NCBI GenBank assembly: GCA_019670725.1
Contig: AP024629.1
Coordinates: 1,240,001-1,304,000, forward strand
Direction of reading: 5' to 3'
Length of the DNA stretch: 64,000 nucleotides
DNA from: Alphaproteobacteria bacterium SO-S41
GTDB taxonomy: Bacteria; Pseudomonadota; Alphaproteobacteria; Micropepsales; Micropepsaceae
Every line of letters starts with the position of its first letter. The stretch's first letter is position 1. The notes under the pieces are model-generated. The model made no database searches. It was not told where the DNA came from and saw only the letters and a program-made list of their open reading frames with translations. The position numbers were made by a program, and so were the translations under genes. Shown piece by piece: positions 1 to 64,000 of this stretch.

Positions 1-1617
1 GTCGGAGATCTCTGCGTCTGGGGCCGCAAAACACTTATGACGCTCGATGCGAGCATCGCCTATCTCGACCCGGCGAATGACGAGTTCTCGGCGAGCGTTA
101 TTGCGGTGCCTTATGACGCGTCGCTGTTCAGCGACGATGGCGCGGTCGCGCCGGCGCACCAGACATTCATCAATGCCGCCCAGGATCAGGGTCTGGTGCT
201 CAATCCCGTCGCCCCCCTGTCGAGCCTGCAGCGGCAGCTGCAGGCGGCGATCCTGGGTGTTACGGCGGCCGTGGGCGACGGCGTGCTGACGCCTTCCGAG
301 AAGGTCGGGCTGGTGCCGCAGCTCAAGCAGTTGATCAACACGCAAGCCGCCCTGGACGGGCGGGCGACGGCTCTGGGCATCACGACGGAGAAGACGGCGT
401 TCGATAGCGCGATGAGCACGCTTATCGCTTACCTCGCGACACTGACCACGCCCGTCGCCTGGGATAGTCAAAGCGACAATACGACCGTCGACGGGCCGAC
501 GTTGATCAGCGACTACCGCGGTGCGCTGGAAAAGCAGGTGGCACTACAAGACGCCATCGATCGCGAGGCGGCGAAGCAGACCGTCTATCCAATCAACGAC
601 ACAAACCGCGTGCGTTATTCGCGGATGGAAAAGGGCACTTTCGGGTGGGGGGTCATCTACAACGCCTCGGGGCTCTCCTACACCGTCGAGGCGGGGACCT
701 ATGCGGGCTATCGTTTCTTCAAGGTGTCGTTCACCGCAACGGCGCCCGGCCAAATCCTTTCGATCGGTACGGTGCTGGCCGAGCAGCCGATCAATGTCAC
801 AGCGACCGAAAGGCTTTCCACCCAAGCGAAGTTCGAGACCCAAGGCCCGTGCGACTATGCCGAGTACAAGACCTGGTTCTACGACCAGGCCAACACCTTC
901 CTGAGCGGTGCGCTCGCGCAGATCAAGCCGGGCGTCTCGACGTTTCCCAGTCTGATAGCGGGCTTCGTGGATGTGCCGGCGAGTGCGCGGTCCGCCTATG
1001 CGGAGCTGTACTATCACACGACCGGGGCGGGGGTTTGCGTTCTCACGATCTCGGAACCCATGGTTTCGGGCGCCAGTGCGTCGCAGACCCAGCACCCAGC
1101 CTTCACCTTCGGCGCCGGCATCGAGCCCGACACCGCTGATCGGCTCGTGAATGTTGAGGCGGCGGTCGACGGCATCGCGGTCTCGGCCATCAAGATCAGC
1201 AATGGCATTTATGGCGGCACGGTGACGCTGGGCGGTGCGAGCTGGATCACGCTCAACTCGGCCGCGGTCATCGGCATTCCGGCCGGCTACGTCGTCACGT
1301 TCGACAGCGCGGCGATCGACAGCGGCGCCGGCATCAACCACATGTCGAGCGCCGGCACGATTCTTGGCGAATGGGACATCGCCCATCAGCCGACCTCGGG
1401 CGGCACGGTCGTCTCGCTGTTCTCCGGCACGTTCAAGGCCACGATGCCGGCGACGGGCGAGCCGACCGATCTTGAACTTACCGGCGCGGGCAATCCCGCC
1501 GCGGTCGCGCTGACCTACACGGGCGACGTGACCTTCCTGCTGCGCATGAAGCGGCTCTCCGGCCCCACAACGAACTCTGACCTGAAGGGCGCCTTCCGAG
1601 GCACGGCGACCGCATGA
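1..1617 (+). CDS. Phage tail protein, 3' part (5' end outside window)
   Basis: The frame is open from base 1, so this is probably the C-terminal part of a larger tail protein; the first ATG in view is at 37. A short acidic stretch, GDGVLTPSEK, is followed by helical sequence, then by a long beta-rich, Gly/Thr/Ala-rich half with no recognisable enzyme motif. That build suits the distal part of a tail-tip or host-specificity protein. Its stop overlaps the ATG of the tail-fibre gene (ATGA at 1614-1617), which implies translational coupling. The family is inferred from position and composition, not from a diagnostic motif. Confidence 0.6.
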   Translation, partial: VGDLCVWGRKTLMTLDASIAYLDPANDEFSASVIAVPYDASLFSDDGAVAPAHQTFINAAQDQGLVLNPVAPLSSLQRQLQAAILGVTAAVGDGVLTPSEKVGLVPQLKQLINTQAALDGRATALGITTEKTAFDSAMSTLIAYLATLTTPVAWDSQSDNTTVDGPTLISDYRGALEKQVALQDAIDREAAKQTVYPINDTNRVRYSRMEKGTFGWGVIYNASGLSYTVEAGTYAGYRFFKVSFTATAPGQILSIGTVLAEQPINVTATERLSTQAKFETQGPCDYAEYKTWFYDQANTFLSGALAQIKPGVSTFPSLIAGFVDVPASARSAYAELYYHTTGAGVCVLTISEPMVSGASASQTQHPAFTFGAGIEPDTADRLVNVEAAVDGIAVSAIKISNGIYGGTVTLGGASWITLNSAAVIGIPAGYVVTFDSAAIDSGAGINHMSSAGTILGEWDIAHQPTSGGTVVSLFSGTFKATMPATGEPTDLELTGAGNPAAVALTYTGDVTFLLRMKRLSGPTTNSDLKGAFRGTATA

Positions 1618-4600
1618 CGATCATCAACCTCTTCGGCACAGCCAACTATCAGCCGCAGGACGCGGACCTGACGGCGATCACCGGGGTTTCGGGGACCGGG
1701 CTCTACGCGCGCACCGCGTCTGGCGTCGCGGCGGCGCGGCAGATCGCGCCGGGGTCGGGCATCGCGGTGTCGGACGGCGCCGGCGTCAGCGGCGATCCGA
1801 CCGTCTCGACCGATAACGCCTCCGCCGCTGAAGCAGCAGCGGCGACGTCCACGACGAAGGTGATGACCCCGGCCAAGGTCATTTCGTACACCGAGGCCCG
1901 CGGGCGCATCGCCGCCCGCGATCGTGGAGTAACGGGCAACGGGCTGATCGACGACAAAGCCGCCATGGATCTCGTTTGGGCGAGCTGTAAGGCGGCCAGC
2001 GGATACACGCCAACTATCGAGGCGGGCGGCATACCGTTGCTGGCGTCCACGCTCAACTTCGACCCGACCGTATCGACGCCGCTCCTCATCAACGGCCCGG
2101 GCATCGGCTTCGGGGGCCTGCGCTTTCAGGCGGCGGCGGTGTTCTCAGGCGACCGACTGATCCAGGTGAAGGGGCAGACGATCGGCTCGACCGCTTCGAT
2201 TATCGACTTCGGGCTCAACAATTTCGCGGTGGTCGCACCCGATCCGGTCGGGGGCGTCAGCGGCACCTCCGCCACCTATGGCCTTGTGATCGGCGAAGGC
2301 AGCAAGTCGATCAACGGGCTAAGACAGAGCAGCAATACAGGCCTGTTTCTGAACGGCTTCTCCTACAACTTCGTCGTTCAGAACACGCGGATGCAGACCT
2401 TCAACGGTCTGTCGTCGTGGTGGGGCAATGTCGACGGCGCAGTAACGGCGCTGATCACGCTGGGGTCGCAGTCGTTCTGCGGCGACCTCCACTTCAACGA
2501 TGGCCAGCTCGTCGGCTCGCCGGCCACGGGCGGCAAGTCGTGGTGGGTCCATAACCCATACAACTACCTGTCGGGCACGGGCGGCGAGATCAAGGGCATC
2601 CGCTCACGGGCGATGACCTATTACCCCGCGGCGACCTACACCGAATACTCGTGGGCGGCGGCGGGCGTCATCGGGGATATCTGGCACGATAGCTGCCAGT
2701 GGGACGGCAGCGGCGGCGGCGACTTTATCAAGATCAGCCCGTTCGCGGGCGCGATCGGCGAGAACTTCAACTGGGTCAGCTGCTATTTCCGGGCGTTCGG
2801 CCGCACGACCGGCGCCATGATCTTCAACTGCGACAACGGCCTGCGCACCGCCTCGATGCGGTCGTTCCAGTTCCTCAATTGCTGGGCCGCGAACTGCGTC
2901 GGCCGCCAGTTCCTCGCCAAGGGCATCGACAACCTCAAGATCGATATCGGCTTCGACGAGACGTCCTCAACGACCGATCTGATCTATGTCGACGACTGCA
3001 CCGGCCCGGTGGACATCACCGTGCGGCTGCGCTCGACCTCGGGCATCACGACGACGCCGACGGTCGTGACGATCGGCTCGAACGTCTCCGGCCCGGTCTT
3101 CGTAAACGTCATGGCCGCGCCTGGCTGCGTCACCGGAACGCCGGTGGTGGTAAACACGACCTCCGGCCTCGTCACTGTCATCTACAATGGCTCGATGCAG
3201 CTGCGCGGGCGCCTGGCGGTGGGCAAGGCGGCGCGCATGTCGGGCGCAACCGGCCAGGTGCAGATCGCCGGCAGCGTTGAGACGACGGCCGGGAATGGCG
3301 TCTTCTCCAACCTCTACTATGACGGGGCGTGGAAGTTCGTCGAGAACGGTGGCGGCGCCTATTTCAAGGGCCTGTCGAGCGGCTACGCCTTCTCGATCGG
3401 CGGTGCGAACGCGGTCAATGCGAGCGGCGCGAATGCGTCGGCGACGGTGGCCGAATGGGTCTATGGCGGCACGGACGGCAAGGTGCGCTTCCTGAACGGC
3501 GTGTCGATCGGCATGTCGGCCGCGCCCGGCCGGACGCTCGACGTGCTCAACAGCAGCCGCGTCAGCAACAGCGATTGGGTCAACGGGTCCGTGGGCTCGG
3601 CGCTGGACTTCATGCTCGGCGCGTCGTCTGGCAACACCTATAGCAGCGTCCAGGCCTACACCGCGGGCGCCGCTGGCGCCGGCGTACTGGCCCTTAACCC
3701 CGTCGCGGGGAATGTCTCGATCGGTGGCACCGCGGCCGATCTGAAGCTCAACGTCGCCGGCAGCATCCGGATTGAGGGATCTGGCGCGAACGGCCTCTAT
3801 CTCAACGGCTTTACAGCCGCCACGAACCCGACGATCCGGAACACCACGAACAATGAGATCACCTTTCGCGGCAGTGGCGGCAACACGACGAACGGCATCG
3901 CCTATAATTTCGTCAAATACGACACCGCCGCGAGCTTCGTTGCGATCACGCAAGCGGGTGATGTGGGTGTCGGGACGACAACGCCTGCCACGAAGCTGCA
4001 CGTCGTCGGCACCGGCAGGTTCACCAGCGATTTGGCGGTGGGCTATGGCGTGTCGACGAGCACGGTGATCCTTGCGATCGGCGGCGGCCGCAGCGGCAGC
4101 GGCTACGCCATCCTCGACCTGTGGGGCGATTCGAGCGGTACGGGCCTTCGGCTGATCCGCGACCTTAGCGGCGCGAACGCCAACAGCTTCATCCAGCATT
4201 TCGGTACGGGCGCACTGAGCCTCTTTGCCATGGGCGCCGGCGATCTCATCCTCGGAACGAATTCGACCGAACGCGTCCATATCGGCGCGACCGGCATGGT
4301 GGGCATCGGCATCAGCAGCGCCGTGTTCGGCCTCGATGTCGAGACCGCGACCTATTCGGTGAACTTCGCCAAGTTCGGCGCGGCGCTGCCGGTGATCATC
4401 ACGGCGAACCAGCCGGGTTTCGGCATGAACGCCTATTACAACAGCGGCTGGAAAGCGGCGAAGGGCTCGTCGAGCAGCTATGGCGGCTACTTCAATTTCA
4501 ACGTCACCGACGCGGCCTATGTCTGGCAAATCTCGACGGCCGGCGCGAACGCGGACGCCAGCCTGACCATGGCCGAGGCGATGCGTCTGACCGCCAGCTA

Positions 4601-5018
4601 TCTGCGGCCGGGCAATGACAACACGAAGTCGCTGGGCGATGCGTCGAACCGTTGGACGACGGTCTACGCCGCGACCGGCACGATCAACACGTCAGACGCG
4701 CGACAGAAGACGCCGCTGACCGCGATCCCCGCCGGCGTCGCCGCCGCCATGACGACGCTGTTCGAAGAAATCGGCGTCTATCAGTGGCTCACCAGCATCA
4801 ACGCGAAGGGCGTCGACGGCGCGCGCAAGCATATCGGCGTGACCGCGCAGGCGGTGCGCGACGCCTTCCGATCGGCCGGCGAGGACCCGCGCGAATGGGG
4901 TCTCTTCTGCGCCGACGAGACTGAAGACGGTGAGGTTTTTGGCCTTCGCTACGACCAACTGTTCGCGCTCGGCATCGCCGTTCTGGCGCGCAACCAAAAG
5001 GAGACAATGGCGGCATGA
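1614..5018 (+). CDS. Phage tail fibre/tailspike with C-terminal S74 self-cleaving chaperone
   Basis: This 1134-residue protein probably forms the receptor-binding fibre. Residues of about 90-450 look like a right-handed beta-helix (repetitive G/N/T-rich strands with GNGLIDDKAA near the start), the pectate-lyase-like fold common in tailspikes. Long repetitive beta sequence follows. From about residue 1010 it matches the intramolecular chaperone/peptidase S74 domain: SDARQK at 1027-1032 holds the expected Ser-Lys dyad, and a helical coiled tail follows. In this family the chaperone trimerises, helps fold the fibre and then cuts itself off just before the Ser. The next gene starts in the overlapping ATGA. 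Confidence 0.85.
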   Translation: MTIINLFGTANYQPQDADLTAITGVSGTGLYARTASGVAAARQIAPGSGIAVSDGAGVSGDPTVSTDNASAAEAAAATSTTKVMTPAKVISYTEARGRIAARDRGVTGNGLIDDKAAMDLVWASCKAASGYTPTIEAGGIPLLASTLNFDPTVSTPLLINGPGIGFGGLRFQAAAVFSGDRLIQVKGQTIGSTASIIDFGLNNFAVVAPDPVGGVSGTSATYGLVIGEGSKSINGLRQSSNTGLFLNGFSYNFVVQNTRMQTFNGLSSWWGNVDGAVTALITLGSQSFCGDLHFNDGQLVGSPATGGKSWWVHNPYNYLSGTGGEIKGIRSRAMTYYPAATYTEYSWAAAGVIGDIWHDSCQWDGSGGGDFIKISPFAGAIGENFNWVSCYFRAFGRTTGAMIFNCDNGLRTASMRSFQFLNCWAANCVGRQFLAKGIDNLKIDIGFDETSSTTDLIYVDDCTGPVDITVRLRSTSGITTTPTVVTIGSNVSGPVFVNVMAAPGCVTGTPVVVNTTSGLVTVIYNGSMQLRGRLAVGKAARMSGATGQVQIAGSVETTAGNGVFSNLYYDGAWKFVENGGGAYFKGLSSGYAFSIGGANAVNASGANASATVAEWVYGGTDGKVRFLNGVSIGMSAAPGRTLDVLNSSRVSNSDWVNGSVGSALDFMLGASSGNTYSSVQAYTAGAAGAGVLALNPVAGNVSIGGTAADLKLNVAGSIRIEGSGANGLYLNGFTAATNPTIRNTTNNEITFRGSGGNTTNGIAYNFVKYDTAASFVAITQAGDVGVGTTTPATKLHVVGTGRFTSDLAVGYGVSTSTVILAIGGGRSGSGYAILDLWGDSSGTGLRLIRDLSGANANSFIQHFGTGALSLFAMGAGDLILGTNSTERVHIGATGMVGIGISSAVFGLDVETATYSVNFAKFGAALPVIITANQPGFGMNAYYNSGWKAAKGSSSSYGGYFNFNVTDAAYVWQISTAGANADASLTMAEAMRLTASYLRPGNDNTKSLGDASNRWTTVYAATGTINTSDARQKTPLTAIPAGVAAAMTTLFEEIGVYQWLTSINAKGVDGARKHIGVTAQAVRDAFRSAGEDPREWGLFCADETEDGEVFGLRYDQLFALGIAVLARNQKETMAA

Positions 5019-5332
5019 ACATCCAAGCCTATTGGGATCGGGACCTGCTCGATCGCCACCAACTGCCGATGATCGGCCCGCGCGGCGTGCCGCTGACCCT
5101 GCGCGAGGCGGCGTGCATCGCGCTCGATCGCGCGTGCCCCGGCGATCAGCAGCTCGGCAACAAGGCGAAGTACGATCTCGGCCGCATCGGCGACGACATC
5201 CAGCAGAACATGCCGCTGCGCAAGATCGACCTAGAGACCGTGCGCGAGCGCATCGGCCTGTTCTTCGAACCCGGCGTCATGCGGCCCGCCTGGAAGCTGC
5301 TCGACGAGCCGTTCCCTGAAACCGAATCCTGA
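5015..5332 (+). CDS. Small phage protein behind the tail fibre
   Basis: A 105-residue soluble protein with no signal peptide or membrane segment. Its ATG overlaps the tail-fibre stop by four bases, so it is almost certainly translated from the same message. The sequence is charged and mostly helical (LTLREAACIALDRA near residues 28-41) and matches no family I recognise. A gene in this place often encodes a fibre-assembly or baseplate-associated protein, but nothing in the sequence proves that role. Confidence 0.7.
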   Translation: MNIQAYWDRDLLDRHQLPMIGPRGVPLTLREAACIALDRACPGDQQLGNKAKYDLGRIGDDIQQNMPLRKIDLETVRERIGLFFEPGVMRPAWKLLDEPFPETES

Positions 5333-5346
5333 AGGAGAGACCGACC

Positions 5347-5751
5347 ATGAGTGAAGCGGATGCCCCGATGTCGGGCGATGACATCAAGGCGCTGGAGCTG
5401 CAGCTTGCCAAGGCGCGGCGCACGAACGGCGCGCTGGCCCTGGCGCTGATCGAGGGCGAGCGCGGGCAGGCGGCCGTCGCCGCCCTGACCGAAGCGGCCG
5501 AGGTGTTCAAAGGCGAGGCGTTCACCGCCTTCGTGACCGACCTGAAGGCGGCCGCCGCGAACCTCGACGCCGACAACCCCGTCTACGGCACGGTGACGAA
5601 CCTGCTGAGCGTTATGACCGGATCGGCGCAGCAGGGCACGGTGTTGGCCGCCATCCAGGCGATCAAAGCGGCGCCCGGACTTGGCACGCCCGGCATCGAA
5701 ACGCTCGATCGCCGGATCTCCGGCCAGACCGGATTGCCGCCGCGGAGCTGA
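5347..5751 (+). CDS. Alanine-rich hypothetical phage protein
   Basis: A 134-residue Ala-rich, mainly helical protein preceded by a good ribosome site (AAGGAGAG, about 8 bases before the ATG). It has no membrane segment, signal peptide or enzyme motif. It is the last gene before an intrinsic terminator at 5780-5804, so it closes the tail transcription unit. No function can be assigned. Confidence 0.65.
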   Translation: MSEADAPMSGDDIKALELQLAKARRTNGALALALIEGERGQAAVAALTEAAEVFKGEAFTAFVTDLKAAAANLDADNPVYGTVTNLLSVMTGSAQQGTVLAAIQAIKAAPGLGTPGIETLDRRISGQTGLPPRS

Positions 5752-5779
5752 TCGCCGCCCACAATCGACGCTGACACGA

Positions 5780-5804
5780 CCCGCCCGCGAGGCGGGCTTT
5801 TTAT
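5780..5804 (+). terminator. Intrinsic terminator between tail genes and endolysin
   Basis: A GC-only hairpin (CCCGCC at 5780-5785, GGCGGG at 5791-5796, with an alternative register shifted by three bases) runs straight into CTTTTTATT. It ends the tail unit. The endolysin's Shine-Dalgarno (GGAGGAG) begins only a few bases later, so lysis-gene transcription needs read-through, antitermination or its own promoter. Confidence 0.85.
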
Positions 5805-5815
5805 TGGAGGAGACG

Positions 5816-6379
5816 ATGAGCTTTAGGAACACTTGGATTGCCGACGTGCTGCGCGCGGCCGGTCTGCCGGTCGTGGAAGAGGCCGGTTGGAAAAGCGCGG
5901 GGCGGGCCGAGATCCGCGGTCCGTTTCAGGGGGTGATCCTGCATCACACCGCAGGCCCTGCGGCGCCGAAAGGCGGCGAGACGCCCTCGCTCAATGTCAT
6001 CAAGAACGGGCGTCCCGGCCTCAATGGTCCGCTTTCGCAGTGCTACCTGTCGCGCAAGGGCGTCTGGCACGTCGTCGCGGCCGGTCGCACCAATCACGCC
6101 GGGCCGGGCAAGTTCGATGGGTTGACGGATGGCAACGACGACTTCATCGGCGCTGAGATGGAAAATGCCGGCGACGGCAAGGATCCCTGGCCGGACGTGC
6201 AGCTGCGATCGGCGGTGAAGGGGACGGCGGCGCTGCTCCATTACCTCAAGCAGCCGGCGCGGCGTGCGATCGGCCACAAGGAATGGGCGACGCCGCACGG
6301 CCGCAAGATCGACCCGTCCTTCGAAATGGAGCCTTTCCGTGTCGAGGTCGGGGCCGCGATCGCGGCGCTTGGCGGCTAG
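5816..6379 (+). CDS. Phage endolysin, N-acetylmuramoyl-L-alanine amidase (Amidase_2)
   Basis: A 187-residue cytoplasmic murein amidase that would cut the bond between MurNAc and L-Ala at lysis. The ATG at 5816 is chosen because GGAGGAG lies six bases upstream; the in-frame start at 5681 would run back through the terminator and the previous gene. Family hallmarks are ILHHTAG at 41-47 with the first zinc histidine, a buried acidic segment IGAEMENAG near 111-119, His154 in IGHKEW, and GRKIDPSF at 162-169. There is no separate cell-wall-binding domain or signal peptide, so export would depend on a holin. Confidence 0.9.
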   Translation: MSFRNTWIADVLRAAGLPVVEEAGWKSAGRAEIRGPFQGVILHHTAGPAAPKGGETPSLNVIKNGRPGLNGPLSQCYLSRKGVWHVVAAGRTNHAGPGKFDGLTDGNDDFIGAEMENAGDGKDPWPDVQLRSAVKGTAALLHYLKQPARRAIGHKEWATPHGRKIDPSFEMEPFRVEVGAAIAALGG

Positions 6380-6388
6380 GCCACGCTG

Positions 6389-6712
6389 ATGCCGACGTGG
6401 TTGGTGCCGTGGCTCGACTTCCTGAAAGGTCTCGGCACCGCCGGCTTCTTCATTGTGTTCCTGCTGATCGACCGCGCGCAGATCAGAAAGGAACGCGATG
6501 ACGCCCGGACAGCAGAGCGGAAAGCCAATGCCGCGCTGCTGAAGGCGAAGGACGATCACGCGGCAAAGCTGCTCGCGATCTCGGAGCGCAATCGGCAAGA
6601 CGCGCTCGACAGCAAAGACGCGGCAAATGTCACGGCCGAAAGCATCCAGTCGATGGCGGATGCGTTGGTCCTCATAGCAGAGAGCAGCCCTGACACTCGG
6701 AGGGCGGCGTAA
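6389..6712 (+). CDS. Membrane-anchored coiled-coil protein, inner-spanin-like
   Basis: A 107-residue protein with one N-terminal membrane segment at about residues 4-27, followed by a charged Ala-rich coiled coil at about 28-75. That is the layout of inner-membrane spanins (Rz type), and the gene lies ten bases after the endolysin. Its stop overlaps the next ATG (TAATG). The role is inferred from topology and position; a class II holin is a weaker alternative. Confidence 0.6.
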   Translation: MPTWLVPWLDFLKGLGTAGFFIVFLLIDRAQIRKERDDARTAERKANAALLKAKDDHAAKLLAISERNRQDALDSKDAANVTAESIQSMADALVLIAESSPDTRRAA

Positions 6713-6960
6713 TGGCAGTGCTGGAGCGCATCATGCGATTTTTCAGACAGCGTCATGACGAGGCCGATGATCGCGGCGATGAGCTGCAGGCGCAGCAGCT
6801 CGATGTTTCCCGCGCCTTTGTCGCCGAGAAAATCGCCGAAGCCGAAGAGGCCGAGGAAGAGGCGCGGTCGGAAAACAACAAGGCGGTCAGCCTGATCCAC
6901 TCCACGGCGGGCAGCGTCCGCCGCACCATCGAGCAAACCCTCGCCGGCTTAAGGGCCTGA
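6712..6960 (+). CDS. Small acidic helical phage protein
   Basis: An 82-residue highly charged protein, mostly one long helix with an acidic run near residues 42-52 (KIAEAEEAEEEARSEN region). It has no membrane segment. Its ATG overlaps the stop of the upstream membrane protein, so the pair is probably coupled. No family recognised; a cytoplasmic partner of the lysis cassette is possible but unproven. Confidence 0.55.
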   Translation: MAVLERIMRFFRQRHDEADDRGDELQAQQLDVSRAFVAEKIAEAEEAEEEARSENNKAVSLIHSTAGSVRRTIEQTLAGLRA

Positions 6961-6965
6961 ACATC

Positions 6966-7457
6966 ATGGACGACGAAGAAGTACTGCCCGTCTGGACGGG
7001 CCGCCTGATGCTGGCCGCGGTCGGCTGCATCGCGACGATCGGCGCCTATCTGCATTGGTTCGTGCCGTTCGAGCGGTCGATCCAGATCATGGACGGCGCC
7101 GTTGCGGGCATCGCAGCCGGGCTGCTCTCCATCTACCTGCTCGCGATCTTCTGGACGCATCGGCGGCAGTGGACGCAGGCGGGCCTGATGAACGCGGTCG
7201 GGACCACGCTCGTGATCGGATATGCCGTCTGGGCGCGTGGATGGTGGTTCCTGTGGCGGTTGTGGGAGCGACCCGACTGGATGCGCGAACAGCAAGTCCT
7301 GCCGCTTACGGCGCTGCTGTGCGGTCTGCTGCTCATGTTCGGGGCGGCGGTCACCGATAAAGAGGGTCGCATCCTTCCGCTGTCGTGGGTCATCGCCATT
7401 GCGAGCATCGCCACCGGTATCGCCGCCGGAGCCGTCGCGATCGCGCTCCTGAAATGA
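6966..7457 (+). CDS. Multi-pass membrane protein of the lysis region, possible holin
   Basis: A 163-residue protein with four to five predicted membrane helices (roughly 14-34, 42-62, 75-95, 108-126, 140-162), joined by short loops including a Trp-rich stretch near 90-97. Multi-helix membrane proteins beside endolysin and spanin-like genes are often holins, and it is the only multi-pass protein in the cassette. No holin-family signature is recognised, so the role rests on context. The next gene overlaps its stop (ATGA at 7454). Confidence 0.55.
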   Translation: MDDEEVLPVWTGRLMLAAVGCIATIGAYLHWFVPFERSIQIMDGAVAGIAAGLLSIYLLAIFWTHRRQWTQAGLMNAVGTTLVIGYAVWARGWWFLWRLWERPDWMREQQVLPLTALLCGLLLMFGAAVTDKEGRILPLSWVIAIASIATGIAAGAVAIALLK

Positions 7458-7654
7458 TCGTGCGCCTGGCGCTGCTTGCCCTGCTGCTCGCGGGGTGCAG
7501 CAGCGCGCCCGAATGCCGGGCGCCCGACACCAAGACGCCGGCGCGGCGGGCGTTCCAGGCGGCCGTGGTGATCGCGACCGGCAATGTCTGGCTGACGCTC
7601 CGCTATCGCAAGAACCAAGTCGCAATTCCAATCGAGTGCGACGAAGGCGAGTAA
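7454..7654 (+). CDS. Small phage lipoprotein, outer-spanin candidate
   Basis: A 66-residue lipoprotein: the leader MIVRLALLALLLAGC ends in a clear lipobox with Cys15. The ATG at 7454 overlaps the previous stop and gives the leader directly, whereas the longer in-frame start at 7385 prepends arginine-rich sequence that breaks it. Small lipoproteins beside an endolysin and an inner-membrane coiled-coil protein are typically outer-membrane spanin subunits (Rz1 type). This one is not especially proline-rich, so that assignment is tentative. Confidence 0.6.
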   Translation: MIVRLALLALLLAGCSSAPECRAPDTKTPARRAFQAAVVIATGNVWLTLRYRKNQVAIPIECDEGE

Positions 7655-7697
7655 CCCCGCCGCGCGGCGGACCCGCGCATTCAACCAAGGATCTTTC

Positions 7698-8093
7698 ATG
7701 CTCGATTTTCTCAAGGACCCCACGGTCCAGGGGGCGCTGCTCGCTGCCCTGTTGGCTGTCATCGCCGGCGTCTCGGCTGTCGCCGTCAGCGCCCTCAACC
7801 GCTTCAAGACGTGGATCGAGGGCGACGAAAAGAAGTCCCTCGCCGACGCCTCGGCCGCGCATGGCGTCGCCGTGACCGACGGCGTCGACAAGGACAATCC
7901 CATTCCCGTCGATCGGCTGGGCGAGGTCGTCGCGAACGCGAAGGCCTACGCCGTCGAGATGAACCCCGAGCTCGCCCGCAAGATGCACGGCTTCTCGGAT
8001 CGGATGCTGACGCGACTCACGGTCGAAGACGCGCCCGCCGCTGAGATCAAGGCCGCAGCTGCGTCCGGCGATCTCGAAACCCCCAGCCCCTAG
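7698..8093 (+). CDS. Phage protein with one N-terminal membrane segment
   Basis: A 131-residue protein with a single hydrophobic helix at about residues 12-35 and a soluble, mixed-charge C-terminal region. It starts 43 bases after the small lipoprotein, with AAGGATC upstream of the ATG, and is followed ten bases later by a second lipoprotein. The anchored-tail layout would also suit a holin accessory or spanin-like role. No family recognised. Confidence 0.55.
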   Translation: MLDFLKDPTVQGALLAALLAVIAGVSAVAVSALNRFKTWIEGDEKKSLADASAAHGVAVTDGVDKDNPIPVDRLGEVVANAKAYAVEMNPELARKMHGFSDRMLTRLTVEDAPAAEIKAAAASGDLETPSP

Positions 8094-8102
8094 GAGATCA
8101 TC

Positions 8103-8360
8103 ATGCGTGCCTTCCTTCTCGCTGCCGCCGTGCTTGTCTTGAGCGCGTGCGTCACCCCGCAACAGCAAGCCGACGCCTGCGCCACGGCCCGACAGGCCGT
8201 CTCATATGCGGAGAGCGGCCTCGGCGTCGCCTGCACGAAACAGAGCAAGGCCTGCGATACCGCCGGCCTTGTGCTCAAGAGCGCGAACATGACCATGGCG
8301 CTGATGTGCCCGGCCGGCCGCGAAGCCGCCCGACAGGATTTCTCGCGCTCCGGCGCGTGA
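8103..8360 (+). CDS. Second small phage lipoprotein
   Basis: An 85-residue protein whose leader ends in the lipobox LSAC (Cys16). Four further cysteines (about residues 26, 44, 50 and 69) could form disulfides in the periplasm. It lies ten bases downstream of the membrane-anchored 7698 gene, and the two may form the real inner/outer spanin-like pair, competing with 6389/7454. Function unproven. Confidence 0.6.
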   Translation: MRAFLLAAAVLVLSACVTPQQQADACATARQAVSYAESGLGVACTKQSKACDTAGLVLKSANMTMALMCPAGREAARQDFSRSGA

Positions 8361-8366
8361 GCCGAG

Positions 8367-8392
8367 ATCCTGCGGCTTGACGGTCGCAGGAT
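8367..8392. repeat. Inverted repeat after the lipoprotein gene
   Basis: Eight-base arms (ATCCTGCG at 8367-8374 and CGCAGGAT at 8385-8392) flank a ten-base loop just after the lipoprotein stop. There is no U-run, so it could be a weak terminator, an RNA-processing site or a protein-binding dyad. Confidence 0.5.
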
Positions 8393-8448
8393 GACTGAGC
8401 GGCCTCGGCCGCGGCTGGCCCTCCCAAGGGGCGTTTCCTCCCTAAACT

Positions 8449-8494
8449 CACAGCGCCGGCGCTGCATCTGCAGTCGCCGGCGCTGTGCTTGTTT
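8449..8494 (+). terminator. Very stable 39-base hairpin with short T-rich tail
   Basis: Perfect 13-base arms (CACAGCGCCGGCG at 8449-8461, CGCCGGCGCTGTG at 8475-8487) enclose a loop that itself folds (CTGCA-TC-TGCAG). CTTGTTT follows. It sits between the lysis genes and the DNA methyltransferase and probably ends the late transcript, though the T-tail is short for a classical intrinsic terminator. Confidence 0.65.
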
Positions 8495-8633
8495 AGGCGG
8501 GGGCCGGAGCGTTGGCGCGCTCCGAACCGCGAGGCATGCACCTCGCCCTGACGACGACGGCCGCCGCCGGCAAGCCCGCACCCTGGACCAGGGCGGAGCC
8601 ATGCCGGCACGGCCGCAGGGCCAAGGTCAAGAC

Positions 8634-9350
8634 ATGCTGACGCACGCGTCCACGCCAATTCCCCCTTTCGATCGACTGATCGCGGCGATCGCCGCGGTGC
8701 TGCCGGACCACGTCCGCATTGGCGACGCGGCCCTGTTTCTCGGGGACTCGAGCCTTGTCCTCGAAATCCTGCGCACGCAGATCGATGCGCTGATCTCCGA
8801 TCCGCCCTATGGCATCGCCTATGTGCCCGGTGCCGGCGCCCAGCATAAGTTCGCCGGCGTAGCGATCGCGGGTGACGATCGGCCGTTTGATCCCCGGCCG
8901 CTGCTTGGCCTGGCGCCGATCACCTGCCTCTGGGGCGCGAACCATTATGCCTCGCGCCTGCCGGATTCGCCGGGCTGGCTGGTCTGGGACAAGCGCATCG
9001 GCAAGCTGCGGACGCATCAGGCGGACGGTGAGCTCGCCTGGACGAACAGCAGGCGCCCGGCGCGGGTAAAAAATCTGCTCTGGAGCGGCGCAGCGCGCAC
9101 TGGCGAGCGGGGCGAGCATTGGCACCCGACCCAGAAGAGCACTGCAATCATGGCCTGGTGCATGAAGGAGCTCGGCGTGCCACGCGGAGCAGTCGTGGCG
9201 GACCCATACATGGGGTCGGGCACGACGGGGCTGGCATGCCTCAAGACTGGTCGCCGGTTTATCGGCATTGAGTTAGAGCGGCGTTGGTTCGACGCCGCAT
9301 GCGAACGCCTAGCGCTATGGCAAGATCAAGGTGATCTGTTTTTGTCGTGA
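8634..9350 (+). CDS. Phage-encoded orphan DNA methyltransferase (beta-class N6-A or N4-C)
   Basis: A 238-residue S-adenosylmethionine-dependent DNA methyltransferase. The catalytic motif DPPY is at 56-59 and comes before the cofactor motif DPYMGSGTTG at 190-199, the order of the beta class. HPTQK at 164-168 and GIELERRW near 211-218 are also typical. The start at 8634 has AAGG upstream; 8601 is an in-frame alternative, and the longer 8391 frame runs through two hairpins and is unlikely. No restriction endonuclease is adjacent, so it probably protects phage DNA from host restriction or alters gene expression. Target sequence unknown. Confidence 0.85.
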   Translation: MLTHASTPIPPFDRLIAAIAAVLPDHVRIGDAALFLGDSSLVLEILRTQIDALISDPPYGIAYVPGAGAQHKFAGVAIAGDDRPFDPRPLLGLAPITCLWGANHYASRLPDSPGWLVWDKRIGKLRTHQADGELAWTNSRRPARVKNLLWSGAARTGERGEHWHPTQKSTAIMAWCMKELGVPRGAVVADPYMGSGTTGLACLKTGRRFIGIELERRWFDAACERLALWQDQGDLFLS

Positions 9351-9386
9351 CGGTCGTATACTTACGCAGGCGGCAAGGGATTCGTC

Positions 9387-9863
9387 ATGGCAACTGCGTC
9401 GGCGCCCGAATGGGCCTGGTGGCTTCCGCTCGTTCCGGCATCTCTAGCAATCGTGGTCGGCGCGATCGTCGCGCTCGTCGGCGTGTTCCAGTGGCAGACA
9501 GCTCGGACGAAGCTGAAGGCCGACCTTTTCGATCGACGATTCGAGGTCTATTCGGCCACCGAGCGCTTTGTCGCGGCAATCCTTAGGCATGGTGGACCCA
9601 AGGGAACGGACAACACACCATTTCTCGTCGCGCTGGATAAAGCCCGGTTCGTATTCGGTGACACTAGGATCTTTGATTTTATGGAGAAGGTTAGAAAGGA
9701 GTCGAACCGACTGGCGGCCTACGAGGCGGAGTTAAGCCGGGAAAATCGCTCAGGCGCTAGCGTCGAAACCATAGAGCGGCGGTCTGAACTGTTCAGTTGG
9801 TTCGACAGTGAATATCGACGCCTTGCCGGGGTATTTGAGCCATTCATGAAACTGAAGGGGTAA
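9387..9863 (+). CDS. Membrane-anchored accessory (moron-like) protein
   Basis: A 158-residue protein with one membrane helix at about residues 13-35, then a charged helical domain rich in Arg, Glu and Phe. It is a single gene between the methyltransferase and a leftward operon, the usual place for a phage moron. Its DNA looks somewhat less GC-rich than its neighbours, in line with separate acquisition. No family recognised; superinfection exclusion is a guess from topology only. Confidence 0.6.
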   Translation: MATASAPEWAWWLPLVPASLAIVVGAIVALVGVFQWQTARTKLKADLFDRRFEVYSATERFVAAILRHGGPKGTDNTPFLVALDKARFVFGDTRIFDFMEKVRKESNRLAAYEAELSRENRSGASVETIERRSELFSWFDSEYRRLAGVFEPFMKLKG

Positions 9864-9872
9864 CAGCCGACC

Positions 9873-10076
9873 TCAGACGGGTTCGATCGCGTCCGCCAGA
9901 CCCAACAGGAAGGTGTGGGCGTCGGCCGTGCCGTGCGTTTCAGCGGCGACCCGCAAACCGTTCGCCATGTTGCAAAGCCGGTCCGTCGTATCGCTACCGT
10001 CCTCCTTAGTGGAGAGGGCGGCGACGAGCTCGATCACGATGTTGGCCGCTACGGCCCGCAGCTCGTCGTCGGTCAT
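9873..10076 (-). CDS. Small hypothetical protein, last gene of leftward phage operon
   Basis: A 67-residue soluble, acidic, helical protein. Its start overlaps the stop of the upstream 10073-10336 gene, so the two are coupled. It is the last of four short leftward genes headed by a winged-helix regulator. No recognised motif. Confidence 0.55.
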   Translation of the reverse strand: MTDDELRAVAANIVIELVAALSTKEDGSDTTDRLCNMANGLRVAAETHGTADAHTFLLGLADAIEPV

Positions 10077-10336
10077 CCAGCGCCCCTACCGCTTGGGGCG
10101 TTATCGCCCTTTATCGTAGCGGATAGGGACTGCAGCACAGCTATCAACTCGTCGAGTTGGGGAACGCTCAAACGAACCTGAATTGCCCCGTTGCCTAGGA
10201 CAGGATCGTCGTCTGAGGTCTCGATCCGGATTGCCGCCACCTGGCCGCGGCGGTCCGCCATCGTGGATAAACCGAGGTATGGCTCCAGTATGAGGCCGCC
10301 TTCATCCCGTTCCCAAATCCCCCTCGCCATAGCCAT
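10073..10336 (-). CDS. Small acidic protein, paralogue of the 10384-10635 product
   Basis: An 87-residue protein that shares its layout with the upstream 83-residue product: W-E-x-DE-x-G near the start, an RI core followed by an Asp-rich patch, GA-x-Q, and a C-terminal helix with ELI-x3-L-x2-L-x-A. It looks like a two-layer alpha/beta domain. The family is unknown to me. Met1 and Met3 are both possible starts. Confidence 0.55.
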   Translation of the reverse strand: MAMARGIWERDEGGLILEPYLGLSTMADRRGQVAAIRIETSDDDPVLGNGAIQVRLSVPQLDELIAVLQSLSATIKGDNAPSGRGAG

Positions 10337-10383
10337 TCTCCACTGTTATGGGCGCTGAACGCTGGGAGGGCGGCTTGGTTGCC

Positions 10384-10635
10384 TCAGGCCGAGCCCGCCG
10401 GCGTCGCCTTCTCGACCATCTTGGCTTCCAGTTTCGTTAGCGTTTCGATGAGCTCGCGAATGTGTTCCGGACGGAGTGCGAGCTGAACCGCTCCCTCCTC
10501 ATCATCATCAGAGGGGCTGCGGAACCCGATACGAAGGACCGCCAAGGACCCGTCGGGCGCGACACCGGTTGCGAAGCCGGTGAGCATCGAGACGAGCAGT
10601 TGCCCGTCTTCGTCTTTCTCCCACTCGTCGCTCAT
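10384..10635 (-). CDS. Small acidic protein, paralogue of the 10073-10336 product
   Basis: An 83-residue soluble acidic protein (SDDDEEGA near residues 42-49). It is similar throughout to the next gene downstream, so the pair probably came from a tandem duplication followed by divergence. Its start overlaps the stop of the winged-helix regulator gene by four bases, so the two are coupled. Function unknown. Confidence 0.58.
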   Translation of the reverse strand: MSDEWEKDEDGQLLVSMLTGFATGVAPDGSLAVLRIGFRSPSDDDEEGAVQLALRPEHIRELIETLTKLEAKMVEKATPAGSA

Positions 10636-10943
10636 GGATTCACCGATTGGTTCGCGATCGCCGCCGTCGCGGCGGGGGAGAGGGCGAGGCCCCGGGATCT
10701 TCTATTTCGTCTCAGAAGCCAGCCGCGGTCGACCAGCAACGTCAGGATCCGGTGCACACCCGACCTTGACTTGAGGTCGAGGGCGATGCGGAGTTCCTCC
10801 AAGCTGGGGGAGTGACCGCGCGCCTTCAAAAAATCGACGATGTACCAGAAGGCGAGGGCCTGCTGAGGTGTCAGGCCGTCGAGCGGCTTTTGCGTGATGA
10901 GGATATACCCGCAGCGCGGGCATTCGTGCGCTTCGAGAGCCAT
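10632..10943 (-). CDS. LexA-type winged-helix regulator with zinc knuckle, no peptidase domain
   Basis: A 103-residue protein. Residues 8-12 form CPRCG, half of a zinc knuckle. Residues of about 23-95 match the LexA N-terminal winged helix: LTPQQALAFWYIVDFLKARG, then SPSLEELRIALDLKSRSGV with the recognition helix, then a wing. The LexA autoproteolysis domain is missing, so it cannot self-cleave in an SOS response unless it binds a second protein. It heads a leftward operon and is divergent from the SRAP gene; a dyad at 10952-10981 between them is a plausible operator. Confidence 0.75.
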   Translation of the reverse strand: MALEAHECPRCGYILITQKPLDGLTPQQALAFWYIVDFLKARGHSPSLEELRIALDLKSRSGVHRILTLLVDRGWLLRRNRRSRGLALSPAATAAIANQSVNP

Positions 10944-10951
10944 GTCTCGAT

Positions 10952-10981
10952 CCTAGCGCCCGGGCAGGCCGGTCGGCTAGG
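10952..10981. promoter_or_regulatory. Dyad between divergent regulator and SRAP genes
   Basis: CCTAGC at 10952-10957 and GCTAGG at 10976-10981 form a perfect six-base inverted repeat with an 18-base spacer, in the only gap between the two divergent genes. It could be the binding site of the winged-helix protein. The arms are short, so chance is not excluded. Confidence 0.4.
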
Positions 10982-10989
10982 CTATGTTC

Positions 10990-11628
10990 ATGTGCAACGA
11001 ATACGAGCTTGTCACCGACCTTTTCGGGCATGTGACCTTCATCCCGCTGCGGGGCCGGTCCAACAAGCCCTACAAGAGGCACGTCCACCCCGACTATCAG
11101 GCGGCGGTGGTGCGCCGGGAGGGTAGCGAGAACGTCGTCGACGTGATGCGCTGGGGCTTCCCGCCTGATCCGCGCCGCGGCGACGGCCGGGTGCAGACCA
11201 ATATCCGCCAGCCAAACTATGCGCTTTGGGCGCCGTATACCGGCATCGAGAACCGCGCCTTGGTGCCGGCCTCGGCCTTCTGCGAGTGGACGGACGTCGT
11301 CGTCACTGAGAGCGGGAAGCGGGAGAAGCGCTGGTTCGGCTTGAGCGAGGAACGGCCGCTGTTCTTTTTCGCGGGCCTCTGGCGCGACTGGACGGGCACG
11401 CGCGGCCCGAAGAAGGCGCCGGAGGAGGGTGACCACCTGATCTTCAGCTTCCTCACCACGAAGGCGAACAGCGTCGTCGCGCCCATCCACTCGAAGGCCA
11501 TGCCGGTGATCCTGACGACCCCGGAGGAATGCGAGGCCTGGCTGACGCTGCCAACAAAGGAGGCGCTGAAGCTGCAGCGGCCGCTGGCTGGCGATCTCCT
11601 GAAGATCGTGGCGCCGTCGGCGGTCTAG
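10990..11628 (+). CDS. SRAP-family DNA-damage protein (YedK/HMCES-like)
   Basis: A 212-residue protein of the SOS-response-associated peptidase family, whose members form a thiazolidine crosslink with abasic sites in single-stranded DNA. The ATG at 10990 is chosen over 10984 because the family needs catalytic Cys at position 2, which this start gives (MCNEYE). Other active-site residues are in place: Asn71 and Arg73 in NIR, Glu99 in SAFCEW, and His167 in PIHSKAMP. In the prophage it may protect damaged or single-stranded phage DNA. Its stop overlaps the convergent gene at 11625 by four bases. Confidence 0.9.
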   Translation: MCNEYELVTDLFGHVTFIPLRGRSNKPYKRHVHPDYQAAVVRREGSENVVDVMRWGFPPDPRRGDGRVQTNIRQPNYALWAPYTGIENRALVPASAFCEWTDVVVTESGKREKRWFGLSEERPLFFFAGLWRDWTGTRGPKKAPEEGDHLIFSFLTTKANSVVAPIHSKAMPVILTTPEECEAWLTLPTKEALKLQRPLAGDLLKIVAPSAV

Positions 11629-11960
11629 CCCTTCCGCCGCCGCTTAGGGTCGGGAAGCGCGCCTGGCGCGAGCTCTGGCTCCTTAGGCCGCTCGATCGCC
11701 CGCGGCGCCGGGTTGACCATCAAGCCCGCCTCCGCGATCCACTGCAGCCACCGGTTCCGCAGTTCGACCTTCGCTAGCTCCAGGGTCTCGACGTGGTTGC
11801 CGTACCCGCGTTCGGGCTCGTGATGGCCGATATTGTTCAAGATCCAATACCAGCGGCCGTCGTTGAACCCACCAGTCTTGTGCTGGTGAATGAAGCCGAC
11901 GCGGATACTGCCGGCGTAGACCTGAAATCGTAGGGGGCCGTCTGGTCGGGCGATGAGCAT
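11625..11960 (-). CDS. Hypothetical protein at the prophage right end
   Basis: A roughly 111-residue soluble protein with aromatic- and His-rich sequence (GFIHQHKTGGF and RWYWILNNIGHHEP segments) and a basic C-terminus. The ATG at 11960 has AGGGTGGGG upstream; 11975 (ATG) and 12050 (TTG) are in-frame alternatives. It is the last gene before the attachment site. I do not recognise the family. Confidence 0.55.
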   Translation of the reverse strand: MLIARPDGPLRFQVYAGSIRVGFIHQHKTGGFNDGRWYWILNNIGHHEPERGYGNHVETLELAKVELRNRWLQWIAEAGLMVNPAPRAIERPKEPELAPGALPDPKRRRKG

Positions 11961-12125
11961 TCCCCACCCTGCCATAGGGACACAAGTCCTAGTCAACAGG
12001 GTTGCCGGTTGCGAGAAAACTGCGGGATAACCGTCCCGGTTCGTTCTCAAACGTTCCCGACCCGTACTTTAGCGGAGTCTAGCGTTTCTGCGGGAAGTGT
12101 GTTTGAGATCGCGCGTGGGTTTACC

Positions 12126-12170
12126 TTGACATCGTAGGGGTCACTGGTTCAATCCCAGTACCGCCCACCA
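12126..12170 (+). mobile_element. attR: 3' end of a tRNA-Val(GAC) gene duplicated by prophage integration
   Basis: These 45 bases read as the 3' part of a tRNA. They hold an anticodon loop TTGACAT (anticodon GAC), a 3' anticodon-stem strand CGTAG, a variable region, a T-arm with ACTGG and CCAGT stems around TTCAATC, and an acceptor strand ACCGCCC-A ending in CCA. The bases upstream do not continue the tRNA: the 5' strand of the anticodon stem, the D-arm and GGGCGGT are missing. A partial tRNA at the phage/chromosome junction is typical of an attachment site, with the intact gene at the other end. Confidence 0.88.
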
Positions 12171-12197
12171 TTTCCCTTGTATTTCAAGGCCTTGCAG

Positions 12198-13010
12198 ATG
12201 CGGCAGGCGCCAGGCGAGAAGATCGGCGAGGGCGCGACGGCGGATATCCACGCCTGGGCGCCGGGGCAGGTCCTGAAGCTGTTCAAGGCGAGCCTGCCGC
12301 GATTCATCGGCGAGCACGAGGCGCGGATGACGCGCGCGGCGTTCGCGGCGGGGGCGCCGGCGCCCGAAGTGCTGGACGAGGTGACGATCGACGGGCGGCT
12401 CGGCATCGTGCTGCCGCGGCTGGACGGGCCGACCTTGCTGCAGTCCCTGCTGAGCGGGGCGATCTCGTCGGAGGACGGGGGCGCGATCCTTGCGGCGCTG
12501 TATCGCGCGGTGCACGCGACGCCGCCGCCGGCGGAGGCGCCGTCGCTGCGCGAGTGGTGCCAGTCGATGTCGCAGATCTCGGACGGCATGCCAGCGCACA
12601 TCGTTGCCGGCGTCTTCTCCCTGGTCGAGCGCCTGCCGCCGGGCGACGGGCTTTGTCACGCCGATCTTCATCCGGGCAATGTGATCATGACGGCGGAGGG
12701 GCCGCGGATCATCGACTGGGTCGCGATGGTGCGCGCGCCCGCGGCGCTGGATCTCGCGCGCAGCCATCTGACGCTGCACGAACTGGTTCATGGCCCTGAT
12801 GATGTCGATCCCACGCCGCCGCGCGCCTTGAACGCGGCGCTACTGGCGAACTATGCGCGCGCGGCGGGTGTTTCCGTCGCGGCGCTCGAGACGGCCATGA
12901 CGCCGTATCTGCCGCTCCTGCGCGCCCTTGTGCTTGCCGAGCAGATCAGCCCGGCGCAACGGGCGCGGTTGATCCAGAGCGTCGAAGCGGCGTTTGCAGT
13001 CGAGGGCTAA
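12198..13010 (+). CDS. Aminoglycoside-phosphotransferase-family small-molecule kinase
   Basis: A 270-residue protein-kinase-like phosphotransferase (APH fold). Lys27 in VLKLFK is the ATP-binding lysine, the catalytic loop is HADLHPGN at 154-161, and IIDW at 171-174 is the metal-binding position. Substrate specificity cannot be read; many such proteins phosphorylate sugars, amino alcohols or nucleosides rather than antibiotics. ATG 12198 has AAGG upstream and is preferred over a TTG at 12177. It starts 28 bases after the tRNA end, so it is the natural chromosomal neighbour of the tRNA-Val locus. Confidence 0.78.
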   Translation: MRQAPGEKIGEGATADIHAWAPGQVLKLFKASLPRFIGEHEARMTRAAFAAGAPAPEVLDEVTIDGRLGIVLPRLDGPTLLQSLLSGAISSEDGGAILAALYRAVHATPPPAEAPSLREWCQSMSQISDGMPAHIVAGVFSLVERLPPGDGLCHADLHPGNVIMTAEGPRIIDWVAMVRAPAALDLARSHLTLHELVHGPDDVDPTPPRALNAALLANYARAAGVSVAALETAMTPYLPLLRALVLAEQISPAQRARLIQSVEAAFAVEG

Positions 13011-13816
13011 CCCCGCGCTGCCGCGAGGCGCGCGCCTTGCTCTGCGAGTAGCTGGAAGAGTTTTTCGGGGTCGCTGGCGCGCATCGCCAGGAGCGCGGCT
13101 TCGATGCCTTCGGCGACGGGGATTTCGCGGGTGCAGGCGGCGAGGCCGTCGAGGATGATCTCGGCGGCGCGGGCGGCGGGGATACCGTTGTCGATATTGG
13201 GATCGGCCTTGTTGTAGACCGCGCCGTCGCCGGCGAGCGCGTTGACCGCGACCTGGCTCTGCACCGAGCCGGGCGTGATGACGCTGACCGCAATGCCATA
13301 GGCGAGTTCGACCTCGGCGCGCAGCGCGTCGAAGTAACCGACGACCGCGTGCTTGGCCGCGCAATAGCCGGTGCGCAGCGGCACGCCCGCCTTGCCCGCG
13401 ACCGACGAGATGACGGCGAGCTGACCCGAACGGCGCGCCACCATATGCGGCAGGACGAGCTGGGTAAGTCGCACGGGCGCGAAGAAGTCGACCTCCATGA
13501 GGGTGCGATAGACGTCGAAGGTCGTATCGACCGCGAGGCTGCGCTGGCTGATGCCGGCATTGTTCATGAGGACGTCGACGCCGCCGCGCCATGTGATCGC
13601 CTGCTCGGCGAGGGCGGGCAAAGCGTCGTAGGCGGTCGTCTCGAAGGGCAGGATCAGGGTCGGGCCGGGAATCGTCTCGGCGACGGCTTCCAGCGCATCG
13701 ACGCGGCGGCCGGAGAGGATGACGGCGGCGCCGCGCGCGGCGAAGCCCTTGGCCAGCGCCTCGCCGATGCCGGAGGAGGCGCCGGTGATCCAGACGGTCT
13801 TGTCGGTGAAGCTCAT
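13007..13816 (-). CDS. Short-chain dehydrogenase/reductase (classical SDR)
   Basis: A 269-residue NAD(P)-dependent oxidoreductase. It shows TGASSGIG at 11-18 for the nucleotide, NNAG at 85-88, and the catalytic residues Ser138, Tyr151 and Lys155. The start at 13816 has AGGAGA six bases upstream; the longer in-frame extension crosses the upstream gene. It lies ten bases behind a second SDR gene in one operon and overlaps the convergent kinase gene by four bases. The substrate is unknown; the neighbouring acyl-CoA synthetase suggests lipid or fatty-acid metabolism. Confidence 0.85.
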   Translation of the reverse strand: MSFTDKTVWITGASSGIGEALAKGFAARGAAVILSGRRVDALEAVAETIPGPTLILPFETTAYDALPALAEQAITWRGGVDVLMNNAGISQRSLAVDTTFDVYRTLMEVDFFAPVRLTQLVLPHMVARRSGQLAVISSVAGKAGVPLRTGYCAAKHAVVGYFDALRAEVELAYGIAVSVITPGSVQSQVAVNALAGDGAVYNKADPNIDNGIPAARAAEIILDGLAACTREIPVAEGIEAALLAMRASDPEKLFQLLAEQGARLAAARG

Positions 13817-13826
13817 CGTGTTTCTC

Positions 13827-14552
13827 CTAAAGCGCCCAGCCGCCATCGGCGATGTGGCATTGCCCCGTAGTGAAGGAGGATTCGTCGGAGGCGAGGTAGA
13901 GCGCAAGGGCCGCGATCTCGTCCACATTCCCGACGCGGCCCATGGGCTGGCGCGCGGTGAAGGCAGCCCAGGCGGCGTCGTGATCGCCGGTCGCGGTGAG
14001 ACGCTCGTGCAGCGAGGGCGTGTCGACCGTGCCGGGACAGATCGCATTGCAGCGAATGCCCCGGGTCACATAGTCGGCCGCGACCGACTTGGTGAGACCG
14101 ATGACGGCGGCCTTGGTCGCGGAATAGGCGAAACGGTTGGGGACGCCCTTCAGGGAACTCGCGACCGAGGACATGTTGATGATCGAGCCGCCGCCCTTCG
14201 TGAGCATGGCGGGCAAAGCGGCGCGGATGAGGCGGTACATGGCGGTGACGTTGAGCTCGAACGAAAACGTCCAGTCGCGCTCGTCGCAGTCAAGGATGGA
14301 GCCCGCCGCTACATAGCCGGCGCAGTTAAAGAGCACGTCGAGCGGACCGGTTTCGGCAAGCGTCGCGGCGATGGCGGCGGGATCGGTGACGTCGAGGGCT
14401 GATGTCCGGCAGTCGAGGCCGGCGAGCGCGGCGGCGTTGCGGTCGGTGGCGAAGACCGTGGCGCCCTCGCGGATGAAGGCCTCGGCGGTGGCGCGGCCGA
14501 TGCCCTGGCCGGCGGCGGTGATGAGCGCGGTCTTTCCGGCAAGACGGGGCAT
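13827..14552 (-). CDS. SDR oxidoreductase, BDH2/DHRS6-like 3-hydroxybutyrate dehydrogenase type
   Basis: A 241-residue SDR with GQGIG at 15-19, NCAG at 76-79 and a Ser129-Tyr143-Lys147 active site. Long stretches follow the BDH2 (DHRS6) pattern as I know it: ALDVTD, LFNCAGY, ILDCDERDW, NMSSVASS-x-KGVPNR, GLTKSVAAD, CPGTVDTPSL and YLASDES. BDH2 enzymes oxidise cytosolic 3-hydroxybutyrate or make a 2,5-DHBA-type siderophore; which applies here is unknown. It is the first gene of a two-SDR operon, divergent from an acyl-CoA synthetase. Confidence 0.85.
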   Translation of the reverse strand: MPRLAGKTALITAAGQGIGRATAEAFIREGATVFATDRNAAALAGLDCRTSALDVTDPAAIAATLAETGPLDVLFNCAGYVAAGSILDCDERDWTFSFELNVTAMYRLIRAALPAMLTKGGGSIINMSSVASSLKGVPNRFAYSATKAAVIGLTKSVAADYVTRGIRCNAICPGTVDTPSLHERLTATGDHDAAWAAFTARQPMGRVGNVDEIAALALYLASDESSFTTGQCHIADGGWAL

Positions 14553-14728
14553 AGCGGTTTCCTCGAGCGGCGGCCGGGTGGGGCCGTCCTGTTTATGAGC
14601 AGTGCTAATTTCTATGTCCTACCGCTTGCGCCCGCCAGCGTCGTTTTCGATTTGGCGGGGCGGCGGCCCCAGCTAGCATCCAGGCGCGCAGGCACACGGC
14701 CGGAGAGCCGGAACGGGGAGGCGCTGTC

Positions 14729-16420
14729 ATGAGCGAGCTCAGCTATGTCCATGGCGCCGCGGGCGCGCCGCTGATCGGGCAGACGATCGGCGCTTATTTC
14801 GACGCGGTTGCCGCGCGTGAGACCGAGCGGCTGGCGCTGATCGTGCGGCATCAGGGCATTCGCTGGACCTATGGCGAGCTGAAGGCACGCGTCGATAAGG
14901 TGGCCGCGGGGTTGATCGCGCTGGGCCTGCAGCCGGGCGAGCGGATCGGGATCTGGGCGGCCAATTGCGCGGAATGGACGCTGACCCAGTTCGCGACGGC
15001 CAAGGCGGGGCTGATCCTCGTCAACATCAATCCGGCGTACCGCGTGTCCGAGGTCGAGTACGCGCTGAACAAGGTCGGGTGCCGCGCGCTGATCACCGCG
15101 CGGGCGCACAAGACGAGCGCCTATCTGGAGATGCTGCGCGAGATCGCGCCGGAGCTGGATGGGGCGAGGCCGGGCGCGCTGAACGCCGTGCGCCTGCCGG
15201 AGCTGCGGACGGTGATCCTGATCGGGGCGGAGAGCGCGCCGGGGACGCTGGCCTTCGATGCCCTGTCCGCGATGGGCGGGGAGGCGGAACGGGCGCGGCT
15301 GGCGGAGCTGGCCGACACGCTGCAGTTCGACGAGCCCATCAATATCCAGTTCACCTCGGGCACCACGGGGTTTCCGAAGGGCGCGACGCTGTCGCACCAC
15401 AATATTCTCAACAACGGCTTCTTCGTCGGCGAGGCGATCCGCCTGACGCCCGGCGAGAAGCTGTGCATTCCCGTGCCGCTCTATCACTGCTTCGGCATGG
15501 TGATGGGCAATCTCAGCTGCCTCACGCATGGCGCGACCATGGTCTATCCGAGCGAGGGCTTCGAGCCGCTCGCCGTGCTGGAGACGGTGGCGGCGGAGAA
15601 GTGCGCGGCGCTCTATGGCGTGCCGACCATGTTCATCGCGGAGCTGGGGCATCCCGATTTCGCCCGGTTCGATTTGTCGTCGCTGCGTACCGGGATCATG
15701 GCGGGTTCGCCCTGTCCGATCGAGGTGATGAAGCGGGTGATCGCCGACATGAACATGGCGGAGGTGACCATCGCCTATGGGATGACAGAGACGAGTCCGG
15801 TCAGTCTGCAGAGTGCGGTAGACGACACGCTGAAACTGCGCGTCTCGACGGTCGGCCGGGTGCAGCCGCATCTGGAGGTGAAGATCGTCGATCCCGCCAC
15901 CGGGCGCATCGTGCCGCGCGGACAGGCGGGTGAGCTCTGCACGCGCGGCTATTCGGTGATGCTCGGCTATTGGGGCGATGAGGCCAAGACGTCGGAGGCG
16001 ATCGATGCGGGCGGCTGGATGCATACCGGCGATCTCGCGACGCTGGATGAGGCCGGCTATGGCAATATCGTCGGGCGCATCAAGGATATGGTCATTCGCG
16101 GCGGCGAGAACATTTATCCCCGCGAGATCGAGGAATTCCTCTATCGCCACCCCGCCGTGCAGGACGTGCAGGTCGTGGGCATTCCCGATGCGAAATATGG
16201 TGAGGAACTGTGCGCCTGGATCGTGCTGAAGCCGGGCGCGGCGCTGACCGCCGATGAGGTGCGCGACTTCTGCCGCGGCCAGATCGCGCACTACAAGGTG
16301 CCGCGCCATATCCGCTTCGCGGAAGCGTTTCCGACGACGGTGACGGGCAAGGTGCAGAAGTTCGTGATGCGCGACGCGATGATCGATGAGCTGAAGCTGG
16401 TGGTCGCGAAGACGGCTTAG
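14729..16420 (+). CDS. AMP-forming acyl-CoA synthetase (ACSF2/FadD-like)
   Basis: A 563-residue ligase of the ANL superfamily that would activate a medium- or long-chain fatty acid to acyl-CoA with ATP. The phosphate loop [10 protein letters not shown] is at about 208-217, YGMTETSP at about 350-357 and the hinge motif TGD at about 433, followed by [14 protein letters not shown]; the catalytic lysine lies in TVTGKVQK near 539. The pattern is close to the ACSF2-like group. GGGGAGG lies about eight bases before the ATG. The two SDR genes on the other strand share the divergent gap of 14553-14728. Confidence 0.9.
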
Positions 16421-16490
16421 GCGTTCTCGACCCTCGTCATGGTGACGCGCGGCGCCTCGAACCACGCAGGGTGGTTGCGAGAGCGTGCGT

Positions 16491-16531
16491 CCTTCGAGAC
16501 GCGGCCGGTGGCCGCTCCTCAGGATGACGGA
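16491..16531. repeat. Dispersed REP-like palindrome
   Basis: A perfect hairpin (GCGGCC at 16501-16506, GGCCGC at 16510-16515) sits inside the flanks GTCCTTCGAGAC and TCCTCAGGATGAC. That arrangement is a familiar intergenic palindromic repeat in alphaproteobacterial genomes. It lies between the synthetase and amidase genes, and only one copy is visible in this window. Confidence 0.5.
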
Positions 16532-16610
16532 GAGGGGGAGCGCCCCCAAATTCATATGTACATCGTATATATATTCATGCTCCGCTGACGCCATCACGCG
16601 GGGGCAGGAC

Positions 16611-18017
16611 ATGAGCAGGACGGTTGTCGAGATCGCCGAGGGCGTACGCAGCGGGCGGTTGAGCGCGCGGACCGTGCTGGCGGAGGCGTTCGAGCGGCTG
16701 GAGGCGCGCAACCCCGCGCTCAATGCCTTCGTCATGCTGGATCGCGAAGGCGCGGAGCGTTCCGCTGCCGAGGTCGATGCGAAGGTGGCGCGGGGCGAGG
16801 ATCCCGGACTGCTCGCCGGCGTGCCGTTCGGCGTCAAGGACATGGACGATGCGATCGGGATGCGCACGACCAAGGGGTCGTGGTTCCTAAAGGACGATGC
16901 GCCCAAGACCGCCGACTTTCCCCATATCGCGCGGCTGCGCGCCGCAGGGGCGGTGCCGATCGGCAAGACGGCGGTCTGCGAGTTCGGGCTGTACGGGACG
17001 ACCGACTCGCTGCTTTGGGGCACGACGCGCAATCCCTGGGACGTCTCGAAGACGCCGGGCGGCAGCAGCGGCGGGTCGTCGGCGGCGGTCGCGGCAGGGA
17101 TCGTGCCGTTCGCGACGGGCAGCGATGCCGGCGGCTCGATCCGCGGGCCGGCGGCCTATTGCGGGCTGGTGGGCTTGAAGCCCAGCCATGGCCGGATCGC
17201 CAAGCATAACGGCTTCTCGAATTTCTCGGTGGTCGGCGATCTCGCGGCGACCGTCGGCGACGCCGCGCGGCTGCTCGATGTCGCGGCCGGGCCGGACGAT
17301 CGGGACAGGCAGTCGCTGCCGCCGGTTTCCTATTCCTATGAAGGCATCATCGAGACGCTGGATGTGCGTGGCCTCAAGGCCGTGTGGTCGCCGGATATGG
17401 GCTATGCCGCGGTCGATCCGGAGGCGGCGGCGCTCGCGCGCGGGGCGGCGGAACGGCTGATCGCGGCGGCGGGGTTGGTGGAACGGCCGGGCGGGGTTGT
17501 GTTCTCCAACATTCTGCGGCCCTGGGCGGTCATCATGCTGAGCCCGCTGCGCGAGGATTTCACGCGCCAGGGCATTCTCCCCGACGGCTATGACAAGCTC
17601 GCGCCCTCGACCAAGTTCATGCTGAACCGGTCCGCCGAGCGCGAGGGCGTGCCGACGCTGGCCGAATCCTGGGCGGCGCTGCATCGGCTGGAGAAGGAGG
17701 CGGCGGCCTTCTTCCAGGACAACGACGTGCTGCTGAGCCTGACGACGGCGTGTCCGGCCTATGGCGCGGACGAGTTGGCGCCGACCGTGATCGGCGGGCG
17801 CGACGCGACGGCGACCAGCGTCCAGCCCTTCTGCTATCTCGCCAATAGCTGCTGGAACCCGTCGATCTCGGTGCCCGCGGGGGTGACGGCGGCGGGCCTG
17901 CCGGTCGGGTTGCTGATCACCGTGCGCCGCCACCGCGACGACATCGCGCTGCGTCTCGCGCGGGTGCTGGAGCGCGAGAGCGGATTTCCGGCGCTGCCGT
18001 TCAGCGGGCGGCCATGA
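16611..18017 (+). CDS. Amidase-signature family hydrolase
   Basis: A 468-residue amidase of the GatA-like family. The Ser-Ser-Lys triad is visible: the lysine in [10 protein letters not shown] near residue 76, the first serine in the Gly/Ser-rich GGSSGGSS near 151-158, and the nucleophile in [12 protein letters not shown] near 172-183. Substrate unknown; as a stand-alone gene it is more likely a catabolic amidase than the GatA subunit. The ATG at 16611 follows GGGGGCAGG; a longer in-frame start at 16485 runs through the REP-like repeat and is rejected. Confidence 0.85.
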
Positions 18018-18065
18018 CGAGAATGAGGAACGGGAGAGACCGGTCCTCGGAGATATAACTCGCAG

Positions 18066-19424
18066 CTAGACCTTCGGCACGCCGGAATCGGCGTTGTCTT
18101 CCGGTTCAATGTCGACCGTGCTGAGGCGCGGCGTGAAGTAGACATAGACGGCCATCACGATCATCAGCACGGCGCCCAGGATGAAGGGTGCGTGCGGATC
18201 GACATTGTCGTAGAGCGCATTGCCGATCAGCGGCGCGAAGATAAAGCCCGACGCGCCCGCGCCGCCCGTCAGCCCCGCCGCCGCGCCCTGCTGCTCGCGC
18301 CCGACGGCGAGCGAGGCGGCCGCCGCATAGCCGGGGCGGATGAGGCCAAAGCCGAGGCCCGACAGCATCAGCGCGAAAACGATGAGCCCGTAGGTCGTGC
18401 CGAGGATGAAGAGCAGATACGAGATGAAGCCGAGGCCGATACCGATCCAGATGAGCTGGCCGGCCGACAGCTTGAAGCGCTGCACCACCACGAGCTGCGC
18501 GAACAGCGCCGCCATGGACGAGACCATCAGCCCGACGCCTGACATCTGGATCGCCGCGGCACTGTCGAGGCTCAGCACATCCATAAAGAAGAAGGCGATG
18601 ACCTGGATCGGGAACGAGCCGGCCGTGCCCATCATCACGCCGAAGATGATGAAGGGCAGGATGCGAGGATCGCGCCACGAGAGCGGCGCGGCGCGATCCT
18701 GCGCCTTCATGACCGGCGCAGTGCGCTCCGGCAGGAAGCGCCAGATCGAGAAGGCCGAGATCGCGCCTAGCGCCGCGACGAAATAGAACGGCGCGACGGT
18801 GCCCAGCACCGCAAGCGCCGCGATCACGCCCGGACCCGCCGTGGTGCCGAGGCCGAAGGCGGCGTTGAGGCTGGCGACCGCGTTGGTGCGCTCCGAGGGA
18901 CTGGTGCGGTCGGCGATATAGCCCTGCGCAGCGGGGAAACCGGCTGAGCCGAAAATGCCGTAGATCGCGCGTGAGCCGATCATCAGCGGATAGACGATGC
19001 CGACCGACAGCCAGCCCGCGAGGCCGAGCTCGATCGAGGTCGCGAACAGGAAGGTCGAGATCGCGAACGCCGCGAGACCCAGCACCACCATGGGGCGCCG
19101 GCCGTAGCGGTCGCTGCGCGCGCCCCAATAGGCCGACGAGAACACCCAGATCGTCGCCGAGACCGCGAAGATCGCCCCGGTCTGGAACGCGCTCAGCCCC
19201 AGCTCGCGCGAGATCGGCGGCAGGATGGCGAACATGCCGGCCTGGCCGATGCCGAGACAGGTGAGGCTGAGGAAGAGGATCTGAAACGCGCGGCGGCGCT
19301 GCTTCGGCGTCGAGGGCCCCTCGCCCGGCTCGCCCGTGCCGATCGGCGTGAAGATCCGGCGCAGCAGCGGCCGCGGCTGGGCGGCGGGGGCTGGCGGCGG
19401 ATCGATGACGGGCTGATCGGTCAT
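18066..19424 (-). CDS. Major facilitator superfamily transporter
   Basis: A 452-residue transporter with about twelve membrane helices. Residues 1-50 are a Pro-rich cytoplasmic tail. The loop between helices 2 and 3 carries the MFS motif A (GARSDRYGRRPM). The layout suits a drug/proton antiporter of the DHA1 type, but the substrate cannot be read. ATG 19424 is chosen because upstream in-frame codons lack a ribosome site and are Arg/Ala-rich. It lies downstream of pbpC with a 155-base gap, so it probably has its own promoter. Confidence 0.82.
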   Translation of the reverse strand: MTDQPVIDPPPAPAAQPRPLLRRIFTPIGTGEPGEGPSTPKQRRRAFQILFLSLTCLGIGQAGMFAILPPISRELGLSAFQTGAIFAVSATIWVFSSAYWGARSDRYGRRPMVVLGLAAFAISTFLFATSIELGLAGWLSVGIVYPLMIGSRAIYGIFGSAGFPAAQGYIADRTSPSERTNAVASLNAAFGLGTTAGPGVIAALAVLGTVAPFYFVAALGAISAFSIWRFLPERTAPVMKAQDRAAPLSWRDPRILPFIIFGVMMGTAGSFPIQVIAFFFMDVLSLDSAAAIQMSGVGLMVSSMAALFAQLVVVQRFKLSAGQLIWIGIGLGFISYLLFILGTTYGLIVFALMLSGLGFGLIRPGYAAAASLAVGREQQGAAAGLTGGAGASGFIFAPLIGNALYDNVDPHAPFILGAVLMIVMAVYVYFTPRLSTVDIEPEDNADSGVPKV

Positions 19425-19579
19425 GGCGGCGGTGCGCGCTCTTGGTCTTGGCGCATTGTCGCGCTGCACCGGTCGTATCAGCGCCGTCCGCGCCGCGTAA
19501 AGCGCGGGCGGGCGGGCCGCGATCACATTGAACGACTAGGGTGTCGTATGCGCCACGCCATCGCGCGGCGGACGTTACG

Positions 19580-21730
19580 TCACATCGAACGCTTGAGCCG
19601 GATCTTCGAGGTCGCCGAACGGCCCTCGGCATCGATCACGGTGACGCGGCTGAAGCCTTCCTCGTGCGGCTGCCATTCCGTCTGCGCGTAGTCGCCGGCA
19701 TCGGGCAGTGGCTTGCCGTCGACCACCCAGCGCAGCGGCTTCGCCCCGCCATCGGCGCGCAGGATGAGCGCCGGGTCCTTGTCGTCCAGCTCAACGGTCG
19801 CGCCGTCCGGCGGAAAGGCGATGACCGGCGGCGGCACCGAGCGCGCGAGGCCCGCGACCATGCGGGTCGGCGAGAAGCGCTGCAGCGACGGCGGCAACTG
19901 TTCGGTGTTCGCAACAATCAGCGCATCGCGCGGCGCGGTCTTGCCGAGACTGCGCTCCGTCGGCAGCAGTTCGAACACGCGCATCATGATCGGTGCCGCC
20001 GCCTCGCGGCCGAGCTCGCCGGGACGCGTCGAACCGTCCGCGCGGCCGGTCCACACCCCGACCGTGAAGCGCGGCGAGAAGCCGACCGTCCACGCGTCGC
20101 GGAAGCCGAAGGACGTCCCGGTCTTGAACGCGACCTCGCGGCCGCGATCTATGCCGCGGCCCATCGCCCAGCCTGACGGCAGCGGCGAGCCCTTCAGCAC
20201 GTCAAACAAATACCAGGCCGCGACCGGCCCCATCAGCCGATGCGCCTCGCCCGGCGCCTGGTCGGCATAGCGGCGCAGCGGCCGCACGATCCCGTCATTG
20301 GCGATACCGGAATAGAGCATCGTCAGGTCTTCCAGCGTGATGCCGACGCCGCCCAGCGCCATCGGCAGCGACGGCCCCGCGAACTTGCTCGACCACGACA
20401 GCCGCGCGCCGCCCTGCGTCATGACAGCGGCGAGTCGCACCGGCCCGATCCGGTCGAGCACCGCGACGGCTGGCACGTTCAGCGACATGTGCAGCGCATC
20501 GCGCACGGTGACGGTGCCCTGGAAGCCGCGATCGAAATTGCGTGGTGCATAGCTGCCGAAGCTCACCGGCTTGTCGTCGATCAGTGTCTCGGGATGCAGC
20601 AGCAGATCGTCGAACGCGATGCCGTAGATGAAGGGCTTCAGCGCGGATCCCGGCGAGCGCATCCGGCGCGCAAGATCGATCTGCCCTGTCTCGCCCCAGA
20701 AATCCGTCGAGCCCGCGTAAGCGATGACCTTGGACGTCGCGTTCTCGATGACCACGACCGCGATGTCGCCGCCGTCGCCGAGCGAGCCGCGCTGCGCGGT
20801 GAGTAGCCCCTCGACCGCGGTCTGGATGCGCGCGTCGATCGTCGTCTTGATCTCGCCGACCTCCCCGCGCTCCTGCCGCGCCTCCTGTGCCAGATGCGGT
20901 GCCATAAAGGGCATGGCGATGCGCTCGGACGGCACCGGATCGCCCATCGCCTCTTCGGCATCCTGCAGGGGGATGTCGCCCTTCTCGGTGAGGATGCGCA
21001 GCACCTTGTCGCGCGCCCGCTTGGCGCGTTCCGGCGAACGATCCGGGCGATTGCGTTCCGGCGATTGGGGAATCGCGACCAGCAGCGCCGCCTCGGCCAG
21101 CGTCAGGTGCCGCGGCTCCTTGCCGAGATAGGCGAGGCTTGCGGCACGCACGCCTTCGATATTGCCGCCCATCGGCGCAAGCGTCAGATAGGCGTCGAGG
21201 ATCTCGTCCTTGCCCAGCCGCGTCTCGATCTGCACCGCGCGCACGATCTGCACGAGCTTGCCGCCGAGATCGTGCGGGATCGGCTCCAGCAGGCGCGCGA
21301 CCTGCATGGTCAGCGTCGAGGCGCCAGAGACGACGCCCATATTCGAGATCATCTGCCAGCCGGCGCGGCCCATCGCGGCGAGATCGACGCCGCCGTGATC
21401 CTGGAAACGGCGGTCCTCATAGGCGAGCAGCAACCGGACATAGCGCGGATCGACGTCCTTCAGCGTCACCGGCAGGCGCCACTTGTCGTCCGGCGTCAGG
21501 AAGCCGCGCAGCATCGTGCCGTCGGCGGCGAGCACGACGGTGGAGCGCTGATGCGCCCGCCCGAAGTCTGGCGGGAAAATGAAATTGGCGGCGACGGCGG
21601 TGACGGCGAGCGCGCCCAGCGCGATGCCGAACCGCTTGAGCCGACGAAAACGGGGACGCTTGGGAGCGTCCCCGCCTGTTTCCGTTGAAGGATCGGATAG
21701 GGCGGGCTGCACGGGCGGTTCAATCGACAT
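19580..21730 (-). CDS. pbpC: Penicillin-binding protein 1C
   Basis: A 716-residue bifunctional murein synthase. There is a membrane anchor at about 35-52, a GT51 glycosyltransferase domain with catalytic Glu105 in YEDRRF, a transpeptidase domain with Ser362 in SALK and KTGTS near 525-529, and a PBP1C-type C-terminal domain (about 625-716). The start at 21730 gives the normal basic-then-membrane N-terminus; the longer frame crosses into the upstream gene. It follows the alpha-2-macroglobulin gene after 28 bases, the conserved yfhM-pbpC pairing known from enterobacteria. Confidence 0.93.
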   Translation of the reverse strand: MSIEPPVQPALSDPSTETGGDAPKRPRFRRLKRFGIALGALAVTAVAANFIFPPDFGRAHQRSTVVLAADGTMLRGFLTPDDKWRLPVTLKDVDPRYVRLLLAYEDRRFQDHGGVDLAAMGRAGWQMISNMGVVSGASTLTMQVARLLEPIPHDLGGKLVQIVRAVQIETRLGKDEILDAYLTLAPMGGNIEGVRAASLAYLGKEPRHLTLAEAALLVAIPQSPERNRPDRSPERAKRARDKVLRILTEKGDIPLQDAEEAMGDPVPSERIAMPFMAPHLAQEARQERGEVGEIKTTIDARIQTAVEGLLTAQRGSLGDGGDIAVVVIENATSKVIAYAGSTDFWGETGQIDLARRMRSPGSALKPFIYGIAFDDLLLHPETLIDDKPVSFGSYAPRNFDRGFQGTVTVRDALHMSLNVPAVAVLDRIGPVRLAAVMTQGGARLSWSSKFAGPSLPMALGGVGITLEDLTMLYSGIANDGIVRPLRRYADQAPGEAHRLMGPVAAWYLFDVLKGSPLPSGWAMGRGIDRGREVAFKTGTSFGFRDAWTVGFSPRFTVGVWTGRADGSTRPGELGREAAAPIMMRVFELLPTERSLGKTAPRDALIVANTEQLPPSLQRFSPTRMVAGLARSVPPPVIAFPPDGATVELDDKDPALILRADGGAKPLRWVVDGKPLPDAGDYAQTEWQPHEEGFSRVTVIDAEGRSATSKIRLKRSM

Positions 21731-21758
21731 GTCCGAACCGTACAACCCGATTATGGCC

Positions 21759-24700
21759 CTACTGCGCCGCGATGGTGACCGAACCCATCGCGGAGCGGCC
21801 GGTGATCGACGGCGCGTACATGTCTTCCACCACGGCCGCCGGCTGGGCGAACGTGCCGGGGATCGTCGCGCGGACGATATAGGCGAAGCGATAGCTCGGC
21901 AGCGGCCGCGTCGCTTCCTCGTCCGCCGACAGGCGATACTCGGACCCGACCGTGAAGGCGGCGACATAGCGGTCGTCGCGGCCTTCCTGGACGCTGGCGT
22001 AGGAGAGCTTGTCCAGCCACGAATAGACCGTCTTGCCCTCTTCGCCGACCGCAACGGGACCCTCGATCTCGAACCCGGCGGGGATGAGGTCGGTGATCGC
22101 CATCTGGCGGAACGAGTGATCCTTCAGGCCGCCTTCGATGACGACGACGATCTGGTCGTTCTGCTTCAGCGTCGCGAGGTTCGCCGGGCTGCCGTCGAGA
22201 TTGTGGTACGACTTGTTGATCGTCACCCCCTCGGCGAAGGCCGGCATCGGCTGGGCGGGAACGCCGGTCGACGAGACGGTGCGCCACACCGACTTGTCGG
22301 AGGTGTTCTTCACCGTGACGCCGCCCGCGATCTCGTTCAGCGCCGGGGTAAGGAGAACCTGGCCCGACGTTTCATTCGCCGCCGTGCCGTTCGCCTCGAC
22401 CTTCACCGGCGCCGCATTGGCGACGAGACGCCACTGCGCGAGCAGCATCCAGCCCTTTTCCTGCGTCGTCGTGTAGTTGAGGCCGACATTGAACGTGTTG
22501 ACCTTGTCGAGCAGGGCCGGCAGCAGCGCCGTCTCGCCCGAGTCAGCCGCCACAGCGGTGACACCGGCGACATCGCGCAGCGGCGAGCCGTAATAGTAGT
22601 AGGGCAGCTCGTTGAGGTTCGCCCCGAGCGCCAGATCGCGCGCCCGGCCGAAGGCGAGCGTCGCCCGGCTGCGGTCGCCGGCCTGGACCAGCGCGCCGCC
22701 GAGGAAGCCCTGGGCGATCATCGACTGCGCGTTCGCGCCGCCATTGTCGGCGAAGTAACGCAGATCGCCCGGCTGGCCCTGACCGCCCTTCGCCAGCACG
22801 TAGAACGCATAGGCGCGCGCGCTGTCGTCGTTGCTGTCGGTGGTCGCGACCTGACGCGCATAGCGGAGAGCGCGCTTCAAGCCTTCTTCCGGAACGACAT
22901 AGCCCTTGGTTTTGGCCTGCATCAGGAAGTCGATGGCATAGACCTGGAGGAAGCGGTCCGCGTCGTCGTCATAAGACGACGACCACATGCCGAAGCCGCC
23001 GTCGGGACGCTGCATGTCGAGGACGCGATCGACCCCCTCCTGCACCCGCAGCGGGATCGCCTTCTCGGTCTCGAGGCCCGCGAACTTCGCGAGATCATTC
23101 AGATAGACCAGCGGCAGCGCGCGGCTGGTCGTCTGCTCGAGGCAGCCATAGGGGTAGCGGTCTAGCCATTTCAGCATGCCCGCGACATTCTCGAAGCCGC
23201 GCGCGCCCGACAGCGTGACCGTGACGTTGCCCGAGCCCGGCGTGAAGGGCTCCAGCACCGTCGCCGGCAGTGCATAGGTCTCGCCCGGCTTCAGCTCGGC
23301 GACCTCGTCGATCGAGGTCGGGAGCTGCGGCGCGCGGATTTCGATCGGCCACACGCGGTCGACCGAGAACCCGCCGGGGCCCGTGATCTTCAGCGTGATG
23401 GTCGCGATGCCCGCCGTCGTCGCGCTGAGCTTGACGGGGATGAGCTGGCGCTCGCCCACCGCCAGGGTGCGCTCGATCGAGGCCGAGGCCGGATCGATGG
23501 CGACGGGATCGACGGCGGAGATCGCGGCGGTATACGCGCCGGCCGCGCCGTCGACATTGTGCAGGTTGAAGCCGACCTCGGCGGTGTCTCCCGGCGCCAG
23601 GAAGCGCGGCAGCACCAGCTCGGCGACGACGGGGTCGCGCACCGTGATGGGCTTTTCGGCAAAGCCGACCGAGCTCGGACTCCAGGCGACTGCCATGATG
23701 CGCAGCTCGCCGTTGAAGTCCGGCACGTCGAGCGTGACGCTCGCCTTGCCGTCGACCAGCTTCACCGGGCCCGAATAGAGCGCCACGACCTTCTGCGGCA
23801 CGACCGCGAGGCCGCGGCCGCCGAAGCCGTCACCGCCGGTGCGCAGCTCACCCACCTGGTAGCGCGTGGTCTCGATCAGGCGGCCGTAATCGTCGCGCAC
23901 GTCGACGCCGAGGCGGCGCTTGCCGAAGAAATACTTGACCGGATCGGGCGTCGTGAAGTCGGTGAGCTGCAGCACGCCCTCGTCGATCGCCGAGACCGTG
24001 ACATAGGCCTCGTCGCCGGCATTGGCGATCGAGATCGGCACGACCAGTGGCGCGCGCGGCGCCATCTTCTCGACCGTCCCGATGGTCACCGCGAGCGTGC
24101 GGTCGCTGGCGTCGATCGGCAGGTGGACGAGGCCGATGGCGCGGGCCGAACCCTTGGTCGCCGCATCGAGCGGACGATAGAGCGTGACCATCGCATAGAC
24201 GCCCGAACCCCATTCCTTCTTGATGTCAAAGGCTACGGTGGTGCCGGAGGCGCTGATGTCGATCTGGCGGGTCTCGTAGACGCTGTCGCCGGCGATCACG
24301 AGCAGGCCCTTGCCGTCGACGGCCGAGCGCACCGAGACCGTCGCGGTTTCGCCCGCCTTGTAGGCCGGCTTGTCGCTGGAGACGGTCAAGCGGTCCGGAC
24401 GATCCGAGGCGCTGGCGCCCCAGCCGGCCCAGAAGCGCACCGACGAGCGGACGCCGGTGACGGGATCGGCGACGGTCAGGCGATAGCTGCCCCATTCGAC
24501 GCGCGCCGAGAGCTTGGCGGGCGCGGCGGGATCGATATCGACATTTCCGCCCGAGAGGATGCGATCGCGCACGACGCGGTCGTAGCGCCACTCGCCGTCC
24601 ACCTGGTACCAGCGGTAATCGACGATCTCGCGTACGAACTCATAGGTCGCGCCCTTCAGCGCGACGGGCTCGCCCTTGTCGTCGACGACCACGACTTCGA

Positions 24701-26708
24701 AATTCGCGTCGGAATTTTCCGCGACCGTGTCGTAGTCGAAGCCGTTGCGGATGCCGACATGCGGCTTGTTGGCGTTGATCGGCAGGATGATCTGCTCGCC
24801 GGTGGTCCGGCCGCCGGGCTCGTAGACCTTCACGTCGGCCGTCGCGGCCAGCGGGATCGTGGTCTTGGAGAGATCGATGCCCGAGAGCGAACCGGTCGCC
24901 TTGGTCTTGCCCTCGGCGTCCGTCGTGCCGACCTCCAGCGCGATCTGCTGGGTGTCCCAGCTCTCGTCGACCAGGCCGAACGCGTAGTCCTTGAACTTGG
25001 CGTAGGGCTGGACCGCGCGGTTGATGGTCAGCGTGCCTTCGCCGCCCAGGCCCGCCGACGGCGCGCCGTAGAGGAAGCGGCTTTCGACGTCGATGTCGAT
25101 GGGCTGCGCGGGATCGATCGCGGGCGTCGGCGCGGTCAGCGTGACCTTCAGCTTCTGCGGCACGAAGTCCTGCACGTCGAACGAGACCGAGCCGACCGAG
25201 CCCGCATTCGGGTCGGTGTAGACGGCGGCGGTCCAGCGCCCGCGCGGCGCGGAGGCCGAGAGGGTGAAGGGCTGGTAGACGGCGCCGGCCTTCAGCTCGC
25301 TGGTCGTGTAGCGGCGGAATTCCTGGCCGTCCGGCTTGTAGACGATGACGGTGACCGGCGCGTTGCTCAGCGCCGTCGCCTCGCGGTCGCGCAGCATGGC
25401 GTTGAACTGTACGGTCTCACCGGGGCGATAGATGCCGCGATCGAGATAGGCGAAGCCGTCGATCTCGCCCGAGGCCGGGCGGCCGTCGACGCCGCGATCC
25501 GAAAGATCGAACGACGAACGGCGCAGGTCGATATAGGCGAAGTCCTTCTTGGTGTCGTCATAGGCCATGACGACGGCCGGCGTATTGCCGCCCTCGCCGC
25601 GCAGCAGGCCGCCTTCGAAGACGGCCTTGCCGTCGCCGTCGGTCGTCGCTTCGCCGAGGATTTCGTTGTTCGTCGCGACGAGCTGCAGGCGGATGCCCGA
25701 GGCGGGGCCGGCCGAGCCGAACGAGCGCGCGAATACGGTCAGCCCGTCATGCGCCTTGTAGGTCGTCAGCGCGATATCGGTGTTGATGATCCACTGGCCG
25801 GCTTCCGGGTCCCAGTCGTCGGTCTTGCCTTCACGCGCCTTGTCCTTGGCGAGGATCAGGTAGACGCCGGGCTTCATGTCCTTGATGGCGTCGCCGACCG
25901 CGAAGGTCGTGGTGACCGCCTGGTTCTTCAGGTTGGCGATCGTCATCTCACCGGTCCAGACGGTCGCGCCCTGGCTGTCGGCATAGGTCTGCGCGTCGTA
26001 TTCGTAGATCTCGCGCTGGTCGAGCACGTAGTCCTGGAGCTGCGAGAGCAGCCGGTCGCCGACGCGCACGACACGTAGCTGGACGGCATCGACGTTCACG
26101 GTGGTGATCGGCACGCCGTCGGCGCTGTCGCGGGGCAGGATGAAGCCCGAACCGAACGCGACCTTGGCGGGCTGGTCGCGCAGCTCGACGCGGATCGTCT
26201 CGTCCTCGGCCAGCTTCTCGCCCGTTGCGGCGGTGAGGCCCGCGCGCATGGTCAGCGTGTACGTGTCGTTATAGGAGAGGCCTGCGATGCAGAGCCGGTC
26301 GGCGGTGGCGCGCACCGCGAACTGCACGGTCGGCTCGAAGCTCAGATAGTCCTCATAGCGCACCGAGCCGTCGGTCTTGAACTCGCGCGTGAAGACAAGG
26401 CAGGCCTCGGGGGTTGCGCCGCTGGTGTCGATCTCCAGCCGGCGGAAGGCGAAATCGACGTCCTTGGGGGCGACATAGGGTTCGCGGGCCTTGGCGGGCT
26501 GCACCACTTCGCCGGGGGCGGAGGCGGCGGTGACGGTCCCGCCGGTCGGGCCGGTTTCCGGGGCCTTGGCGACGGACGAACCCGCCGGCTTGGCGCCGAT
26601 GAAGGTCGCAACCTCCTTGGGGAGATAGGGCGCGAGCTGGTCGCGGAAGGCGTAGACGCCGCCCGCCAGCAGGGCGAGCACGACGATAAAGGTCAGAAAA
26701 CGCTTCAT
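21759..26708 (-). CDS. Bacterial alpha-2-macroglobulin (periplasmic protease trap)
   Basis: A 1649-residue protein with an N-terminal signal-anchor (hydrophobic at about 5-22), repeated MG-type beta domains, and a thioester region. The reactive motif GCLEQT lies at about residue 1187, within YPYGCLEQTTSR, so covalent trapping of proteases should be possible. In this family the protein forms a tether-and-trap guard in the periplasm and pairs with PBP1C for wall repair. No lipobox Cys is seen, unlike enterobacterial YfhM, so it may be anchored by the N-terminal helix instead. The length is normal for the family. Confidence 0.92.
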   Translation of the reverse strand: MKRFLTFIVVLALLAGGVYAFRDQLAPYLPKEVATFIGAKPAGSSVAKAPETGPTGGTVTAASAPGEVVQPAKAREPYVAPKDVDFAFRRLEIDTSGATPEACLVFTREFKTDGSVRYEDYLSFEPTVQFAVRATADRLCIAGLSYNDTYTLTMRAGLTAATGEKLAEDETIRVELRDQPAKVAFGSGFILPRDSADGVPITTVNVDAVQLRVVRVGDRLLSQLQDYVLDQREIYEYDAQTYADSQGATVWTGEMTIANLKNQAVTTTFAVGDAIKDMKPGVYLILAKDKAREGKTDDWDPEAGQWIINTDIALTTYKAHDGLTVFARSFGSAGPASGIRLQLVATNNEILGEATTDGDGKAVFEGGLLRGEGGNTPAVVMAYDDTKKDFAYIDLRRSSFDLSDRGVDGRPASGEIDGFAYLDRGIYRPGETVQFNAMLRDREATALSNAPVTVIVYKPDGQEFRRYTTSELKAGAVYQPFTLSASAPRGRWTAAVYTDPNAGSVGSVSFDVQDFVPQKLKVTLTAPTPAIDPAQPIDIDVESRFLYGAPSAGLGGEGTLTINRAVQPYAKFKDYAFGLVDESWDTQQIALEVGTTDAEGKTKATGSLSGIDLSKTTIPLAATADVKVYEPGGRTTGEQIILPINANKPHVGIRNGFDYDTVAENSDANFEVVVVDDKGEPVALKGATYEFVREIVDYRWYQVDGEWRYDRVVRDRILSGGNVDIDPAAPAKLSARVEWGSYRLTVADPVTGVRSSVRFWAGWGASASDRPDRLTVSSDKPAYKAGETATVSVRSAVDGKGLLVIAGDSVYETRQIDISASGTTVAFDIKKEWGSGVYAMVTLYRPLDAATKGSARAIGLVHLPIDASDRTLAVTIGTVEKMAPRAPLVVPISIANAGDEAYVTVSAIDEGVLQLTDFTTPDPVKYFFGKRRLGVDVRDDYGRLIETTRYQVGELRTGGDGFGGRGLAVVPQKVVALYSGPVKLVDGKASVTLDVPDFNGELRIMAVAWSPSSVGFAEKPITVRDPVVAELVLPRFLAPGDTAEVGFNLHNVDGAAGAYTAAISAVDPVAIDPASASIERTLAVGERQLIPVKLSATTAGIATITLKITGPGGFSVDRVWPIEIRAPQLPTSIDEVAELKPGETYALPATVLEPFTPGSGNVTVTLSGARGFENVAGMLKWLDRYPYGCLEQTTSRALPLVYLNDLAKFAGLETEKAIPLRVQEGVDRVLDMQRPDGGFGMWSSSYDDDADRFLQVYAIDFLMQAKTKGYVVPEEGLKRALRYARQVATTDSNDDSARAYAFYVLAKGGQGQPGDLRYFADNGGANAQSMIAQGFLGGALVQAGDRSRATLAFGRARDLALGANLNELPYYYYGSPLRDVAGVTAVAADSGETALLPALLDKVNTFNVGLNYTTTQEKGWMLLAQWRLVANAAPVKVEANGTAANETSGQVLLTPALNEIAGGVTVKNTSDKSVWRTVSSTGVPAQPMPAFAEGVTINKSYHNLDGSPANLATLKQNDQIVVVIEGGLKDHSFRQMAITDLIPAGFEIEGPVAVGEEGKTVYSWLDKLSYASVQEGRDDRYVAAFTVGSEYRLSADEEATRPLPSYRFAYIVRATIPGTFAQPAAVVEDMYAPSITGRSAMGSVTIAAQ

Positions 26709-26959
26709 TGGTATCCCCCGAAAACGCAGTCGCGTCCGCCCGCCGACTCAGGGGGCGCGAAATCTAGTTGGGCGGACACTAGAACCCTCTTGGCCTGCTT
26801 GTCGCGAGGCGCGTGGCCGCAGGGCCGGGCGCGACACGAAAAAGCCCCGATGGCCGTTCCAGGAATCTCTTGTCCCTTAGCCTGTCAGGTCAGGCCCCAA
26901 TCATGTCCGGATTGCGGCAAAGAGGCGGCAACCCCGCGGCGGACGCGAATGTCGCAGGG

Positions 26960-27244
26960 TTATCCCGGCGAGTCCGTGAACGAGCCGCGGCGGATGAGGT
27001 TGATGGAGGCCAGCAGGATCACCGCGCCCAGCAGCGAGATCCCGGCGGCAGGCCCCGAAAAGGGCGATCCCATTGTGATCGGCGCGATGCCGAACAAAGG
27101 CGTCAGCAGCCAGCCAGCCAAGCATGCCCCGACAATGCCGACCACGATGTTGAGAAAGATTCCCTGACTGCGGTCCGTTTTCATGATGAGGCTCGCCAGC
27201 CAGCCGATAAAGCCGCCGACGACGAGAAAAACGATCAGGTTCAT
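26960..27244 (-). CDS. GlsB/YeaQ/YmgE-family small membrane protein
   Basis: A 94-residue protein with three membrane helices (about 2-20, 28-48, 65-85) and the family pattern GGFIGWLASLIMKT followed by NIVVGIVGACLAGWL. Members are called transglycosylase-associated proteins and are often induced by stress, but their biochemical role is not settled. It is a single gene, divergent from the CoA-transferase gene. Confidence 0.88.
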   Translation of the reverse strand: MNLIVFLVVGGFIGWLASLIMKTDRSQGIFLNIVVGIVGACLAGWLLTPLFGIAPITMGSPFSGPAAGISLLGAVILLASINLIRRGSFTDSPG

Positions 27245-27408
27245 GGAGGGCGCCTCGCCTCGCGGCGTCTGGAACGGAGGCCGCGTCTGATTTCAACTCG
27301 CCGTCACCCCCATGGTTCCGGCCGGAGTTCCAAAAGCGCTTTCCCGGATTGGACCAAGTGACGCATCGGCCTAATCTCGCGGCGATGGAGACGCAGCAGA
27401 CAGGGGCG

Positions 27409-28635
27409 ATGAAGACGGCGCAGGGGCCGCTGGCGGGCATTCGCGTGCTCGATTTGACCTCGGTCGTATTGGGGCCGCTGGCGACGCAGATATTGGGCGA
27501 TTACGGCGCGGATATCGTGAAGGTCGAAGGTCCGCGCGGCGACATGATGCGGGCGAACGGCGTGTCGCTGCATCCCGGGATGAGCTCGATCTTCCTCGCC
27601 GTGAACCGCAACAAGCGTTCGCTGTGCCTCGACCTGACGAAAGCGGAAGGTGCCGCGGTGCTGCGGCGGTTGATCTCGGATGCGGACGTGCTTGTCCACA
27701 ATATGCGGGTCGAGGCGATCGAGCGGTTGGGCTTCGGGTATGAGGCCGTCGCGGCGCTGAAGCCGGACATCGTCTATTGCGCCGCGACCGGGTTCGACGA
27801 GGACGGGCCGGATGCGGGCAAGCCCGCCTTCGACGACATCGTGCAGGCGGCTTCGGGCCTCGTGGCGCTCGCCAGTATCGGACGCGACACGCCGGACTAT
27901 GTGCCGAGCCTCATCGCCGACAAGACGGCGGGCATGGCGGTGGTGAATGCCGTGCTGGCGGCGCTGTTCCATCACGCGCGTACGGGCGAGGGGCAGTATG
28001 TCGAAGTGCCGATGCTGGAGACGCTGACGGCCTTCGTGCTGGCCGAACATCTGGGCGGGCTTACGTTTGAATCGAACCCAGCACCGGCCGGCTATGCGCG
28101 GCTGCTGCAGGGCGGCCGCAAGCCCGCGCCGACGCGTGACGGCCATATCGCGATCCTGCCCTATACGCTGGACCACTGGATCGCGTTCTATCGCGCGGCC
28201 GGGCGGGACGATCTCGCCGATGCCGTCGCCGGGATGGACGGACATCAGCGCAATGCCGCTATCCGTTCGCTCTACGCGACGATTGGCGAGATCACCGCGA
28301 CGCGCACGACGGCCGAGTGGATGGCGATCGCGGCCGAGATCGACGTCCCCGCGACGCCGATCAGCGCGCTGGACGATCTGCCCGAGCATCCGCAGTTGAA
28401 GGCCGTGGGTCTGTTTCAGGACATGGATCACCCCAGCGAGGGACACATTCGCATCGTGCGCCCGCCGACCAAGTTCGCGGCGACGCCGGCGAGCGTGCGC
28501 CTGCCTGCGCCACTGCTCGGCCAGCACTCGCGCGAGCTGTTGGCCGAAGCCGGGTTCAGTGCCGGCGACATCGACGCGCTGATAGCGGCACAAATCATCA
28601 CCCAGAAGAACATCGAGGACGCCCATGGAGTTTGA
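27409..28635 (+). CDS. Class III CoA-transferase (CaiB/BaiF family)
   Basis: A 408-residue family III CoA-transferase. The opening GPLAGIRVLDLT and VVLGPLATQILGDYGADVVKVE-like core are characteristic, and the region GKPAFDDIVQAASG holds the aspartate that forms the acyl-enzyme anhydride. ATG 27409 gives the short N-terminus usual for the family; ATG 27385 and a TTG at 27349 are alternatives. It overlaps the following acyl-CoA dehydrogenase by 11 bases, so the pair probably activates and then desaturates one carboxylic acid, which I cannot name. Confidence 0.87.
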   Translation: MKTAQGPLAGIRVLDLTSVVLGPLATQILGDYGADIVKVEGPRGDMMRANGVSLHPGMSSIFLAVNRNKRSLCLDLTKAEGAAVLRRLISDADVLVHNMRVEAIERLGFGYEAVAALKPDIVYCAATGFDEDGPDAGKPAFDDIVQAASGLVALASIGRDTPDYVPSLIADKTAGMAVVNAVLAALFHHARTGEGQYVEVPMLETLTAFVLAEHLGGLTFESNPAPAGYARLLQGGRKPAPTRDGHIAILPYTLDHWIAFYRAAGRDDLADAVAGMDGHQRNAAIRSLYATIGEITATRTTAEWMAIAAEIDVPATPISALDDLPEHPQLKAVGLFQDMDHPSEGHIRIVRPPTKFAATPASVRLPAPLLGQHSRELLAEAGFSAGDIDALIAAQIITQKNIEDAHGV

Positions 28636-29791
28636 ACTCAGCGAAGAACACCGGATGCTGAAGGAGCTCGTGCATCGCTTCGTCCAGGACGAGCTGATGC
28701 CGCTGGAAGCCGGCGTGTTGCAGCGCGAGGCCGAGGGAAAGGGCGCCTATCTGCTGCCGGCCGACATGGCGCGCATCGACGAGGTTTCGAAAAACCTCGG
28801 CCTCTGGGGCCTCGATGCGCCGTCTGATGTGGGCGGGTTCGACCTGCCGATGGTCGCGATGGTCGGGGTCGAGGAAGAGATCGGCTACTCCGTCACGCCC
28901 TACACGCTGCCGCCCGACAGCCCGAACCTGCGCATGCTGATGGCGACGGTGAACGAGCGCCAGCGCGAAGCGTATCTGGCGCCCTATGTCGCGGGCCAGA
29001 CCGTTTCGGCGATCGGCATCTCCGAGCCCGGCGCGGGCGGCGATCCCGCCGGCATGATCACCCGTGCGGAGCGCGACGGCGAGGACTGGGTGCTGAACGG
29101 CCGCAAGATCTGGATCAGCCGCGCCGACCATGCCGACTTCACCATCACCATGGCGGTGACGAACAAGGAAAAAGGCGCGCGGGGCGGTATTTCGGCCTTC
29201 CTGATCGATCGGGAGACGCCCGGCTTCAACGTGCTGCGCAAGATTCCGATGATCGGCGGCCAGGCGACCTATGAGATCGCGCTGGAGGATTGCCGCGTGC
29301 CGGGCTGGAAGCTGCTGGGCACCGAAGGCCAGGGCTTCGCGCCGATGCAAATCCGGCTCGGCACACGGCGCATCCAGATGGCGGCGTGGTCGATCGGCAT
29401 GGCGCAGCGCGCGCTCGACATGATCTGCGAGTACGCGCCGCAGCGCGTGACCTTCGGCCAGCCGTTGTCGGAGCGCCAGGCGATCCAGTGGTGGGTCGCC
29501 GATGCCGCGACGCGCATCCATGCCGCGCGGCTGATGACCTATGACTGCGCGTGGAAGCTGGACCAGGGCCGCGACGTCAGGCTCGAAATCTCGATGATCA
29601 AAGCCTATGCGACCGAAATGGCGTGGGAGGTGATCGACCACGCCATGCAGTGCTATGGCGCGATGGGCATGACCAAGGAACTGCCGCTGCAGCTCATGGC
29701 TTCCAAGATCCGCACCATGCGCATCTATGACGGCCCGACCGAGGTCCACAAATGGGTGGTGGCCCGTAACCTGTTCGGCGCGAAGCGCTGA
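28625..29791 (+). CDS. Acyl-CoA dehydrogenase
   Basis: A 388-residue FAD-dependent acyl-CoA dehydrogenase. The flavin-contact motif ISEPGAGGDPAGM is near residues 136-148, NGRKIWIS near 158-165 and the C-terminal IYDGPTEVHKWVVAR near 367-381. Where medium-chain enzymes have YEGT with the catalytic Glu, this one has YDGP (Asp369), as in the ACAD10/11-like branch. It is translated in overlap with the CoA-transferase gene. Confidence 0.9.
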   Translation: MEFELSEEHRMLKELVHRFVQDELMPLEAGVLQREAEGKGAYLLPADMARIDEVSKNLGLWGLDAPSDVGGFDLPMVAMVGVEEEIGYSVTPYTLPPDSPNLRMLMATVNERQREAYLAPYVAGQTVSAIGISEPGAGGDPAGMITRAERDGEDWVLNGRKIWISRADHADFTITMAVTNKEKGARGGISAFLIDRETPGFNVLRKIPMIGGQATYEIALEDCRVPGWKLLGTEGQGFAPMQIRLGTRRIQMAAWSIGMAQRALDMICEYAPQRVTFGQPLSERQAIQWWVADAATRIHAARLMTYDCAWKLDQGRDVRLEISMIKAYATEMAWEVIDHAMQCYGAMGMTKELPLQLMASKIRTMRIYDGPTEVHKWVVARNLFGAKR

Positions 29792-29797
29792 GGCCCG

Positions 29798-30574
29798 ATG
29801 CCGGCGCGGGACAGTCAATCCTTCCGGCCGGCGCGCCATCCGCTGGCGGCACGGCTGGTGATCCTACTGACCGTCGTGGGGATCATCGGGCTCATCGGAG
29901 CGTCGGCCTATTTCGCCGATCGGATCGGCCTCAAGGGCGGCCAGTCCTGGATCATCCTCGTCCCGGTCGCCGTCGCTTCGGTCGTCATCGGCTTTTGCGG
30001 GGCGTTCCTGGCCGAACGGCTCAACAACGCCGCGCCGCGACGCGTCAGCGCGTCGGCCTGGCGGGCCGGGATGATGGCGAAGCAGCGCGCTTTCGAAGCG
30101 CATCCCGATCCGCGCCTGCGCCGCTATGCGGTGTTCTTCGAACGCGGCATCGACCTGGCCGACAGCGAAATCGCCCGGCGCGAACAGCGCCTGCGCGAGA
30201 TCGAACGCGATCCCGCGAAGGCGAAATATGCCGAACGCATCTTCAAGGGCGAGACCATCACGGATGCGGCGATCGCCTATTGGGAAGACCCATGGGCGCG
30301 CGTGACCTGCGAACATTTGACGGAGATCGAAGGCGATCTGCGGCGCGCCGATCCCGGGATGCGGCCCGGCGGCGGGAAGACGGTGTTCACCGCTCTCGAT
30401 TTCGACCTGCCGGAACTGACGCGGCGCTATCGGCCCGCCGACAGCGTTGCGATGCAGAACGGCCATTGGGACGACCGCGCGCCGTCCAGCGACCCGATGC
30501 TGCGCTGCCGCGCCTGCAACGCCGCCATCATCGGCGGCTTCGGCGCGTCCTTCCCAATGGCGCCGACGGGATAG
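29798..30574 (+). CDS. Membrane protein of unknown function with a C-terminal CxxC
   Basis: A 258-residue protein with two membrane helices near the N-terminus (about 18-40 and 50-72) and a cytoplasmic tail of about 185 residues that is Arg/Glu-rich and probably helical. Near the C-terminus CRAC (about 235-238) could bind metal. It starts six bases after the acyl-CoA dehydrogenase stop, so it may be co-transcribed. No family recognised. Confidence 0.65.
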   Translation: MPARDSQSFRPARHPLAARLVILLTVVGIIGLIGASAYFADRIGLKGGQSWIILVPVAVASVVIGFCGAFLAERLNNAAPRRVSASAWRAGMMAKQRAFEAHPDPRLRRYAVFFERGIDLADSEIARREQRLREIERDPAKAKYAERIFKGETITDAAIAYWEDPWARVTCEHLTEIEGDLRRADPGMRPGGGKTVFTALDFDLPELTRRYRPADSVAMQNGHWDDRAPSSDPMLRCRACNAAIIGGFGASFPMAPTG

Positions 30575-30829
30575 CTACAGGCCTTCCGCCATGTGCCATT
30601 TGGCGCGGAGTTCCAGCTTGTCGGCGACCGCGCGGCGGCCAGCGAATTTGTTGCAGAGCGGATCGGCGAGGCGGAGATTGTCGATCCGATTGCCGCCGCC
30701 CAACGCCCGCGCTTCCAGATGTTCGATCGTCATCAGCAGCGGGTTGCGGCGCGGCCGGCCGCAATAGAAGCAGGCCGGTCCGTCACGGCGGACGATGGCG
30801 CGCTTCTCGGCGTTGCGGTTCTTCGGCAC
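30575..30829 (-). CDS. Small HNH-endonuclease-domain protein
   Basis: An 84-residue protein with a complete minimal HNH core: CFYCG at 20-24 as half the zinc site, then IEHLEARALGGGNRIDNL with the catalytic His and Asn, then PLCN. The start is GTG at 30829, five bases after GGAG and two bases beyond the upstream transglycosylase stop, so the two are translationally linked. Stand-alone small HNH proteins are common in chromosomes and do not by themselves imply mobility. Confidence 0.75.
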   Translation of the reverse strand: MPKNRNAEKRAIVRRDGPACFYCGRPRRNPLLMTIEHLEARALGGGNRIDNLRLADPLCNKFAGRRAVADKLELRAKWHMAEGL

Positions 30830-30831
30830 GG

Positions 30832-32098
30832 CTACTCCGCCAACACCTTCTTCACGATGGCGCAGCTGGGGAAGCCGTCGGCGATCATGCCGTTCTTGAG
30901 CTGATACGAGCGGATCGCGGCTCTGGTGCCCTTGCCGATGTCGCCGTCGGGTTCGGCGTCGGAAAAGCCGAGCGCCTTCAGCTTCTTCTGCAGTGCATAG
31001 GCCTGGGCGCGGGTGATGTCGGGCTCGTCGACCGGCCACGGCACGGCGAGGCCAGGACGGCCCGCGATGGCGTTGGACCACAGCGCGATCGACAGCGCGT
31101 AGGATTGCGATGGGTTGTAGTCCACGAAGCGGTCGAAGTTCGGCAAGGTGATGACGGTCGGGCCGCTCTTGCCGCCCGGCGCGAAGACGGCGGCAGGCGT
31201 CGCGTCGTCGGCGCCGCGCAGGGCGGTCAGCTTGCTGCCGCCCATCAGCGTCACGCCCTGTGAGGTCCAGGCGCTGAGCGGTTTCTTGATCATCAGATCA
31301 GCGTCGGCATAGGAGAAGCCGGCGGGCGGCTGGACCTCGGCGATCCACGCCTGGCCGCGCACCCAGGGCGATTTCGCATTGTTGAGCTTCAGATAGTTGG
31401 CCTTGGAGGCGAAGGCGTCCTCGACCGAATCCCAGAGGTCGATGACGCCGTCGCCCTCGCCGTCCACGGCATATTGCAGATAGGCCGTCGGCATGAACTG
31501 CGCGTGGCCGACGGCGCCGGCCCAACTGCCTACCATCTTCGCCTTGGAGAAGCCGGTGCGCTGCATGATCTTCATGCCGGCGATGAGGTTCGCCTCGTAG
31601 AAGTCGCGTCGGCTGCCCTCATAGGCGAGCGCCGCCATGGCCTGGAAGATATCGTCCTGGCCCTTGTTGCGGCCGTAGTCGGTTTCGGCGCCCCAGAAGG
31701 TGAGAATGACCTCAGGCGGAATGCCGGTGTCGCGTTCGATCTTGCCGAGGAAGGTCTTGTAGGTGACCAGCATCTCCTTGCCGGTCTTCAGTCGTTCAGC
31801 GTTAGGGCGGTTCTTGAGATAGCCCCAGATGCGCTGCGTGCGCTCGTTCGCGTTATAGGCGGTCGCGATGGTCTTGGGCGTGAAGGCGACGCCCGTCATC
31901 GCCTTCTCGACGATGGCGGCGGGGATGCCGGCCTTCTGCGCGCGTTCCTTAAAGGCGTTCAGCCAGGTCTTGAAGCCGGCATTGGTGAGCGCCGATCCGT
32001 CCGCCGCCTTGATCGCCGGCGGGTCGGGGACTTTGACGGAACAGACATCGGCGGCGGCCGCGCTGCCGGCGAGCCAACAGGACTGCGAGAGCTTTCAC
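30832..32098 (-). CDS. Lytic murein transglycosylase (MltB type) with N-terminal frameshift
   Basis: The reading frame from ATG 31899 encodes 355 residues with an SLT_2-type transglycosylase domain (catalytic Glu in TFWGAETDYG), a DGEGDGVIDLWDS metal-binding loop and a C-terminal PG_binding_1 repeat, but lacks a signal peptide. Just upstream, GTG 32098 overlaps the previous stop (GTGA) and encodes VKALAVLL, which continues perfectly into LAGSAAAADV only if one of the two C bases at 32074-32075 (G on the coding strand) is removed. The natural gene therefore starts at 32098 and has a one-base insertion in its signal peptide: a true mutation or a sequence error. Confidence 0.8.
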
Positions 32099-33441
32099 GA
32101 AACCGGTTCTCCCCGCAGGCGCGCGAGCAGCGCGTCCGTCGGATAGCCGTCGGCGGGCAGGCCTTCGGCGAGCTGGTAGGCACGCACGGCGCGGCGGGTC
32201 TTGTCGCCAAAGCGGCCGTCGGCCGTGACGTCGTAGCCAAGGCGCAGGAGATAGGTCTGCATCTCCTTCACCGACGCCGCCGTCATGCCGCGCAGATCGG
32301 CCGGCCAGGACTGGCGGAAATCGCTGCTGCCGGCGAGGCGGTTGCCGAGCTGGGCGACCGAGATCGCATAGGCCTGGCTGGGGTTGTAGTCGAGGAAGCG
32401 GCGATAGTTCTCGAAGGCGATGATCGGAATGCCCTTGTAGCCCGCGGGCAGGAGAATGGAGACCGGCTGGTCGGCGGGGACGAGCGAGGAGAGACGCTTG
32501 CCGTCTATGGTGGAGACGCCCATTGCGTCCCACTGCGCGGCGGTCAGCTGGATGTCCGGACCCGCCTGTTCCCAACGGAAATTGGCGGGCAGACGCGCTT
32601 CGGCGATGGTCGGTTCGCCGGTGCGCCAGCCATGGGACCGCAGGTAATTGCCGCACGAGGTGAAGGCGTCGGGCAGCGAGCCACGCAGGTCGCGCTCACC
32701 ATCGCCGTCGCCGTCCATGCCGAGTTTAAGTATGTTGGACGGCATGAACTGCACCTGGCCGAGCGCGCCGGCATAGGAGCCGGTGAGTTCGGCGCGGGTG
32801 ACGAGACCTTGCTGGAGCAGGGTCAGCGCGGCCAGCAGTTCGTCCTCGAAGAAGGCGCGACGACGGCCTTCATAGGCGAGGCTCGCGAGCGCCTCGACGA
32901 CATAGAAATTGCCGAGCACGGCGCCGTAGCCGGTCTCGTTGCCCCAGATGCCCGCGATCGCCATGGGATCGACGCCGGTGGTGCGGGCGGCGGCCTCGAG
33001 CGCGGCGCGGTTGGTAGCGACAGCGCCGCGGCCCTTCGAGACCAGCGGCTCGACGCGTTCCAGATAGGTCGAGATCCGCCCCATGCCGCCGGACGCGCCT
33101 GACGTGAGGCCGATCGACTTCATGTTGAGGTGGACGCCGTTGAAGGCGGCGTTCCAGGTCGCGGGCGTGATGCCCTTCGCCAGGAAGCGCTCGCGCGTGA
33201 CGGCGAGATAGTTCTGGAAGCCCGCCTCGTTGGGATTGGCGACCTGCTGGCTGACGGTCGAGCTGTTCGGCACCTCGCCCGTATTCGCATCGACGTTGTA
33301 GCCGGGGCCGGTGGCGCCGCCGGCGACGGGGGCGGGCGGCGGGGCGGCCTCGATCGGCTCGGGCGCCATGACGACGGATTCCTTCGGCGTCCCCGCGCAG
33401 GCGGCGGTGAGGAGCAGCAAGGGCAAAGCGAGCAGGCGCAT
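32095..33441 (-). CDS. Lytic murein transglycosylase B lipoprotein (MltB type)
   Basis: A 448-residue outer-membrane lipoprotein. The leader MRLLALPLLLLTAAC ends in a lipobox, and a Pro/Ala-rich linker follows. The SLT_2-type domain has its catalytic Glu in GIWGNETGYG near residue 162 and a DGDGDGERDL calcium-type loop. A PG_binding_1 domain closes the C-terminus (about 375-445). It would cleave murein to 1,6-anhydro-muropeptides. Its stop overlaps the GTG of the second, related transglycosylase, so the pair is a tandem duplication. Confidence 0.92.
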   Translation of the reverse strand: MRLLALPLLLLTAACAGTPKESVVMAPEPIEAAPPPAPVAGGATGPGYNVDANTGEVPNSSTVSQQVANPNEAGFQNYLAVTRERFLAKGITPATWNAAFNGVHLNMKSIGLTSGASGGMGRISTYLERVEPLVSKGRGAVATNRAALEAAARTTGVDPMAIAGIWGNETGYGAVLGNFYVVEALASLAYEGRRRAFFEDELLAALTLLQQGLVTRAELTGSYAGALGQVQFMPSNILKLGMDGDGDGERDLRGSLPDAFTSCGNYLRSHGWRTGEPTIAEARLPANFRWEQAGPDIQLTAAQWDAMGVSTIDGKRLSSLVPADQPVSILLPAGYKGIPIIAFENYRRFLDYNPSQAYAISVAQLGNRLAGSSDFRQSWPADLRGMTAASVKEMQTYLLRLGYDVTADGRFGDKTRRAVRAYQLAEGLPADGYPTDALLARLRGEPVS

Positions 33442-33454
33442 CGTGGTCAGTCCC

Positions 33455-33673
33455 CTATCGTCGTCCGGTCAGCGGCTGACCGGCGATCAGCGTCACCATA
33501 TGAACCAGCATCAGGATCATCAGGATCATGGCGAGCAACTGGACGACGCCATGATTGAGCAAACGCGGCCGCAACGGATCCGGCGGCCGCATCCAGACCT
33601 GGCGCGACCACAGGAAGATGCCGAACGCCGCCGCCAGCAGCAGGCCCGTCGCCCACCATCCCAGATCGATCAC
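33455..33673 (-). CDS. Small two-helix membrane protein
   Basis: A 72-residue protein with membrane helices at about 5-22 and 42-64, joined by a basic, Pro-rich loop (WMRPPDPLRPRLL). It starts 13 bases upstream of the lytic transglycosylase and is co-directional, so it may be in that operon. Small conserved membrane proteins of this kind exist in alphaproteobacteria; its function is unknown. Confidence 0.65.
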   Translation of the reverse strand: MIDLGWWATGLLLAAAFGIFLWSRQVWMRPPDPLRPRLLNHGVVQLLAMILMILMLVHMVTLIAGQPLTGRR

Positions 33674-33709
33674 TCTTTTACCCTTAACGAGGCGTGAATC
33701 AGGCCGCCT

Positions 33710-34261
33710 CTATACCCAGTATTCGGGAAGACTGAGTTCGACGAGCGGCAAAGGCTCCTTCGGCGCGCCGCCGGGGGCGCCGAGTTCGAGCTGCCACCAG
33801 CCGACATCGCGCCAGGCGCCGGCCTTGTAGCCGACCCACTGATAGATGCCGACCGGGGTGAAGCCGAGCGATTCGTGCAGGCCGACGCTGGCCTCGTTGG
33901 GCAGAGTGATGCCGGCAAAGGCGGCGCGGAAACGCTGGGCGCGCAGGATGTCGAAAAGCGGGCGGTAGAGGCCGCGGCCAAGGCCCTGACGGTGCCCGCC
34001 GTCGGCGATATAGATCGCGACATCCACCGACCAGCGATAGGCGGTGCGGGTGCGGTGCGGGCTGGCATAGGCATAGCCCCGAATCGCCCCGTCATGCTCC
34101 TCGACCAGCCAGGGATGGGTCGCCAACGTGGAGCCGATCCGGTCGGTCATCTCCAGCAGGCTGGGCGGCTCGGTTTCGAAGGAAATGGCGGTTTCCAGCA
34201 CATAAGGCGCATAGATCGCCCGGATCGCGGCGGCATCTTCGGTGCGGGCGAGGCGGATCAT
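33710..34261 (-). CDS. GNAT N-acetyltransferase, phosphinothricin-acetyltransferase-like
   Basis: A 183-residue acetyltransferase. It opens with IRLARTEDAAAIRAIYAPYV and TAISFETEPPS, the PAT/YncA pattern, and has the acetyl-CoA loop GHRQGLGRGLYRPL and then NEASVGLHESLGF. It probably acetylates a small amine such as phosphinothricin or methionine sulfoximine/sulfone, as known relatives do. The ATG at 34261 is the family-typical start; the longer frame runs through the rpmJ region on the other strand. Confidence 0.87.
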   Translation of the reverse strand: MIRLARTEDAAAIRAIYAPYVLETAISFETEPPSLLEMTDRIGSTLATHPWLVEEHDGAIRGYAYASPHRTRTAYRWSVDVAIYIADGGHRQGLGRGLYRPLFDILRAQRFRAAFAGITLPNEASVGLHESLGFTPVGIYQWVGYKAGAWRDVGWWQLELGAPGGAPKEPLPLVELSLPEYWV

Positions 34262-34475
34262 GGGCTGTTTTCCGGAGCGGCAGGTGGGCAGGTTGCGCTG
34301 CGCCCACCACGATAGGCAGAATTGCGGCAATATCGAGGGGCGCCACGTGTGCATGGGGTCGCACCGCGAGGCGCAACTCCGCGTTGACTTCCACCCCCCG
34401 TCCCGGTAAACGCTGCGCCCTTCGCAAGACATGCCGGGCTCCTGGGGCCCGTTACCAAGAAAGAGGGCTGGCCCC

Positions 34476-34601
34476 ATGAAAGTGCGCAACTCGCTGAAGT
34501 CGCTGAAGGCTCGCGACAAGAACTGCAAGCTCGTCCGCCGCAAGGGCAAGGTCTACGTCATCAACAAGAAGAACCCGCGCTTCAAGGCCCGCCAGGGCTA
34601 A
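34476..34601 (+). CDS. rpmJ: 50S ribosomal protein L36
   Basis: A 41-residue ribosomal protein, [18 protein letters not shown] at the start and [10 protein letters not shown] at the end. It is the zinc-free type common in alphaproteobacteria: only one of the usual metal-binding cysteines remains. The gene stands alone between the acetyltransferase and glcD and ends in a terminator-like hairpin. GAGGG lies upstream of the ATG. Confidence 0.95.
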
Positions 34602-34609
34602 AGCTTTGG

Positions 34610-34635
34610 CCTTTGCGTGACGCAAAGGTTTGGTT
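34610..34635 (+). terminator. Terminator-like palindrome after rpmJ
   Basis: CCTTTGCGT at 34610-34618 and ACGCAAAGG at 34620-34628 are perfect nine-base arms with one base at the centre, followed by TTTGGTTT. It lies nine bases after the rpmJ stop. Confidence 0.75.
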
Positions 34636-34688
34636 TCCTTCGTTGAAGTTCTAGAGTGGCGGCGAGTTTATCGCCGCCATTTTGATTC

Positions 34689-36173
34689 ATGCATCTGCCG
34701 CCCCCGGACCTTTCGATCGTTGCGCGCCGGGCGGAGATCGTCGCCGGGCTTCGCGAGATCATGCCTGGCCACGTCATCTCGGATGACGAGAGCCTCGCGG
34801 TCTATGATTGCGATGCGCTGACGGCGCTGAGGCAGAAGCCGCTTTGCGCGGTATTGCCGGGCACGGTGGCGGAGGTCGCGGCGATCCTGCGCTATTGCCG
34901 GGATGCCGGGGTCAATGTCGTGCCGCGCGGCGCGGGCACGTCTCTCTCGGGCGGCTCGATCCCGCTCGGCGACGGCATCCTGCTCGTCATGGCGCGGCTC
35001 AACCGGATCGTCGAGGTCGACTACGAGAACCGCTGCGCCGTGGTGCAGCCCGGCGTCACCAATCTCGCCATCACCCATGCGGTGGAGGAGCGCGGCTTCT
35101 ATTACGCGCCCGATCCTTCCAGCCAGCTCGCCTGTTCGATCGGCGGCAATGTCGCGGAGAATTCCGGCGGCGTGCATTGTCTGAAATACGGGCTCACCAC
35201 CAACAATCTGCTTGGCGTCGAAATGGTGCTGATCGACGGGAGCATCGTCACGATCGGCGGCAAATGCGGGATGCCGTCCGGCTATGACCTGCTCGGCATC
35301 GTCACCGGATCGGAAGGCCTGCTCGGCGTCGTCACCGAGGTGACGGTGCGCATCCTGCCGAAGCCACCGCTCGCCCGTGCATTGCTGATGGGGTTTCCGT
35401 CGATCGAAAGCGCCGGGCAGTGCGTCGCCGACATCATCGCGGCGGGGATCATTCCGGCGGGGCTGGAGCTCATGGACCGCGTTTCGGTCGGCGCGATGGA
35501 GGCGTTCTGCGCGCCAGGCTATCCGCTGGATGCGGAGGGCGTGCTCGTCGCCGAACTCGACGGCACGCCGACCGAGGTGAACACGCTGATCGCGCGCGTC
35601 GAGGAGATCGCGCTGAAGGCGGGCGCCAATTCCTGCCGCACCAGTTCCAGCGAGGCCGAACGGCTGAAGATCTGGGCCGGGCGCAAGGCCGCATTCGCCG
35701 CCACCGGTCGCATCGCGCCGGACATGCTGTGCATGGACGGCACCATTCCACGTCGCGAGCTGCCCGCCGTCATGCGGCGCATCCGCGCGATGTCGGAATC
35801 CTATGGCCTGCCGGTCGCCAATGTCTTCCATGCCGGCGACGGAAATCTCCATCCGCTCATCCTCTATGACGTGATGAAGCCGGGCGATCTGGAAAAGGCC
35901 GATGCGTTCGGCGCCGACATCTTGCGGCTCTGCGTCGAGGTGGGCGGCGTGCTGACCGGCGAGCATGGCGTCGGGATCGAGAAGCGCGACCTGATGCCCG
36001 TGATGTTCGACGCCGAAGACCTGGCGCAACAGCAGCGCCTCAAATGCGCGTTCGATCCGACCTCGCGGCTGAACCCCGGCAAGGTCTTTCCCACTCTTCA
36101 CCGCTGCGCCGAACTCGGCCAGGTCCATGTCCGCGGCGGCCAGTTCGCCCATCCGGAGATTCCGCGTCTATGA
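34689..36173 (+). CDS. glcD: Glycolate oxidase subunit GlcD (FAD-linked oxidase)
   Basis: A 494-residue flavoprotein that oxidises glycolate (or D-lactate) to glyoxylate. The FAD-binding half has VPRGAGTSLSGGSIP near residues 78-92 and the PDPSSQLACSIGGNVAENSGG segment near 139-159. The C-terminal FAD-oxidase half has FHAGDGNLHP and the cluster GEHGVGIEKRD. It is the first gene of glcD-glcE-glcF; its stop overlaps the glcE start (ATGA at 36170). Confidence 0.93.
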   Translation: MHLPPPDLSIVARRAEIVAGLREIMPGHVISDDESLAVYDCDALTALRQKPLCAVLPGTVAEVAAILRYCRDAGVNVVPRGAGTSLSGGSIPLGDGILLVMARLNRIVEVDYENRCAVVQPGVTNLAITHAVEERGFYYAPDPSSQLACSIGGNVAENSGGVHCLKYGLTTNNLLGVEMVLIDGSIVTIGGKCGMPSGYDLLGIVTGSEGLLGVVTEVTVRILPKPPLARALLMGFPSIESAGQCVADIIAAGIIPAGLELMDRVSVGAMEAFCAPGYPLDAEGVLVAELDGTPTEVNTLIARVEEIALKAGANSCRTSSSEAERLKIWAGRKAAFAATGRIAPDMLCMDGTIPRRELPAVMRRIRAMSESYGLPVANVFHAGDGNLHPLILYDVMKPGDLEKADAFGADILRLCVEVGGVLTGEHGVGIEKRDLMPVMFDAEDLAQQQRLKCAFDPTSRLNPGKVFPTLHRCAELGQVHVRGGQFAHPEIPRL

Positions 36174-37369
36174 CCGTCATCTGGGTCTACAATGCACAGG
36201 AGACGGCCGACGCGGTGAAGGCGTCGCTCTCTGACGGCTCGAAGCTTGCGCTGCGCGGGCGCGACACCAAGCGCGCGCTTGGCCGGCCCGTCGAAGCCGA
36301 ACATACGCTCGATCTGTCGAGGCTTGCCGGGGCGATCCGCTATGAACCGGAGGAGCTGATCCTCACGGTGAAGGCGGGGACGCCGATGATGGATATTGAT
36401 CTGATGCTGCGCGAGCAGCGTCAGATCCTGCCCTTCGAGCCGCCGGACTGGGGGCCGTTCTTCGGCGCGCCCGACCGGCGCGGCACGATCGGCGGCATTC
36501 TCGCGGCCGATGTCTGCGGCCCCCGGCGCTTCAAGACCGGCGGGCCGCGCGATTCACTGCTCGGCTTCGTCGCGGTCAACGGCTTCGGCGAGGTCTATAA
36601 GGCCGGCGGCAAGGTCGTGAAGAACGTCACCGGCTATGATCTGCCCAAGCTAATGTGCGGTTCGTTCGGCACGCTGGGGCCGCTGGTCGAGGTGACGCTG
36701 AAGGTCCTGCCCGCGCCCGAGCGGGAAGACACGATCATCCTGCGTGGTCTCACCGTGCCTGAGGCGCTGCGCATCCTGCGCGGCATTGCGGGCGAGCCGC
36801 TGGATGCGACGGGCCTGTCGCATCTTTCTGGCGAACTTGCGCAGCATCTGGAGGGCACGCTCGGTGTCGCCGAAGGCCTCACCGCGATCCGCTTCGAAGG
36901 CGCGCGCGAGGCGGTGGAGGAGCGCATCGCGTTGCTGATGGAGCGCCATCGCCGGGCCGGCGCGCGGCGCCTTGGCGGGGATGTCAGTCGCGATCTGTGG
37001 CGCCGCATCGGCAATCTCGATCTGCTCCACCGCGAGCCCGGTGTCGTCTGGCGCATCGCCGCGCCGCCTTTCGCCGCGGCGGCGATCGCCCAGGAGATCG
37101 GCCCAAACGCCGCGCAATATGATTGGGCGGGCGGGTTGCTGTGGCTGCTGCTCGACGATGCGCCGCATGCGCATGCGAGCCTCGTGCGCGCCGTCGCGTC
37201 GCGCCACAACGCGCAGTCGGCGCTGATCCGCGCGAGCGATGCGCAGCGCGCGCAATACGGCGTCTTCCAGCCGCAGGATGAAACCCTCGCCCGTCTCACC
37301 CGCGATGTAAAAGCCGCGTTCGATCCGGATGCGGTGTTCAATCCCGGCCGGATGTATCAGGGTATTTGA
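36170..37369 (+). CDS. glcE: Glycolate oxidase subunit GlcE
   Basis: A 399-residue FAD-binding subunit. It carries ALRGRDTKRALGRP near residues 26-39, GGILAADVCGPRRFKTGG near 107-124 and GGKVVKNVTGYDLPKLMCGSFGTLG near 145-169, all typical of GlcE. The start at 36170 overlaps the glcD stop; a longer in-frame start at 36044 lies inside glcD. It partners GlcD and GlcF. Confidence 0.92.
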   Translation: MTVIWVYNAQETADAVKASLSDGSKLALRGRDTKRALGRPVEAEHTLDLSRLAGAIRYEPEELILTVKAGTPMMDIDLMLREQRQILPFEPPDWGPFFGAPDRRGTIGGILAADVCGPRRFKTGGPRDSLLGFVAVNGFGEVYKAGGKVVKNVTGYDLPKLMCGSFGTLGPLVEVTLKVLPAPEREDTIILRGLTVPEALRILRGIAGEPLDATGLSHLSGELAQHLEGTLGVAEGLTAIRFEGAREAVEERIALLMERHRRAGARRLGGDVSRDLWRRIGNLDLLHREPGVVWRIAAPPFAAAAIAQEIGPNAAQYDWAGGLLWLLLDDAPHAHASLVRAVASRHNAQSALIRASDAQRAQYGVFQPQDETLARLTRDVKAAFDPDAVFNPGRMYQGI

Positions 37370-37374
37370 TCCGT

Positions 37375-38664
37375 ATGCGGACGGGATTTTCCGACGAGCA
37401 GTTGCAAGACCCCGGCCTCGCAGAAGCGGCGCAGGCGATCCGGTCCTGCGTCCATTGCGGCATGTGCAATGCGACCTGCCCGACCTATCAAGTGGTCGCC
37501 GACGAGCGCGACGGCCCGCGCGGGCGCATCCAGTTGATGCAGGCGATGCTAGAGCAGGGCGGCACGCCGTCCGAAACCGCGGTGCATCACATCGACCGCT
37601 GCCTCACCTGCCTGTCGTGCCGCACGACCTGTCCGTCGAGTGTCGACTACAGCCGTCTCGTCGACGAAGCCCGCATCCATATCGCCGAGAATTATCGCCG
37701 CCCGTTCGGCGAACGCTGGTTCCGTACCTTCCTCGCGACCGTGCTGCCGCGGCCCGGTCTCTTCAAGCTGGCGATGAAGTTTGCGCCGCTGGCGAAGCCG
37801 CTGAACCGACTACTGCCCGCGCCGTTCCGCCGGATGGCCGCGATGGCGCCCGCCGCGCCGATCGCGGGCGAGGCGCCGCGGCCGGGCGTCTATCCCGCGA
37901 TCGGTCCCCGCAAGATGCGGGTCGCGATGGTGCGCGGCTGCGTGCAGCGTGTGCTGGCGCCGGAGATCGACCATGCCGCGATCCGGCTGCTGAACCGGCT
38001 GGGTGCCGAGGTGGTGATCGCTGCAGGGTCGGGCTGCTGCGGCGCGCTGAACCATCACCTCGGGCTCGAAGCCTCGGCCAAGCGCTATGCCAAGGCGAAT
38101 GTCGCGGCGTGGTCGAAGCTGCATGAAAATGGCGGGATCGACCGGATCGTCTCGACGGCCTCGGGGTGCGGCACGCTGGTGAAAGATTACGCGCATCTGC
38201 TCGCGCGGGATGCCGGCTGGGTCTTTCGCACCCGCAAGCTGGCGCCGCTGGTGCGCGACATTTCGGAGCTCGTGGAAGAGCTCGGCTATACCGGCGCCGC
38301 GCCGGAAGCGCTGACGGTCGCCTATCACACTGCCTGCTCGCTGCAGCACGGCCAGCGTCTGGCGGGGCTCGGCGAGCGGCTGCTGGCGAAGGCCGGGTTC
38401 ACGCTGGCGCCGGTGCGGGATTCGCATCTCTGCTGCGGCTCGGCCGGCCATTACAGCCTGTTGCAGCCGGAAATGTCGGGCGAGTTGCGCAGCCGCAAGC
38501 TGAAGGCGCTGACCGCGCGGGGGCCTAAGGTGATCGCGTCCGGCAATATCGGCTGTCTCGAGCATCTCCGCGCCGCCTCGGACGTGCCGCTGGTCCATAC
38601 GATCGAGCTACTGGACTGGGCGGCCGGGGGCCTTCGTCCGCCGCGGCTGCCAGCTTTGCCATAA
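37375..38664 (+). CDS. glcF: Glycolate oxidase iron-sulfur subunit GlcF
   Basis: A 429-residue protein with two [4Fe-4S] motifs, CVHCGMCNATCP near 25-36 and CLTCLSCRTTCP near 77-88, and two CCG-type domains downstream (GSGCCGALNHH and SHLCCGSAGHY). It passes electrons from GlcDE to the quinone pool. ATG 37375 gives the family-typical opening MRTGFSDEQLQDPG; TTG 37366, overlapping the glcE stop, is an alternative. Confidence 0.92.
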   Translation: MRTGFSDEQLQDPGLAEAAQAIRSCVHCGMCNATCPTYQVVADERDGPRGRIQLMQAMLEQGGTPSETAVHHIDRCLTCLSCRTTCPSSVDYSRLVDEARIHIAENYRRPFGERWFRTFLATVLPRPGLFKLAMKFAPLAKPLNRLLPAPFRRMAAMAPAAPIAGEAPRPGVYPAIGPRKMRVAMVRGCVQRVLAPEIDHAAIRLLNRLGAEVVIAAGSGCCGALNHHLGLEASAKRYAKANVAAWSKLHENGGIDRIVSTASGCGTLVKDYAHLLARDAGWVFRTRKLAPLVRDISELVEELGYTGAAPEALTVAYHTACSLQHGQRLAGLGERLLAKAGFTLAPVRDSHLCCGSAGHYSLLQPEMSGELRSRKLKALTARGPKVIASGNIGCLEHLRAASDVPLVHTIELLDWAAGGLRPPRLPALP

Positions 38665-38690
38665 TCCCGCCGCGGGACTAGCCTAGCTCC

Positions 38691-39242
38691 ATGGCCATGT
38701 TCCGTTTCGCCGCCGCCGCCGCTTTGCTGTTCGCGCTGCTGCCAGCCCATGCCGCGCAGGACGATCCGCGCCTCAACGAGCTGTTCGACGCGCTCGCCAA
38801 GGCGCCGTCGGCCAAGATGGCTGCGCCCATCGAGCAGGAGATCGCCAAGGTCTGGGCGGAATCGAAGAGCCCGACCACCGATCTCCTCTATCTCCGCGGC
38901 GCCGCGGCGCTGGAAAGCGAGGACGCCGATCTCGCGCTGAAGCTCTTCGAAACGATGACGGTGCTGGAGCCCAATTTCGCCGAAGGCTGGAACATGCTGG
39001 CGAATGTCCACCTGATGCGCGACGAGACCACGCAGGCGATCGTCGATGTCCGCCGCACGCTGGAGCTCGAACCGCGCCACTATGGGGCGCTCGCCGCGCT
39101 CGGCCAGATCATGGAATCGCTCGGCGACACCAAGGCCGCGCTCGCCGCCTATGACGCCTCGTTGAAGATCAACCCGAACCAGGACGACGTGAAGCAATCA
39201 GCCAAGACGCTCCGCCGCAAGATTGACGGCGACCGGATCTGA
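38691..39242 (+). CDS. Secreted tetratricopeptide-repeat protein
   Basis: A 183-residue protein with a signal peptide (cut likely after HAA near residue 22) and about three TPR units in residues 60-170, with the canonical GW-NMLANVHLMRDE and YGALAALGQIMESLGD helices. It probably acts as a periplasmic scaffold. It lies 27 bases after glcF, behind a short palindrome (TCCCGC-C-GCGGGA), and may or may not be in that operon. Met1 and Met3 are both possible starts. Confidence 0.8.
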   Translation: MAMFRFAAAAALLFALLPAHAAQDDPRLNELFDALAKAPSAKMAAPIEQEIAKVWAESKSPTTDLLYLRGAAALESEDADLALKLFETMTVLEPNFAEGWNMLANVHLMRDETTQAIVDVRRTLELEPRHYGALAALGQIMESLGDTKAALAAYDASLKINPNQDDVKQSAKTLRRKIDGDRI

Positions 39243-39318
39243 TCAGGCGTTTCGGGATTGGCTTCCTGTACCGGAAGCGGGCAAGTTGCGCGCCCCACTG
39301 TCGGGGCGTGAGGACCCA

Positions 39319-39840
39319 ATGACTTTTGGCAAAGCCGATTCATCCACCGTTACCACCGAGGGCGAAAGGAAAATCGGACTGATCGACGGCGTGCAATTAC
39401 GGCGTGCCGTGGTGCATCCCGACGAGCGCGGCGAGGTGACGGAGATTTTCGATCCCGCCTGGGGAATCCAGCCTGAGCCCTGCATCTATATCTATCAGAC
39501 GATGATCCGCCGGGGCCGCATCAAGGGCTGGGTCTATCATGAATTGCAGACCGACCGGTTTGCGATCACCACCGGGCACCTGAAGATCGTGCTGTTCGAT
39601 CCGCGCAGCGGCAGTCCCACGCGCGGTGCGGTCAACGAGATATTCCTGACCGAGCGCAATCGCGGCCTGTTGACCATTCCGCCTTTCGTCATCCACGCGG
39701 TCCAGAATATCGGCGACGGCGATGCGGTTTGGATCAACATGCCGACCGTCGCCTACAATCACGAACGACCCGACAAGTTTCGCGTGGCCTTGGGGTCGCC
39801 GGACATTCCCTACAGCTTCGATCGCGGCGCCGGCTGGTGA
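39319..39840 (+). CDS. RmlC-like cupin, dTDP-4-dehydrorhamnose 3,5-epimerase-related
   Basis: A 173-residue cupin with the sugar-nucleotide epimerase pattern: RGEVTEIF near residues 35-42, then KGWVYHELQTDRF near 72-84 with the catalytic-site histidine, and IPPFVIHAVQNIGD near 121-134. It probably works on a nucleotide sugar for surface polysaccharide, or is a non-epimerising relative. Its TGA overlaps the GTG start of the glycosyltransferase that follows, so they form an operon. Confidence 0.75.
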   Translation: MTFGKADSSTVTTEGERKIGLIDGVQLRRAVVHPDERGEVTEIFDPAWGIQPEPCIYIYQTMIRRGRIKGWVYHELQTDRFAITTGHLKIVLFDPRSGSPTRGAVNEIFLTERNRGLLTIPPFVIHAVQNIGDGDAVWINMPTVAYNHERPDKFRVALGSPDIPYSFDRGAGW

Positions 39841-41153
39841 GCGCGCCGGGACCCGAGCCCCGCGTCAGTGTCATCATCGCCACGTATAACTGGAGCGCGG
39901 CGCTCGCCTGCGCGCTCCAGTCCGTTCTCTATCAGACCATGGATGATTTCGAGGTGCTCGTCGTCGGCGACGCCTGCACCGACGACAGCGCCGCCGTTGT
40001 CGCGGCGCTGGGCGACCCCCGGGTAACATTCTTCAATCTGGAAGAGCGCTGCGGCAGCCAGTGGGGCCCGAACAATTTCGGCCTGTCGCGCGCGCGGGGC
40101 GCGTTCGTCGCCTATCTCGGCCATGACGATATCTGGTGGCCCGATCATCTCGAGGTTTCGCTTGCCGCCGCCGAACGTGAAGCTGCGGAGGTCACCGCCG
40201 CGCTGACGATCATGTATGGGCCGCCGGGCAGCGGCGTGTTCTGCCATAGCGGGCTTTTCCCAGGATCGATCTTCCAGCCGGAGTATTTCTTCGTGCCGTC
40301 GTCGATGCTCCATCGCCGCGCGCTCATCGAGCGGACCGGTCCGTGGCGTTCGGCGGCGGAGGCCGGCCGCCAGACGGATGTGGATTTCGTGCGCCGCCTT
40401 CGCGATGCGGACGCCCATGTCGTCGAGACGGCGGAATTGACCGTCTTCAAGTTCAATGCGGCCTGGCGGCGCGGCGCCTATCTTGAAAGATCAGTTGCCG
40501 AGCAACAGGCGCTGCTGGCCAAAGCGAGATCGGGCGGTAACGGCTTCCGGCGTGCCGAACTGGTGAAGACCCTGCGCTCCGTGCTCGAAGGCCGTGGGAC
40601 GCATTTCGAGTTCCGCGACCCGCCCGCCGGCGCCGCCGAATCCGATCGCACTGAATGGGCGCGCTTCAAGGGATCTCTAGCGGGAGCCACCAATGCCGGC
40701 GTGTCGGCATTGTCGGCTCCCATGCGGTTTCGCCGGACATCAGAGCATCCTGGCTATGAATGGTACGCCCTGGAAGCTGTGGATACCGACCAGCCATTTC
40801 GCTGGAGCGGGCCGAGCACGGTATCGAGCATTGTGCTGCCGCTGCGCCCGGACGCGCCATTTGAGCTTTGCATCGACATTGTTCACGTCATCGAGTTTGC
40901 GGCGTTGGAGACTCTTGAGGTCAGCATCAACGGCGAGGGCGTAGAGCATATGCGGGAACATCTTGGTTCGGCATGGCGCATCAGATGCGCATATACGCCG
41001 CGGGCTGGGGTGACTCCTCCGTCGATCCTAGTGACCTTCAAGATCGCCCGGACGCTCAGACCCATCGATCTGACAGGCAGCCAGGATCGTCGTTGGCTGG
41101 GGATCGCGGTTGGGACGGTTGAGCTGGCTCCCGCCCTTGCATCTGCAGCTTAG
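39837..41153 (+). CDS. Family 2 glycosyltransferase with C-terminal beta domain
   Basis: A 438-residue protein starting at GTG 39837, in overlap with the upstream stop (GTGA). Residues 9-230 are a GT-A domain: VSVIIATYN, the VVGDACTDDS donor-site loop, and HDDIWWPDH with the metal-binding Asp pair. From about 310 to the end is a beta-rich domain beginning GYEWYALEAVDTDQPFRWSGPS, similar in layout to the tail of the glycosyltransferase at 62257. It probably transfers sugars for surface polysaccharide. Confidence 0.82.
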   Translation: MSAPGPEPRVSVIIATYNWSAALACALQSVLYQTMDDFEVLVVGDACTDDSAAVVAALGDPRVTFFNLEERCGSQWGPNNFGLSRARGAFVAYLGHDDIWWPDHLEVSLAAAEREAAEVTAALTIMYGPPGSGVFCHSGLFPGSIFQPEYFFVPSSMLHRRALIERTGPWRSAAEAGRQTDVDFVRRLRDADAHVVETAELTVFKFNAAWRRGAYLERSVAEQQALLAKARSGGNGFRRAELVKTLRSVLEGRGTHFEFRDPPAGAAESDRTEWARFKGSLAGATNAGVSALSAPMRFRRTSEHPGYEWYALEAVDTDQPFRWSGPSTVSSIVLPLRPDAPFELCIDIVHVIEFAALETLEVSINGEGVEHMREHLGSAWRIRCAYTPRAGVTPPSILVTFKIARTLRPIDLTGSQDRRWLGIAVGTVELAPALASAA

Positions 41154-41257
41154 TCGAAAGCGCCGTCGACTGGATCCAGGGCCGGACAAGTGGTTGTTTC
41201 ATCGGCGCCGCGACCCCATCTAACTGTGACAGCAATTGTTACAGAAATGATCGACGC

Positions 41258-41350
41258 ATGTTGGATCGGCTCTTCACTGCACAGACCCTCAGTTTCATCG
41301 GCTTCGCCGTCGGCGCCATCGTGGTTGCCGGCATCGTGCTAGTCAGCTAG
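41258..41350 (+). CDS. Possible 30-residue membrane peptide
   Basis: An ATG frame encodes MLDRLFTAQTLSFIGF and then a hydrophobic helix ending at Ser30. It overlaps the 3' end of the convergent pyruvate kinase gene by four bases. Upstream, TGTGAC and GTTACA (about 41226-41244) form an imperfect dyad that could be a regulatory site. Nothing else supports translation. Confidence 0.3.
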   Translation: MLDRLFTAQTLSFIGFAVGAIVVAGIVLVS

Positions 41351-42774
41351 TCGATCGCGCGGCCGACCAGGGCGACGCGCAGCATGTTGGTGGCGCCGGG
41401 CGTGCCCAGCGGGACACCGCAGATGACGATGACGCGCTGGCCGGGTTTCGCGAAGCCTTCGCGGTAGGCGATCTTGCAGGCCTGGTCGACCATGCCTTCC
41501 AGTTCGGTCGCTTCCTCAACCACAACGCAGTGCAAGCCCCAGCCGATGGCGAGGCGGCGGGCGGTCTTCAACACCGGCGAGAGCGCTAGGATCGGCACGT
41601 TCGGCCGTTCGCGCGAGGCGCGGATCGCGGTGGCGCCGGACGCCGTGTAGGTCACGATCGCCGCGACGTTGAGATTTTCCGCGATCTGGTGCGCGGCGGC
41701 GGTAATCGCGTCGGCGGCTGTCGGTTCAGGCTCGGCGCGCTGGGCCTCGACAATCGAGCGATAGAAGGGCTCGCCCTCCACGCGCTCGGCAACCTTGTTC
41801 ATGGTCGCGACGGCCTCCACCGGCCACGCCCCCGCGGCACTTTCGGCGGACAGCATCACGGCGTCGGCACCTTCGAAGACCGCGGTCGCGACGTCCGAGA
41901 CTTCGGCGCGTGTCGGGGCAGGGGCCGTGATCATCGATTCCAGCATCTGCGTCGCGACGACGACGGGCTTGCCCGCCTTGCGCGCCGCGCGGTTGATCTG
42001 CTTCTGCCGCCCAGGCACGTCCTCCAGCGGCAGTTCGACGCCGAGATCGCCGCGAGCGATCATGATGCCGTCGGCGATCTCCATGATCGCGTCGAGATGA
42101 TCCAGCGCCTGGGGCTTCTCGATCTTCGCCATCACGCCGGCACGGCCCATGACCAGCTTCTTCGCCTCGGCGACGTCGGCGGGGGTCTGCACGAAGGAGA
42201 GCGCGATCCAGTCGACATCGGCCTCGACGGCGGCGGCGAGATCGGCGCGGTCCTTTTCGGTGAGCGCGGGGATTGGCAATTGCGTATCGGGGACGTTGAC
42301 GCCCTTGCGGTCGGACAGCTTGCCGCCGATCTCGACCGTGGTGACGGCGTGCTCAGGCGTCGCTTCATCGACCATCAGGCTGATGCGTCCGTCATCGAGC
42401 AGCAGGCGCGCCCCGGGCTGCAAAGCGGAGAGGATTTCCTTGTGCGGCAGTTGCACCTGGGTCTGGTCGCCGGTGACGGGGTTCAGGTGCAGCGTGAAGC
42501 GCTGCCCGACCACGAGCATGATGGGGCCGCCCGGAAACGTGCCGATGCGCAGCTTTGGGCCCTGCAGATCGGCGAGGATGCCGATGGGCCGGCCGGTATC
42601 TGCCTCGATCGCGCGGACATGGCCGACCAGCTCGCGCAACAGTTCGTGCTTGGTGTGGCTCATATTGATGCGGAAGACGTCGGCCCCCGCGCGGAAGAGT
42701 TTCTCAATGCTTTCGCGGGTGTTCGAGGCCGGACCCAGCGTCGCCAGGATTTTCACGTTTCGATTGCGGCGCAT
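41347..42774 (-). CDS. pyk: Pyruvate kinase
   Basis: A 475-residue glycolytic enzyme that converts phosphoenolpyruvate and ADP to pyruvate and ATP. The opening KILATLGPAS, FRINMSHT near 34-41, the active-site MAKIEKPQA near 218-226, IMIARGDLGVELP near 239-251 and the family signature around MLSAESAAGAWP are all present. A normal C-terminal domain completes the family length. It is followed on the same strand, eight bases upstream, by a glycerate kinase gene, so 2-phosphoglycerate and pyruvate steps may be co-expressed. Confidence 0.96.
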   Translation of the reverse strand: MRRNRNVKILATLGPASNTRESIEKLFRAGADVFRINMSHTKHELLRELVGHVRAIEADTGRPIGILADLQGPKLRIGTFPGGPIMLVVGQRFTLHLNPVTGDQTQVQLPHKEILSALQPGARLLLDDGRISLMVDEATPEHAVTTVEIGGKLSDRKGVNVPDTQLPIPALTEKDRADLAAAVEADVDWIALSFVQTPADVAEAKKLVMGRAGVMAKIEKPQALDHLDAIMEIADGIMIARGDLGVELPLEDVPGRQKQINRAARKAGKPVVVATQMLESMITAPAPTRAEVSDVATAVFEGADAVMLSAESAAGAWPVEAVATMNKVAERVEGEPFYRSIVEAQRAEPEPTAADAITAAAHQIAENLNVAAIVTYTASGATAIRASRERPNVPILALSPVLKTARRLAIGWGLHCVVVEEATELEGMVDQACKIAYREGFAKPGQRVIVICGVPLGTPGATNMLRVALVGRAID

Positions 42775-42781
42775 GATGCGG

Positions 42782-44047
42782 TCAGTCCGATGGGCGGATG
42801 AGGATCACGCGCACATCGTTCACATTCGTCCCCGTGGGTCCAGTGACGATCTCGTCGCCGAGACGTGAAAAGAACGGTCCGCTGTCGTTGATCGCCAGGG
42901 CCGCGCCGGGGTCGAGCCTGAGCGCGCGGGCGCGGGTAAGCGTCGAGGGCAGGACACAGGCGCCGGCCGCGCCCGGCGCGCCGTCCTGGCCGTCGCTGTC
43001 GGCGGCGAGGGCGGCAATCCCGTCCGCGCCCTTCAGCGCCATGGCGAGGCCGAGGGCGTATTCGCGGTTCGGCCCGCCGCTACCGTGGCCGGTAACGGTG
43101 ACCGTCAGTTCGCCGCCGGAAATCAGCGCCACGCGCCGGCCTTCCGCCACCGTCGCCAGCGCCACCGCTGCGTGCGCCTTGCCCACGTCACGCGCTTCAC
43201 CCTCCAGATCGGCGCCGAGCAAGACGGGCTCGTAGCCGAGGCGGGAGGCTTCTGCGGCGGCGGCGGCGAGCATGCCGCGCGGCTTCAGCACGATGCGGTA
43301 GTCGACGCGGTCGAAGCAGGGGTCGCCCGGCTTCGGCGTTTCGCTGGCCGGGTCGTCCAGCACGGCGCGCAGCTCGTCGCTCATGGGGATGCCGTGGCGG
43401 CGCACGATGTCGCGCGCTTCCTCCAGCGTCGAGGGATCGGGCGAGACGGGGCCGGAGGCAATCAGCGAAGGATCGTCGCCCGGCACGTCGCTGACCGCGA
43501 GCGCGACGATCGAGCACGGCCCCGCCGCCTTGGCCAGCCGCCCGCCCTTGATGCGCGAGATGTGTTTGCGCAGGGCGTTCACCTCGGCGATCGGCGCACC
43601 GCTCTTGAGCAGGCTGGTGGTCAGCGCGCGTTTCATGTCGAGCGTCAGCGGACGGCGCGGGGCAGGCCACAGCGCCGAGCCGCCGCCCGAGAGCAGGACG
43701 AGCAGCAGGTCGTCGGCGGTGAGCATCGAGGCGCGCACGAGCGTTTCGGCGGCGGCGGCCTGGGCTTCGAGCCCCGGCAAGGGATGCGAGGCCTCGGTCA
43801 GGCGGATGCGGGAGAGGGGCAGGCCGAACCCGGTCTGGGTCACGACATGGCCGTCGAGGTCGCCCTCCCAGGCGGCTTCGACCGCGGCGGCCATCGTGGC
43901 GGCGGCCTTGCCCGCGCCGGCGATCAGCACGCGCCCTTTGGGCCGGTGCGGCAGAGCGGGCGAAATCGCGCGGCCCGCATCGGCCGCCGCGAGCGCGGCG
44001 TCCAGGATGCAGCGCAATTCGCGCCTGATTTCGTCCTCGTCCGCCAT
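42782..44047 (-). CDS. ttuD: Glycerate 2-kinase / hydroxypyruvate reductase-family (DUF4147-MOFRL)
   Basis: A 421-residue protein of the TtuD/GckA family. The N-terminal DUF4147 domain has GKAAATMAAAVE and LVLLSGGGSALWPAP; the C-terminal MOFRL domain has LISGGELTVTVTGHGSGGPNREYALG and an ADSDGQDG motif. Members phosphorylate D-glycerate to 2-phosphoglycerate (some were named hydroxypyruvate reductases). It precedes pyk by eight bases. The start at 44047 avoids a long upstream extension that lies inside the divergent gene. Confidence 0.9.
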   Translation of the reverse strand: MADEDEIRRELRCILDAALAAADAGRAISPALPHRPKGRVLIAGAGKAAATMAAAVEAAWEGDLDGHVVTQTGFGLPLSRIRLTEASHPLPGLEAQAAAAETLVRASMLTADDLLLVLLSGGGSALWPAPRRPLTLDMKRALTTSLLKSGAPIAEVNALRKHISRIKGGRLAKAAGPCSIVALAVSDVPGDDPSLIASGPVSPDPSTLEEARDIVRRHGIPMSDELRAVLDDPASETPKPGDPCFDRVDYRIVLKPRGMLAAAAAEASRLGYEPVLLGADLEGEARDVGKAHAAVALATVAEGRRVALISGGELTVTVTGHGSGGPNREYALGLAMALKGADGIAALAADSDGQDGAPGAAGACVLPSTLTRARALRLDPGAALAINDSGPFFSRLGDEIVTGPTGTNVNDVRVILIRPSD

Positions 44048-44101
44048 CGCCCTTGGCCGTGAAGAAGTGCTACCAGCGACTTGAAGGAAACGAACGCCGC
44101 G

Positions 44102-44869
44102 ATGCAAGAACCAACCGCCGCCGAAACCGATGCCTTCGAGCGCGTGCCCGGCCCCACAGCCGCGCCGCTGCTCTTCCTCTGTGATCACGCGTCCAACGCC
44201 GTGCCGGCGGCCTATGGCGATCTCGGGCTCGATCACGCTCAGTTTGCGCGCCATATCGCCTGGGATATCGGCGCGGCAAATCTGACGCGGGCGCTGGCGG
44301 GCACGTTCGCCGCGCCGGCCTTGCTGGGCAAATGGTCGCGGCTGCTGATCGACCTCAATCGCGGGCCTGACGATCCGACCATCGTCATGAAGATTTCCGA
44401 CGGGGCGCTGATCCCGCGCAACGCGGCGGCCTCGGTGGACGATGTCGCGTACCGGATCGCGCGCTATCACGCGCCCTATCACGCGGCGATCAAGGCGGCG
44501 ATCGATGCGAGCCTCGCGGCGGGGGTCGCGCCGTCGCTGGTCTCGATGCACAGCTTCACGCCGGCCTGGAAGGGCACACCGCGGCCCTGGCATGTCGGCG
44601 TGCTGTGGGACGAGGATCCGCGCCTTGCGGTGCCCCTGATCGAGGCGTTCCGGGCCGAGCCTGGCCTCGTCGTCGGGGATAACGAGCCCTATCACGGACG
44701 GCTCGAGGACGACACGATGTGGACCCACGGCACGATGCGCGGCCTGCCGCATGCGCTGATCGAGATCCGCCAGGACCTCATCGCCGATCACGTGGGTGTC
44801 GCGCGCATGCTGGAGATCGTGGCTCGCGCGCTGCGGCGGGCTCTCGCGCAAGCCGGACTAAAGGCGTAG
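44102..44869 (+). CDS. N-formylglutamate amidohydrolase-family protein
   Basis: A 255-residue protein matching the N-formylglutamate amidohydrolase (HutG-type) family. It has LCDHASNAVP near residues 26-35, DIGAANLTRAL, SRLLIDLNRGPDDPT near 78-92 and SMHSFTP near 149-155. Known members release formate from N-formylglutamate in histidine breakdown, but no hut gene is nearby, so another N-acyl or cyclic substrate is possible. ATG 44102 is preferred over TTG 44081. Confidence 0.82.
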   Translation: MQEPTAAETDAFERVPGPTAAPLLFLCDHASNAVPAAYGDLGLDHAQFARHIAWDIGAANLTRALAGTFAAPALLGKWSRLLIDLNRGPDDPTIVMKISDGALIPRNAAASVDDVAYRIARYHAPYHAAIKAAIDASLAAGVAPSLVSMHSFTPAWKGTPRPWHVGVLWDEDPRLAVPLIEAFRAEPGLVVGDNEPYHGRLEDDTMWTHGTMRGLPHALIEIRQDLIADHVGVARMLEIVARALRRALAQAGLKA

Positions 44870-44878
44870 AACGCGGCC

Positions 44879-45199
44879 ATGGACGACAAAACAAAAACCG
44901 AAGCTGAAGCCGCCGCCTTCCGCCGCCTTGTTGCGCATCTCCAGGGGCGCACGGATGTGCAGAATATCGATCTCATGAATCTCGCCGGCTTCTGCCGCAA
45001 CTGCCTCGGCGATTGGTTCCGCGAAGCCGCAGACGAGCGCGGCGTCACGCTGACCAAGGACGAAGGGCGCGAAGCCGTCTACGGCATGCCCCAGGCCGAA
45101 TGGAAGGCGAAGTACCAGAAGGACGCCTCGTCCGAGGCGCAGGCGCAGTTCGCCGCGACGCACCAGCACGAACCCAAGGGCGGCGGGCGGGGCTGGTAG
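44879..45199 (+). CDS. DUF1244-family protein
   Basis: A 106-residue protein that matches DUF1244: AFRRLVAHLQGRTDVQNIDLMNLAGFCRNCLGDW in the N-terminal half, with a CxxC pair, and VYGMPQAEWKAKYQ in the second half. The family is conserved in alpha- and gammaproteobacteria and its function is unsettled. It lies nine bases after the amidohydrolase-like gene and is followed by a small membrane protein gene. Confidence 0.88.
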   Translation: MDDKTKTEAEAAAFRRLVAHLQGRTDVQNIDLMNLAGFCRNCLGDWFREAADERGVTLTKDEGREAVYGMPQAEWKAKYQKDASSEAQAQFAATHQHEPKGGGRGW

Positions 45200-45201
45200 C
45201 G

Positions 45202-45411
45202 ATGAAAAACCGGCGCCTGTTCTTCAGCGGCGTGCTCGCCGTCGTCTTCGCGCTCGCGATCTTCTTCGGCGTCCGCCAGATCGCGCCGCAATCGAACGAC
45301 CCCGTCGAGGTCATGCGGATCGCCGGCCAGGCCGCCGGCGCGGTCGGCGGCATCGGTCTCGCGCTGATGCTCTGCGGCTTCTTCATCGCCCCGAAGCCGC
45401 GGCGGCGCTAG
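45202..45411 (+). CDS. Small two-helix membrane protein
   Basis: A 69-residue protein with membrane helices at about 6-24 and 44-62 and a short basic tail. Its ATG is two bases after the DUF1244 stop, so the three genes 44102-45411 look like one operon. No family recognised. Confidence 0.68.
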   Translation: MKNRRLFFSGVLAVVFALAIFFGVRQIAPQSNDPVEVMRIAGQAAGAVGGIGLALMLCGFFIAPKPRRR

Positions 45412-45429
45412 GAAGCTCCCCAAACTAAG

Positions 45430-45565
45430 TGTCATGGTCCGCGAAGGCGGACCATCCACGACTTTCCGGCGCCGGGCACGCGATACATCGCTTCGACGCG
45501 CCAACGATCATTCGCTGCACCCAACACTCTTAGCCGTGGATGGTCCGCCTGCGCGGACCATGACA
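45430..45565. repeat. Inverted pair of REP-like palindromes (BIME-like)
   Basis: Each unit is a perfect hairpin with arms ATGGTCCGC and GCGGACCAT and a four-base loop (GAAG in one, CTGC in the other), framed by TGTC on one side and CCACG on the other. Copy 1 (45430-45460, hairpin 45434-45455) and copy 2 (45535-45565, hairpin 45540-45561) are in opposite orientation, about 75 bases apart. This is the architecture of bacterial interspersed mosaic elements. It lies between convergent genes. Confidence 0.82.
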
Positions 45566-45600
45566 TTGAGGGTTGAGTGGGCGGCCGCGCGACGGTGCCG

Positions 45601-46023
45601 CTATTTCTGGTTACAGCCCATCACGCAGACCTGCGTCGCGTCGATGCGGCCGCCGCAGCCGGTGAAGCAGGCGCGATAGTCGGCCTCGCAGACATCGGTG
45701 CATTCGCTCTCCCACGGGCACGAATAGCTCGGCGTGAAATCATAGACCGATTTGTCGACAGGCTGATTGTTGTCGCGGCGCCAGCGGACGTAGCGGTTGT
45801 ATTCGCGCTCGGCGACGCGGCGCTTCTCGTTCTCGCAGTCCTGGGTCTCGCGACGGCACTGGTATTTGCAGGCCGTCTGGTCGGCATCACAACTTGAGAC
45901 GCAGGCCTGTCCATTACGTCCGCCGGGCGGGTGATAGGTATATTGCGTGTCGTAGATCGGCCCGCAGGCGGCAAGTGTGACGAGGCCCAGCAGTAGGCTG
46001 AGCGCAGTAATCAATCGGCGCAT
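45601..46023 (-). CDS. Cysteine-rich lipoprotein with duplicated CX3C-X6-CX3C motif
   Basis: A 140-residue lipoprotein; the leader MRRLITALSLLLGLVTLAAC ends in a lipobox. Two copies of C-x3-C-x6-C-x3-C are present, CVSSCDADQTACKYQC and CTDVCEADYRACFTGC, plus a third CVMGC near the end. The pattern suggests helical hairpins held by disulfides, as in CHCH-type proteins. GGGGAG lies seven bases upstream of the ATG at 46023. I do not recognise the family; a periplasmic structural or redox role is a guess. Confidence 0.8.
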   Translation of the reverse strand: MRRLITALSLLLGLVTLAACGPIYDTQYTYHPPGGRNGQACVSSCDADQTACKYQCRRETQDCENEKRRVAEREYNRYVRWRRDNNQPVDKSVYDFTPSYSCPWESECTDVCEADYRACFTGCGGRIDATQVCVMGCNQK

Positions 46024-46170
46024 GAACGACTCCCCATTTGCGACAAACTTCGCCGCGCTGCAGCACGGCGTCAATGCGGCGTGGCGGCGCTTTTCAGCGC
46101 ACCTGGTTGCTATTGCTTTGACACATCGCTCGGATACGAATTCCAGCAGGGGCGAAATACGGTTGAGTGG

Positions 46171-46884
46171 ATGCGGATGATGCGGTGGGTTGTGCGGATG
46201 GCCGGCGTCCTCGGCCTTGCCATGTTCGGTACGCTTCCGGGCGCAGCCGCGCCGTCTCCGACCGCCGCCGAAGCGATCGCGCAATTCCCGGATGTCGCCG
46301 CCTTCTGGCAGGCCACGCCCGAAGGCGGCATGCGGCACATCAAGAGCGGACTCGATTGCGGTCCGCCGCAGTCGGAGAGCGGAACGCTGCGCTTGCTCGG
46401 CACAACGCCGACGCCGGTCGCCGGCGACGATGCGTTCTGCATGTTCGAAGATGCCGCCGGTGCGCGCTATACGCTGTATGCAACGCGCATTCCCGGCGCG
46501 CAGCAGGCCGACATGATGAACGACGCCGTGGCGGCGATCCAGCAGGCCTTCGGCCCGCTGCGGAAGGGCCTGGGCATCAAGGTCATCATGCGCGAGGGCC
46601 TGCCGCTGGCCAAGGCCGTGAGCTGGGCGGACAGCGCCGGCTTTATCGCGGCGCTGCAGGGCAAGGGCAATGTCTCGACTGTCGTCCGTCTGGCGTTGAT
46701 CGGCGAATGGGTCGTCAAGATGCGCTCGACGTCGGCCGCCGATGGGATTGCGGCCGGGGAAAAACCGACCAAGGCGCAAGGAGAGGCGTTCGTCGCTGTC
46801 GTGACGGGGTTCGAGAATGCTATGTCGCTGCTCTATCTCAACGCCTTGGCCACTGTGGCGGAAGGCCAGGGCCTGCTCGAATGA
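46171..46884 (+). CDS. Secreted hypothetical protein
   Basis: A 237-residue protein with a signal peptide (MRMMRWVVRMAGVLGLAMF, cut near GAAA at about residue 28). The mature part has two cysteines near 64 and 91 (GLDCGPPQSES and DAFCMFED) and a helical C-terminal half. Starts at 46171, 46177 and 46180 are all possible. No recognised family. Confidence 0.68.
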   Translation: MRMMRWVVRMAGVLGLAMFGTLPGAAAPSPTAAEAIAQFPDVAAFWQATPEGGMRHIKSGLDCGPPQSESGTLRLLGTTPTPVAGDDAFCMFEDAAGARYTLYATRIPGAQQADMMNDAVAAIQQAFGPLRKGLGIKVIMREGLPLAKAVSWADSAGFIAALQGKGNVSTVVRLALIGEWVVKMRSTSAADGIAAGEKPTKAQGEAFVAVVTGFENAMSLLYLNALATVAEGQGLLE

Positions 46885-47002
46885 TCGCTTCCGTCCTGTC
46901 ATCGCACTGCCATGCGCGGGTTGCCGCGATTGAGGTGGGCGCGACGCAAGGCCTGATGCCGCGGAAATCGCAACCTGTAGCAACGGCGCTGTAGGTTCGG
47001 GC

Positions 47003-47626
47003 ATGGGTTTCTACGACCGATTCATCCTGCCGCCGCTGTTGAATGCCGCCATGGGGTCGAAGCCGATTACCTATCAGCGCAAGAAGCTGGTGCCGCACGC
47101 CGCGGGGACGGTGCTGGAGATCGGCATGGGGGCCGGGCACAATCTGCCCTTCTACGACAAGGCGAAGGTGACGCGGCTGATCGGCCTGGAGCCGCATCCC
47201 AAGCTCCGCACGCGCGCCGCGGTGCGGGCGAAGGAGGCGGGGATCGCGGTGGAGTTCACCGACCTCAAGGCCGAGGACATCGATCTGCCGGCGGCCAGCA
47301 TCGACACCGTGGTCATCACCTATACGCTCTGCACGATTCCCGATGTGCCAAAGGCGATGAGCGCGATCGCGCGTGTGATGAAGCCCGGCGCGAACCTGTT
47401 GTTCTGCGAACATGGTCTCGCGCCCGACGCCAACACAGCGAAGTGGCAGCGCCGCATCGAGCCGTTCTGGAAGCGGATCGCCGGGGGCTGTCATCTCTGC
47501 CGCCCGGTGCCGCAGATGTTGATGGATGGCGGCTTCGCGATCGAACAGGTCGAGACGATGTACCTGCCCTCAACGCCGCGTTTCGCCGGCTACAATACCT
47601 GGGGCAGGGCCGTGCGCGCGGCGTGA
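47003..47626 (+). CDS. Class I SAM-dependent methyltransferase (METTL7-like)
   Basis: A 207-residue methyltransferase. The cofactor loop is VLEIGMGAGHNLPFY near residues 37-51, followed by GLEPHPKL with the acidic residue of motif II, and VVITYTLCTIPD near 104-115. CEHGLAPD and the HLCRPVPQML segment near the C-terminus resemble the UbiE/METTL7 group. The substrate may be a lipid or thiol, but the sequence does not say. Confidence 0.85.
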   Translation: MGFYDRFILPPLLNAAMGSKPITYQRKKLVPHAAGTVLEIGMGAGHNLPFYDKAKVTRLIGLEPHPKLRTRAAVRAKEAGIAVEFTDLKAEDIDLPAASIDTVVITYTLCTIPDVPKAMSAIARVMKPGANLLFCEHGLAPDANTAKWQRRIEPFWKRIAGGCHLCRPVPQMLMDGGFAIEQVETMYLPSTPRFAGYNTWGRAVRAA

Positions 47627-47674
47627 GGCCGACCGCCGCGTGCAACTCCGGTGCGAGGCGCGCGTTTACCTTGC

Positions 47675-47857
47675 ATGGCGGAAAATATTCCCCCGACCTA
47701 CACGATCACGGGCGAAAACCCCGATACCGGTACCGCTGTCATCAGGGCTCAGGTGAGGGAAGCTGACATCGCCGCGGAAGTCGCCCGCATGGCGCACGAC
47801 GGCTTGGCACACATCCGCGTCGTGGCGACGCGCAATCCGTCAGGGAGTTCGGGTTAG
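47675..47857 (+). CDS. Small conserved-looking hypothetical protein
   Basis: A 60-residue soluble protein (start MAENIPPTYTITGENPDTG, then helical READIAAEVARMAHDG). It overlaps the convergent 47854 gene by four bases. The normal codon usage and clean amphipathic helix suggest a real gene, but there is no known family. Confidence 0.5.
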   Translation: MAENIPPTYTITGENPDTGTAVIRAQVREADIAAEVARMAHDGLAHIRVVATRNPSGSSG

Positions 47858-48099
47858 CCGCCGAGCCGTTTGACGTTCGCGCGGACGCGGCGGCGATAAT
47901 CCTTGACGATGTCGCCCGGTGACGCGCCGAACGCCATCGCGGTCGCCGCATCGGCCGCGGCTTCCATCTTTTCGGAAACCATCCGTCGCGCTTCGGTTTC
48001 GGCGGCTTTGCCGCCCGCGGCGAGCTTCATCATGCGTAAGGCGATCACGCGCTGGGAATCGGCCGCCAGCATCGCCGTGTCGAAGAACAGCTTGAACAT
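47854..48099 (-). CDS. Small helical hypothetical protein
   Basis: An 81-residue all-helical protein, starting MFKLFFDTAMLAADSQRV, with Ala-rich amphipathic helices and a basic end (KDYRRRVRANVKRL). The layout recalls phasin-like or PHA-associated proteins, but I would not assign it. ATG 48099 is preferred; GTG 48132 is an alternative. Confidence 0.62.
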   Translation of the reverse strand: MFKLFFDTAMLAADSQRVIALRMMKLAAGGKAAETEARRMVSEKMEAAADAATAMAFGASPGDIVKDYRRRVRANVKRLGG

Positions 48100-48222
48100 A
48101 AGGCCCCATGGCCGCCGGTCATTCTGGAACACGTCTGGCGGACGGTGCTAGCCTAGGCGACCTGGACGTCGGAAGCCATCGCGCGGCTGCAGATGTGTTC
48201 CGCTCTTTGGGCGTCGTGCTTT

Positions 48223-48247
48223 ATGTCGCGACTGCGACATTTTCTTT
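48223..48247 (+). terminator. Terminator-like hairpin in a divergent gap
   Basis: ATGTCGC at 48223-48229 and GCGACAT at 48234-48240 form a perfect seven-base hairpin with a GACT loop, followed by TTTCTTT. It lies about 90 bases before the VWA gene in a region between divergent genes, where a terminator is not expected. It may be part of the VWA gene's leader or an operator. Confidence 0.45.
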
Positions 48248-48337
48248 CGCCCTGCTTCCTCTGCGGAAGGTTCAGGCGCTTTGCGTGACGCCGCCCAGGG
48301 GCTAGGCTGAGCGCAGCATCATTCGAGAGTCCGAGCC

Positions 48338-49513
48338 ATGTTCTTCAATTTCTTCGACGAACTCCGCGCCGCCAAGGTGCCCGTGACGCTGAAGGAATAC
48401 CTGGCGCTGATGGAGGCGATGTCCGCCAACATCATCGATATGAAGATCGACGAGTTCTACGTGCTCGCCCGCACCGTGCTGGTGAAGGACGAGCGCAATC
48501 TCGACAAGTTCGACCGGGTCTTCGGCCATGCCTTCAAGGGGCTGGAGAATATCGACCCGACGCAGGCCGCGCAGATTCCCGAAGAGTGGCTGAAGGCGCT
48601 CACCGAGAAGTTCCTCTCCGAAGAGGAGAAGAAGCAGATCGAGGCGCTGGGCGGCTGGGAAAAGCTGATGGAGGAGCTGAAGAAGCGCCTCGAGGAACAG
48701 AAGAAACGCCACGAGGGCGGCAACAAGATGATCGGCTCGGGCGGCACCTCGCCGTTCGGCAATAACGGCTACAACCCCGAAGGCGTCCGCATCGGCCAAG
48801 ACAAGGGCCGCCACGGCAAGGCCGTGAAGGTGTGGGACAAGCGCGAATACAAGAATCTCGACGACCAGGTCGAACTCGGCACGCGCAACATCAAGATCGC
48901 GCTGCGCCGCCTGCGCAAATGGGCGCGCACCGGCGCCGAGACCGAACTCGATCTGCCGAACACGATCAAGAACACCGCGAACAAGGGCTATCTCGACGTC
49001 ACGCTGGTGCCGGAGCGCCGCAACACCGTGAAGGTGCTGCTCTTCTTCGATATCGGCGGCTCGATGGACAGCTACATCAAGCTTTGCGAGGAGCTGTTCT
49101 CGGCGGCCCGCACCGAATTCAAGCACATGGAATTCTTCTACTTCCATAACTGCCTTTATGAGAGCCTGTGGAAGGACAATCGCCGCCGTCACAACGAAAA
49201 AACGGCGACGTTCGACGTGCTCCACAAATACGGCAACGACTACAAGATCATTTTCGTGGGCGATGCGACGATGAGCCCGTACGAGATCACCTATCCCGGC
49301 GGCTCGGTCGAGCACTGGAACGAGGAAGCCGGCGCGGTGTGGATCGAGCGGGTGAAGAACATCTACCCGCACATGATCTGGCTGAACCCCGTCGCCGAGA
49401 AGCATTGGGAGTACACGCCCTCGATCCAGCTGGTGAAGCAGCTCGTCGCGGACCGCATGTATCCGCTCACGCTCGACGGGCTTGAGAAGGCGATGCGGGA
49501 GCTGAACCGGTAA
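48338..49513 (+). CDS. CoxE-like VWA-domain protein
   Basis: A 391-residue protein with an N-terminal helical half (LTLKEYLALMEAM, then a Lys/Glu-rich coiled stretch near 95-130) and a C-terminal von Willebrand A domain with the MIDAS motif DIGGSMDS near residues 237-244 and further metal-site residues around GDATMSP near 308-314. The family works with MoxR-type AAA ATPases in metal insertion or complex assembly. The likely partner ATPase is at 57180-58025, not next door. Confidence 0.88.
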   Translation: MFFNFFDELRAAKVPVTLKEYLALMEAMSANIIDMKIDEFYVLARTVLVKDERNLDKFDRVFGHAFKGLENIDPTQAAQIPEEWLKALTEKFLSEEEKKQIEALGGWEKLMEELKKRLEEQKKRHEGGNKMIGSGGTSPFGNNGYNPEGVRIGQDKGRHGKAVKVWDKREYKNLDDQVELGTRNIKIALRRLRKWARTGAETELDLPNTIKNTANKGYLDVTLVPERRNTVKVLLFFDIGGSMDSYIKLCEELFSAARTEFKHMEFFYFHNCLYESLWKDNRRRHNEKTATFDVLHKYGNDYKIIFVGDATMSPYEITYPGGSVEHWNEEAGAVWIERVKNIYPHMIWLNPVAEKHWEYTPSIQLVKQLVADRMYPLTLDGLEKAMRELNR

Positions 49514-49514
49514 T

Positions 49515-50060
49515 ATGATGCGTTACGCCGTCGCCGCCATGGTCCTGACGGCGGCGCTCTGCGGCGGTGTTGCCTTGGCGGCGAGCGAAACACCGGCGCC
49601 GTCCACCGTCGAGACGCGCGACGACGGGTGGTTCATTCACAAGCCGAGCGGGTTGCTGCTGCCGCGCGAAATCTACGGCGCGAAGTACACGCACACCGCC
49701 AGCCTGAAGCATGTCGGGCCGGACGGCATCGCGATCGATTACGGTCCCATCACCGTGACAATCGGCCCGCCGTCGACCGAGATTGATCTAACCTTTCAGG
49801 ATGGCGTCAAAGCTGATCCGGACCCGCCTGTCCTGCCCGCGCTCCTCTTCTGGGGCGCTGCGGCCCAGCCCGTCACCTTCAGCGTTCTGCATAGCGATGC
49901 GGCGGGCTCACCCGACTGGATTGCCTTTACGGTCGCCGTCGGAAGCTGGCGGATCGAATTGTCGGCGTTCTACGAGGCCGGTCAGCGTGGCGAGGTGATC
50001 AAGACCGCCGAAGCGGTGTGGGCCAATCTCGCCTCCGGCAACGAGCGCGACCCGCGCTAG
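49515..50060 (+). CDS. Secreted hypothetical protein
   Basis: A 181-residue protein with a signal peptide (cut after LAA near residue 23) and a beta-rich mature domain. It begins two bases after the VWA stop and is probably co-transcribed with it. No recognised family. Confidence 0.7.
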   Translation: MMRYAVAAMVLTAALCGGVALAASETPAPSTVETRDDGWFIHKPSGLLLPREIYGAKYTHTASLKHVGPDGIAIDYGPITVTIGPPSTEIDLTFQDGVKADPDPPVLPALLFWGAAAQPVTFSVLHSDAAGSPDWIAFTVAVGSWRIELSAFYEAGQRGEVIKTAEAVWANLASGNERDPR

Positions 50061-50062
50061 GC

Positions 50063-50605
50063 CTAGCCCTCCGCCATCGCCCTGATGGCAGCGGCGATGC
50101 GGGCGCGCTCTTCGTCGTTGAGCGGCGAGATGTCGAACATTTCGAGGAAGCCGAGCCCTTCGGCGGCGAGCCACGCGATCAGCGAGCGATCGGGCGCGGC
50201 GTCGGTTTCCTTGATCGTGCGCCAGAGGCTCGCCTGGGCGACACGCATGGGATCGAGCAGTTCCGGCTTCTCGGCGATCGCCGCCAGCATGCCGTGGCCA
50301 GCCTGCCTGTGCTGTGCCTTCTCGGCCAAGGCTTCGAGCCGGATGTCGATCATGCGGCCGGCCGCGCTGCCTTCTCCCGGTTCGTTGAAGCGCGCGGCGA
50401 AGCGCTCGATCATGCCCCGAAGCAACGAATCCTTGGACGGGAAGTTGTAGAGCAGCCCGCCTTTGCTGAGGCCGGCGCGGGCCGCCACCGCGTCAAGGGT
50501 CATGCGGTTTACGCCTTGTTCGCGGACAAGCGCCTCCGCCGCGTCGAGGATCGCCTCGCGTGATGTGCGCTTCGTCGCTTTCTCAGGCGTTTTCTCGGGG
50601 CTCAT
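50063..50605 (-). CDS. TetR/AcrR-family repressor of the adjacent efflux genes
   Basis: A 180-residue regulator. The N-terminal TetR helix-turn-helix is at about 15-62 (SREAILDAAEALVREQGVNRMTLDAVAARAGLSKGGLLYNFPSKDSLL); the C-terminal part is a helical ligand-binding domain. It is divergent from an RND efflux pair, with a perfect palindrome at 50636-50649 in the shared gap, so it very probably represses the pump and itself. The start at 50605 is the family-typical one. Confidence 0.88.
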   Translation of the reverse strand: MSPEKTPEKATKRTSREAILDAAEALVREQGVNRMTLDAVAARAGLSKGGLLYNFPSKDSLLRGMIERFAARFNEPGEGSAAGRMIDIRLEALAEKAQHRQAGHGMLAAIAEKPELLDPMRVAQASLWRTIKETDAAPDRSLIAWLAAEGLGFLEMFDISPLNDEERARIAAAIRAMAEG

Positions 50606-50627
50606 TATTGTGCAGTGCAATACCTGC

Positions 50628-50654
50628 TTGACTAAACCGTCCGGACGGTACAGT
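50628..50654 (+). promoter_or_regulatory. Promoter of the efflux operon with embedded TetR operator
   Basis: The operator is the 14-base palindrome ACCGTCCGGACGGT at 50636-50649. It lies between a -35-like TTGACT (50628-50633) and a -10-like TACAGT (50649-50654), 15 bases apart, so a bound repressor would block polymerase. Confidence 0.75.
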
Positions 50655-50719
50655 TCCTGTACGTAATTGCAAGGCGTATTGTCGAGCGGCCGCACTGGCG
50701 GTTGCGAGGGGAGCCATTC

Positions 50720-51853
50720 ATGTCCAGGCGCGGAATCATTCTTGTCAGCATCGTCGCGGTCATCTGCGTCGGCCTGGTCGGCTTCAACCTCTTCATGCAA
50801 GGCTTCATCGCCTCGATGATGGCGAACCAGCACCGCCCGCCGGTGCCGGTTTCCGCGATCAAGGTCGAGGCGATCACCTGGGCGCCCGGCATCGACGCAG
50901 TGGGTACGGCGAAGGCCGGGTCCGGCGCCGATCTCGCGATCGAGGCCGCCGGCGTGGTCAAGTCGATCGCCGTCGCCTCGAACCAGAAGGTCACGGCCAA
51001 CCAGCTCCTCGTCCAGATCGACGATTCCGTCGAACAGGCTAACATGCTGTCTGCGCAGGCGGCCATCAAACTGGCGCAGGCGGATGTCGATCGCATCACG
51101 CCGCTGGTGCGGCGCGGCGCGTCGGCGCAGGCGACGCTGGACCAGGCCGTCGCGCAGCTTGAAACCGCGCGCGCCAATTATGCGGGCTTCCTTGCCGTCA
51201 CCGAGCAAAAGGCCATCCAGGCGCCGTTCGGCGGGATCGTCGGCGTGCCGCGCGTTGTCGTCGGCCAGTATGTGGCGGTCGGCACGATCGTGCTGACGCT
51301 GCAGGACATCGACCGCATTCTCGTCGACTTCACGGTGCCGGAACAGGAAGCCGGGCTGCTCGCGAAAGGCCAGAAGGCGCGGTTCGGCATCACGACCGAT
51401 AATCTCGCCTTCTCTGGTACGGTCACCGGCTTCGATCCTAAGGTCGATCCGCAGACGCGCCTCATCTCGGCGCAGGCGCTGCTGGACGCGCCGGCGGGCC
51501 GCATCCTGCCCGGCCAGTTCCTGCGCGTCCGCGTGTCGTTGCCGGAAGAGGCCAATGTCATCGCGGTGCCCGAAACGGCGGTTGTTCCCAGCCTCTATGG
51601 CGACTACGTGCTGCTCGTCGTCACCGACCCGCCGGCGGAAGGAGCCGCGGCTGATGCCGCGCCGCGTGAGGTCGTGCGCCAGACCTTCGTCACGACCGGC
51701 CGGCGCGATGGGCAGCGCATCGAGGTCACCAAGGGTCTGAAAGCCGGCGACACTATCGTCGTGGCGGGGCAGAACCGGTTGCAGAACGGCGCGGCGGTGA
51801 CGGTTACCGATAACGAAGTGCCCTCGGGCGCGGCCGACGAGGCCAAGCCGTGA
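50720..51853 (+). CDS. RND efflux periplasmic adaptor (membrane fusion protein)
   Basis: A 377-residue adaptor with an N-terminal membrane anchor (about 5-25), a lipoyl/hairpin region (AIEAAGVVKSIAVASNQKV, then a helical hairpin at about 100-160) and the beta-barrel and membrane-proximal domains. It links the inner-membrane pump to an outer-membrane channel. GAGGGGAG lies upstream of ATG 50720. Its stop overlaps the pump gene's GTG start. Confidence 0.9.
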   Translation: MSRRGIILVSIVAVICVGLVGFNLFMQGFIASMMANQHRPPVPVSAIKVEAITWAPGIDAVGTAKAGSGADLAIEAAGVVKSIAVASNQKVTANQLLVQIDDSVEQANMLSAQAAIKLAQADVDRITPLVRRGASAQATLDQAVAQLETARANYAGFLAVTEQKAIQAPFGGIVGVPRVVVGQYVAVGTIVLTLQDIDRILVDFTVPEQEAGLLAKGQKARFGITTDNLAFSGTVTGFDPKVDPQTRLISAQALLDAPAGRILPGQFLRVRVSLPEEANVIAVPETAVVPSLYGDYVLLVVTDPPAEGAAADAAPREVVRQTFVTTGRRDGQRIEVTKGLKAGDTIVVAGQNRLQNGAAVTVTDNEVPSGAADEAKP

Positions 51854-54800
51854 GCTTCACCGAAACCTTCATCCGGCGGCCGGTCCTCGCGACCGTCGTC
51901 AGCCTGATCATCCTGATCCTCGGCTTCCAGGGCTTTTCGGGCATGGCGATCCGCCAGTACCCGGAGGTCGAGGAGACGACGATCACCGTCAACACCGCCT
52001 ATCCGGGCGCGAGCGCGGACCTGATCCAGGGCTTCATCACCGATCCGATCGCCAAGGCGGTCTCGAGCACCGAGAACGTCGACTATGTTTCGGCCTCCAG
52101 CCGGCAGGGTCTCAGCTCGGTCTCCGTGCGCATGCGGCTCGGCGCCGATCCCAACGCAGCGCTGACCGAAGTCATCACCAAGACCCAGCAGGTGCGCCAG
52201 CAGCTGCCGTCCGACGCCGAAGACCCGATCATCCTGAAGGGCACCGGCCAGACCTTCGCGCTGATGTATCTCGCCTTCGCCAGCGACCGCATGTCGCCGG
52301 CGCAGATCACCGAGTTCCTGACGCGCGTCATCCAGCCGCAAATGGCGACGGTGCAGGGCGTCGCCTCCGCCGACATTCTCGGCGGCCAGAACTTCGCCAT
52401 GCGCGTGTGGCTGGATCCGCTGTTGCTCGCTTCGCGCGGGGTGACGGCGGCGGATGTCGCCTCGGCGATCCAGGCGAGCAACTTCCTGGCGTCGCCCGGC
52501 TCGACGCAGAACGAACTCGTCGTTGTCGCGGTGCAGACCGAGACAACGCTGCAAACCCCCGAGGCCTTCGGGGATTTGCCCATCGGCGGTTCCGGTGGCG
52601 AGGTCGTGCGTCTGCGCGATGTCGCCAAGATCGAGCTTGGTGCTGATAGCACCGACGTGCGCAGCTTCTTCAACGGTTCGGAAGGCGTCTTCATCGGCAT
52701 CACGCCGACGCCGGAGGGCAATCCGCTGACGACGGCGGATACGATCAAGACCATGCTGCCGTCGCTCCAGCAGGGCCTGCCGGAGGGGATGAAGGTCAAT
52801 GTCGTCTACGACTCGACCGTCTTCATCCAGGCGTCGATCGACGGCGTGTTCGAGACGATCCTGGAAGCGGTGATCATCGTCATCATTGTCATCTATCTCT
52901 TTCTCGGCTCGTTCCGCTCGGTCATCATTCCGATCGTCACGATCCCGCTCGCGCTGGTCGGCATCTGCTTCGTGCTGTTCGGGCTCGGCTATTCGATCAA
53001 CCTGCTGACCTTGCTGGCCATGGTGCTGGCGATCGGCCTGGTCGTCGATGACGCGATCGTCGTGGTGGAGAACATTCACCGGCATATCGAGGAAGGCATC
53101 GCGCCGATCGATGCGGCGATCCTGGGGATCAAGGAGATCTTCGTTCCCGTCATCACCATGACGATCACGCTCGCGGCGGTGTACGCGCCGATCGGCTTCA
53201 CGCAGGGCCTGACCGGCGCGTTGTTCCGCGAATTCTCGTTCACGCTGGCAGGCGCGGTGATCATCTCGGGCTTCGTCGCCATCACGCTGTCGCCGATGAT
53301 GTCCGCGCGTCTGCTGCAGGCGCAGGGCGCGGGACGGACGCGCTATGCGGTCTGGATCGATCGCCAGTTTGATCGCCTGACCGGCGCCTACGGCCGCACG
53401 CTCAACGGCCTGCTCAACATGCGCGTCGCGGTCTATATCGCGGTCGCGATGCTGCTGGGCACGACCGCCTATCTCTTCCTCAACACGCGCTCTGAACTCG
53501 CGCCGGCCGAGGATCAGGGTGCGCTCTTCACGATCGTCACGGGGCCGCGCTACGCGACCTCGGACTACATGGAGCACTACATCAAGAAATTCCCGGCCGC
53601 GGTCGGCGAGCTGCCCGAGTCCGATTCCCAGTTCCAGATCATCGGCAATGGCGGCACGAACAGCGCGATCGCCCTCTATCGCTTCACGACCTGGGCGAAC
53701 CGCGAGCGCTCGGCGGCCGAAATCCTGCCGATCGTGCAGGAGGGATTGAGCAAGGTGACGGGCGTGCAGGCCTTCGTCGTCAACCCGCCTTCGCTGCCCG
53801 GGTCCGCCGGCGGCCTGCCCGTGCAGTACGTGATCCGGTCGATCGGCTCGCCTGAGCTGGTCTATGAAATCGCGCAGAAGATCACCGATCAGGCGAACGT
53901 CTCGGGCAAGTTCCTGGTCGTTCAGAACTCACTCGCTTTCGACAAGCCGCAAGCGGTCGTGAAGATCGACCGCGAGCGGGCGGCATCGCTGGGCGTCTCG
54001 ATCTCGGCGATCGGCACGACGTTGAATGTGATGCTGAGCAATGGCTGGGTCTCGCGCTTCGATCTCGACAATCGCAGCTACGAGATCATTCCCCAGGCGG
54101 CCGATGCGTTCCGCCTGACGCCGGAAAACATGGGCGGCTATTACGTGCGCAGCCAGTCCGGGGCGATGGTGCCGTTGTCGGCGGTGACGACGATCGTCAA
54201 CAAGGCCGGCCCCGTCGCCATCGAGCAGTTCAACCAGCTCAACTCGGCGACAATCTCGGCCATGCCGATGATCGGCAGCACGACGGATGACGGGCTGCAG
54301 GCGCTGCGCGGCCTCGCAGCGGAGGTGATGCCCGAAGGCTTCTACGAGGACTATGCCGGTGAATCGCGCCTCGCGATCCAGGAGGGCAACTCGCTGGCCA
54401 TGGCGTTCGGCCTTGCGATCATCATCATCTATCTTGTGCTCGCCGCGCAGTTCGAAAGCTTCCGCGACCCCTTCATCATCATGATCGCGGTGCCGCTGTC
54501 GCTGTTCGGCGCGATCCTGTTCCTCAATCTCGGCTTCGCGACGCTCAACATCTACACGCAGGTCGGCCTCATCACGCTGATCGGCCTGATCACCAAGCAC
54601 GGTATTCTCATGGTCGAGTTCGCCAATGAGCGGCGCGCCCATGGCGTGCTGAAGCGCGAGGCCATCACCGAGGCGGCGGAGGTGCGGTTGCGGCCGATCC
54701 TGATGACGACCTCGGCGATGGTGCTGGGCGTGCTGCCGCTGATCACGGCCAGCGGCGCCGGTGCGGCCTCGCGCTATTCCATCGGTCTCGTCATCGCGAC

Positions 54801-54954
54801 GGGCATGTCGATCGGTACCATCTTCACGTTGTTCGTGGTGCCGAGCTTCTATCTGCTGATCGCCAAGCCGGACCCGAAGCCGGCAGCAGAGCCCCAGCCT
54901 GAGCCCCAGCCGATCATCGATTCCGGTCTCAACCCCGATCTGCAGATGCAGTAG
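51850..54954 (+). CDS. RND multidrug efflux permease
   Basis: A 1034-residue hydrophobe/amphiphile efflux transporter with twelve membrane helices and two large periplasmic loops. Helix 4 carries the proton-relay GLVVDDAIVVVENIHRH near residues 396-412, with the two conserved Asp residues. GTG start at 51850 overlaps the adaptor stop. No outer-membrane channel gene follows, so a TolC-type protein encoded elsewhere must complete the pump. It resembles the multidrug rather than the heavy-metal branch. Confidence 0.92.
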   Translation: MSFTETFIRRPVLATVVSLIILILGFQGFSGMAIRQYPEVEETTITVNTAYPGASADLIQGFITDPIAKAVSSTENVDYVSASSRQGLSSVSVRMRLGADPNAALTEVITKTQQVRQQLPSDAEDPIILKGTGQTFALMYLAFASDRMSPAQITEFLTRVIQPQMATVQGVASADILGGQNFAMRVWLDPLLLASRGVTAADVASAIQASNFLASPGSTQNELVVVAVQTETTLQTPEAFGDLPIGGSGGEVVRLRDVAKIELGADSTDVRSFFNGSEGVFIGITPTPEGNPLTTADTIKTMLPSLQQGLPEGMKVNVVYDSTVFIQASIDGVFETILEAVIIVIIVIYLFLGSFRSVIIPIVTIPLALVGICFVLFGLGYSINLLTLLAMVLAIGLVVDDAIVVVENIHRHIEEGIAPIDAAILGIKEIFVPVITMTITLAAVYAPIGFTQGLTGALFREFSFTLAGAVIISGFVAITLSPMMSARLLQAQGAGRTRYAVWIDRQFDRLTGAYGRTLNGLLNMRVAVYIAVAMLLGTTAYLFLNTRSELAPAEDQGALFTIVTGPRYATSDYMEHYIKKFPAAVGELPESDSQFQIIGNGGTNSAIALYRFTTWANRERSAAEILPIVQEGLSKVTGVQAFVVNPPSLPGSAGGLPVQYVIRSIGSPELVYEIAQKITDQANVSGKFLVVQNSLAFDKPQAVVKIDRERAASLGVSISAIGTTLNVMLSNGWVSRFDLDNRSYEIIPQAADAFRLTPENMGGYYVRSQSGAMVPLSAVTTIVNKAGPVAIEQFNQLNSATISAMPMIGSTTDDGLQALRGLAAEVMPEGFYEDYAGESRLAIQEGNSLAMAFGLAIIIIYLVLAAQFESFRDPFIIMIAVPLSLFGAILFLNLGFATLNIYTQVGLITLIGLITKHGILMVEFANERRAHGVLKREAITEAAEVRLRPILMTTSAMVLGVLPLITASGAGAASRYSIGLVIATGMSIGTIFTLFVVPSFYLLIAKPDPKPAAEPQPEPQPIIDSGLNPDLQMQ

Positions 54955-54999
54955 GGGCGAGCCGTTGCTGAAACGACAGTAAGGCCGTACATCTGAGGC

Positions 55000-55530
55000 A
55001 TGGGCGCATACGTCAACAGGGCTTTGGTCGATGGCGAAGAGGTCATCGCCAAGGCGCATTACCACTGGCTCAACTGGGTCGTGCCCAGCCTCGCCATCCT
55101 GTTTCCCGTGGCGCTGCAGATCCTGTCGTGGATCTATATCGGCATCGGCGTCCGGGCCTGGCTGAACTACATCACGTTCGGCCTGATCGTCGCAGGCTGC
55201 CTTTATTTCCTGTGGCAGTTCATCCGCATCCGGGCGACCGAGATCGCGGTGACCGATCGCCGTTTCATCCGCAAGACCGGGTGGATCGGGCGCGATACGT
55301 CGGAGATCGAGCTGCGCAGCATCGAGGAAGTAGGCCTGAAACAGACGATCTGGGGCCGCATTTTCGGCTATGGCACGTTGACGGTGCGTGGTACCGGGGC
55401 GGGAATTATCGTCTCGCCCGGGATCGACGACCCTAAAATCTTCCAGCGGGCGATCCAGACCGCGCAGGAGAAGCTGCGCCAGCGTCTTGGCGTCCAGGCC
55501 GTGCAGCCCGGCAGTCCGGGTCCATCGTAG
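55000..55530 (+). CDS. Membrane protein with bacterial PH (bPH2) domain
   Basis: A 176-residue protein with two membrane helices (about 26-46 and 55-74) followed by a bacterial pleckstrin-homology-type domain: ATEIAVTDRRFIRKTGWIGRDTSEIELRSIEEV and GYGTLTVRGTGAG are typical. Function unknown for most members; some organise membranes. Confidence 0.82.
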   Translation: MGAYVNRALVDGEEVIAKAHYHWLNWVVPSLAILFPVALQILSWIYIGIGVRAWLNYITFGLIVAGCLYFLWQFIRIRATEIAVTDRRFIRKTGWIGRDTSEIELRSIEEVGLKQTIWGRIFGYGTLTVRGTGAGIIVSPGIDDPKIFQRAIQTAQEKLRQRLGVQAVQPGSPGPS

Positions 55531-55614
55531 TTAACGCTTCGGCAAGTCGTTGTCCCTAACGTCAACCTGGGCACCAGTGCGGGCATAGACCGGCGCGGGC
55601 GGGGGAGACGTTGC

Positions 55615-57183
55615 ATGAGCGGTCAGGATGAACTCGACGGGCTGATCCGCGAGGCGGTGAACGTACTGTCCGAGGGCTTTGCGGTTCTCGATTCAGACTT
55701 CAAGATGATCTTCGCCAACCGCGCCTCGCTGCGCCACTTCGGCAAGTTCCATGCGGCCGTGCTCGACGGGGCCGACCGGGTCGACGTGACGAAGGCCTCC
55801 GTCCGACCGCACATGCCGGGCGCCAGCGAAGAGGCGATCACGGCCTTCGCGGTGGACTTCATGCGGCGGCTGGAATCCGGCGAGGCCGTGGACATGGTGA
55901 CGGAAGCCGGCCAGACGGCGCGCGTCGTCTACCGCCAGATGTCGAACGGCAAATGGGGCGCGATCTCGACCGATATTTCCGATCTGATGCAGAAGGAAAA
56001 GGAACTGAAGGTCGCCAAGCGCAAGGCGGAAGCCGCCAGCGACGCGAAGTCTTCGTTCCTCGCCAATGTCAGTCACGAGATCCGTACGCCGCTGAATGGC
56101 ATGCTGGGCATGGCGCAGGTCCTCTCCGCGTCCAGCCTGACGGCCGACCAGCGCGAGCAGGTCGATGCGATCCTCGACTCGGGCAAGACGCTGGTCGCGC
56201 TGCTTAACGATGTGCTGGACCTCTCCAAGATCGAAGCCGGCAAGATGGAGATCACGCCGGTCGACACCGACCTCAGCCATGTCCTGCGTCGGCTCTACAA
56301 GCTGTGGCAGTCCGCGGCTGAGGAGAAGGGCGTGGAGTTGACGCTCGACTTCGCGGCGTCGCTGCCGGCGCGGCTGAAATTCGATGCGGTGCGGGTGCGC
56401 CAGTGCATCGGCAACCTGATGTCGAACGCGGTGAAGTTCACCGAGGCGGGCGAGGTCAACGTCCATGTCTCGATCCCCCGCAGCGGACCCAATGCCGGGC
56501 TGGTGCAGGTGCGGGTGACCGATAGCGGCATCGGCATGGATGAGGCGACGATCGGCCGATTGTTCGCGCCGTTCACGCAGGCCGACGGCTCGACCTCGCG
56601 GCGCTTCGGCGGCACGGGCCTCGGCCTTTCGATCTCGCGCAAGCTGGCGCAGATGATGGGCGGCGACGTGAAGGCGAAGAGCACGCCCGGCGAAGGCTCG
56701 GTCTTCACCCTGACCTTCGCGGCCGAAGCAGCGGCGGAGGCGGCGCCTCAAGGCGACGTCGAGAAGGGTTCGCGCAGCGCGCCGCGGCTGACGCGGCCGC
56801 TGAACGTGCTTGTGGTCGACGACGTGCCGCTGAACCGCAAGGTCGCGCGTCTGTTCATGGAGCATCACGGCTGGAGCGTCGTCGAGGCCGGCCATGGCGG
56901 CGAGGCGCTGGACTGTCTGGCCGCGGCGACGTTCGATGTCGTGCTGCTCGACGTCCACATGCCGGTCATGGACGGGCCGGAGACGCTGGCCAAGCTGCGG
57001 GCGAGTGGCGAGGCCTGGGCCGGGGTGCCGGTGATCGCGCTCACCGCCAATGCGATGAGCGGCGACCGCGAGCGCTATGTCGAGATGGGCATGGACGGCT
57101 ATATCTCCAAGCCCATCGACCAGCGCGAGATGTTCGCCGAGATCGGCCGCGTGATGGCGGCCAAGCTCGCGAAAGCCGCCTAG
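55615..57183 (+). CDS. Hybrid histidine kinase with C-terminal receiver
   Basis: A 522-residue soluble signalling protein. An N-terminal PAS-like sensor (about 12-120) is followed by a coiled linker, a HisKA domain with phospho-acceptor His154 in SHEIRTPLNGMLG, a HATPase with NLMSNAVKF near 264-272 and FGGTGLGLSISRKL near 331-344, and a receiver with Asp446 in LLDVHMPVMDG. No membrane helix is seen, so it senses a cytoplasmic signal. No response-regulator or phosphotransfer gene is adjacent. It overlaps the convergent MoxR gene by four bases. Confidence 0.9.
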   Translation: MSGQDELDGLIREAVNVLSEGFAVLDSDFKMIFANRASLRHFGKFHAAVLDGADRVDVTKASVRPHMPGASEEAITAFAVDFMRRLESGEAVDMVTEAGQTARVVYRQMSNGKWGAISTDISDLMQKEKELKVAKRKAEAASDAKSSFLANVSHEIRTPLNGMLGMAQVLSASSLTADQREQVDAILDSGKTLVALLNDVLDLSKIEAGKMEITPVDTDLSHVLRRLYKLWQSAAEEKGVELTLDFAASLPARLKFDAVRVRQCIGNLMSNAVKFTEAGEVNVHVSIPRSGPNAGLVQVRVTDSGIGMDEATIGRLFAPFTQADGSTSRRFGGTGLGLSISRKLAQMMGGDVKAKSTPGEGSVFTLTFAAEAAAEAAPQGDVEKGSRSAPRLTRPLNVLVVDDVPLNRKVARLFMEHHGWSVVEAGHGGEALDCLAAATFDVVLLDVHMPVMDGPETLAKLRASGEAWAGVPVIALTANAMSGDRERYVEMGMDGYISKPIDQREMFAEIGRVMAAKLAKAA

Positions 57184-58025
57184 CGCTCGCGCCGGGCGAG
57201 GAAGGCCAGCCGCTCGAACAGGTGCACGTCCTGCTCGTTCTTGAGCAGGGCGCCGTGCAGCGGCGGGATCAGCTTGGACGGATCCTTCTCGCGCAGCATC
57301 TCAGGGCTAACGTCCTCGACCATGAGGAGCTTCAGCCAGTCGAGCAGTTCGGAGGTCGAGGGTTTCTTCTTCAGGCCCGGCACGTCGCGGATCTGATAGA
57401 AGGTGTTCAGCGCCTCGGCGACCAGCTTCTGCTTCACGTCGGGATAGTGGACGTCGACGATCTGCTGCATCGTGTCGCGATCGGGGAACTTGATGAAGTG
57501 GAAGAAGCAGCGGCGCAGGAAAGCGTCGGGCAGCTCTTTCTCGTTGTTGGAGGTGACGATCATGATGGGGCGCACCGCCGCCTTGATCGTCTCGCCGGTC
57601 TCGTAGACGAAGAACTCCATGCGATCGAGCTCCTGCAGGAGATCGTTCGGGAATTCGATGTCGGCCTTGTCGATTTCGTCGATCAGCAGGACGGGGCGCT
57701 GGGGCGAGGTGAACGCCTCCCAGAGCTTGCCCTTCTTGATGTAGTTCTTCACGTCCTTGACGCGCTCGTCGCCGAGCTGGCTGTCGCGGAGGCGGGTGAC
57801 CGCGTCGTACTCGTAGAGGCCCTGCTGCGCCTTGATGGTCGACTTGATGTGCCAGGTGATCAGCGGCGCGTTCAGCGCCTTGGCGACTTCATAGGCGAGG
57901 ACGGTCTTGCCGGTGCCGGGCTCGCCCTTGATGAGCAGCGGACGCTCCAGCGCGACGGCGGCATTCACCGCGATCCTCAGATCGTCGGTCGCAACATAAT
58001 CCTTGGTGCCTTCAAAGCGCGTCAT
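57180..58025 (-). CDS. MoxR-type AAA ATPase
   Basis: A 281-residue ATPase with Walker A GEPGTGKT at 34-41, Walker B LLIDEID with DE at 116-117, and sensor residues in IVTSNNEKELPDAFLRRC. The subfamily serves as a chaperone with VWA proteins; the matching VWA gene here is 7.7 kb away at 48338-49513, with efflux and kinase genes in between. The start at 58025 is the first ATG. Confidence 0.9.
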   Translation of the reverse strand: MTRFEGTKDYVATDDLRIAVNAAVALERPLLIKGEPGTGKTVLAYEVAKALNAPLITWHIKSTIKAQQGLYEYDAVTRLRDSQLGDERVKDVKNYIKKGKLWEAFTSPQRPVLLIDEIDKADIEFPNDLLQELDRMEFFVYETGETIKAAVRPIMIVTSNNEKELPDAFLRRCFFHFIKFPDRDTMQQIVDVHYPDVKQKLVAEALNTFYQIRDVPGLKKKPSTSELLDWLKLLMVEDVSPEMLREKDPSKLIPPLHGALLKNEQDVHLFERLAFLARRER

Positions 58026-58432
58026 CCGCAGATCCCAGTTTTCTTGGTGATTGATTGTCGGGCGACCCTAGGGGGCGGGGCGGAGGCTTTCAAGCGCGCG
58101 CGGCTGACGTAGGCGGCAAGGGAAGGCGGCTCCGCTCGACGGCGACAGATTGTTTCGCTGGGGCGGCGGAAAGCATCTTCGTTTTTCATCGGCGCCGGGA
58201 GGAGGGGGCTAACTGAGGAATTGAACCGCGATTTTTTGGGTAATCGGCACGTCGTAGGGAAATAATCTTGCACCGATGCGACACAAAGCATGTTCGTTTG
58301 TCGCCGATGACGGCGGGCGTTTTCTTGGCCTCAACCTCCATCACGCGCACCTCTCCAGCCGCCCGGACAGTCCGTCGCTTGGAATAATATAGGAATTTAG
58401 TCCAGATTTGTCAATAACCGCCTCGCTGCATT

Positions 58433-58490
58433 CGCCTCCTCCACCACGCTTCGCGTGGTCCCCTCCCCTGTGAGCGGGGGAGGATCAGTG
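58433..58490. repeat. REP-like palindromic repeat, two hairpins
   Basis: CCACGC-TTC-GCGTGG forms a tight hairpin and is followed by CCCTCCCC and GGGGGAGG around TGTGAGC. This composition (a run of CTCC plus CACGCTTCGCGTGG) is a familiar dispersed repeat in alphaproteobacteria. Confidence 0.5.
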
Positions 58491-58590
58491 CGCGACTAAT
58501 GGAAACACGGCGCCCTTCCCCTCGGCTGACCAGCTGCGGTCTGTCCTCACCCCGCTCGGGCCGGGGGTTGGTGCTGGCGTCATGCCACGC

Positions 58591-58609
58591 ACGCAAAATG
58601 GATTTGCGT
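58591..58609. promoter_or_regulatory. Candidate lux-box dyad upstream of luxR
   Basis: ACGCAAA-ATGGA-TTTGCGT is a perfect seven-base inverted repeat with a five-base centre, 71-89 bases before the luxR ATG. Size and position suit a LuxR-type operator. No second copy was seen before luxI; a weak ACC-N11-GGT element is at 59439-59455. Confidence 0.55.
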
Positions 58610-58679
58610 ACAGGTGTGACGATTCGACTCGTGCAAAATTTAGGCATTTACTATCTCCAGCCGGGGGGCTGGGATTGGT

Positions 58680-59429
58680 ATGGAACTCTTCAGCAAGGTC
58701 TCGACCTTCATCGAGAAGGCGAAGAAGGTGCGCCGGCTCGACGAGCTGGACCGGCTGCTGGAGGCGACGGCCGACAATCTGGGCTTCGACTTCTACGCCC
58801 TCGGCCATCACGTCGATCTGCAGCTGCCGCCTGAAAATGCCGTTCGGTTGCTGAACTATCCGACCGCCTGGTTCAAGCGCGTGCTGGAGCGCCGCTATTT
58901 CGTCGATGATCCGATCCTGTTGATGTCGCAGCGCGCGGTCGCGGGGTTCCGCTGGTCGGAGGTGCCCGACATGATGGCGCTGACGGCGCGTCAAAAGGCG
59001 ATCCTGGCGCAGGCGCCGCGCGAAGGCCTGGGCGCGGGCTATACCGTGCCGGTTCATGTGCCCGGCGAATATGCGGGGTCGGTCAATTTCGCGGTGCGCA
59101 CCGAACGCAAGCTGCCCGAGGCCTCGCTGCCGTCAGCGCAATATGTCGGTACCGTCGCGTTCGAAGCTGCGCGGCGTTTCCAGCTGGCCTCGATCGGTGC
59201 GGCAAAGGAGCCGCCGGCGCCCCTATCGCCACGGCAACGCGATTGCGTCGCGCTGGTTGCGTTGGGGAAGTCGGACAAGGAGATTGCGCAGCGGCTGGGC
59301 ATCAAGCCGGTGACGGTGAAGAGTTATATCGAGGATGCGATGGCGCATCATCATACAACCCGGCGCACGCAGTTGGTGGTACGTGCACTGTTCCAGGGCG
59401 ATATTTCGTTCTCGGACGTGATCAAATAG
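58680..59429 (+). CDS. luxR: LuxR-type acyl-homoserine-lactone receptor/regulator
   Basis: A 249-residue regulator with an N-terminal autoinducer domain and a C-terminal LuxR helix-turn-helix. The ligand residues that define true AHL receptors are present: the Trp, Tyr, Asp and Pro in YPTAWFKRVLERRYFVDDPIL near residues 58-78 and the Trp in FRWSEV near 92-97. The DNA-binding part is at about 180-240 (LSPRQRDCVALVALGKSDKEIAQRLGIKPVTVKSY). It is followed after 81 bases by the luxI gene. Confidence 0.93.
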   Translation: MELFSKVSTFIEKAKKVRRLDELDRLLEATADNLGFDFYALGHHVDLQLPPENAVRLLNYPTAWFKRVLERRYFVDDPILLMSQRAVAGFRWSEVPDMMALTARQKAILAQAPREGLGAGYTVPVHVPGEYAGSVNFAVRTERKLPEASLPSAQYVGTVAFEAARRFQLASIGAAKEPPAPLSPRQRDCVALVALGKSDKEIAQRLGIKPVTVKSYIEDAMAHHHTTRRTQLVVRALFQGDISFSDVIK

Positions 59430-59510
59430 CGAGGCAGTACCTCCAAAACTAGGGTGCCGCGCGGCCATCGCGCAGGGGAGCCTTCGGGTGTCATCACCGG
59501 AGGGTTTCAA

Positions 59511-60134
59511 ATGGTCTTGGTCGTTCATGCCGGCAACCGGCACCGCTACGAGCGTGAGCTCGATTCCATGTTCCGCGACCGTAAGACGGTGTTCGTCGAT
59601 CTCGCGAAGTGGAAGGGGCTGACCGCCGACGGCGATCACGAGCACGACCAGTTCGACACCGACGCGGCGGTCTATCTGATCGCAGCGGAGCCCGGCACCG
59701 GGCGGCATCTCTCGTCGCTGCGGCTGTTGCCGACCACCGGCCCCAACCTGCTGACTGATGTGTTTCCGCATCTCTGCGCCGGCGCTCTGCCGGCCGCCGA
59801 CGACGTGTGGGAAGTGACGCGGATCTGCTTCGCGCCGCATCTGCGTGGCGGCGCGCGCAAGGAGGTGTTCAAGCTGATCGCGCTGGCGGCCGCCGAGGTA
59901 GGGCTGGTCTATGGCCTGCGCCAATATTCCGTGATGGCCTATCTCAGCTTCCTGCCGGAAGTGCTGGCGATGGGCTGGGACCATGCGCCGCTGGGCGTGC
60001 CGCAGCAGGTGGATGAGCGCGATCCCGTCGTCGCCTTCACGCTGACCATCGACAGTGAAACGCTGCGCAAGTTCAGGACGCAATGGGGCGTGCGCGCGCC
60101 GGTCCTGCATCTCGACACCTATGAGGCGGCGTAA
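59511..60134 (+). CDS. luxI: Acyl-homoserine-lactone synthase
   Basis: A 207-residue LuxI-family enzyme that makes an AHL signal from S-adenosylmethionine and an acyl donor. All conserved positions are visible: Arg24, Phe28, Trp34, Asp46, Asp49, Arg71, Glu101 and Arg104. GGAGGG lies six bases before ATG 59511; a longer in-frame start at 59454 lacks a ribosome site. The acyl chain cannot be predicted. One base separates it from the dioxygenase start. Confidence 0.93.
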   Translation: MVLVVHAGNRHRYERELDSMFRDRKTVFVDLAKWKGLTADGDHEHDQFDTDAAVYLIAAEPGTGRHLSSLRLLPTTGPNLLTDVFPHLCAGALPAADDVWEVTRICFAPHLRGGARKEVFKLIALAAAEVGLVYGLRQYSVMAYLSFLPEVLAMGWDHAPLGVPQQVDERDPVVAFTLTIDSETLRKFRTQWGVRAPVLHLDTYEAA

Positions 60135-60135
60135 C

Positions 60136-61023
60136 ATGGCCGAACGCGACGCTGCTTCCTATGCCGCTGAACTGAACGAGCGCGGCTATTGCATCGTGCG
60201 GGGCGCCGTCACCGGCGGCCTGGTCGAGACCCTGCGCGGCGAACTCCAGCCGCGCATGGATGTGACGCCGATGTGCGACGGCGATTTCTACGGCCGCCGG
60301 ACCAAGCGGGTCGGCGGGCTGTTAAAGCGCGCGCCGCATGCGAGCGACTTCATCGCGCACCGCCTGGTGCTCGACATCGTCGATGCGATCCTGGCACCGC
60401 ATTGCGACCGTTGGATGTTGAACCTGACCCAGGCGATCGAAATCCATCCCGGCCAGTTCGAGCAGTTTCCCCATCGCGATCAGGATCTGTGGCGCGGCAA
60501 CCCCGGCAAGGCGGAGTATCTCGTCAACGTCATGTGGCCGTTCACGGACTATACGCGCGAGAACGGGGCGACGCTGGTGTGGCCGGGTTCGCATCGGGTC
60601 GATCCCGGTGCGCAGATCCCGGACGGGATGCCGGATTTCGACAGCGCCATCGCCGCCGAGATGGCGCCGGGCGATGTGTTGCTGTTTCTCGGCTCGACGC
60701 TACATGGCGGCGGCGCGAACCGGACGAATGCGGTGCGTTCTGGCATGATCGTCAGCTATTGCCTCGGCTGGCTGCTGCCCTACGAGAATCCGTGGCTGAC
60801 CTATCCGCCGGAGATCGCGCGGCACTTCTCTCCTGAGCTGGCGGCGCTGGTCGGCTATCAGCAGCACCGGCCCAATCTCGGCAATGTCGACGGCCGGTGC
60901 CCGTCGCTGCTGCTGCGCGGCGAATTGCAGGAGTTCGGCGCGGCAGCCGACAATCTGACGGCGGAACAGAGCGCGGGCCTTGCGGCCTATGTCGGCGCCA
61001 TGACCCAGCAGGCGGCGGCATGA
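60136..61023 (+). CDS. Phytanoyl-CoA dioxygenase-family (PhyH) protein in the quorum-sensing operon
   Basis: A 295-residue Fe(II)/2-oxoglutarate dioxygenase. The iron triad is visible as His113 and Asp115 in FPHRDQD and His190 in STLHGGGANRT, with a likely 2-oxoglutarate arginine near 201. Members hydroxylate acyl chains or small metabolites. It directly follows luxI and overlaps the next gene, so it may modify the signal or a signal-controlled product. Similar PhyH genes beside luxI are known in sphingomonads. Confidence 0.88.
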   Translation: MAERDAASYAAELNERGYCIVRGAVTGGLVETLRGELQPRMDVTPMCDGDFYGRRTKRVGGLLKRAPHASDFIAHRLVLDIVDAILAPHCDRWMLNLTQAIEIHPGQFEQFPHRDQDLWRGNPGKAEYLVNVMWPFTDYTRENGATLVWPGSHRVDPGAQIPDGMPDFDSAIAAEMAPGDVLLFLGSTLHGGGANRTNAVRSGMIVSYCLGWLLPYENPWLTYPPEIARHFSPELAALVGYQQHRPNLGNVDGRCPSLLLRGELQEFGAAADNLTAEQSAGLAAYVGAMTQQAAA

Positions 61024-61262
61024 GCGGCGCCCCGTTATTGCCCAATGAACCGAGTCTGGCGGATCACGCGCTGACGCTGAAGGCGATCGAGGACGCGCTC
61101 GGGCGGGAGGGCAAACGGTTCCTCGCCTATACGGTTTCGGTCGCGCGGTTGGCGGTGGAGGTCGATGCCGGGCTGCGGCCGAGGCCCGTGCCGCAGGTCT
61201 CGAAGGTGGAAACCGTCGAGGCGGCGATGCGCAAGCTGGGGAAAGCTGTCAGGGACAAGTAG
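61020..61262 (+). CDS. 80-residue protein in the quorum-sensing operon
   Basis: An 80-residue soluble, mostly helical protein (DHALTLKAIEDALGREGKRF in the first half). Its ATG overlaps the dioxygenase stop (ATGA), so it is the last gene of the luxI operon. I do not recognise the family. It could be an accessory subunit of the dioxygenase or an independent regulator; nothing in the sequence decides. Confidence 0.72.
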   Translation: MSGAPLLPNEPSLADHALTLKAIEDALGREGKRFLAYTVSVARLAVEVDAGLRPRPVPQVSKVETVEAAMRKLGKAVRDK

Positions 61263-61279
61263 CAGAGGACGGTGCGCCG

Positions 61280-61900
61280 CTAGTCGAAGGGCATGCAGAC
61301 TTCGATGGTTTGGGGGCCTGGGGCCTTCGCGTCGGCGAGGTTGTAGAATTCGAGGATCAGGGCGCCGGGCGGCTTGGTGCCGGACTGGGCGAGGAACTGG
61401 GTGATGAAGTTGGTGCCGTAGGTGACGGCATCCGCCGGCGGACCCTCCCAGCGGACATGGGCGACCTTGGCGGGCGGCAGGCGCAGCAGAACGGGCGTGA
61501 CGCCGTTCGTTGCAGTCGCTTCCGGCGCGCTGCGGGCATCGAGCACCGGGATGGCGACGCCATAGGTCAGGGCAGTCTCGCCGCCGCCGTCCGGGGGCAG
61601 GACGATCGCGATGCCGACGCCGAGTTCAATATTGGCGGCCTTGGCGGCGGCGCGAAGCGTGGCCTCGTGGACGAGGGCGTCGTCATAGAGGCTGGGGCCG
61701 GGCGGAACGGCAGGCGGCTCCACCACGAGATAGAGGCCGCCCGCGGTCATAAAAGCGTTGGGCTCGTTGGCGGCGGCGGCCATCGTCGCGTATTCGTGCG
61801 GATCGATCCAGCAGAGTGGCGGAGGGGCGTCGAAGGCCTCGAGCGTGAGGGCCGGCGCGGCGGCGGCGACAAGGGCCGAAAGCAGACCGAGGACAATCAT
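61280..61900 (-). CDS. Secreted GyrI-like (effector-binding) domain protein
   Basis: A 206-residue protein with a signal peptide (cut near AAAAP, about residue 16) and a mature domain resembling the GyrI-like/SOUL effector-binding fold: LRLPPAKVAHVRWEGPPA, then LEFYNLADA, then TIEVCMPFD at the end. Such domains bind small ligands or haem. ATG 61900 follows GGGGAGGG. It converges on the quorum-sensing operon. Confidence 0.75.
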   Translation of the reverse strand: MIVLGLLSALVAAAAPALTLEAFDAPPPLCWIDPHEYATMAAAANEPNAFMTAGGLYLVVEPPAVPPGPSLYDDALVHEATLRAAAKAANIELGVGIAIVLPPDGGGETALTYGVAIPVLDARSAPEATATNGVTPVLLRLPPAKVAHVRWEGPPADAVTYGTNFITQFLAQSGTKPPGALILEFYNLADAKAPGPQTIEVCMPFD

Positions 61901-62256
61901 GGGGTACCCTCCCCGTTGAGCGAGCCGCCAGTCTAGCGGGCGAGTCGCCGCTGCCCACCCAGTTGGGGAGGTGCGGCACAGAGCGGCGCACGGATAGTTG
62001 GTTAAGCCGCCGGAATTTGCAGGCCGCGCGTTGCAAAAACACAAAAAGTTCTTCGAAATCGCGACGAAATAAAATGTATTCGAAAAATAAGTTTTATATC
62101 GGGCGCAACCAATTATTTCTGATACTATTTAAGAAATGTCAGCTTGAATCAGGTGCGGTTGGCGCAGTTAAGTTGCGCGTGCGGACGTGTTTTAATTCGT
62201 GATTTCGATATTTGGGGTGACTGGCTCCCAATTTTTTAATTGGAAGGTCCGGTACC
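61901..62256. other. AT-rich gene-free gap before the glycosyltransferase
   Basis: From about 62030 to 62250 the DNA is clearly more AT-rich than anything else in the window, with runs such as AAATAAAATG and AATTTTTTAATTGG. No gene is apparent. CCAATT at 62227-62232 and AATTGG at 62237-62242 form a small palindrome just before the ribosome site. The composition suits a promoter region for the downstream gene or a transfer boundary. Confidence 0.65.
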
Positions 62257-64000
62257 ATGGAATTACGACCATCAAGTTTTCAAGAATCGACAGCACAAGA
62301 TCGTGCGGTGATTTGGCTTGATGTGACGGATTTGCTGGAGTTTTTGGACGAAGTCGGCCATGTCACCGGCATCCAGCGAGTCCAGATCGCCCTTCTCGAG
62401 AGAGCCCTCAATACGGTCCGGGCTGTCGCCATCGTTGGCGCCGCGGAAGCGGTGGTTCAGCCGATCATTCTCCACGGTCCGCAGGGCAAGGTAAGCCGCA
62501 GCGTCCTGAGCGAAGACGTCGATGCCGTTTTAGGCCTTCTCAAGGGCGAGCAGGTGGATGCGGTTGCCCTACGCCTCGCGCTCCGTGCCTGTTTCGACAA
62601 TTCGCAGACCGTCGATATTGCAGCGAACGACATCTTCGTGCTGACCGGCGCGTTCTGGAACTACCCCTTTTACGTCACCGACGTCGCAAATCTTGCCAGC
62701 CGCGGCACCAAGATCGTCGTTGTGGCCTATGACATCATCCCTATCATCGCCCCTGAATATTGTGTCGAGCAGCTCGCGCGTCACTTCCAGATGGCGTTCA
62801 GCCGGATCGCGCCCTTCGTCTCGCTCTTCATGTGCATCTCGGAATACACGGCGCTCACAGTGAAGGCCTATCTGGCCGAGCACGGTCTCACCGGCGCCCG
62901 GGTCGAGGTCTTTCCGCTGGGCCATAGCCTGGACAAGCCGAGCTTCGATGAACGCACCGCTCAGGACACCAAGGATAGTCTGATTGCGCGCGACCACCGG
63001 TTCCTGGAGAAACGATTCTGCCTGTCTGTCGGGACGATCGAGGGCCGAAAGAATCTGGGCTTTCTTTGCGACGTCTGGAAGGAGCTGCGGGTCCAGCTCG
63101 GCCCGGCCAACGTTCCCGACCTGATCCTGGCCGGCCGTCCTGGCTGGAACGTGGAGAATCTTCTCCAGATCATCGCCATCCGCAATATGCCGGACAAATA
63201 CATCCACATCATCCATGGGCTGACGGATGCCGAGCTCGAGCTGCTGTATCACGAGAGCGAGCTGACTCTGTTTCCGAGCGTGCTGGAAGGGTGGGGGCTG
63301 CCGGTGGGTGAGGCGCTCTGCCGCGGCAAGGTCTGCATCGCTTCCAACACCTCGTCGATCCCGGAAGTCGGCGGCGAATTCGCCGACTACATTGATCCGC
63401 TGAATATCCGCGACACCGTGAGCAAGGTCGCAAGCTACATCCAGGATCCCGCCAAACGCCGCGCGCGCGAAGCCCATATCCGGGCCAATTTCGTGCCGCG
63501 CGGCTGGGATGAGGTGTGGGAGGACTTCGCCGCCAAGGTGCGCCCTCTGGTCGAGGCCGGTCTTGCCGCGCCGGACGTGTCGGCGTCGCCATTGCCATCG
63601 GTCGGAGCGCGCTTCGCGGAAGGCCAAGTCTATCGCATCAGCGATGATCGCGGCTTTCCCAACGAAGCCGCCATGGCGCTGATCGACAACTGGTATGGGC
63701 CCGAGAGCTGGGGCATCTGGAGCGCCGGCGCGCGATCAACAGTTCGCCTGATGCTGGGCGGTGAAGGCGTCGGGTATGAAGGTCCCGCTGAAGTGGATCT
63801 CCAACTCAAAGCAGCGCCGTGGCTGGCCGGCATGGAGGTTGATATCTTCAGCGGCGGTATCCGCGAACCGCTGGCGCTGACACCGCTCAGGCGCCTACAG
63901 CTCGGCGGCGCGCCTTCATGGTTTCGTATCATCGTCACGCCCGTCGCGGGCCAGATCGAGCTGACGTTTCGCTGCCTCAGTCCCGTGGTCCCTTCCGACG
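62257..64000 (+). CDS. Family 4 glycosyltransferase with C-terminal beta domain, 3' end outside window
   Basis: From ATG 62257 the frame stays open to the end of the window (at least 581 residues). Residues of about 180-430 are a GT-B glycosyltransferase: FCLSVGTIEGRKN near 249, then LFPSVLEGWGLPVGEAL near 341-357, which holds the E-x7-E motif, and ASNTSSIPEVGG. From about 450 a second beta-rich domain follows, with NWYGPESWGIWSAGA near 476-490, similar in layout to the tail of the enzyme at 39837. It is probably involved in surface polysaccharide synthesis. Confidence 0.85.
   Translation, partial: MELRPSSFQESTAQDRAVIWLDVTDLLEFLDEVGHVTGIQRVQIALLERALNTVRAVAIVGAAEAVVQPIILHGPQGKVSRSVLSEDVDAVLGLLKGEQVDAVALRLALRACFDNSQTVDIAANDIFVLTGAFWNYPFYVTDVANLASRGTKIVVVAYDIIPIIAPEYCVEQLARHFQMAFSRIAPFVSLFMCISEYTALTVKAYLAEHGLTGARVEVFPLGHSLDKPSFDERTAQDTKDSLIARDHRFLEKRFCLSVGTIEGRKNLGFLCDVWKELRVQLGPANVPDLILAGRPGWNVENLLQIIAIRNMPDKYIHIIHGLTDAELELLYHESELTLFPSVLEGWGLPVGEALCRGKVCIASNTSSIPEVGGEFADYIDPLNIRDTVSKVASYIQDPAKRRAREAHIRANFVPRGWDEVWEDFAAKVRPLVEAGLAAPDVSASPLPSVGARFAEGQVYRISDDRGFPNEAAMALIDNWYGPESWGIWSAGARSTVRLMLGGEGVGYEGPAEVDLQLKAAPWLAGMEVDIFSGGIREPLALTPLRRLQLGGAPSWFRIIVTPVAGQIELTFRCLSPVVPSD

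Follow-up and report, generated by a model that had tools for sequence, protein, structure and literature searches.

The closest described relatives of the locus analysed here are the novR-novI-phyH loci of Novosphingobium and other Sphingomonadaceae. The luxI-phyH linkage in that family was described by Gan et al. in 2013, 2015 and 2016 (PMC3704786, PMC4288048 and PMC5012321), so that published accounts of the pairing go back to 2013 or earlier. Among the arrangements presented in these papers are one with a GntR-like gene downstream of phyH and another, topology T, with a hypothetical gene behind phyH; where the pairing itself is described, no PhyH reaction is named for it. The initial annotation of this DNA had already named phyH beside luxI as known in sphingomonads, and the published luxR-luxI-phyH loci bear this out. 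Searches of the open-access literature yielded mainly genome-context papers, and none describing a reaction of PhyH with acyl-homoserine lactones (AHLs).

Products are on record for some of the synthases. The LuxI proteins of Novosphingobium subterraneum, expressed in an Agrobacterium host whose plasmid is stated to contain novI, gave C8, OH-C8 and OH-C10 AHLs among others (PMC5012321). Since, on this account, a Novosphingobium LuxI expressed without phyH already yields OH- and unsubstituted AHLs, PhyH is not needed for those compounds. From the targeted transitions described there, we infer that 2-OH and 3-OH AHLs would not be separated by mass. Strain Rr2-17, over-expressing its own luxI, is described as producing at least nine AHLs together with two possibly uncharacterised TraR-active signals (PMC11674143).

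Small proteins that act within quorum-sensing circuits offer a second point of comparison. In Rhizobium leguminosarum, the AHL synthase operon cinIS contains a small regulator gene whose product, CinS, inactivates PraR; PhyH is not mentioned in that description (PMC4149787). In the QseM/FseA circuit, which involves DUF2285 proteins, the antiactivator QseM is described as a small helical protein governing quorum sensing (PMC10359603), a likeness to the fourth gene of the present locus, whose helices are predicted.

The features of the locus, numbered along the window (the whole stretch of DNA analysed, 64,000 nucleotides), are as follows.

58680 to 59429, plus strand: luxR, AHL receptor/activator of 249 aa with Autoind_bind and GerE domains.
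59439 to 59455, no strand assigned: degenerate counterpart, ACCTCCAAAACTAGGGT, of a dyad found in relatives; its best 16-mer agrees at 6 of 10 arm positions, which is chance level.
59499 to 59504, plus strand: GGAGGG, likely ribosome-binding site of luxI, read directly from the sequence.
59511 to 60134, plus strand: luxI, AHL synthase of 207 aa, with its stop codon at 60132-60134.
60136 to 61023, plus strand: phyH, Fe(II)/2-oxoglutarate dioxygenase of 295 aa belonging to a luxI-linked subfamily, with its ATG at 60136.
61020 to 61262, plus strand: X, an orphan ORF of 80 aa, with its ATG at 61020.

A single base separates luxI from phyH, and the phyH stop overlaps the X start as ATGA. The four plus-strand ORFs, the one-base gap and the overlap all lie at the coordinates that the initial annotation had given. 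A minus-strand ORF ends at 61280, directly behind X, and X is therefore apparently the last gene of the run. The source genome is one contig of 4.44 Mb, in which the window's luxI is the single Autoind_synth match.

The window thus contains luxR, luxI and phyH in the order of the cassette, on one strand and with a short luxI-phyH gap. It shares gene order, orientation, the short gap and homologous proteins with novR-novI-phyH; identity to the window's proteins in the sphingomonad loci (among the best 80 of 327) is ~33-43% for LuxI and ~51-60% for PhyH. Unlike those loci, it lies outside the sphingomonads and has a degenerate dyad before luxI, and its fourth gene is X, where the sphingomonad loci have a second luxR, a gene of virB-linked type or a regulator resembling GntR. 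The succession of luxI, phyH and a hypothetical gene is that of topology T. The two-luxR loci examined (e.g. L056) differ from the window, which has one; there the next ORF encodes 112 aa with a signal-like start (judged by eye) and is unrelated to X. The locus is therefore a known kind of cassette, found in a lineage outside the sphingomonads and extended by an orphan fourth gene.

The window's LuxR matches Autoind_bind with 101.6 bits and GerE with 45.3 bits (Pfam, both above the curated cut-offs). Of the TraR ligand-pocket positions Y53, W57, Y61, D70, W85 and G113, five are matched in LuxR by Y60, W64, D77, W92 and G120, whereas the position of Tyr61 is occupied by V68. The receptor had been credited with all AHL-contact residues, a claim that holds for five of these six contacts and is not confirmed at the Tyr61 position. 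Tyr occurs there in only 8 of 81 LuxR rows, most of which have Phe, and is therefore not a constant of this LuxR group.

LuxI scores 59.1 bits against Autoind_synth, for which the curated Pfam cut-off is 24, and all nine residues checked are present (R24, F28, W34, D46, D49, R71, F85, E101 and R104), in keeping with the earlier description of a synthase with intact catalytic residues. Across 85 luxI-phyH rows, the window's among them, eight of the nine do not vary, while Y replaces F85 in 8 rows. In a LuxI tree, the window's protein forms a long branch (0.81), and phyH-linked and phyH-less proteins split cleanly (support 100/99), in a sample whose phyH-linked members were picked through PhyH and whose phyH-less members came solely from the window's family. 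The split applies to this sample; in sphingomonads, phyH-less LuxIs matching the same profile exist. Among solved structures, the LuxI profile best matched 6wn0 (a 4-coumaroyl-homoserine lactone synthase), 6wns and 5w8a, which we take to be RpaI, MesI and BjaI and some of which are presumably CoA-dependent. CoA-dependent relatives would suit a PhyH that acts on acyl-CoA.

PhyH carries its Pfam domain at 103.9 bits, above the curated cut-off. The Fe/2-oxoglutarate residues H113-x-D115, H190 and R201 are present and are invariant in 87 rows including the window. The AlphaFold model (pLDDT 92) is closest in fold to the tailoring dioxygenases SptF and AndA (Z ~31), with PrhA also similar; a function as phytanoyl-CoA hydroxylase was not accepted on the strength of the family name. 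The luxI-linked subfamily is marked by 18 near-invariant residues, e.g. Y52, P112, P135, Y223, R245 and N250, which are seldom present in 28 other PhyHs (L133 included). Over 80 rows, PhyH is better conserved than either of its partners, with a mean distance of 0.42 versus 0.52 for LuxI and 0.56 for LuxR. Its distances correlate with those of LuxI at 0.87, which is what genes inherited together should show.

The genomic surroundings of this subfamily proved nearly uniform with respect to luxI. A PhyH-profile scan of genome contigs supplied the best 80 of 327 confirmed stretches, mostly titled sphingomonads; removing four own-family copies (L050, L052, L093 and L095) and adding ten own-family loci gave a set of 86 PhyH-chosen loci. 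In 84 of these 86, drawn in this way from the best 80 of 327 and the window's family, luxI lies directly before phyH, mostly with gaps of -4 to +41 as calculated from automatically chosen starts. The two exceptions are L122, where luxI was not found, and L123, where the contig ends just before phyH. Outside the window's order, in that of the genome carrying L109, luxI was present at 29 of 29 PhyH loci among the matches listed; one of the 29, L217, is L109 again and is already counted among the 84. A class-wide sample of 385 genomes contained two subfamily members, at 484-510 bits, and the next-closest PhyHs scored at most 242 bits. For 27 of 28 of the latter examined, no luxI lies within 1.5 kb; the one that has it, L133, belongs to a strongly divergent luxR-luxI-phyH operon whose luxI and phyH overlap by one base.

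The association is looser from the side of luxI. The window's LuxI detects a relative in 31 of the 96 genomes that sampled its order, all of them from one family, and luxR-luxI-phyH occurs in 11 of the 96, namely the window's genome and 10 others; in four other members of the window's genus the same search gave no LuxI match. In Sphingomonadaceae, where matches were obtained in 62 of 199 genomes, the 30 LuxI-chosen loci for the best matches comprised 16 with phyH, one with fragments of it and 13 with none, so that an intact phyH is missing in 14 of 30. Thus luxI does not need phyH, and the PhyH subfamily is nearly exclusive to the surroundings of luxI. These near-exclusive counts extend the published sphingomonad linkage. 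Because PhyH is nearly always beside luxI while luxI is not always accompanied by phyH, the distribution suggests a probable dependence of PhyH on what LuxI makes, or on its substrate or precursor, rather than of LuxI on PhyH. The counts thereby pose a clear question, namely whether PhyH acts on the signal or on a precursor of it.

Our preferred reading, to which we give a probability of roughly 0.45, is that the locus is an outlying luxR-luxI-phyH quorum-sensing cassette in which PhyH is most likely a tailoring enzyme of the signal or its precursor, with X as a lineage-specific addition outside the conserved cassette. LuxR would bind the acyl-homoserine lactone made by LuxI, and PhyH, expressed together with the synthase, would tailor the acyl chain either of that signal or of the acyl-thioester used by LuxI. 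An acyl-chain-modified AHL is our best guess for the PhyH product. The reading draws on the PhyH-luxI counts, the invariant Fe/2-oxoglutarate residues, the fold of the PhyH model, the dyad of relatives and the correlated LuxI and PhyH distances. Against it stand the luxI loci that do without phyH, the AHLs that Novosphingobium LuxIs make in a host devoid of the neighbouring phyH, the window's want of a recognisable dyad and the long branch of its LuxI.

The same linkage would be seen with PhyH as an output enzyme, regulated by quorum and acting on an unrelated small molecule (a fatty acid, lipid or secondary metabolite) without touching the signal. Such a gene would likewise ride in a luxI operon, and both the occurrence of luxI without phyH and the kinship of PhyH to natural-product tailoring dioxygenases, its nearest solved relatives, point in this direction. 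We nevertheless consider it somewhat unlikely: a subfamily almost never found away from luxI (84/86 and 29/29), whatever the fourth gene, would be unusual for a general output enzyme.

We next consider the gene behind phyH, classing the followers in 129 luxI-phyH loci by same-strand matches no more than 700 bases away; the loci were not dereplicated between searches, so that L109 and L217 represent one locus. A GntR-like regulator was the commonest follower (66/129), followed by a small exported protein of virB-linked type (20/129), a two-domain DUF2285-type regulator with Pfam domain PF10074 (9/129), LuxR (7/129) and a family of small proteins, here termed family S (3/129); the follower was of another kind or unrecognised in the remaining 24/129. 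PF10074 is the former DUF2285. Across luxI-phyH loci, a regulator is thus the commonest occupant of the fourth slot, and in at least 24 loci the ORF of such a GntR-like protein overlaps the end of phyH by four bases, as X does.

Family S consists of small two-helix-like proteins, encoded after phyH in G026 (L045), L053 and L073, and directly after luxI, without phyH, in L197 (with an ATGA overlap) and L198; further copies lie away from luxI in other genomes. It is rare, being present in 3 of 199 Sphingomonadaceae genomes. In the window's own family it was detected in 11 of 96 genomes at E 0.01, the weaker matches being doubtful, and at E 1e-5 in none of 289 genomes of a class sample that contained no genome known to carry it.

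X itself could be assigned to none of these groups. It has no match in Pfam, DUF2285 included, or in NCBIfam. Significant relatives were absent from 95 other genomes of the family; weak matches in 7 of the 95 (E 0.0055-0.079), none of them near a detected luxI, were taken as chance. The 384 other class genomes gave no match at E 0.001, nor did PLSDB plasmids at E 1, and none of 61 pattern stretches in viral contigs was confirmed. Compared with whatever follows phyH in the 129 luxI-phyH loci, X reached a best E of 0.96. Since none of the family, class, plasmid, viral or luxI-phyH-locus searches gave a significant match, X is, as far as these comparisons reach, an orphan, although the slot that it fills is most commonly taken by a regulator.

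The initial annotation had read the tight arrangement as a hint that both the dioxygenase and the small protein act on the signal or respond to it, and had raised a hydroxylated or otherwise modified AHL-type signal as a possibility. For the dioxygenase, a tie to LuxI is supported, given 84/86 and 29/29 for the luxI-linked PhyHs versus 1/28 for the others; for the small protein, membership of a conserved luxI-phyH unit is not. The annotation had proposed to judge the four-gene unit by how often the 80-residue gene recurs with luxI-phyH, and that count is zero behind phyH in the 129 loci, with no significant X relative in the 95 family genomes, the 384 class genomes or PLSDB either. By its own standard of conservation, which made up one half of the refuting test that it had set, the unit is not supported by the sequences compared here. 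The strong bond between PhyH and luxI is the part worth following, to which the window's fourth gene adds an orphan and not a conserved partner.

Specific affiliations of X were likewise rejected. A role as conserved partner fails for want of a significant homologue in any set searched. Although PF10074 two-domain regulators, which recall the QseM/FseA circuit, occupy the fourth slot in the 9 of 129 loci noted above, X differs in having no match to the DUF2285 domain and was not accepted as a DUF2285/QseM-type protein. It is no GntR-type fourth gene either, matching neither Pfam nor the phyH followers of the 129 loci. Pairwise shuffling set it apart from other small ORFs behind phyH (p >=0.79 for L048, L049 and L109, 0.098 for L045 and 0.40 for L053), and membership of family S was dismissed at an hhalign probability below 1%, with 200 of 2000 shuffles of X scoring equally.

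With no homologue to draw on, composition is the basis for regarding X as probably coding from its ATGA start. In a codon test whose training genes were roughly defined as the longest ORFs of nine 20-kb stretches, X scored 0.214, the 34th percentile of real 80-codon windows. We hold it unlikely, albeit with appreciable weight, that X arose by chance or only recently and has no selected function. Long ORFs are common in GC-rich DNA, 7.7% of false 80-codon windows reach the same score, and no set searched contained a significant homologue; yet its frame scores best of the six, the codon score within that frame rises from -0.379 immediately before X to 0.214 where X begins, and the ATGA coupling is exact.

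On the preferred reading of a signal-tailoring cassette, X would be a translationally coupled, lineage-specific small helical protein, for which a small regulator is the likeliest guess. A single-sequence AlphaFold model (pLDDT 70) predicts helices at 13-49 and 63-79. It is improbable, and suggested by analogy, that X serves the circuit as an antirepressor or antiactivator in the manner of TraM, QseM or CinS without being homologous to them. Its 80 residues with a predicted helix-hinge-helix and its translationally coupled position at the operon end would suit such a role; small quorum-circuit proteins are known in CinS and QseM, and the small proteins of family S, though distinct from X, are found repeatedly next to luxI. 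X, however, falls outside family S and has no Pfam match, DUF2285 included; PDB sequences gave nothing better than E 0.23, and a fold search with the low-confidence model returned no match (best E 6.5).

A broader proposal, which we regard as a long shot, is that luxI-linked PhyHs alpha-hydroxylate or otherwise oxidise an acyl chain, either that of the AHL or that of LuxI's acyl-CoA, yielding a modified autoinducer in many Alphaproteobacteria, and that the fourth slot holds a regulator responding to it, often GntR and here X. If this were true, targeted assays could have mistaken a 2-hydroxy-AHL for the 3-hydroxy-AHL of identical mass. It is more doubtful still that PhyH would inactivate or age the signal by oxidising its acyl chain, as a built-in turnover step: the same PhyH-luxI linkage counts would fit, its relatives oxidise small molecules and co-expression would give negative feedback, but the known signal-turnover enzymes are of other kinds (lactonases, acylases and P450s).

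The preferred reading, a cassette in which PhyH tailors the signal or its precursor, also has LuxR activating a co-transcribed luxI-phyH-X message. In relatives, a TCCCC-N6-GGGGA dyad lies ~72 bases before luxI, with 9 or 10 of its 10 arm positions kept in 31 of 71 distinct upstream stretches versus 0.07 expected from 20,551 control stretches, related loci being counted separately. Since it is common but not universal, we did not take it as defining the cassette. At the corresponding place in the window, the best 16-mer agrees at only 6 of 10 arm positions, short of the 9 or 10 counted as the dyad. Because this counterpart is degenerate and the window's genome has no match elsewhere, LuxR control of the operon can be proposed only by analogy with the relatives. 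There, the dyad is a good candidate LuxR-binding site, usable for testing co-regulation. With at most one mismatch it is absent genome-wide from the window's genome, G043 and G048; the other 8 of the 11 own-family genomes examined carry it, in every case at the luxI promoter. A reversed control pattern was about as frequent overall in the 11 genomes, and only the position of the dyad is therefore informative. Further dyad sites were found in two genomes: two in G021, where one follows phyH, and two in G030.

Behind luxI-phyH, the commonest fourth gene encodes a GntR-family regulator, found 3' of phyH in 66 of the 129 loci of a pooled set that was not dereplicated between searches. It frequently overlaps phyH by four bases, and the regulator could sense the PhyH product. 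Members of a rare small-protein family, here named S, were found repeatedly directly 3' of luxI or phyH, at times coupled to the preceding gene through ATGA or TGATG; a Pfam scan of two members returned nothing above the cut-off. The corresponding loci in the comparison genomes (L-numbers) are:

L124:6828-7403, example of the GntR-family regulator
L045, L053 and L073, S members 3' of phyH
L197 and L198, S members 3' of luxI
L171, L173, L174 and L248, S members distant from luxI

Among the 13 phyH-less luxI loci within 30 LuxI-selected Sphingomonadaceae loci, 11 (L187-L189, L191-L195, L203, L205 and L206) carry a long same-strand ORF after luxI, split in a few, which by eye looks like an NfrB-type glycosyltransferase. 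A strongly diverged luxR-luxI-phyH operon from another family (L133:9-2421; identity 25% for LuxI and 33% for PhyH) has a one-base overlap between luxI and phyH.

Within the window's own family, a second luxR follows luxR-luxI-phyH in L040-L044 (genomes G065, G030, G066, G067 and G052) and L046 (G034). L040-L044 additionally contain a distantly related second luxI, placing two signalling pairs side by side. The dyad TCCCC-N6-GGGGA, a candidate LuxR-binding site, is conserved at about -72 relative to luxI in L040, L041, L043 and L046, and likewise in sphingomonad loci L056, L094 and L113; G021 (L047) has a second copy 3' of phyH.

One further ORF lies upstream of luxR in the window, with opposite-strand ORFs intervening:

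55615-57183, same strand as luxR, reads by eye as a putative hybrid sensor histidine kinase that includes a receiver domain
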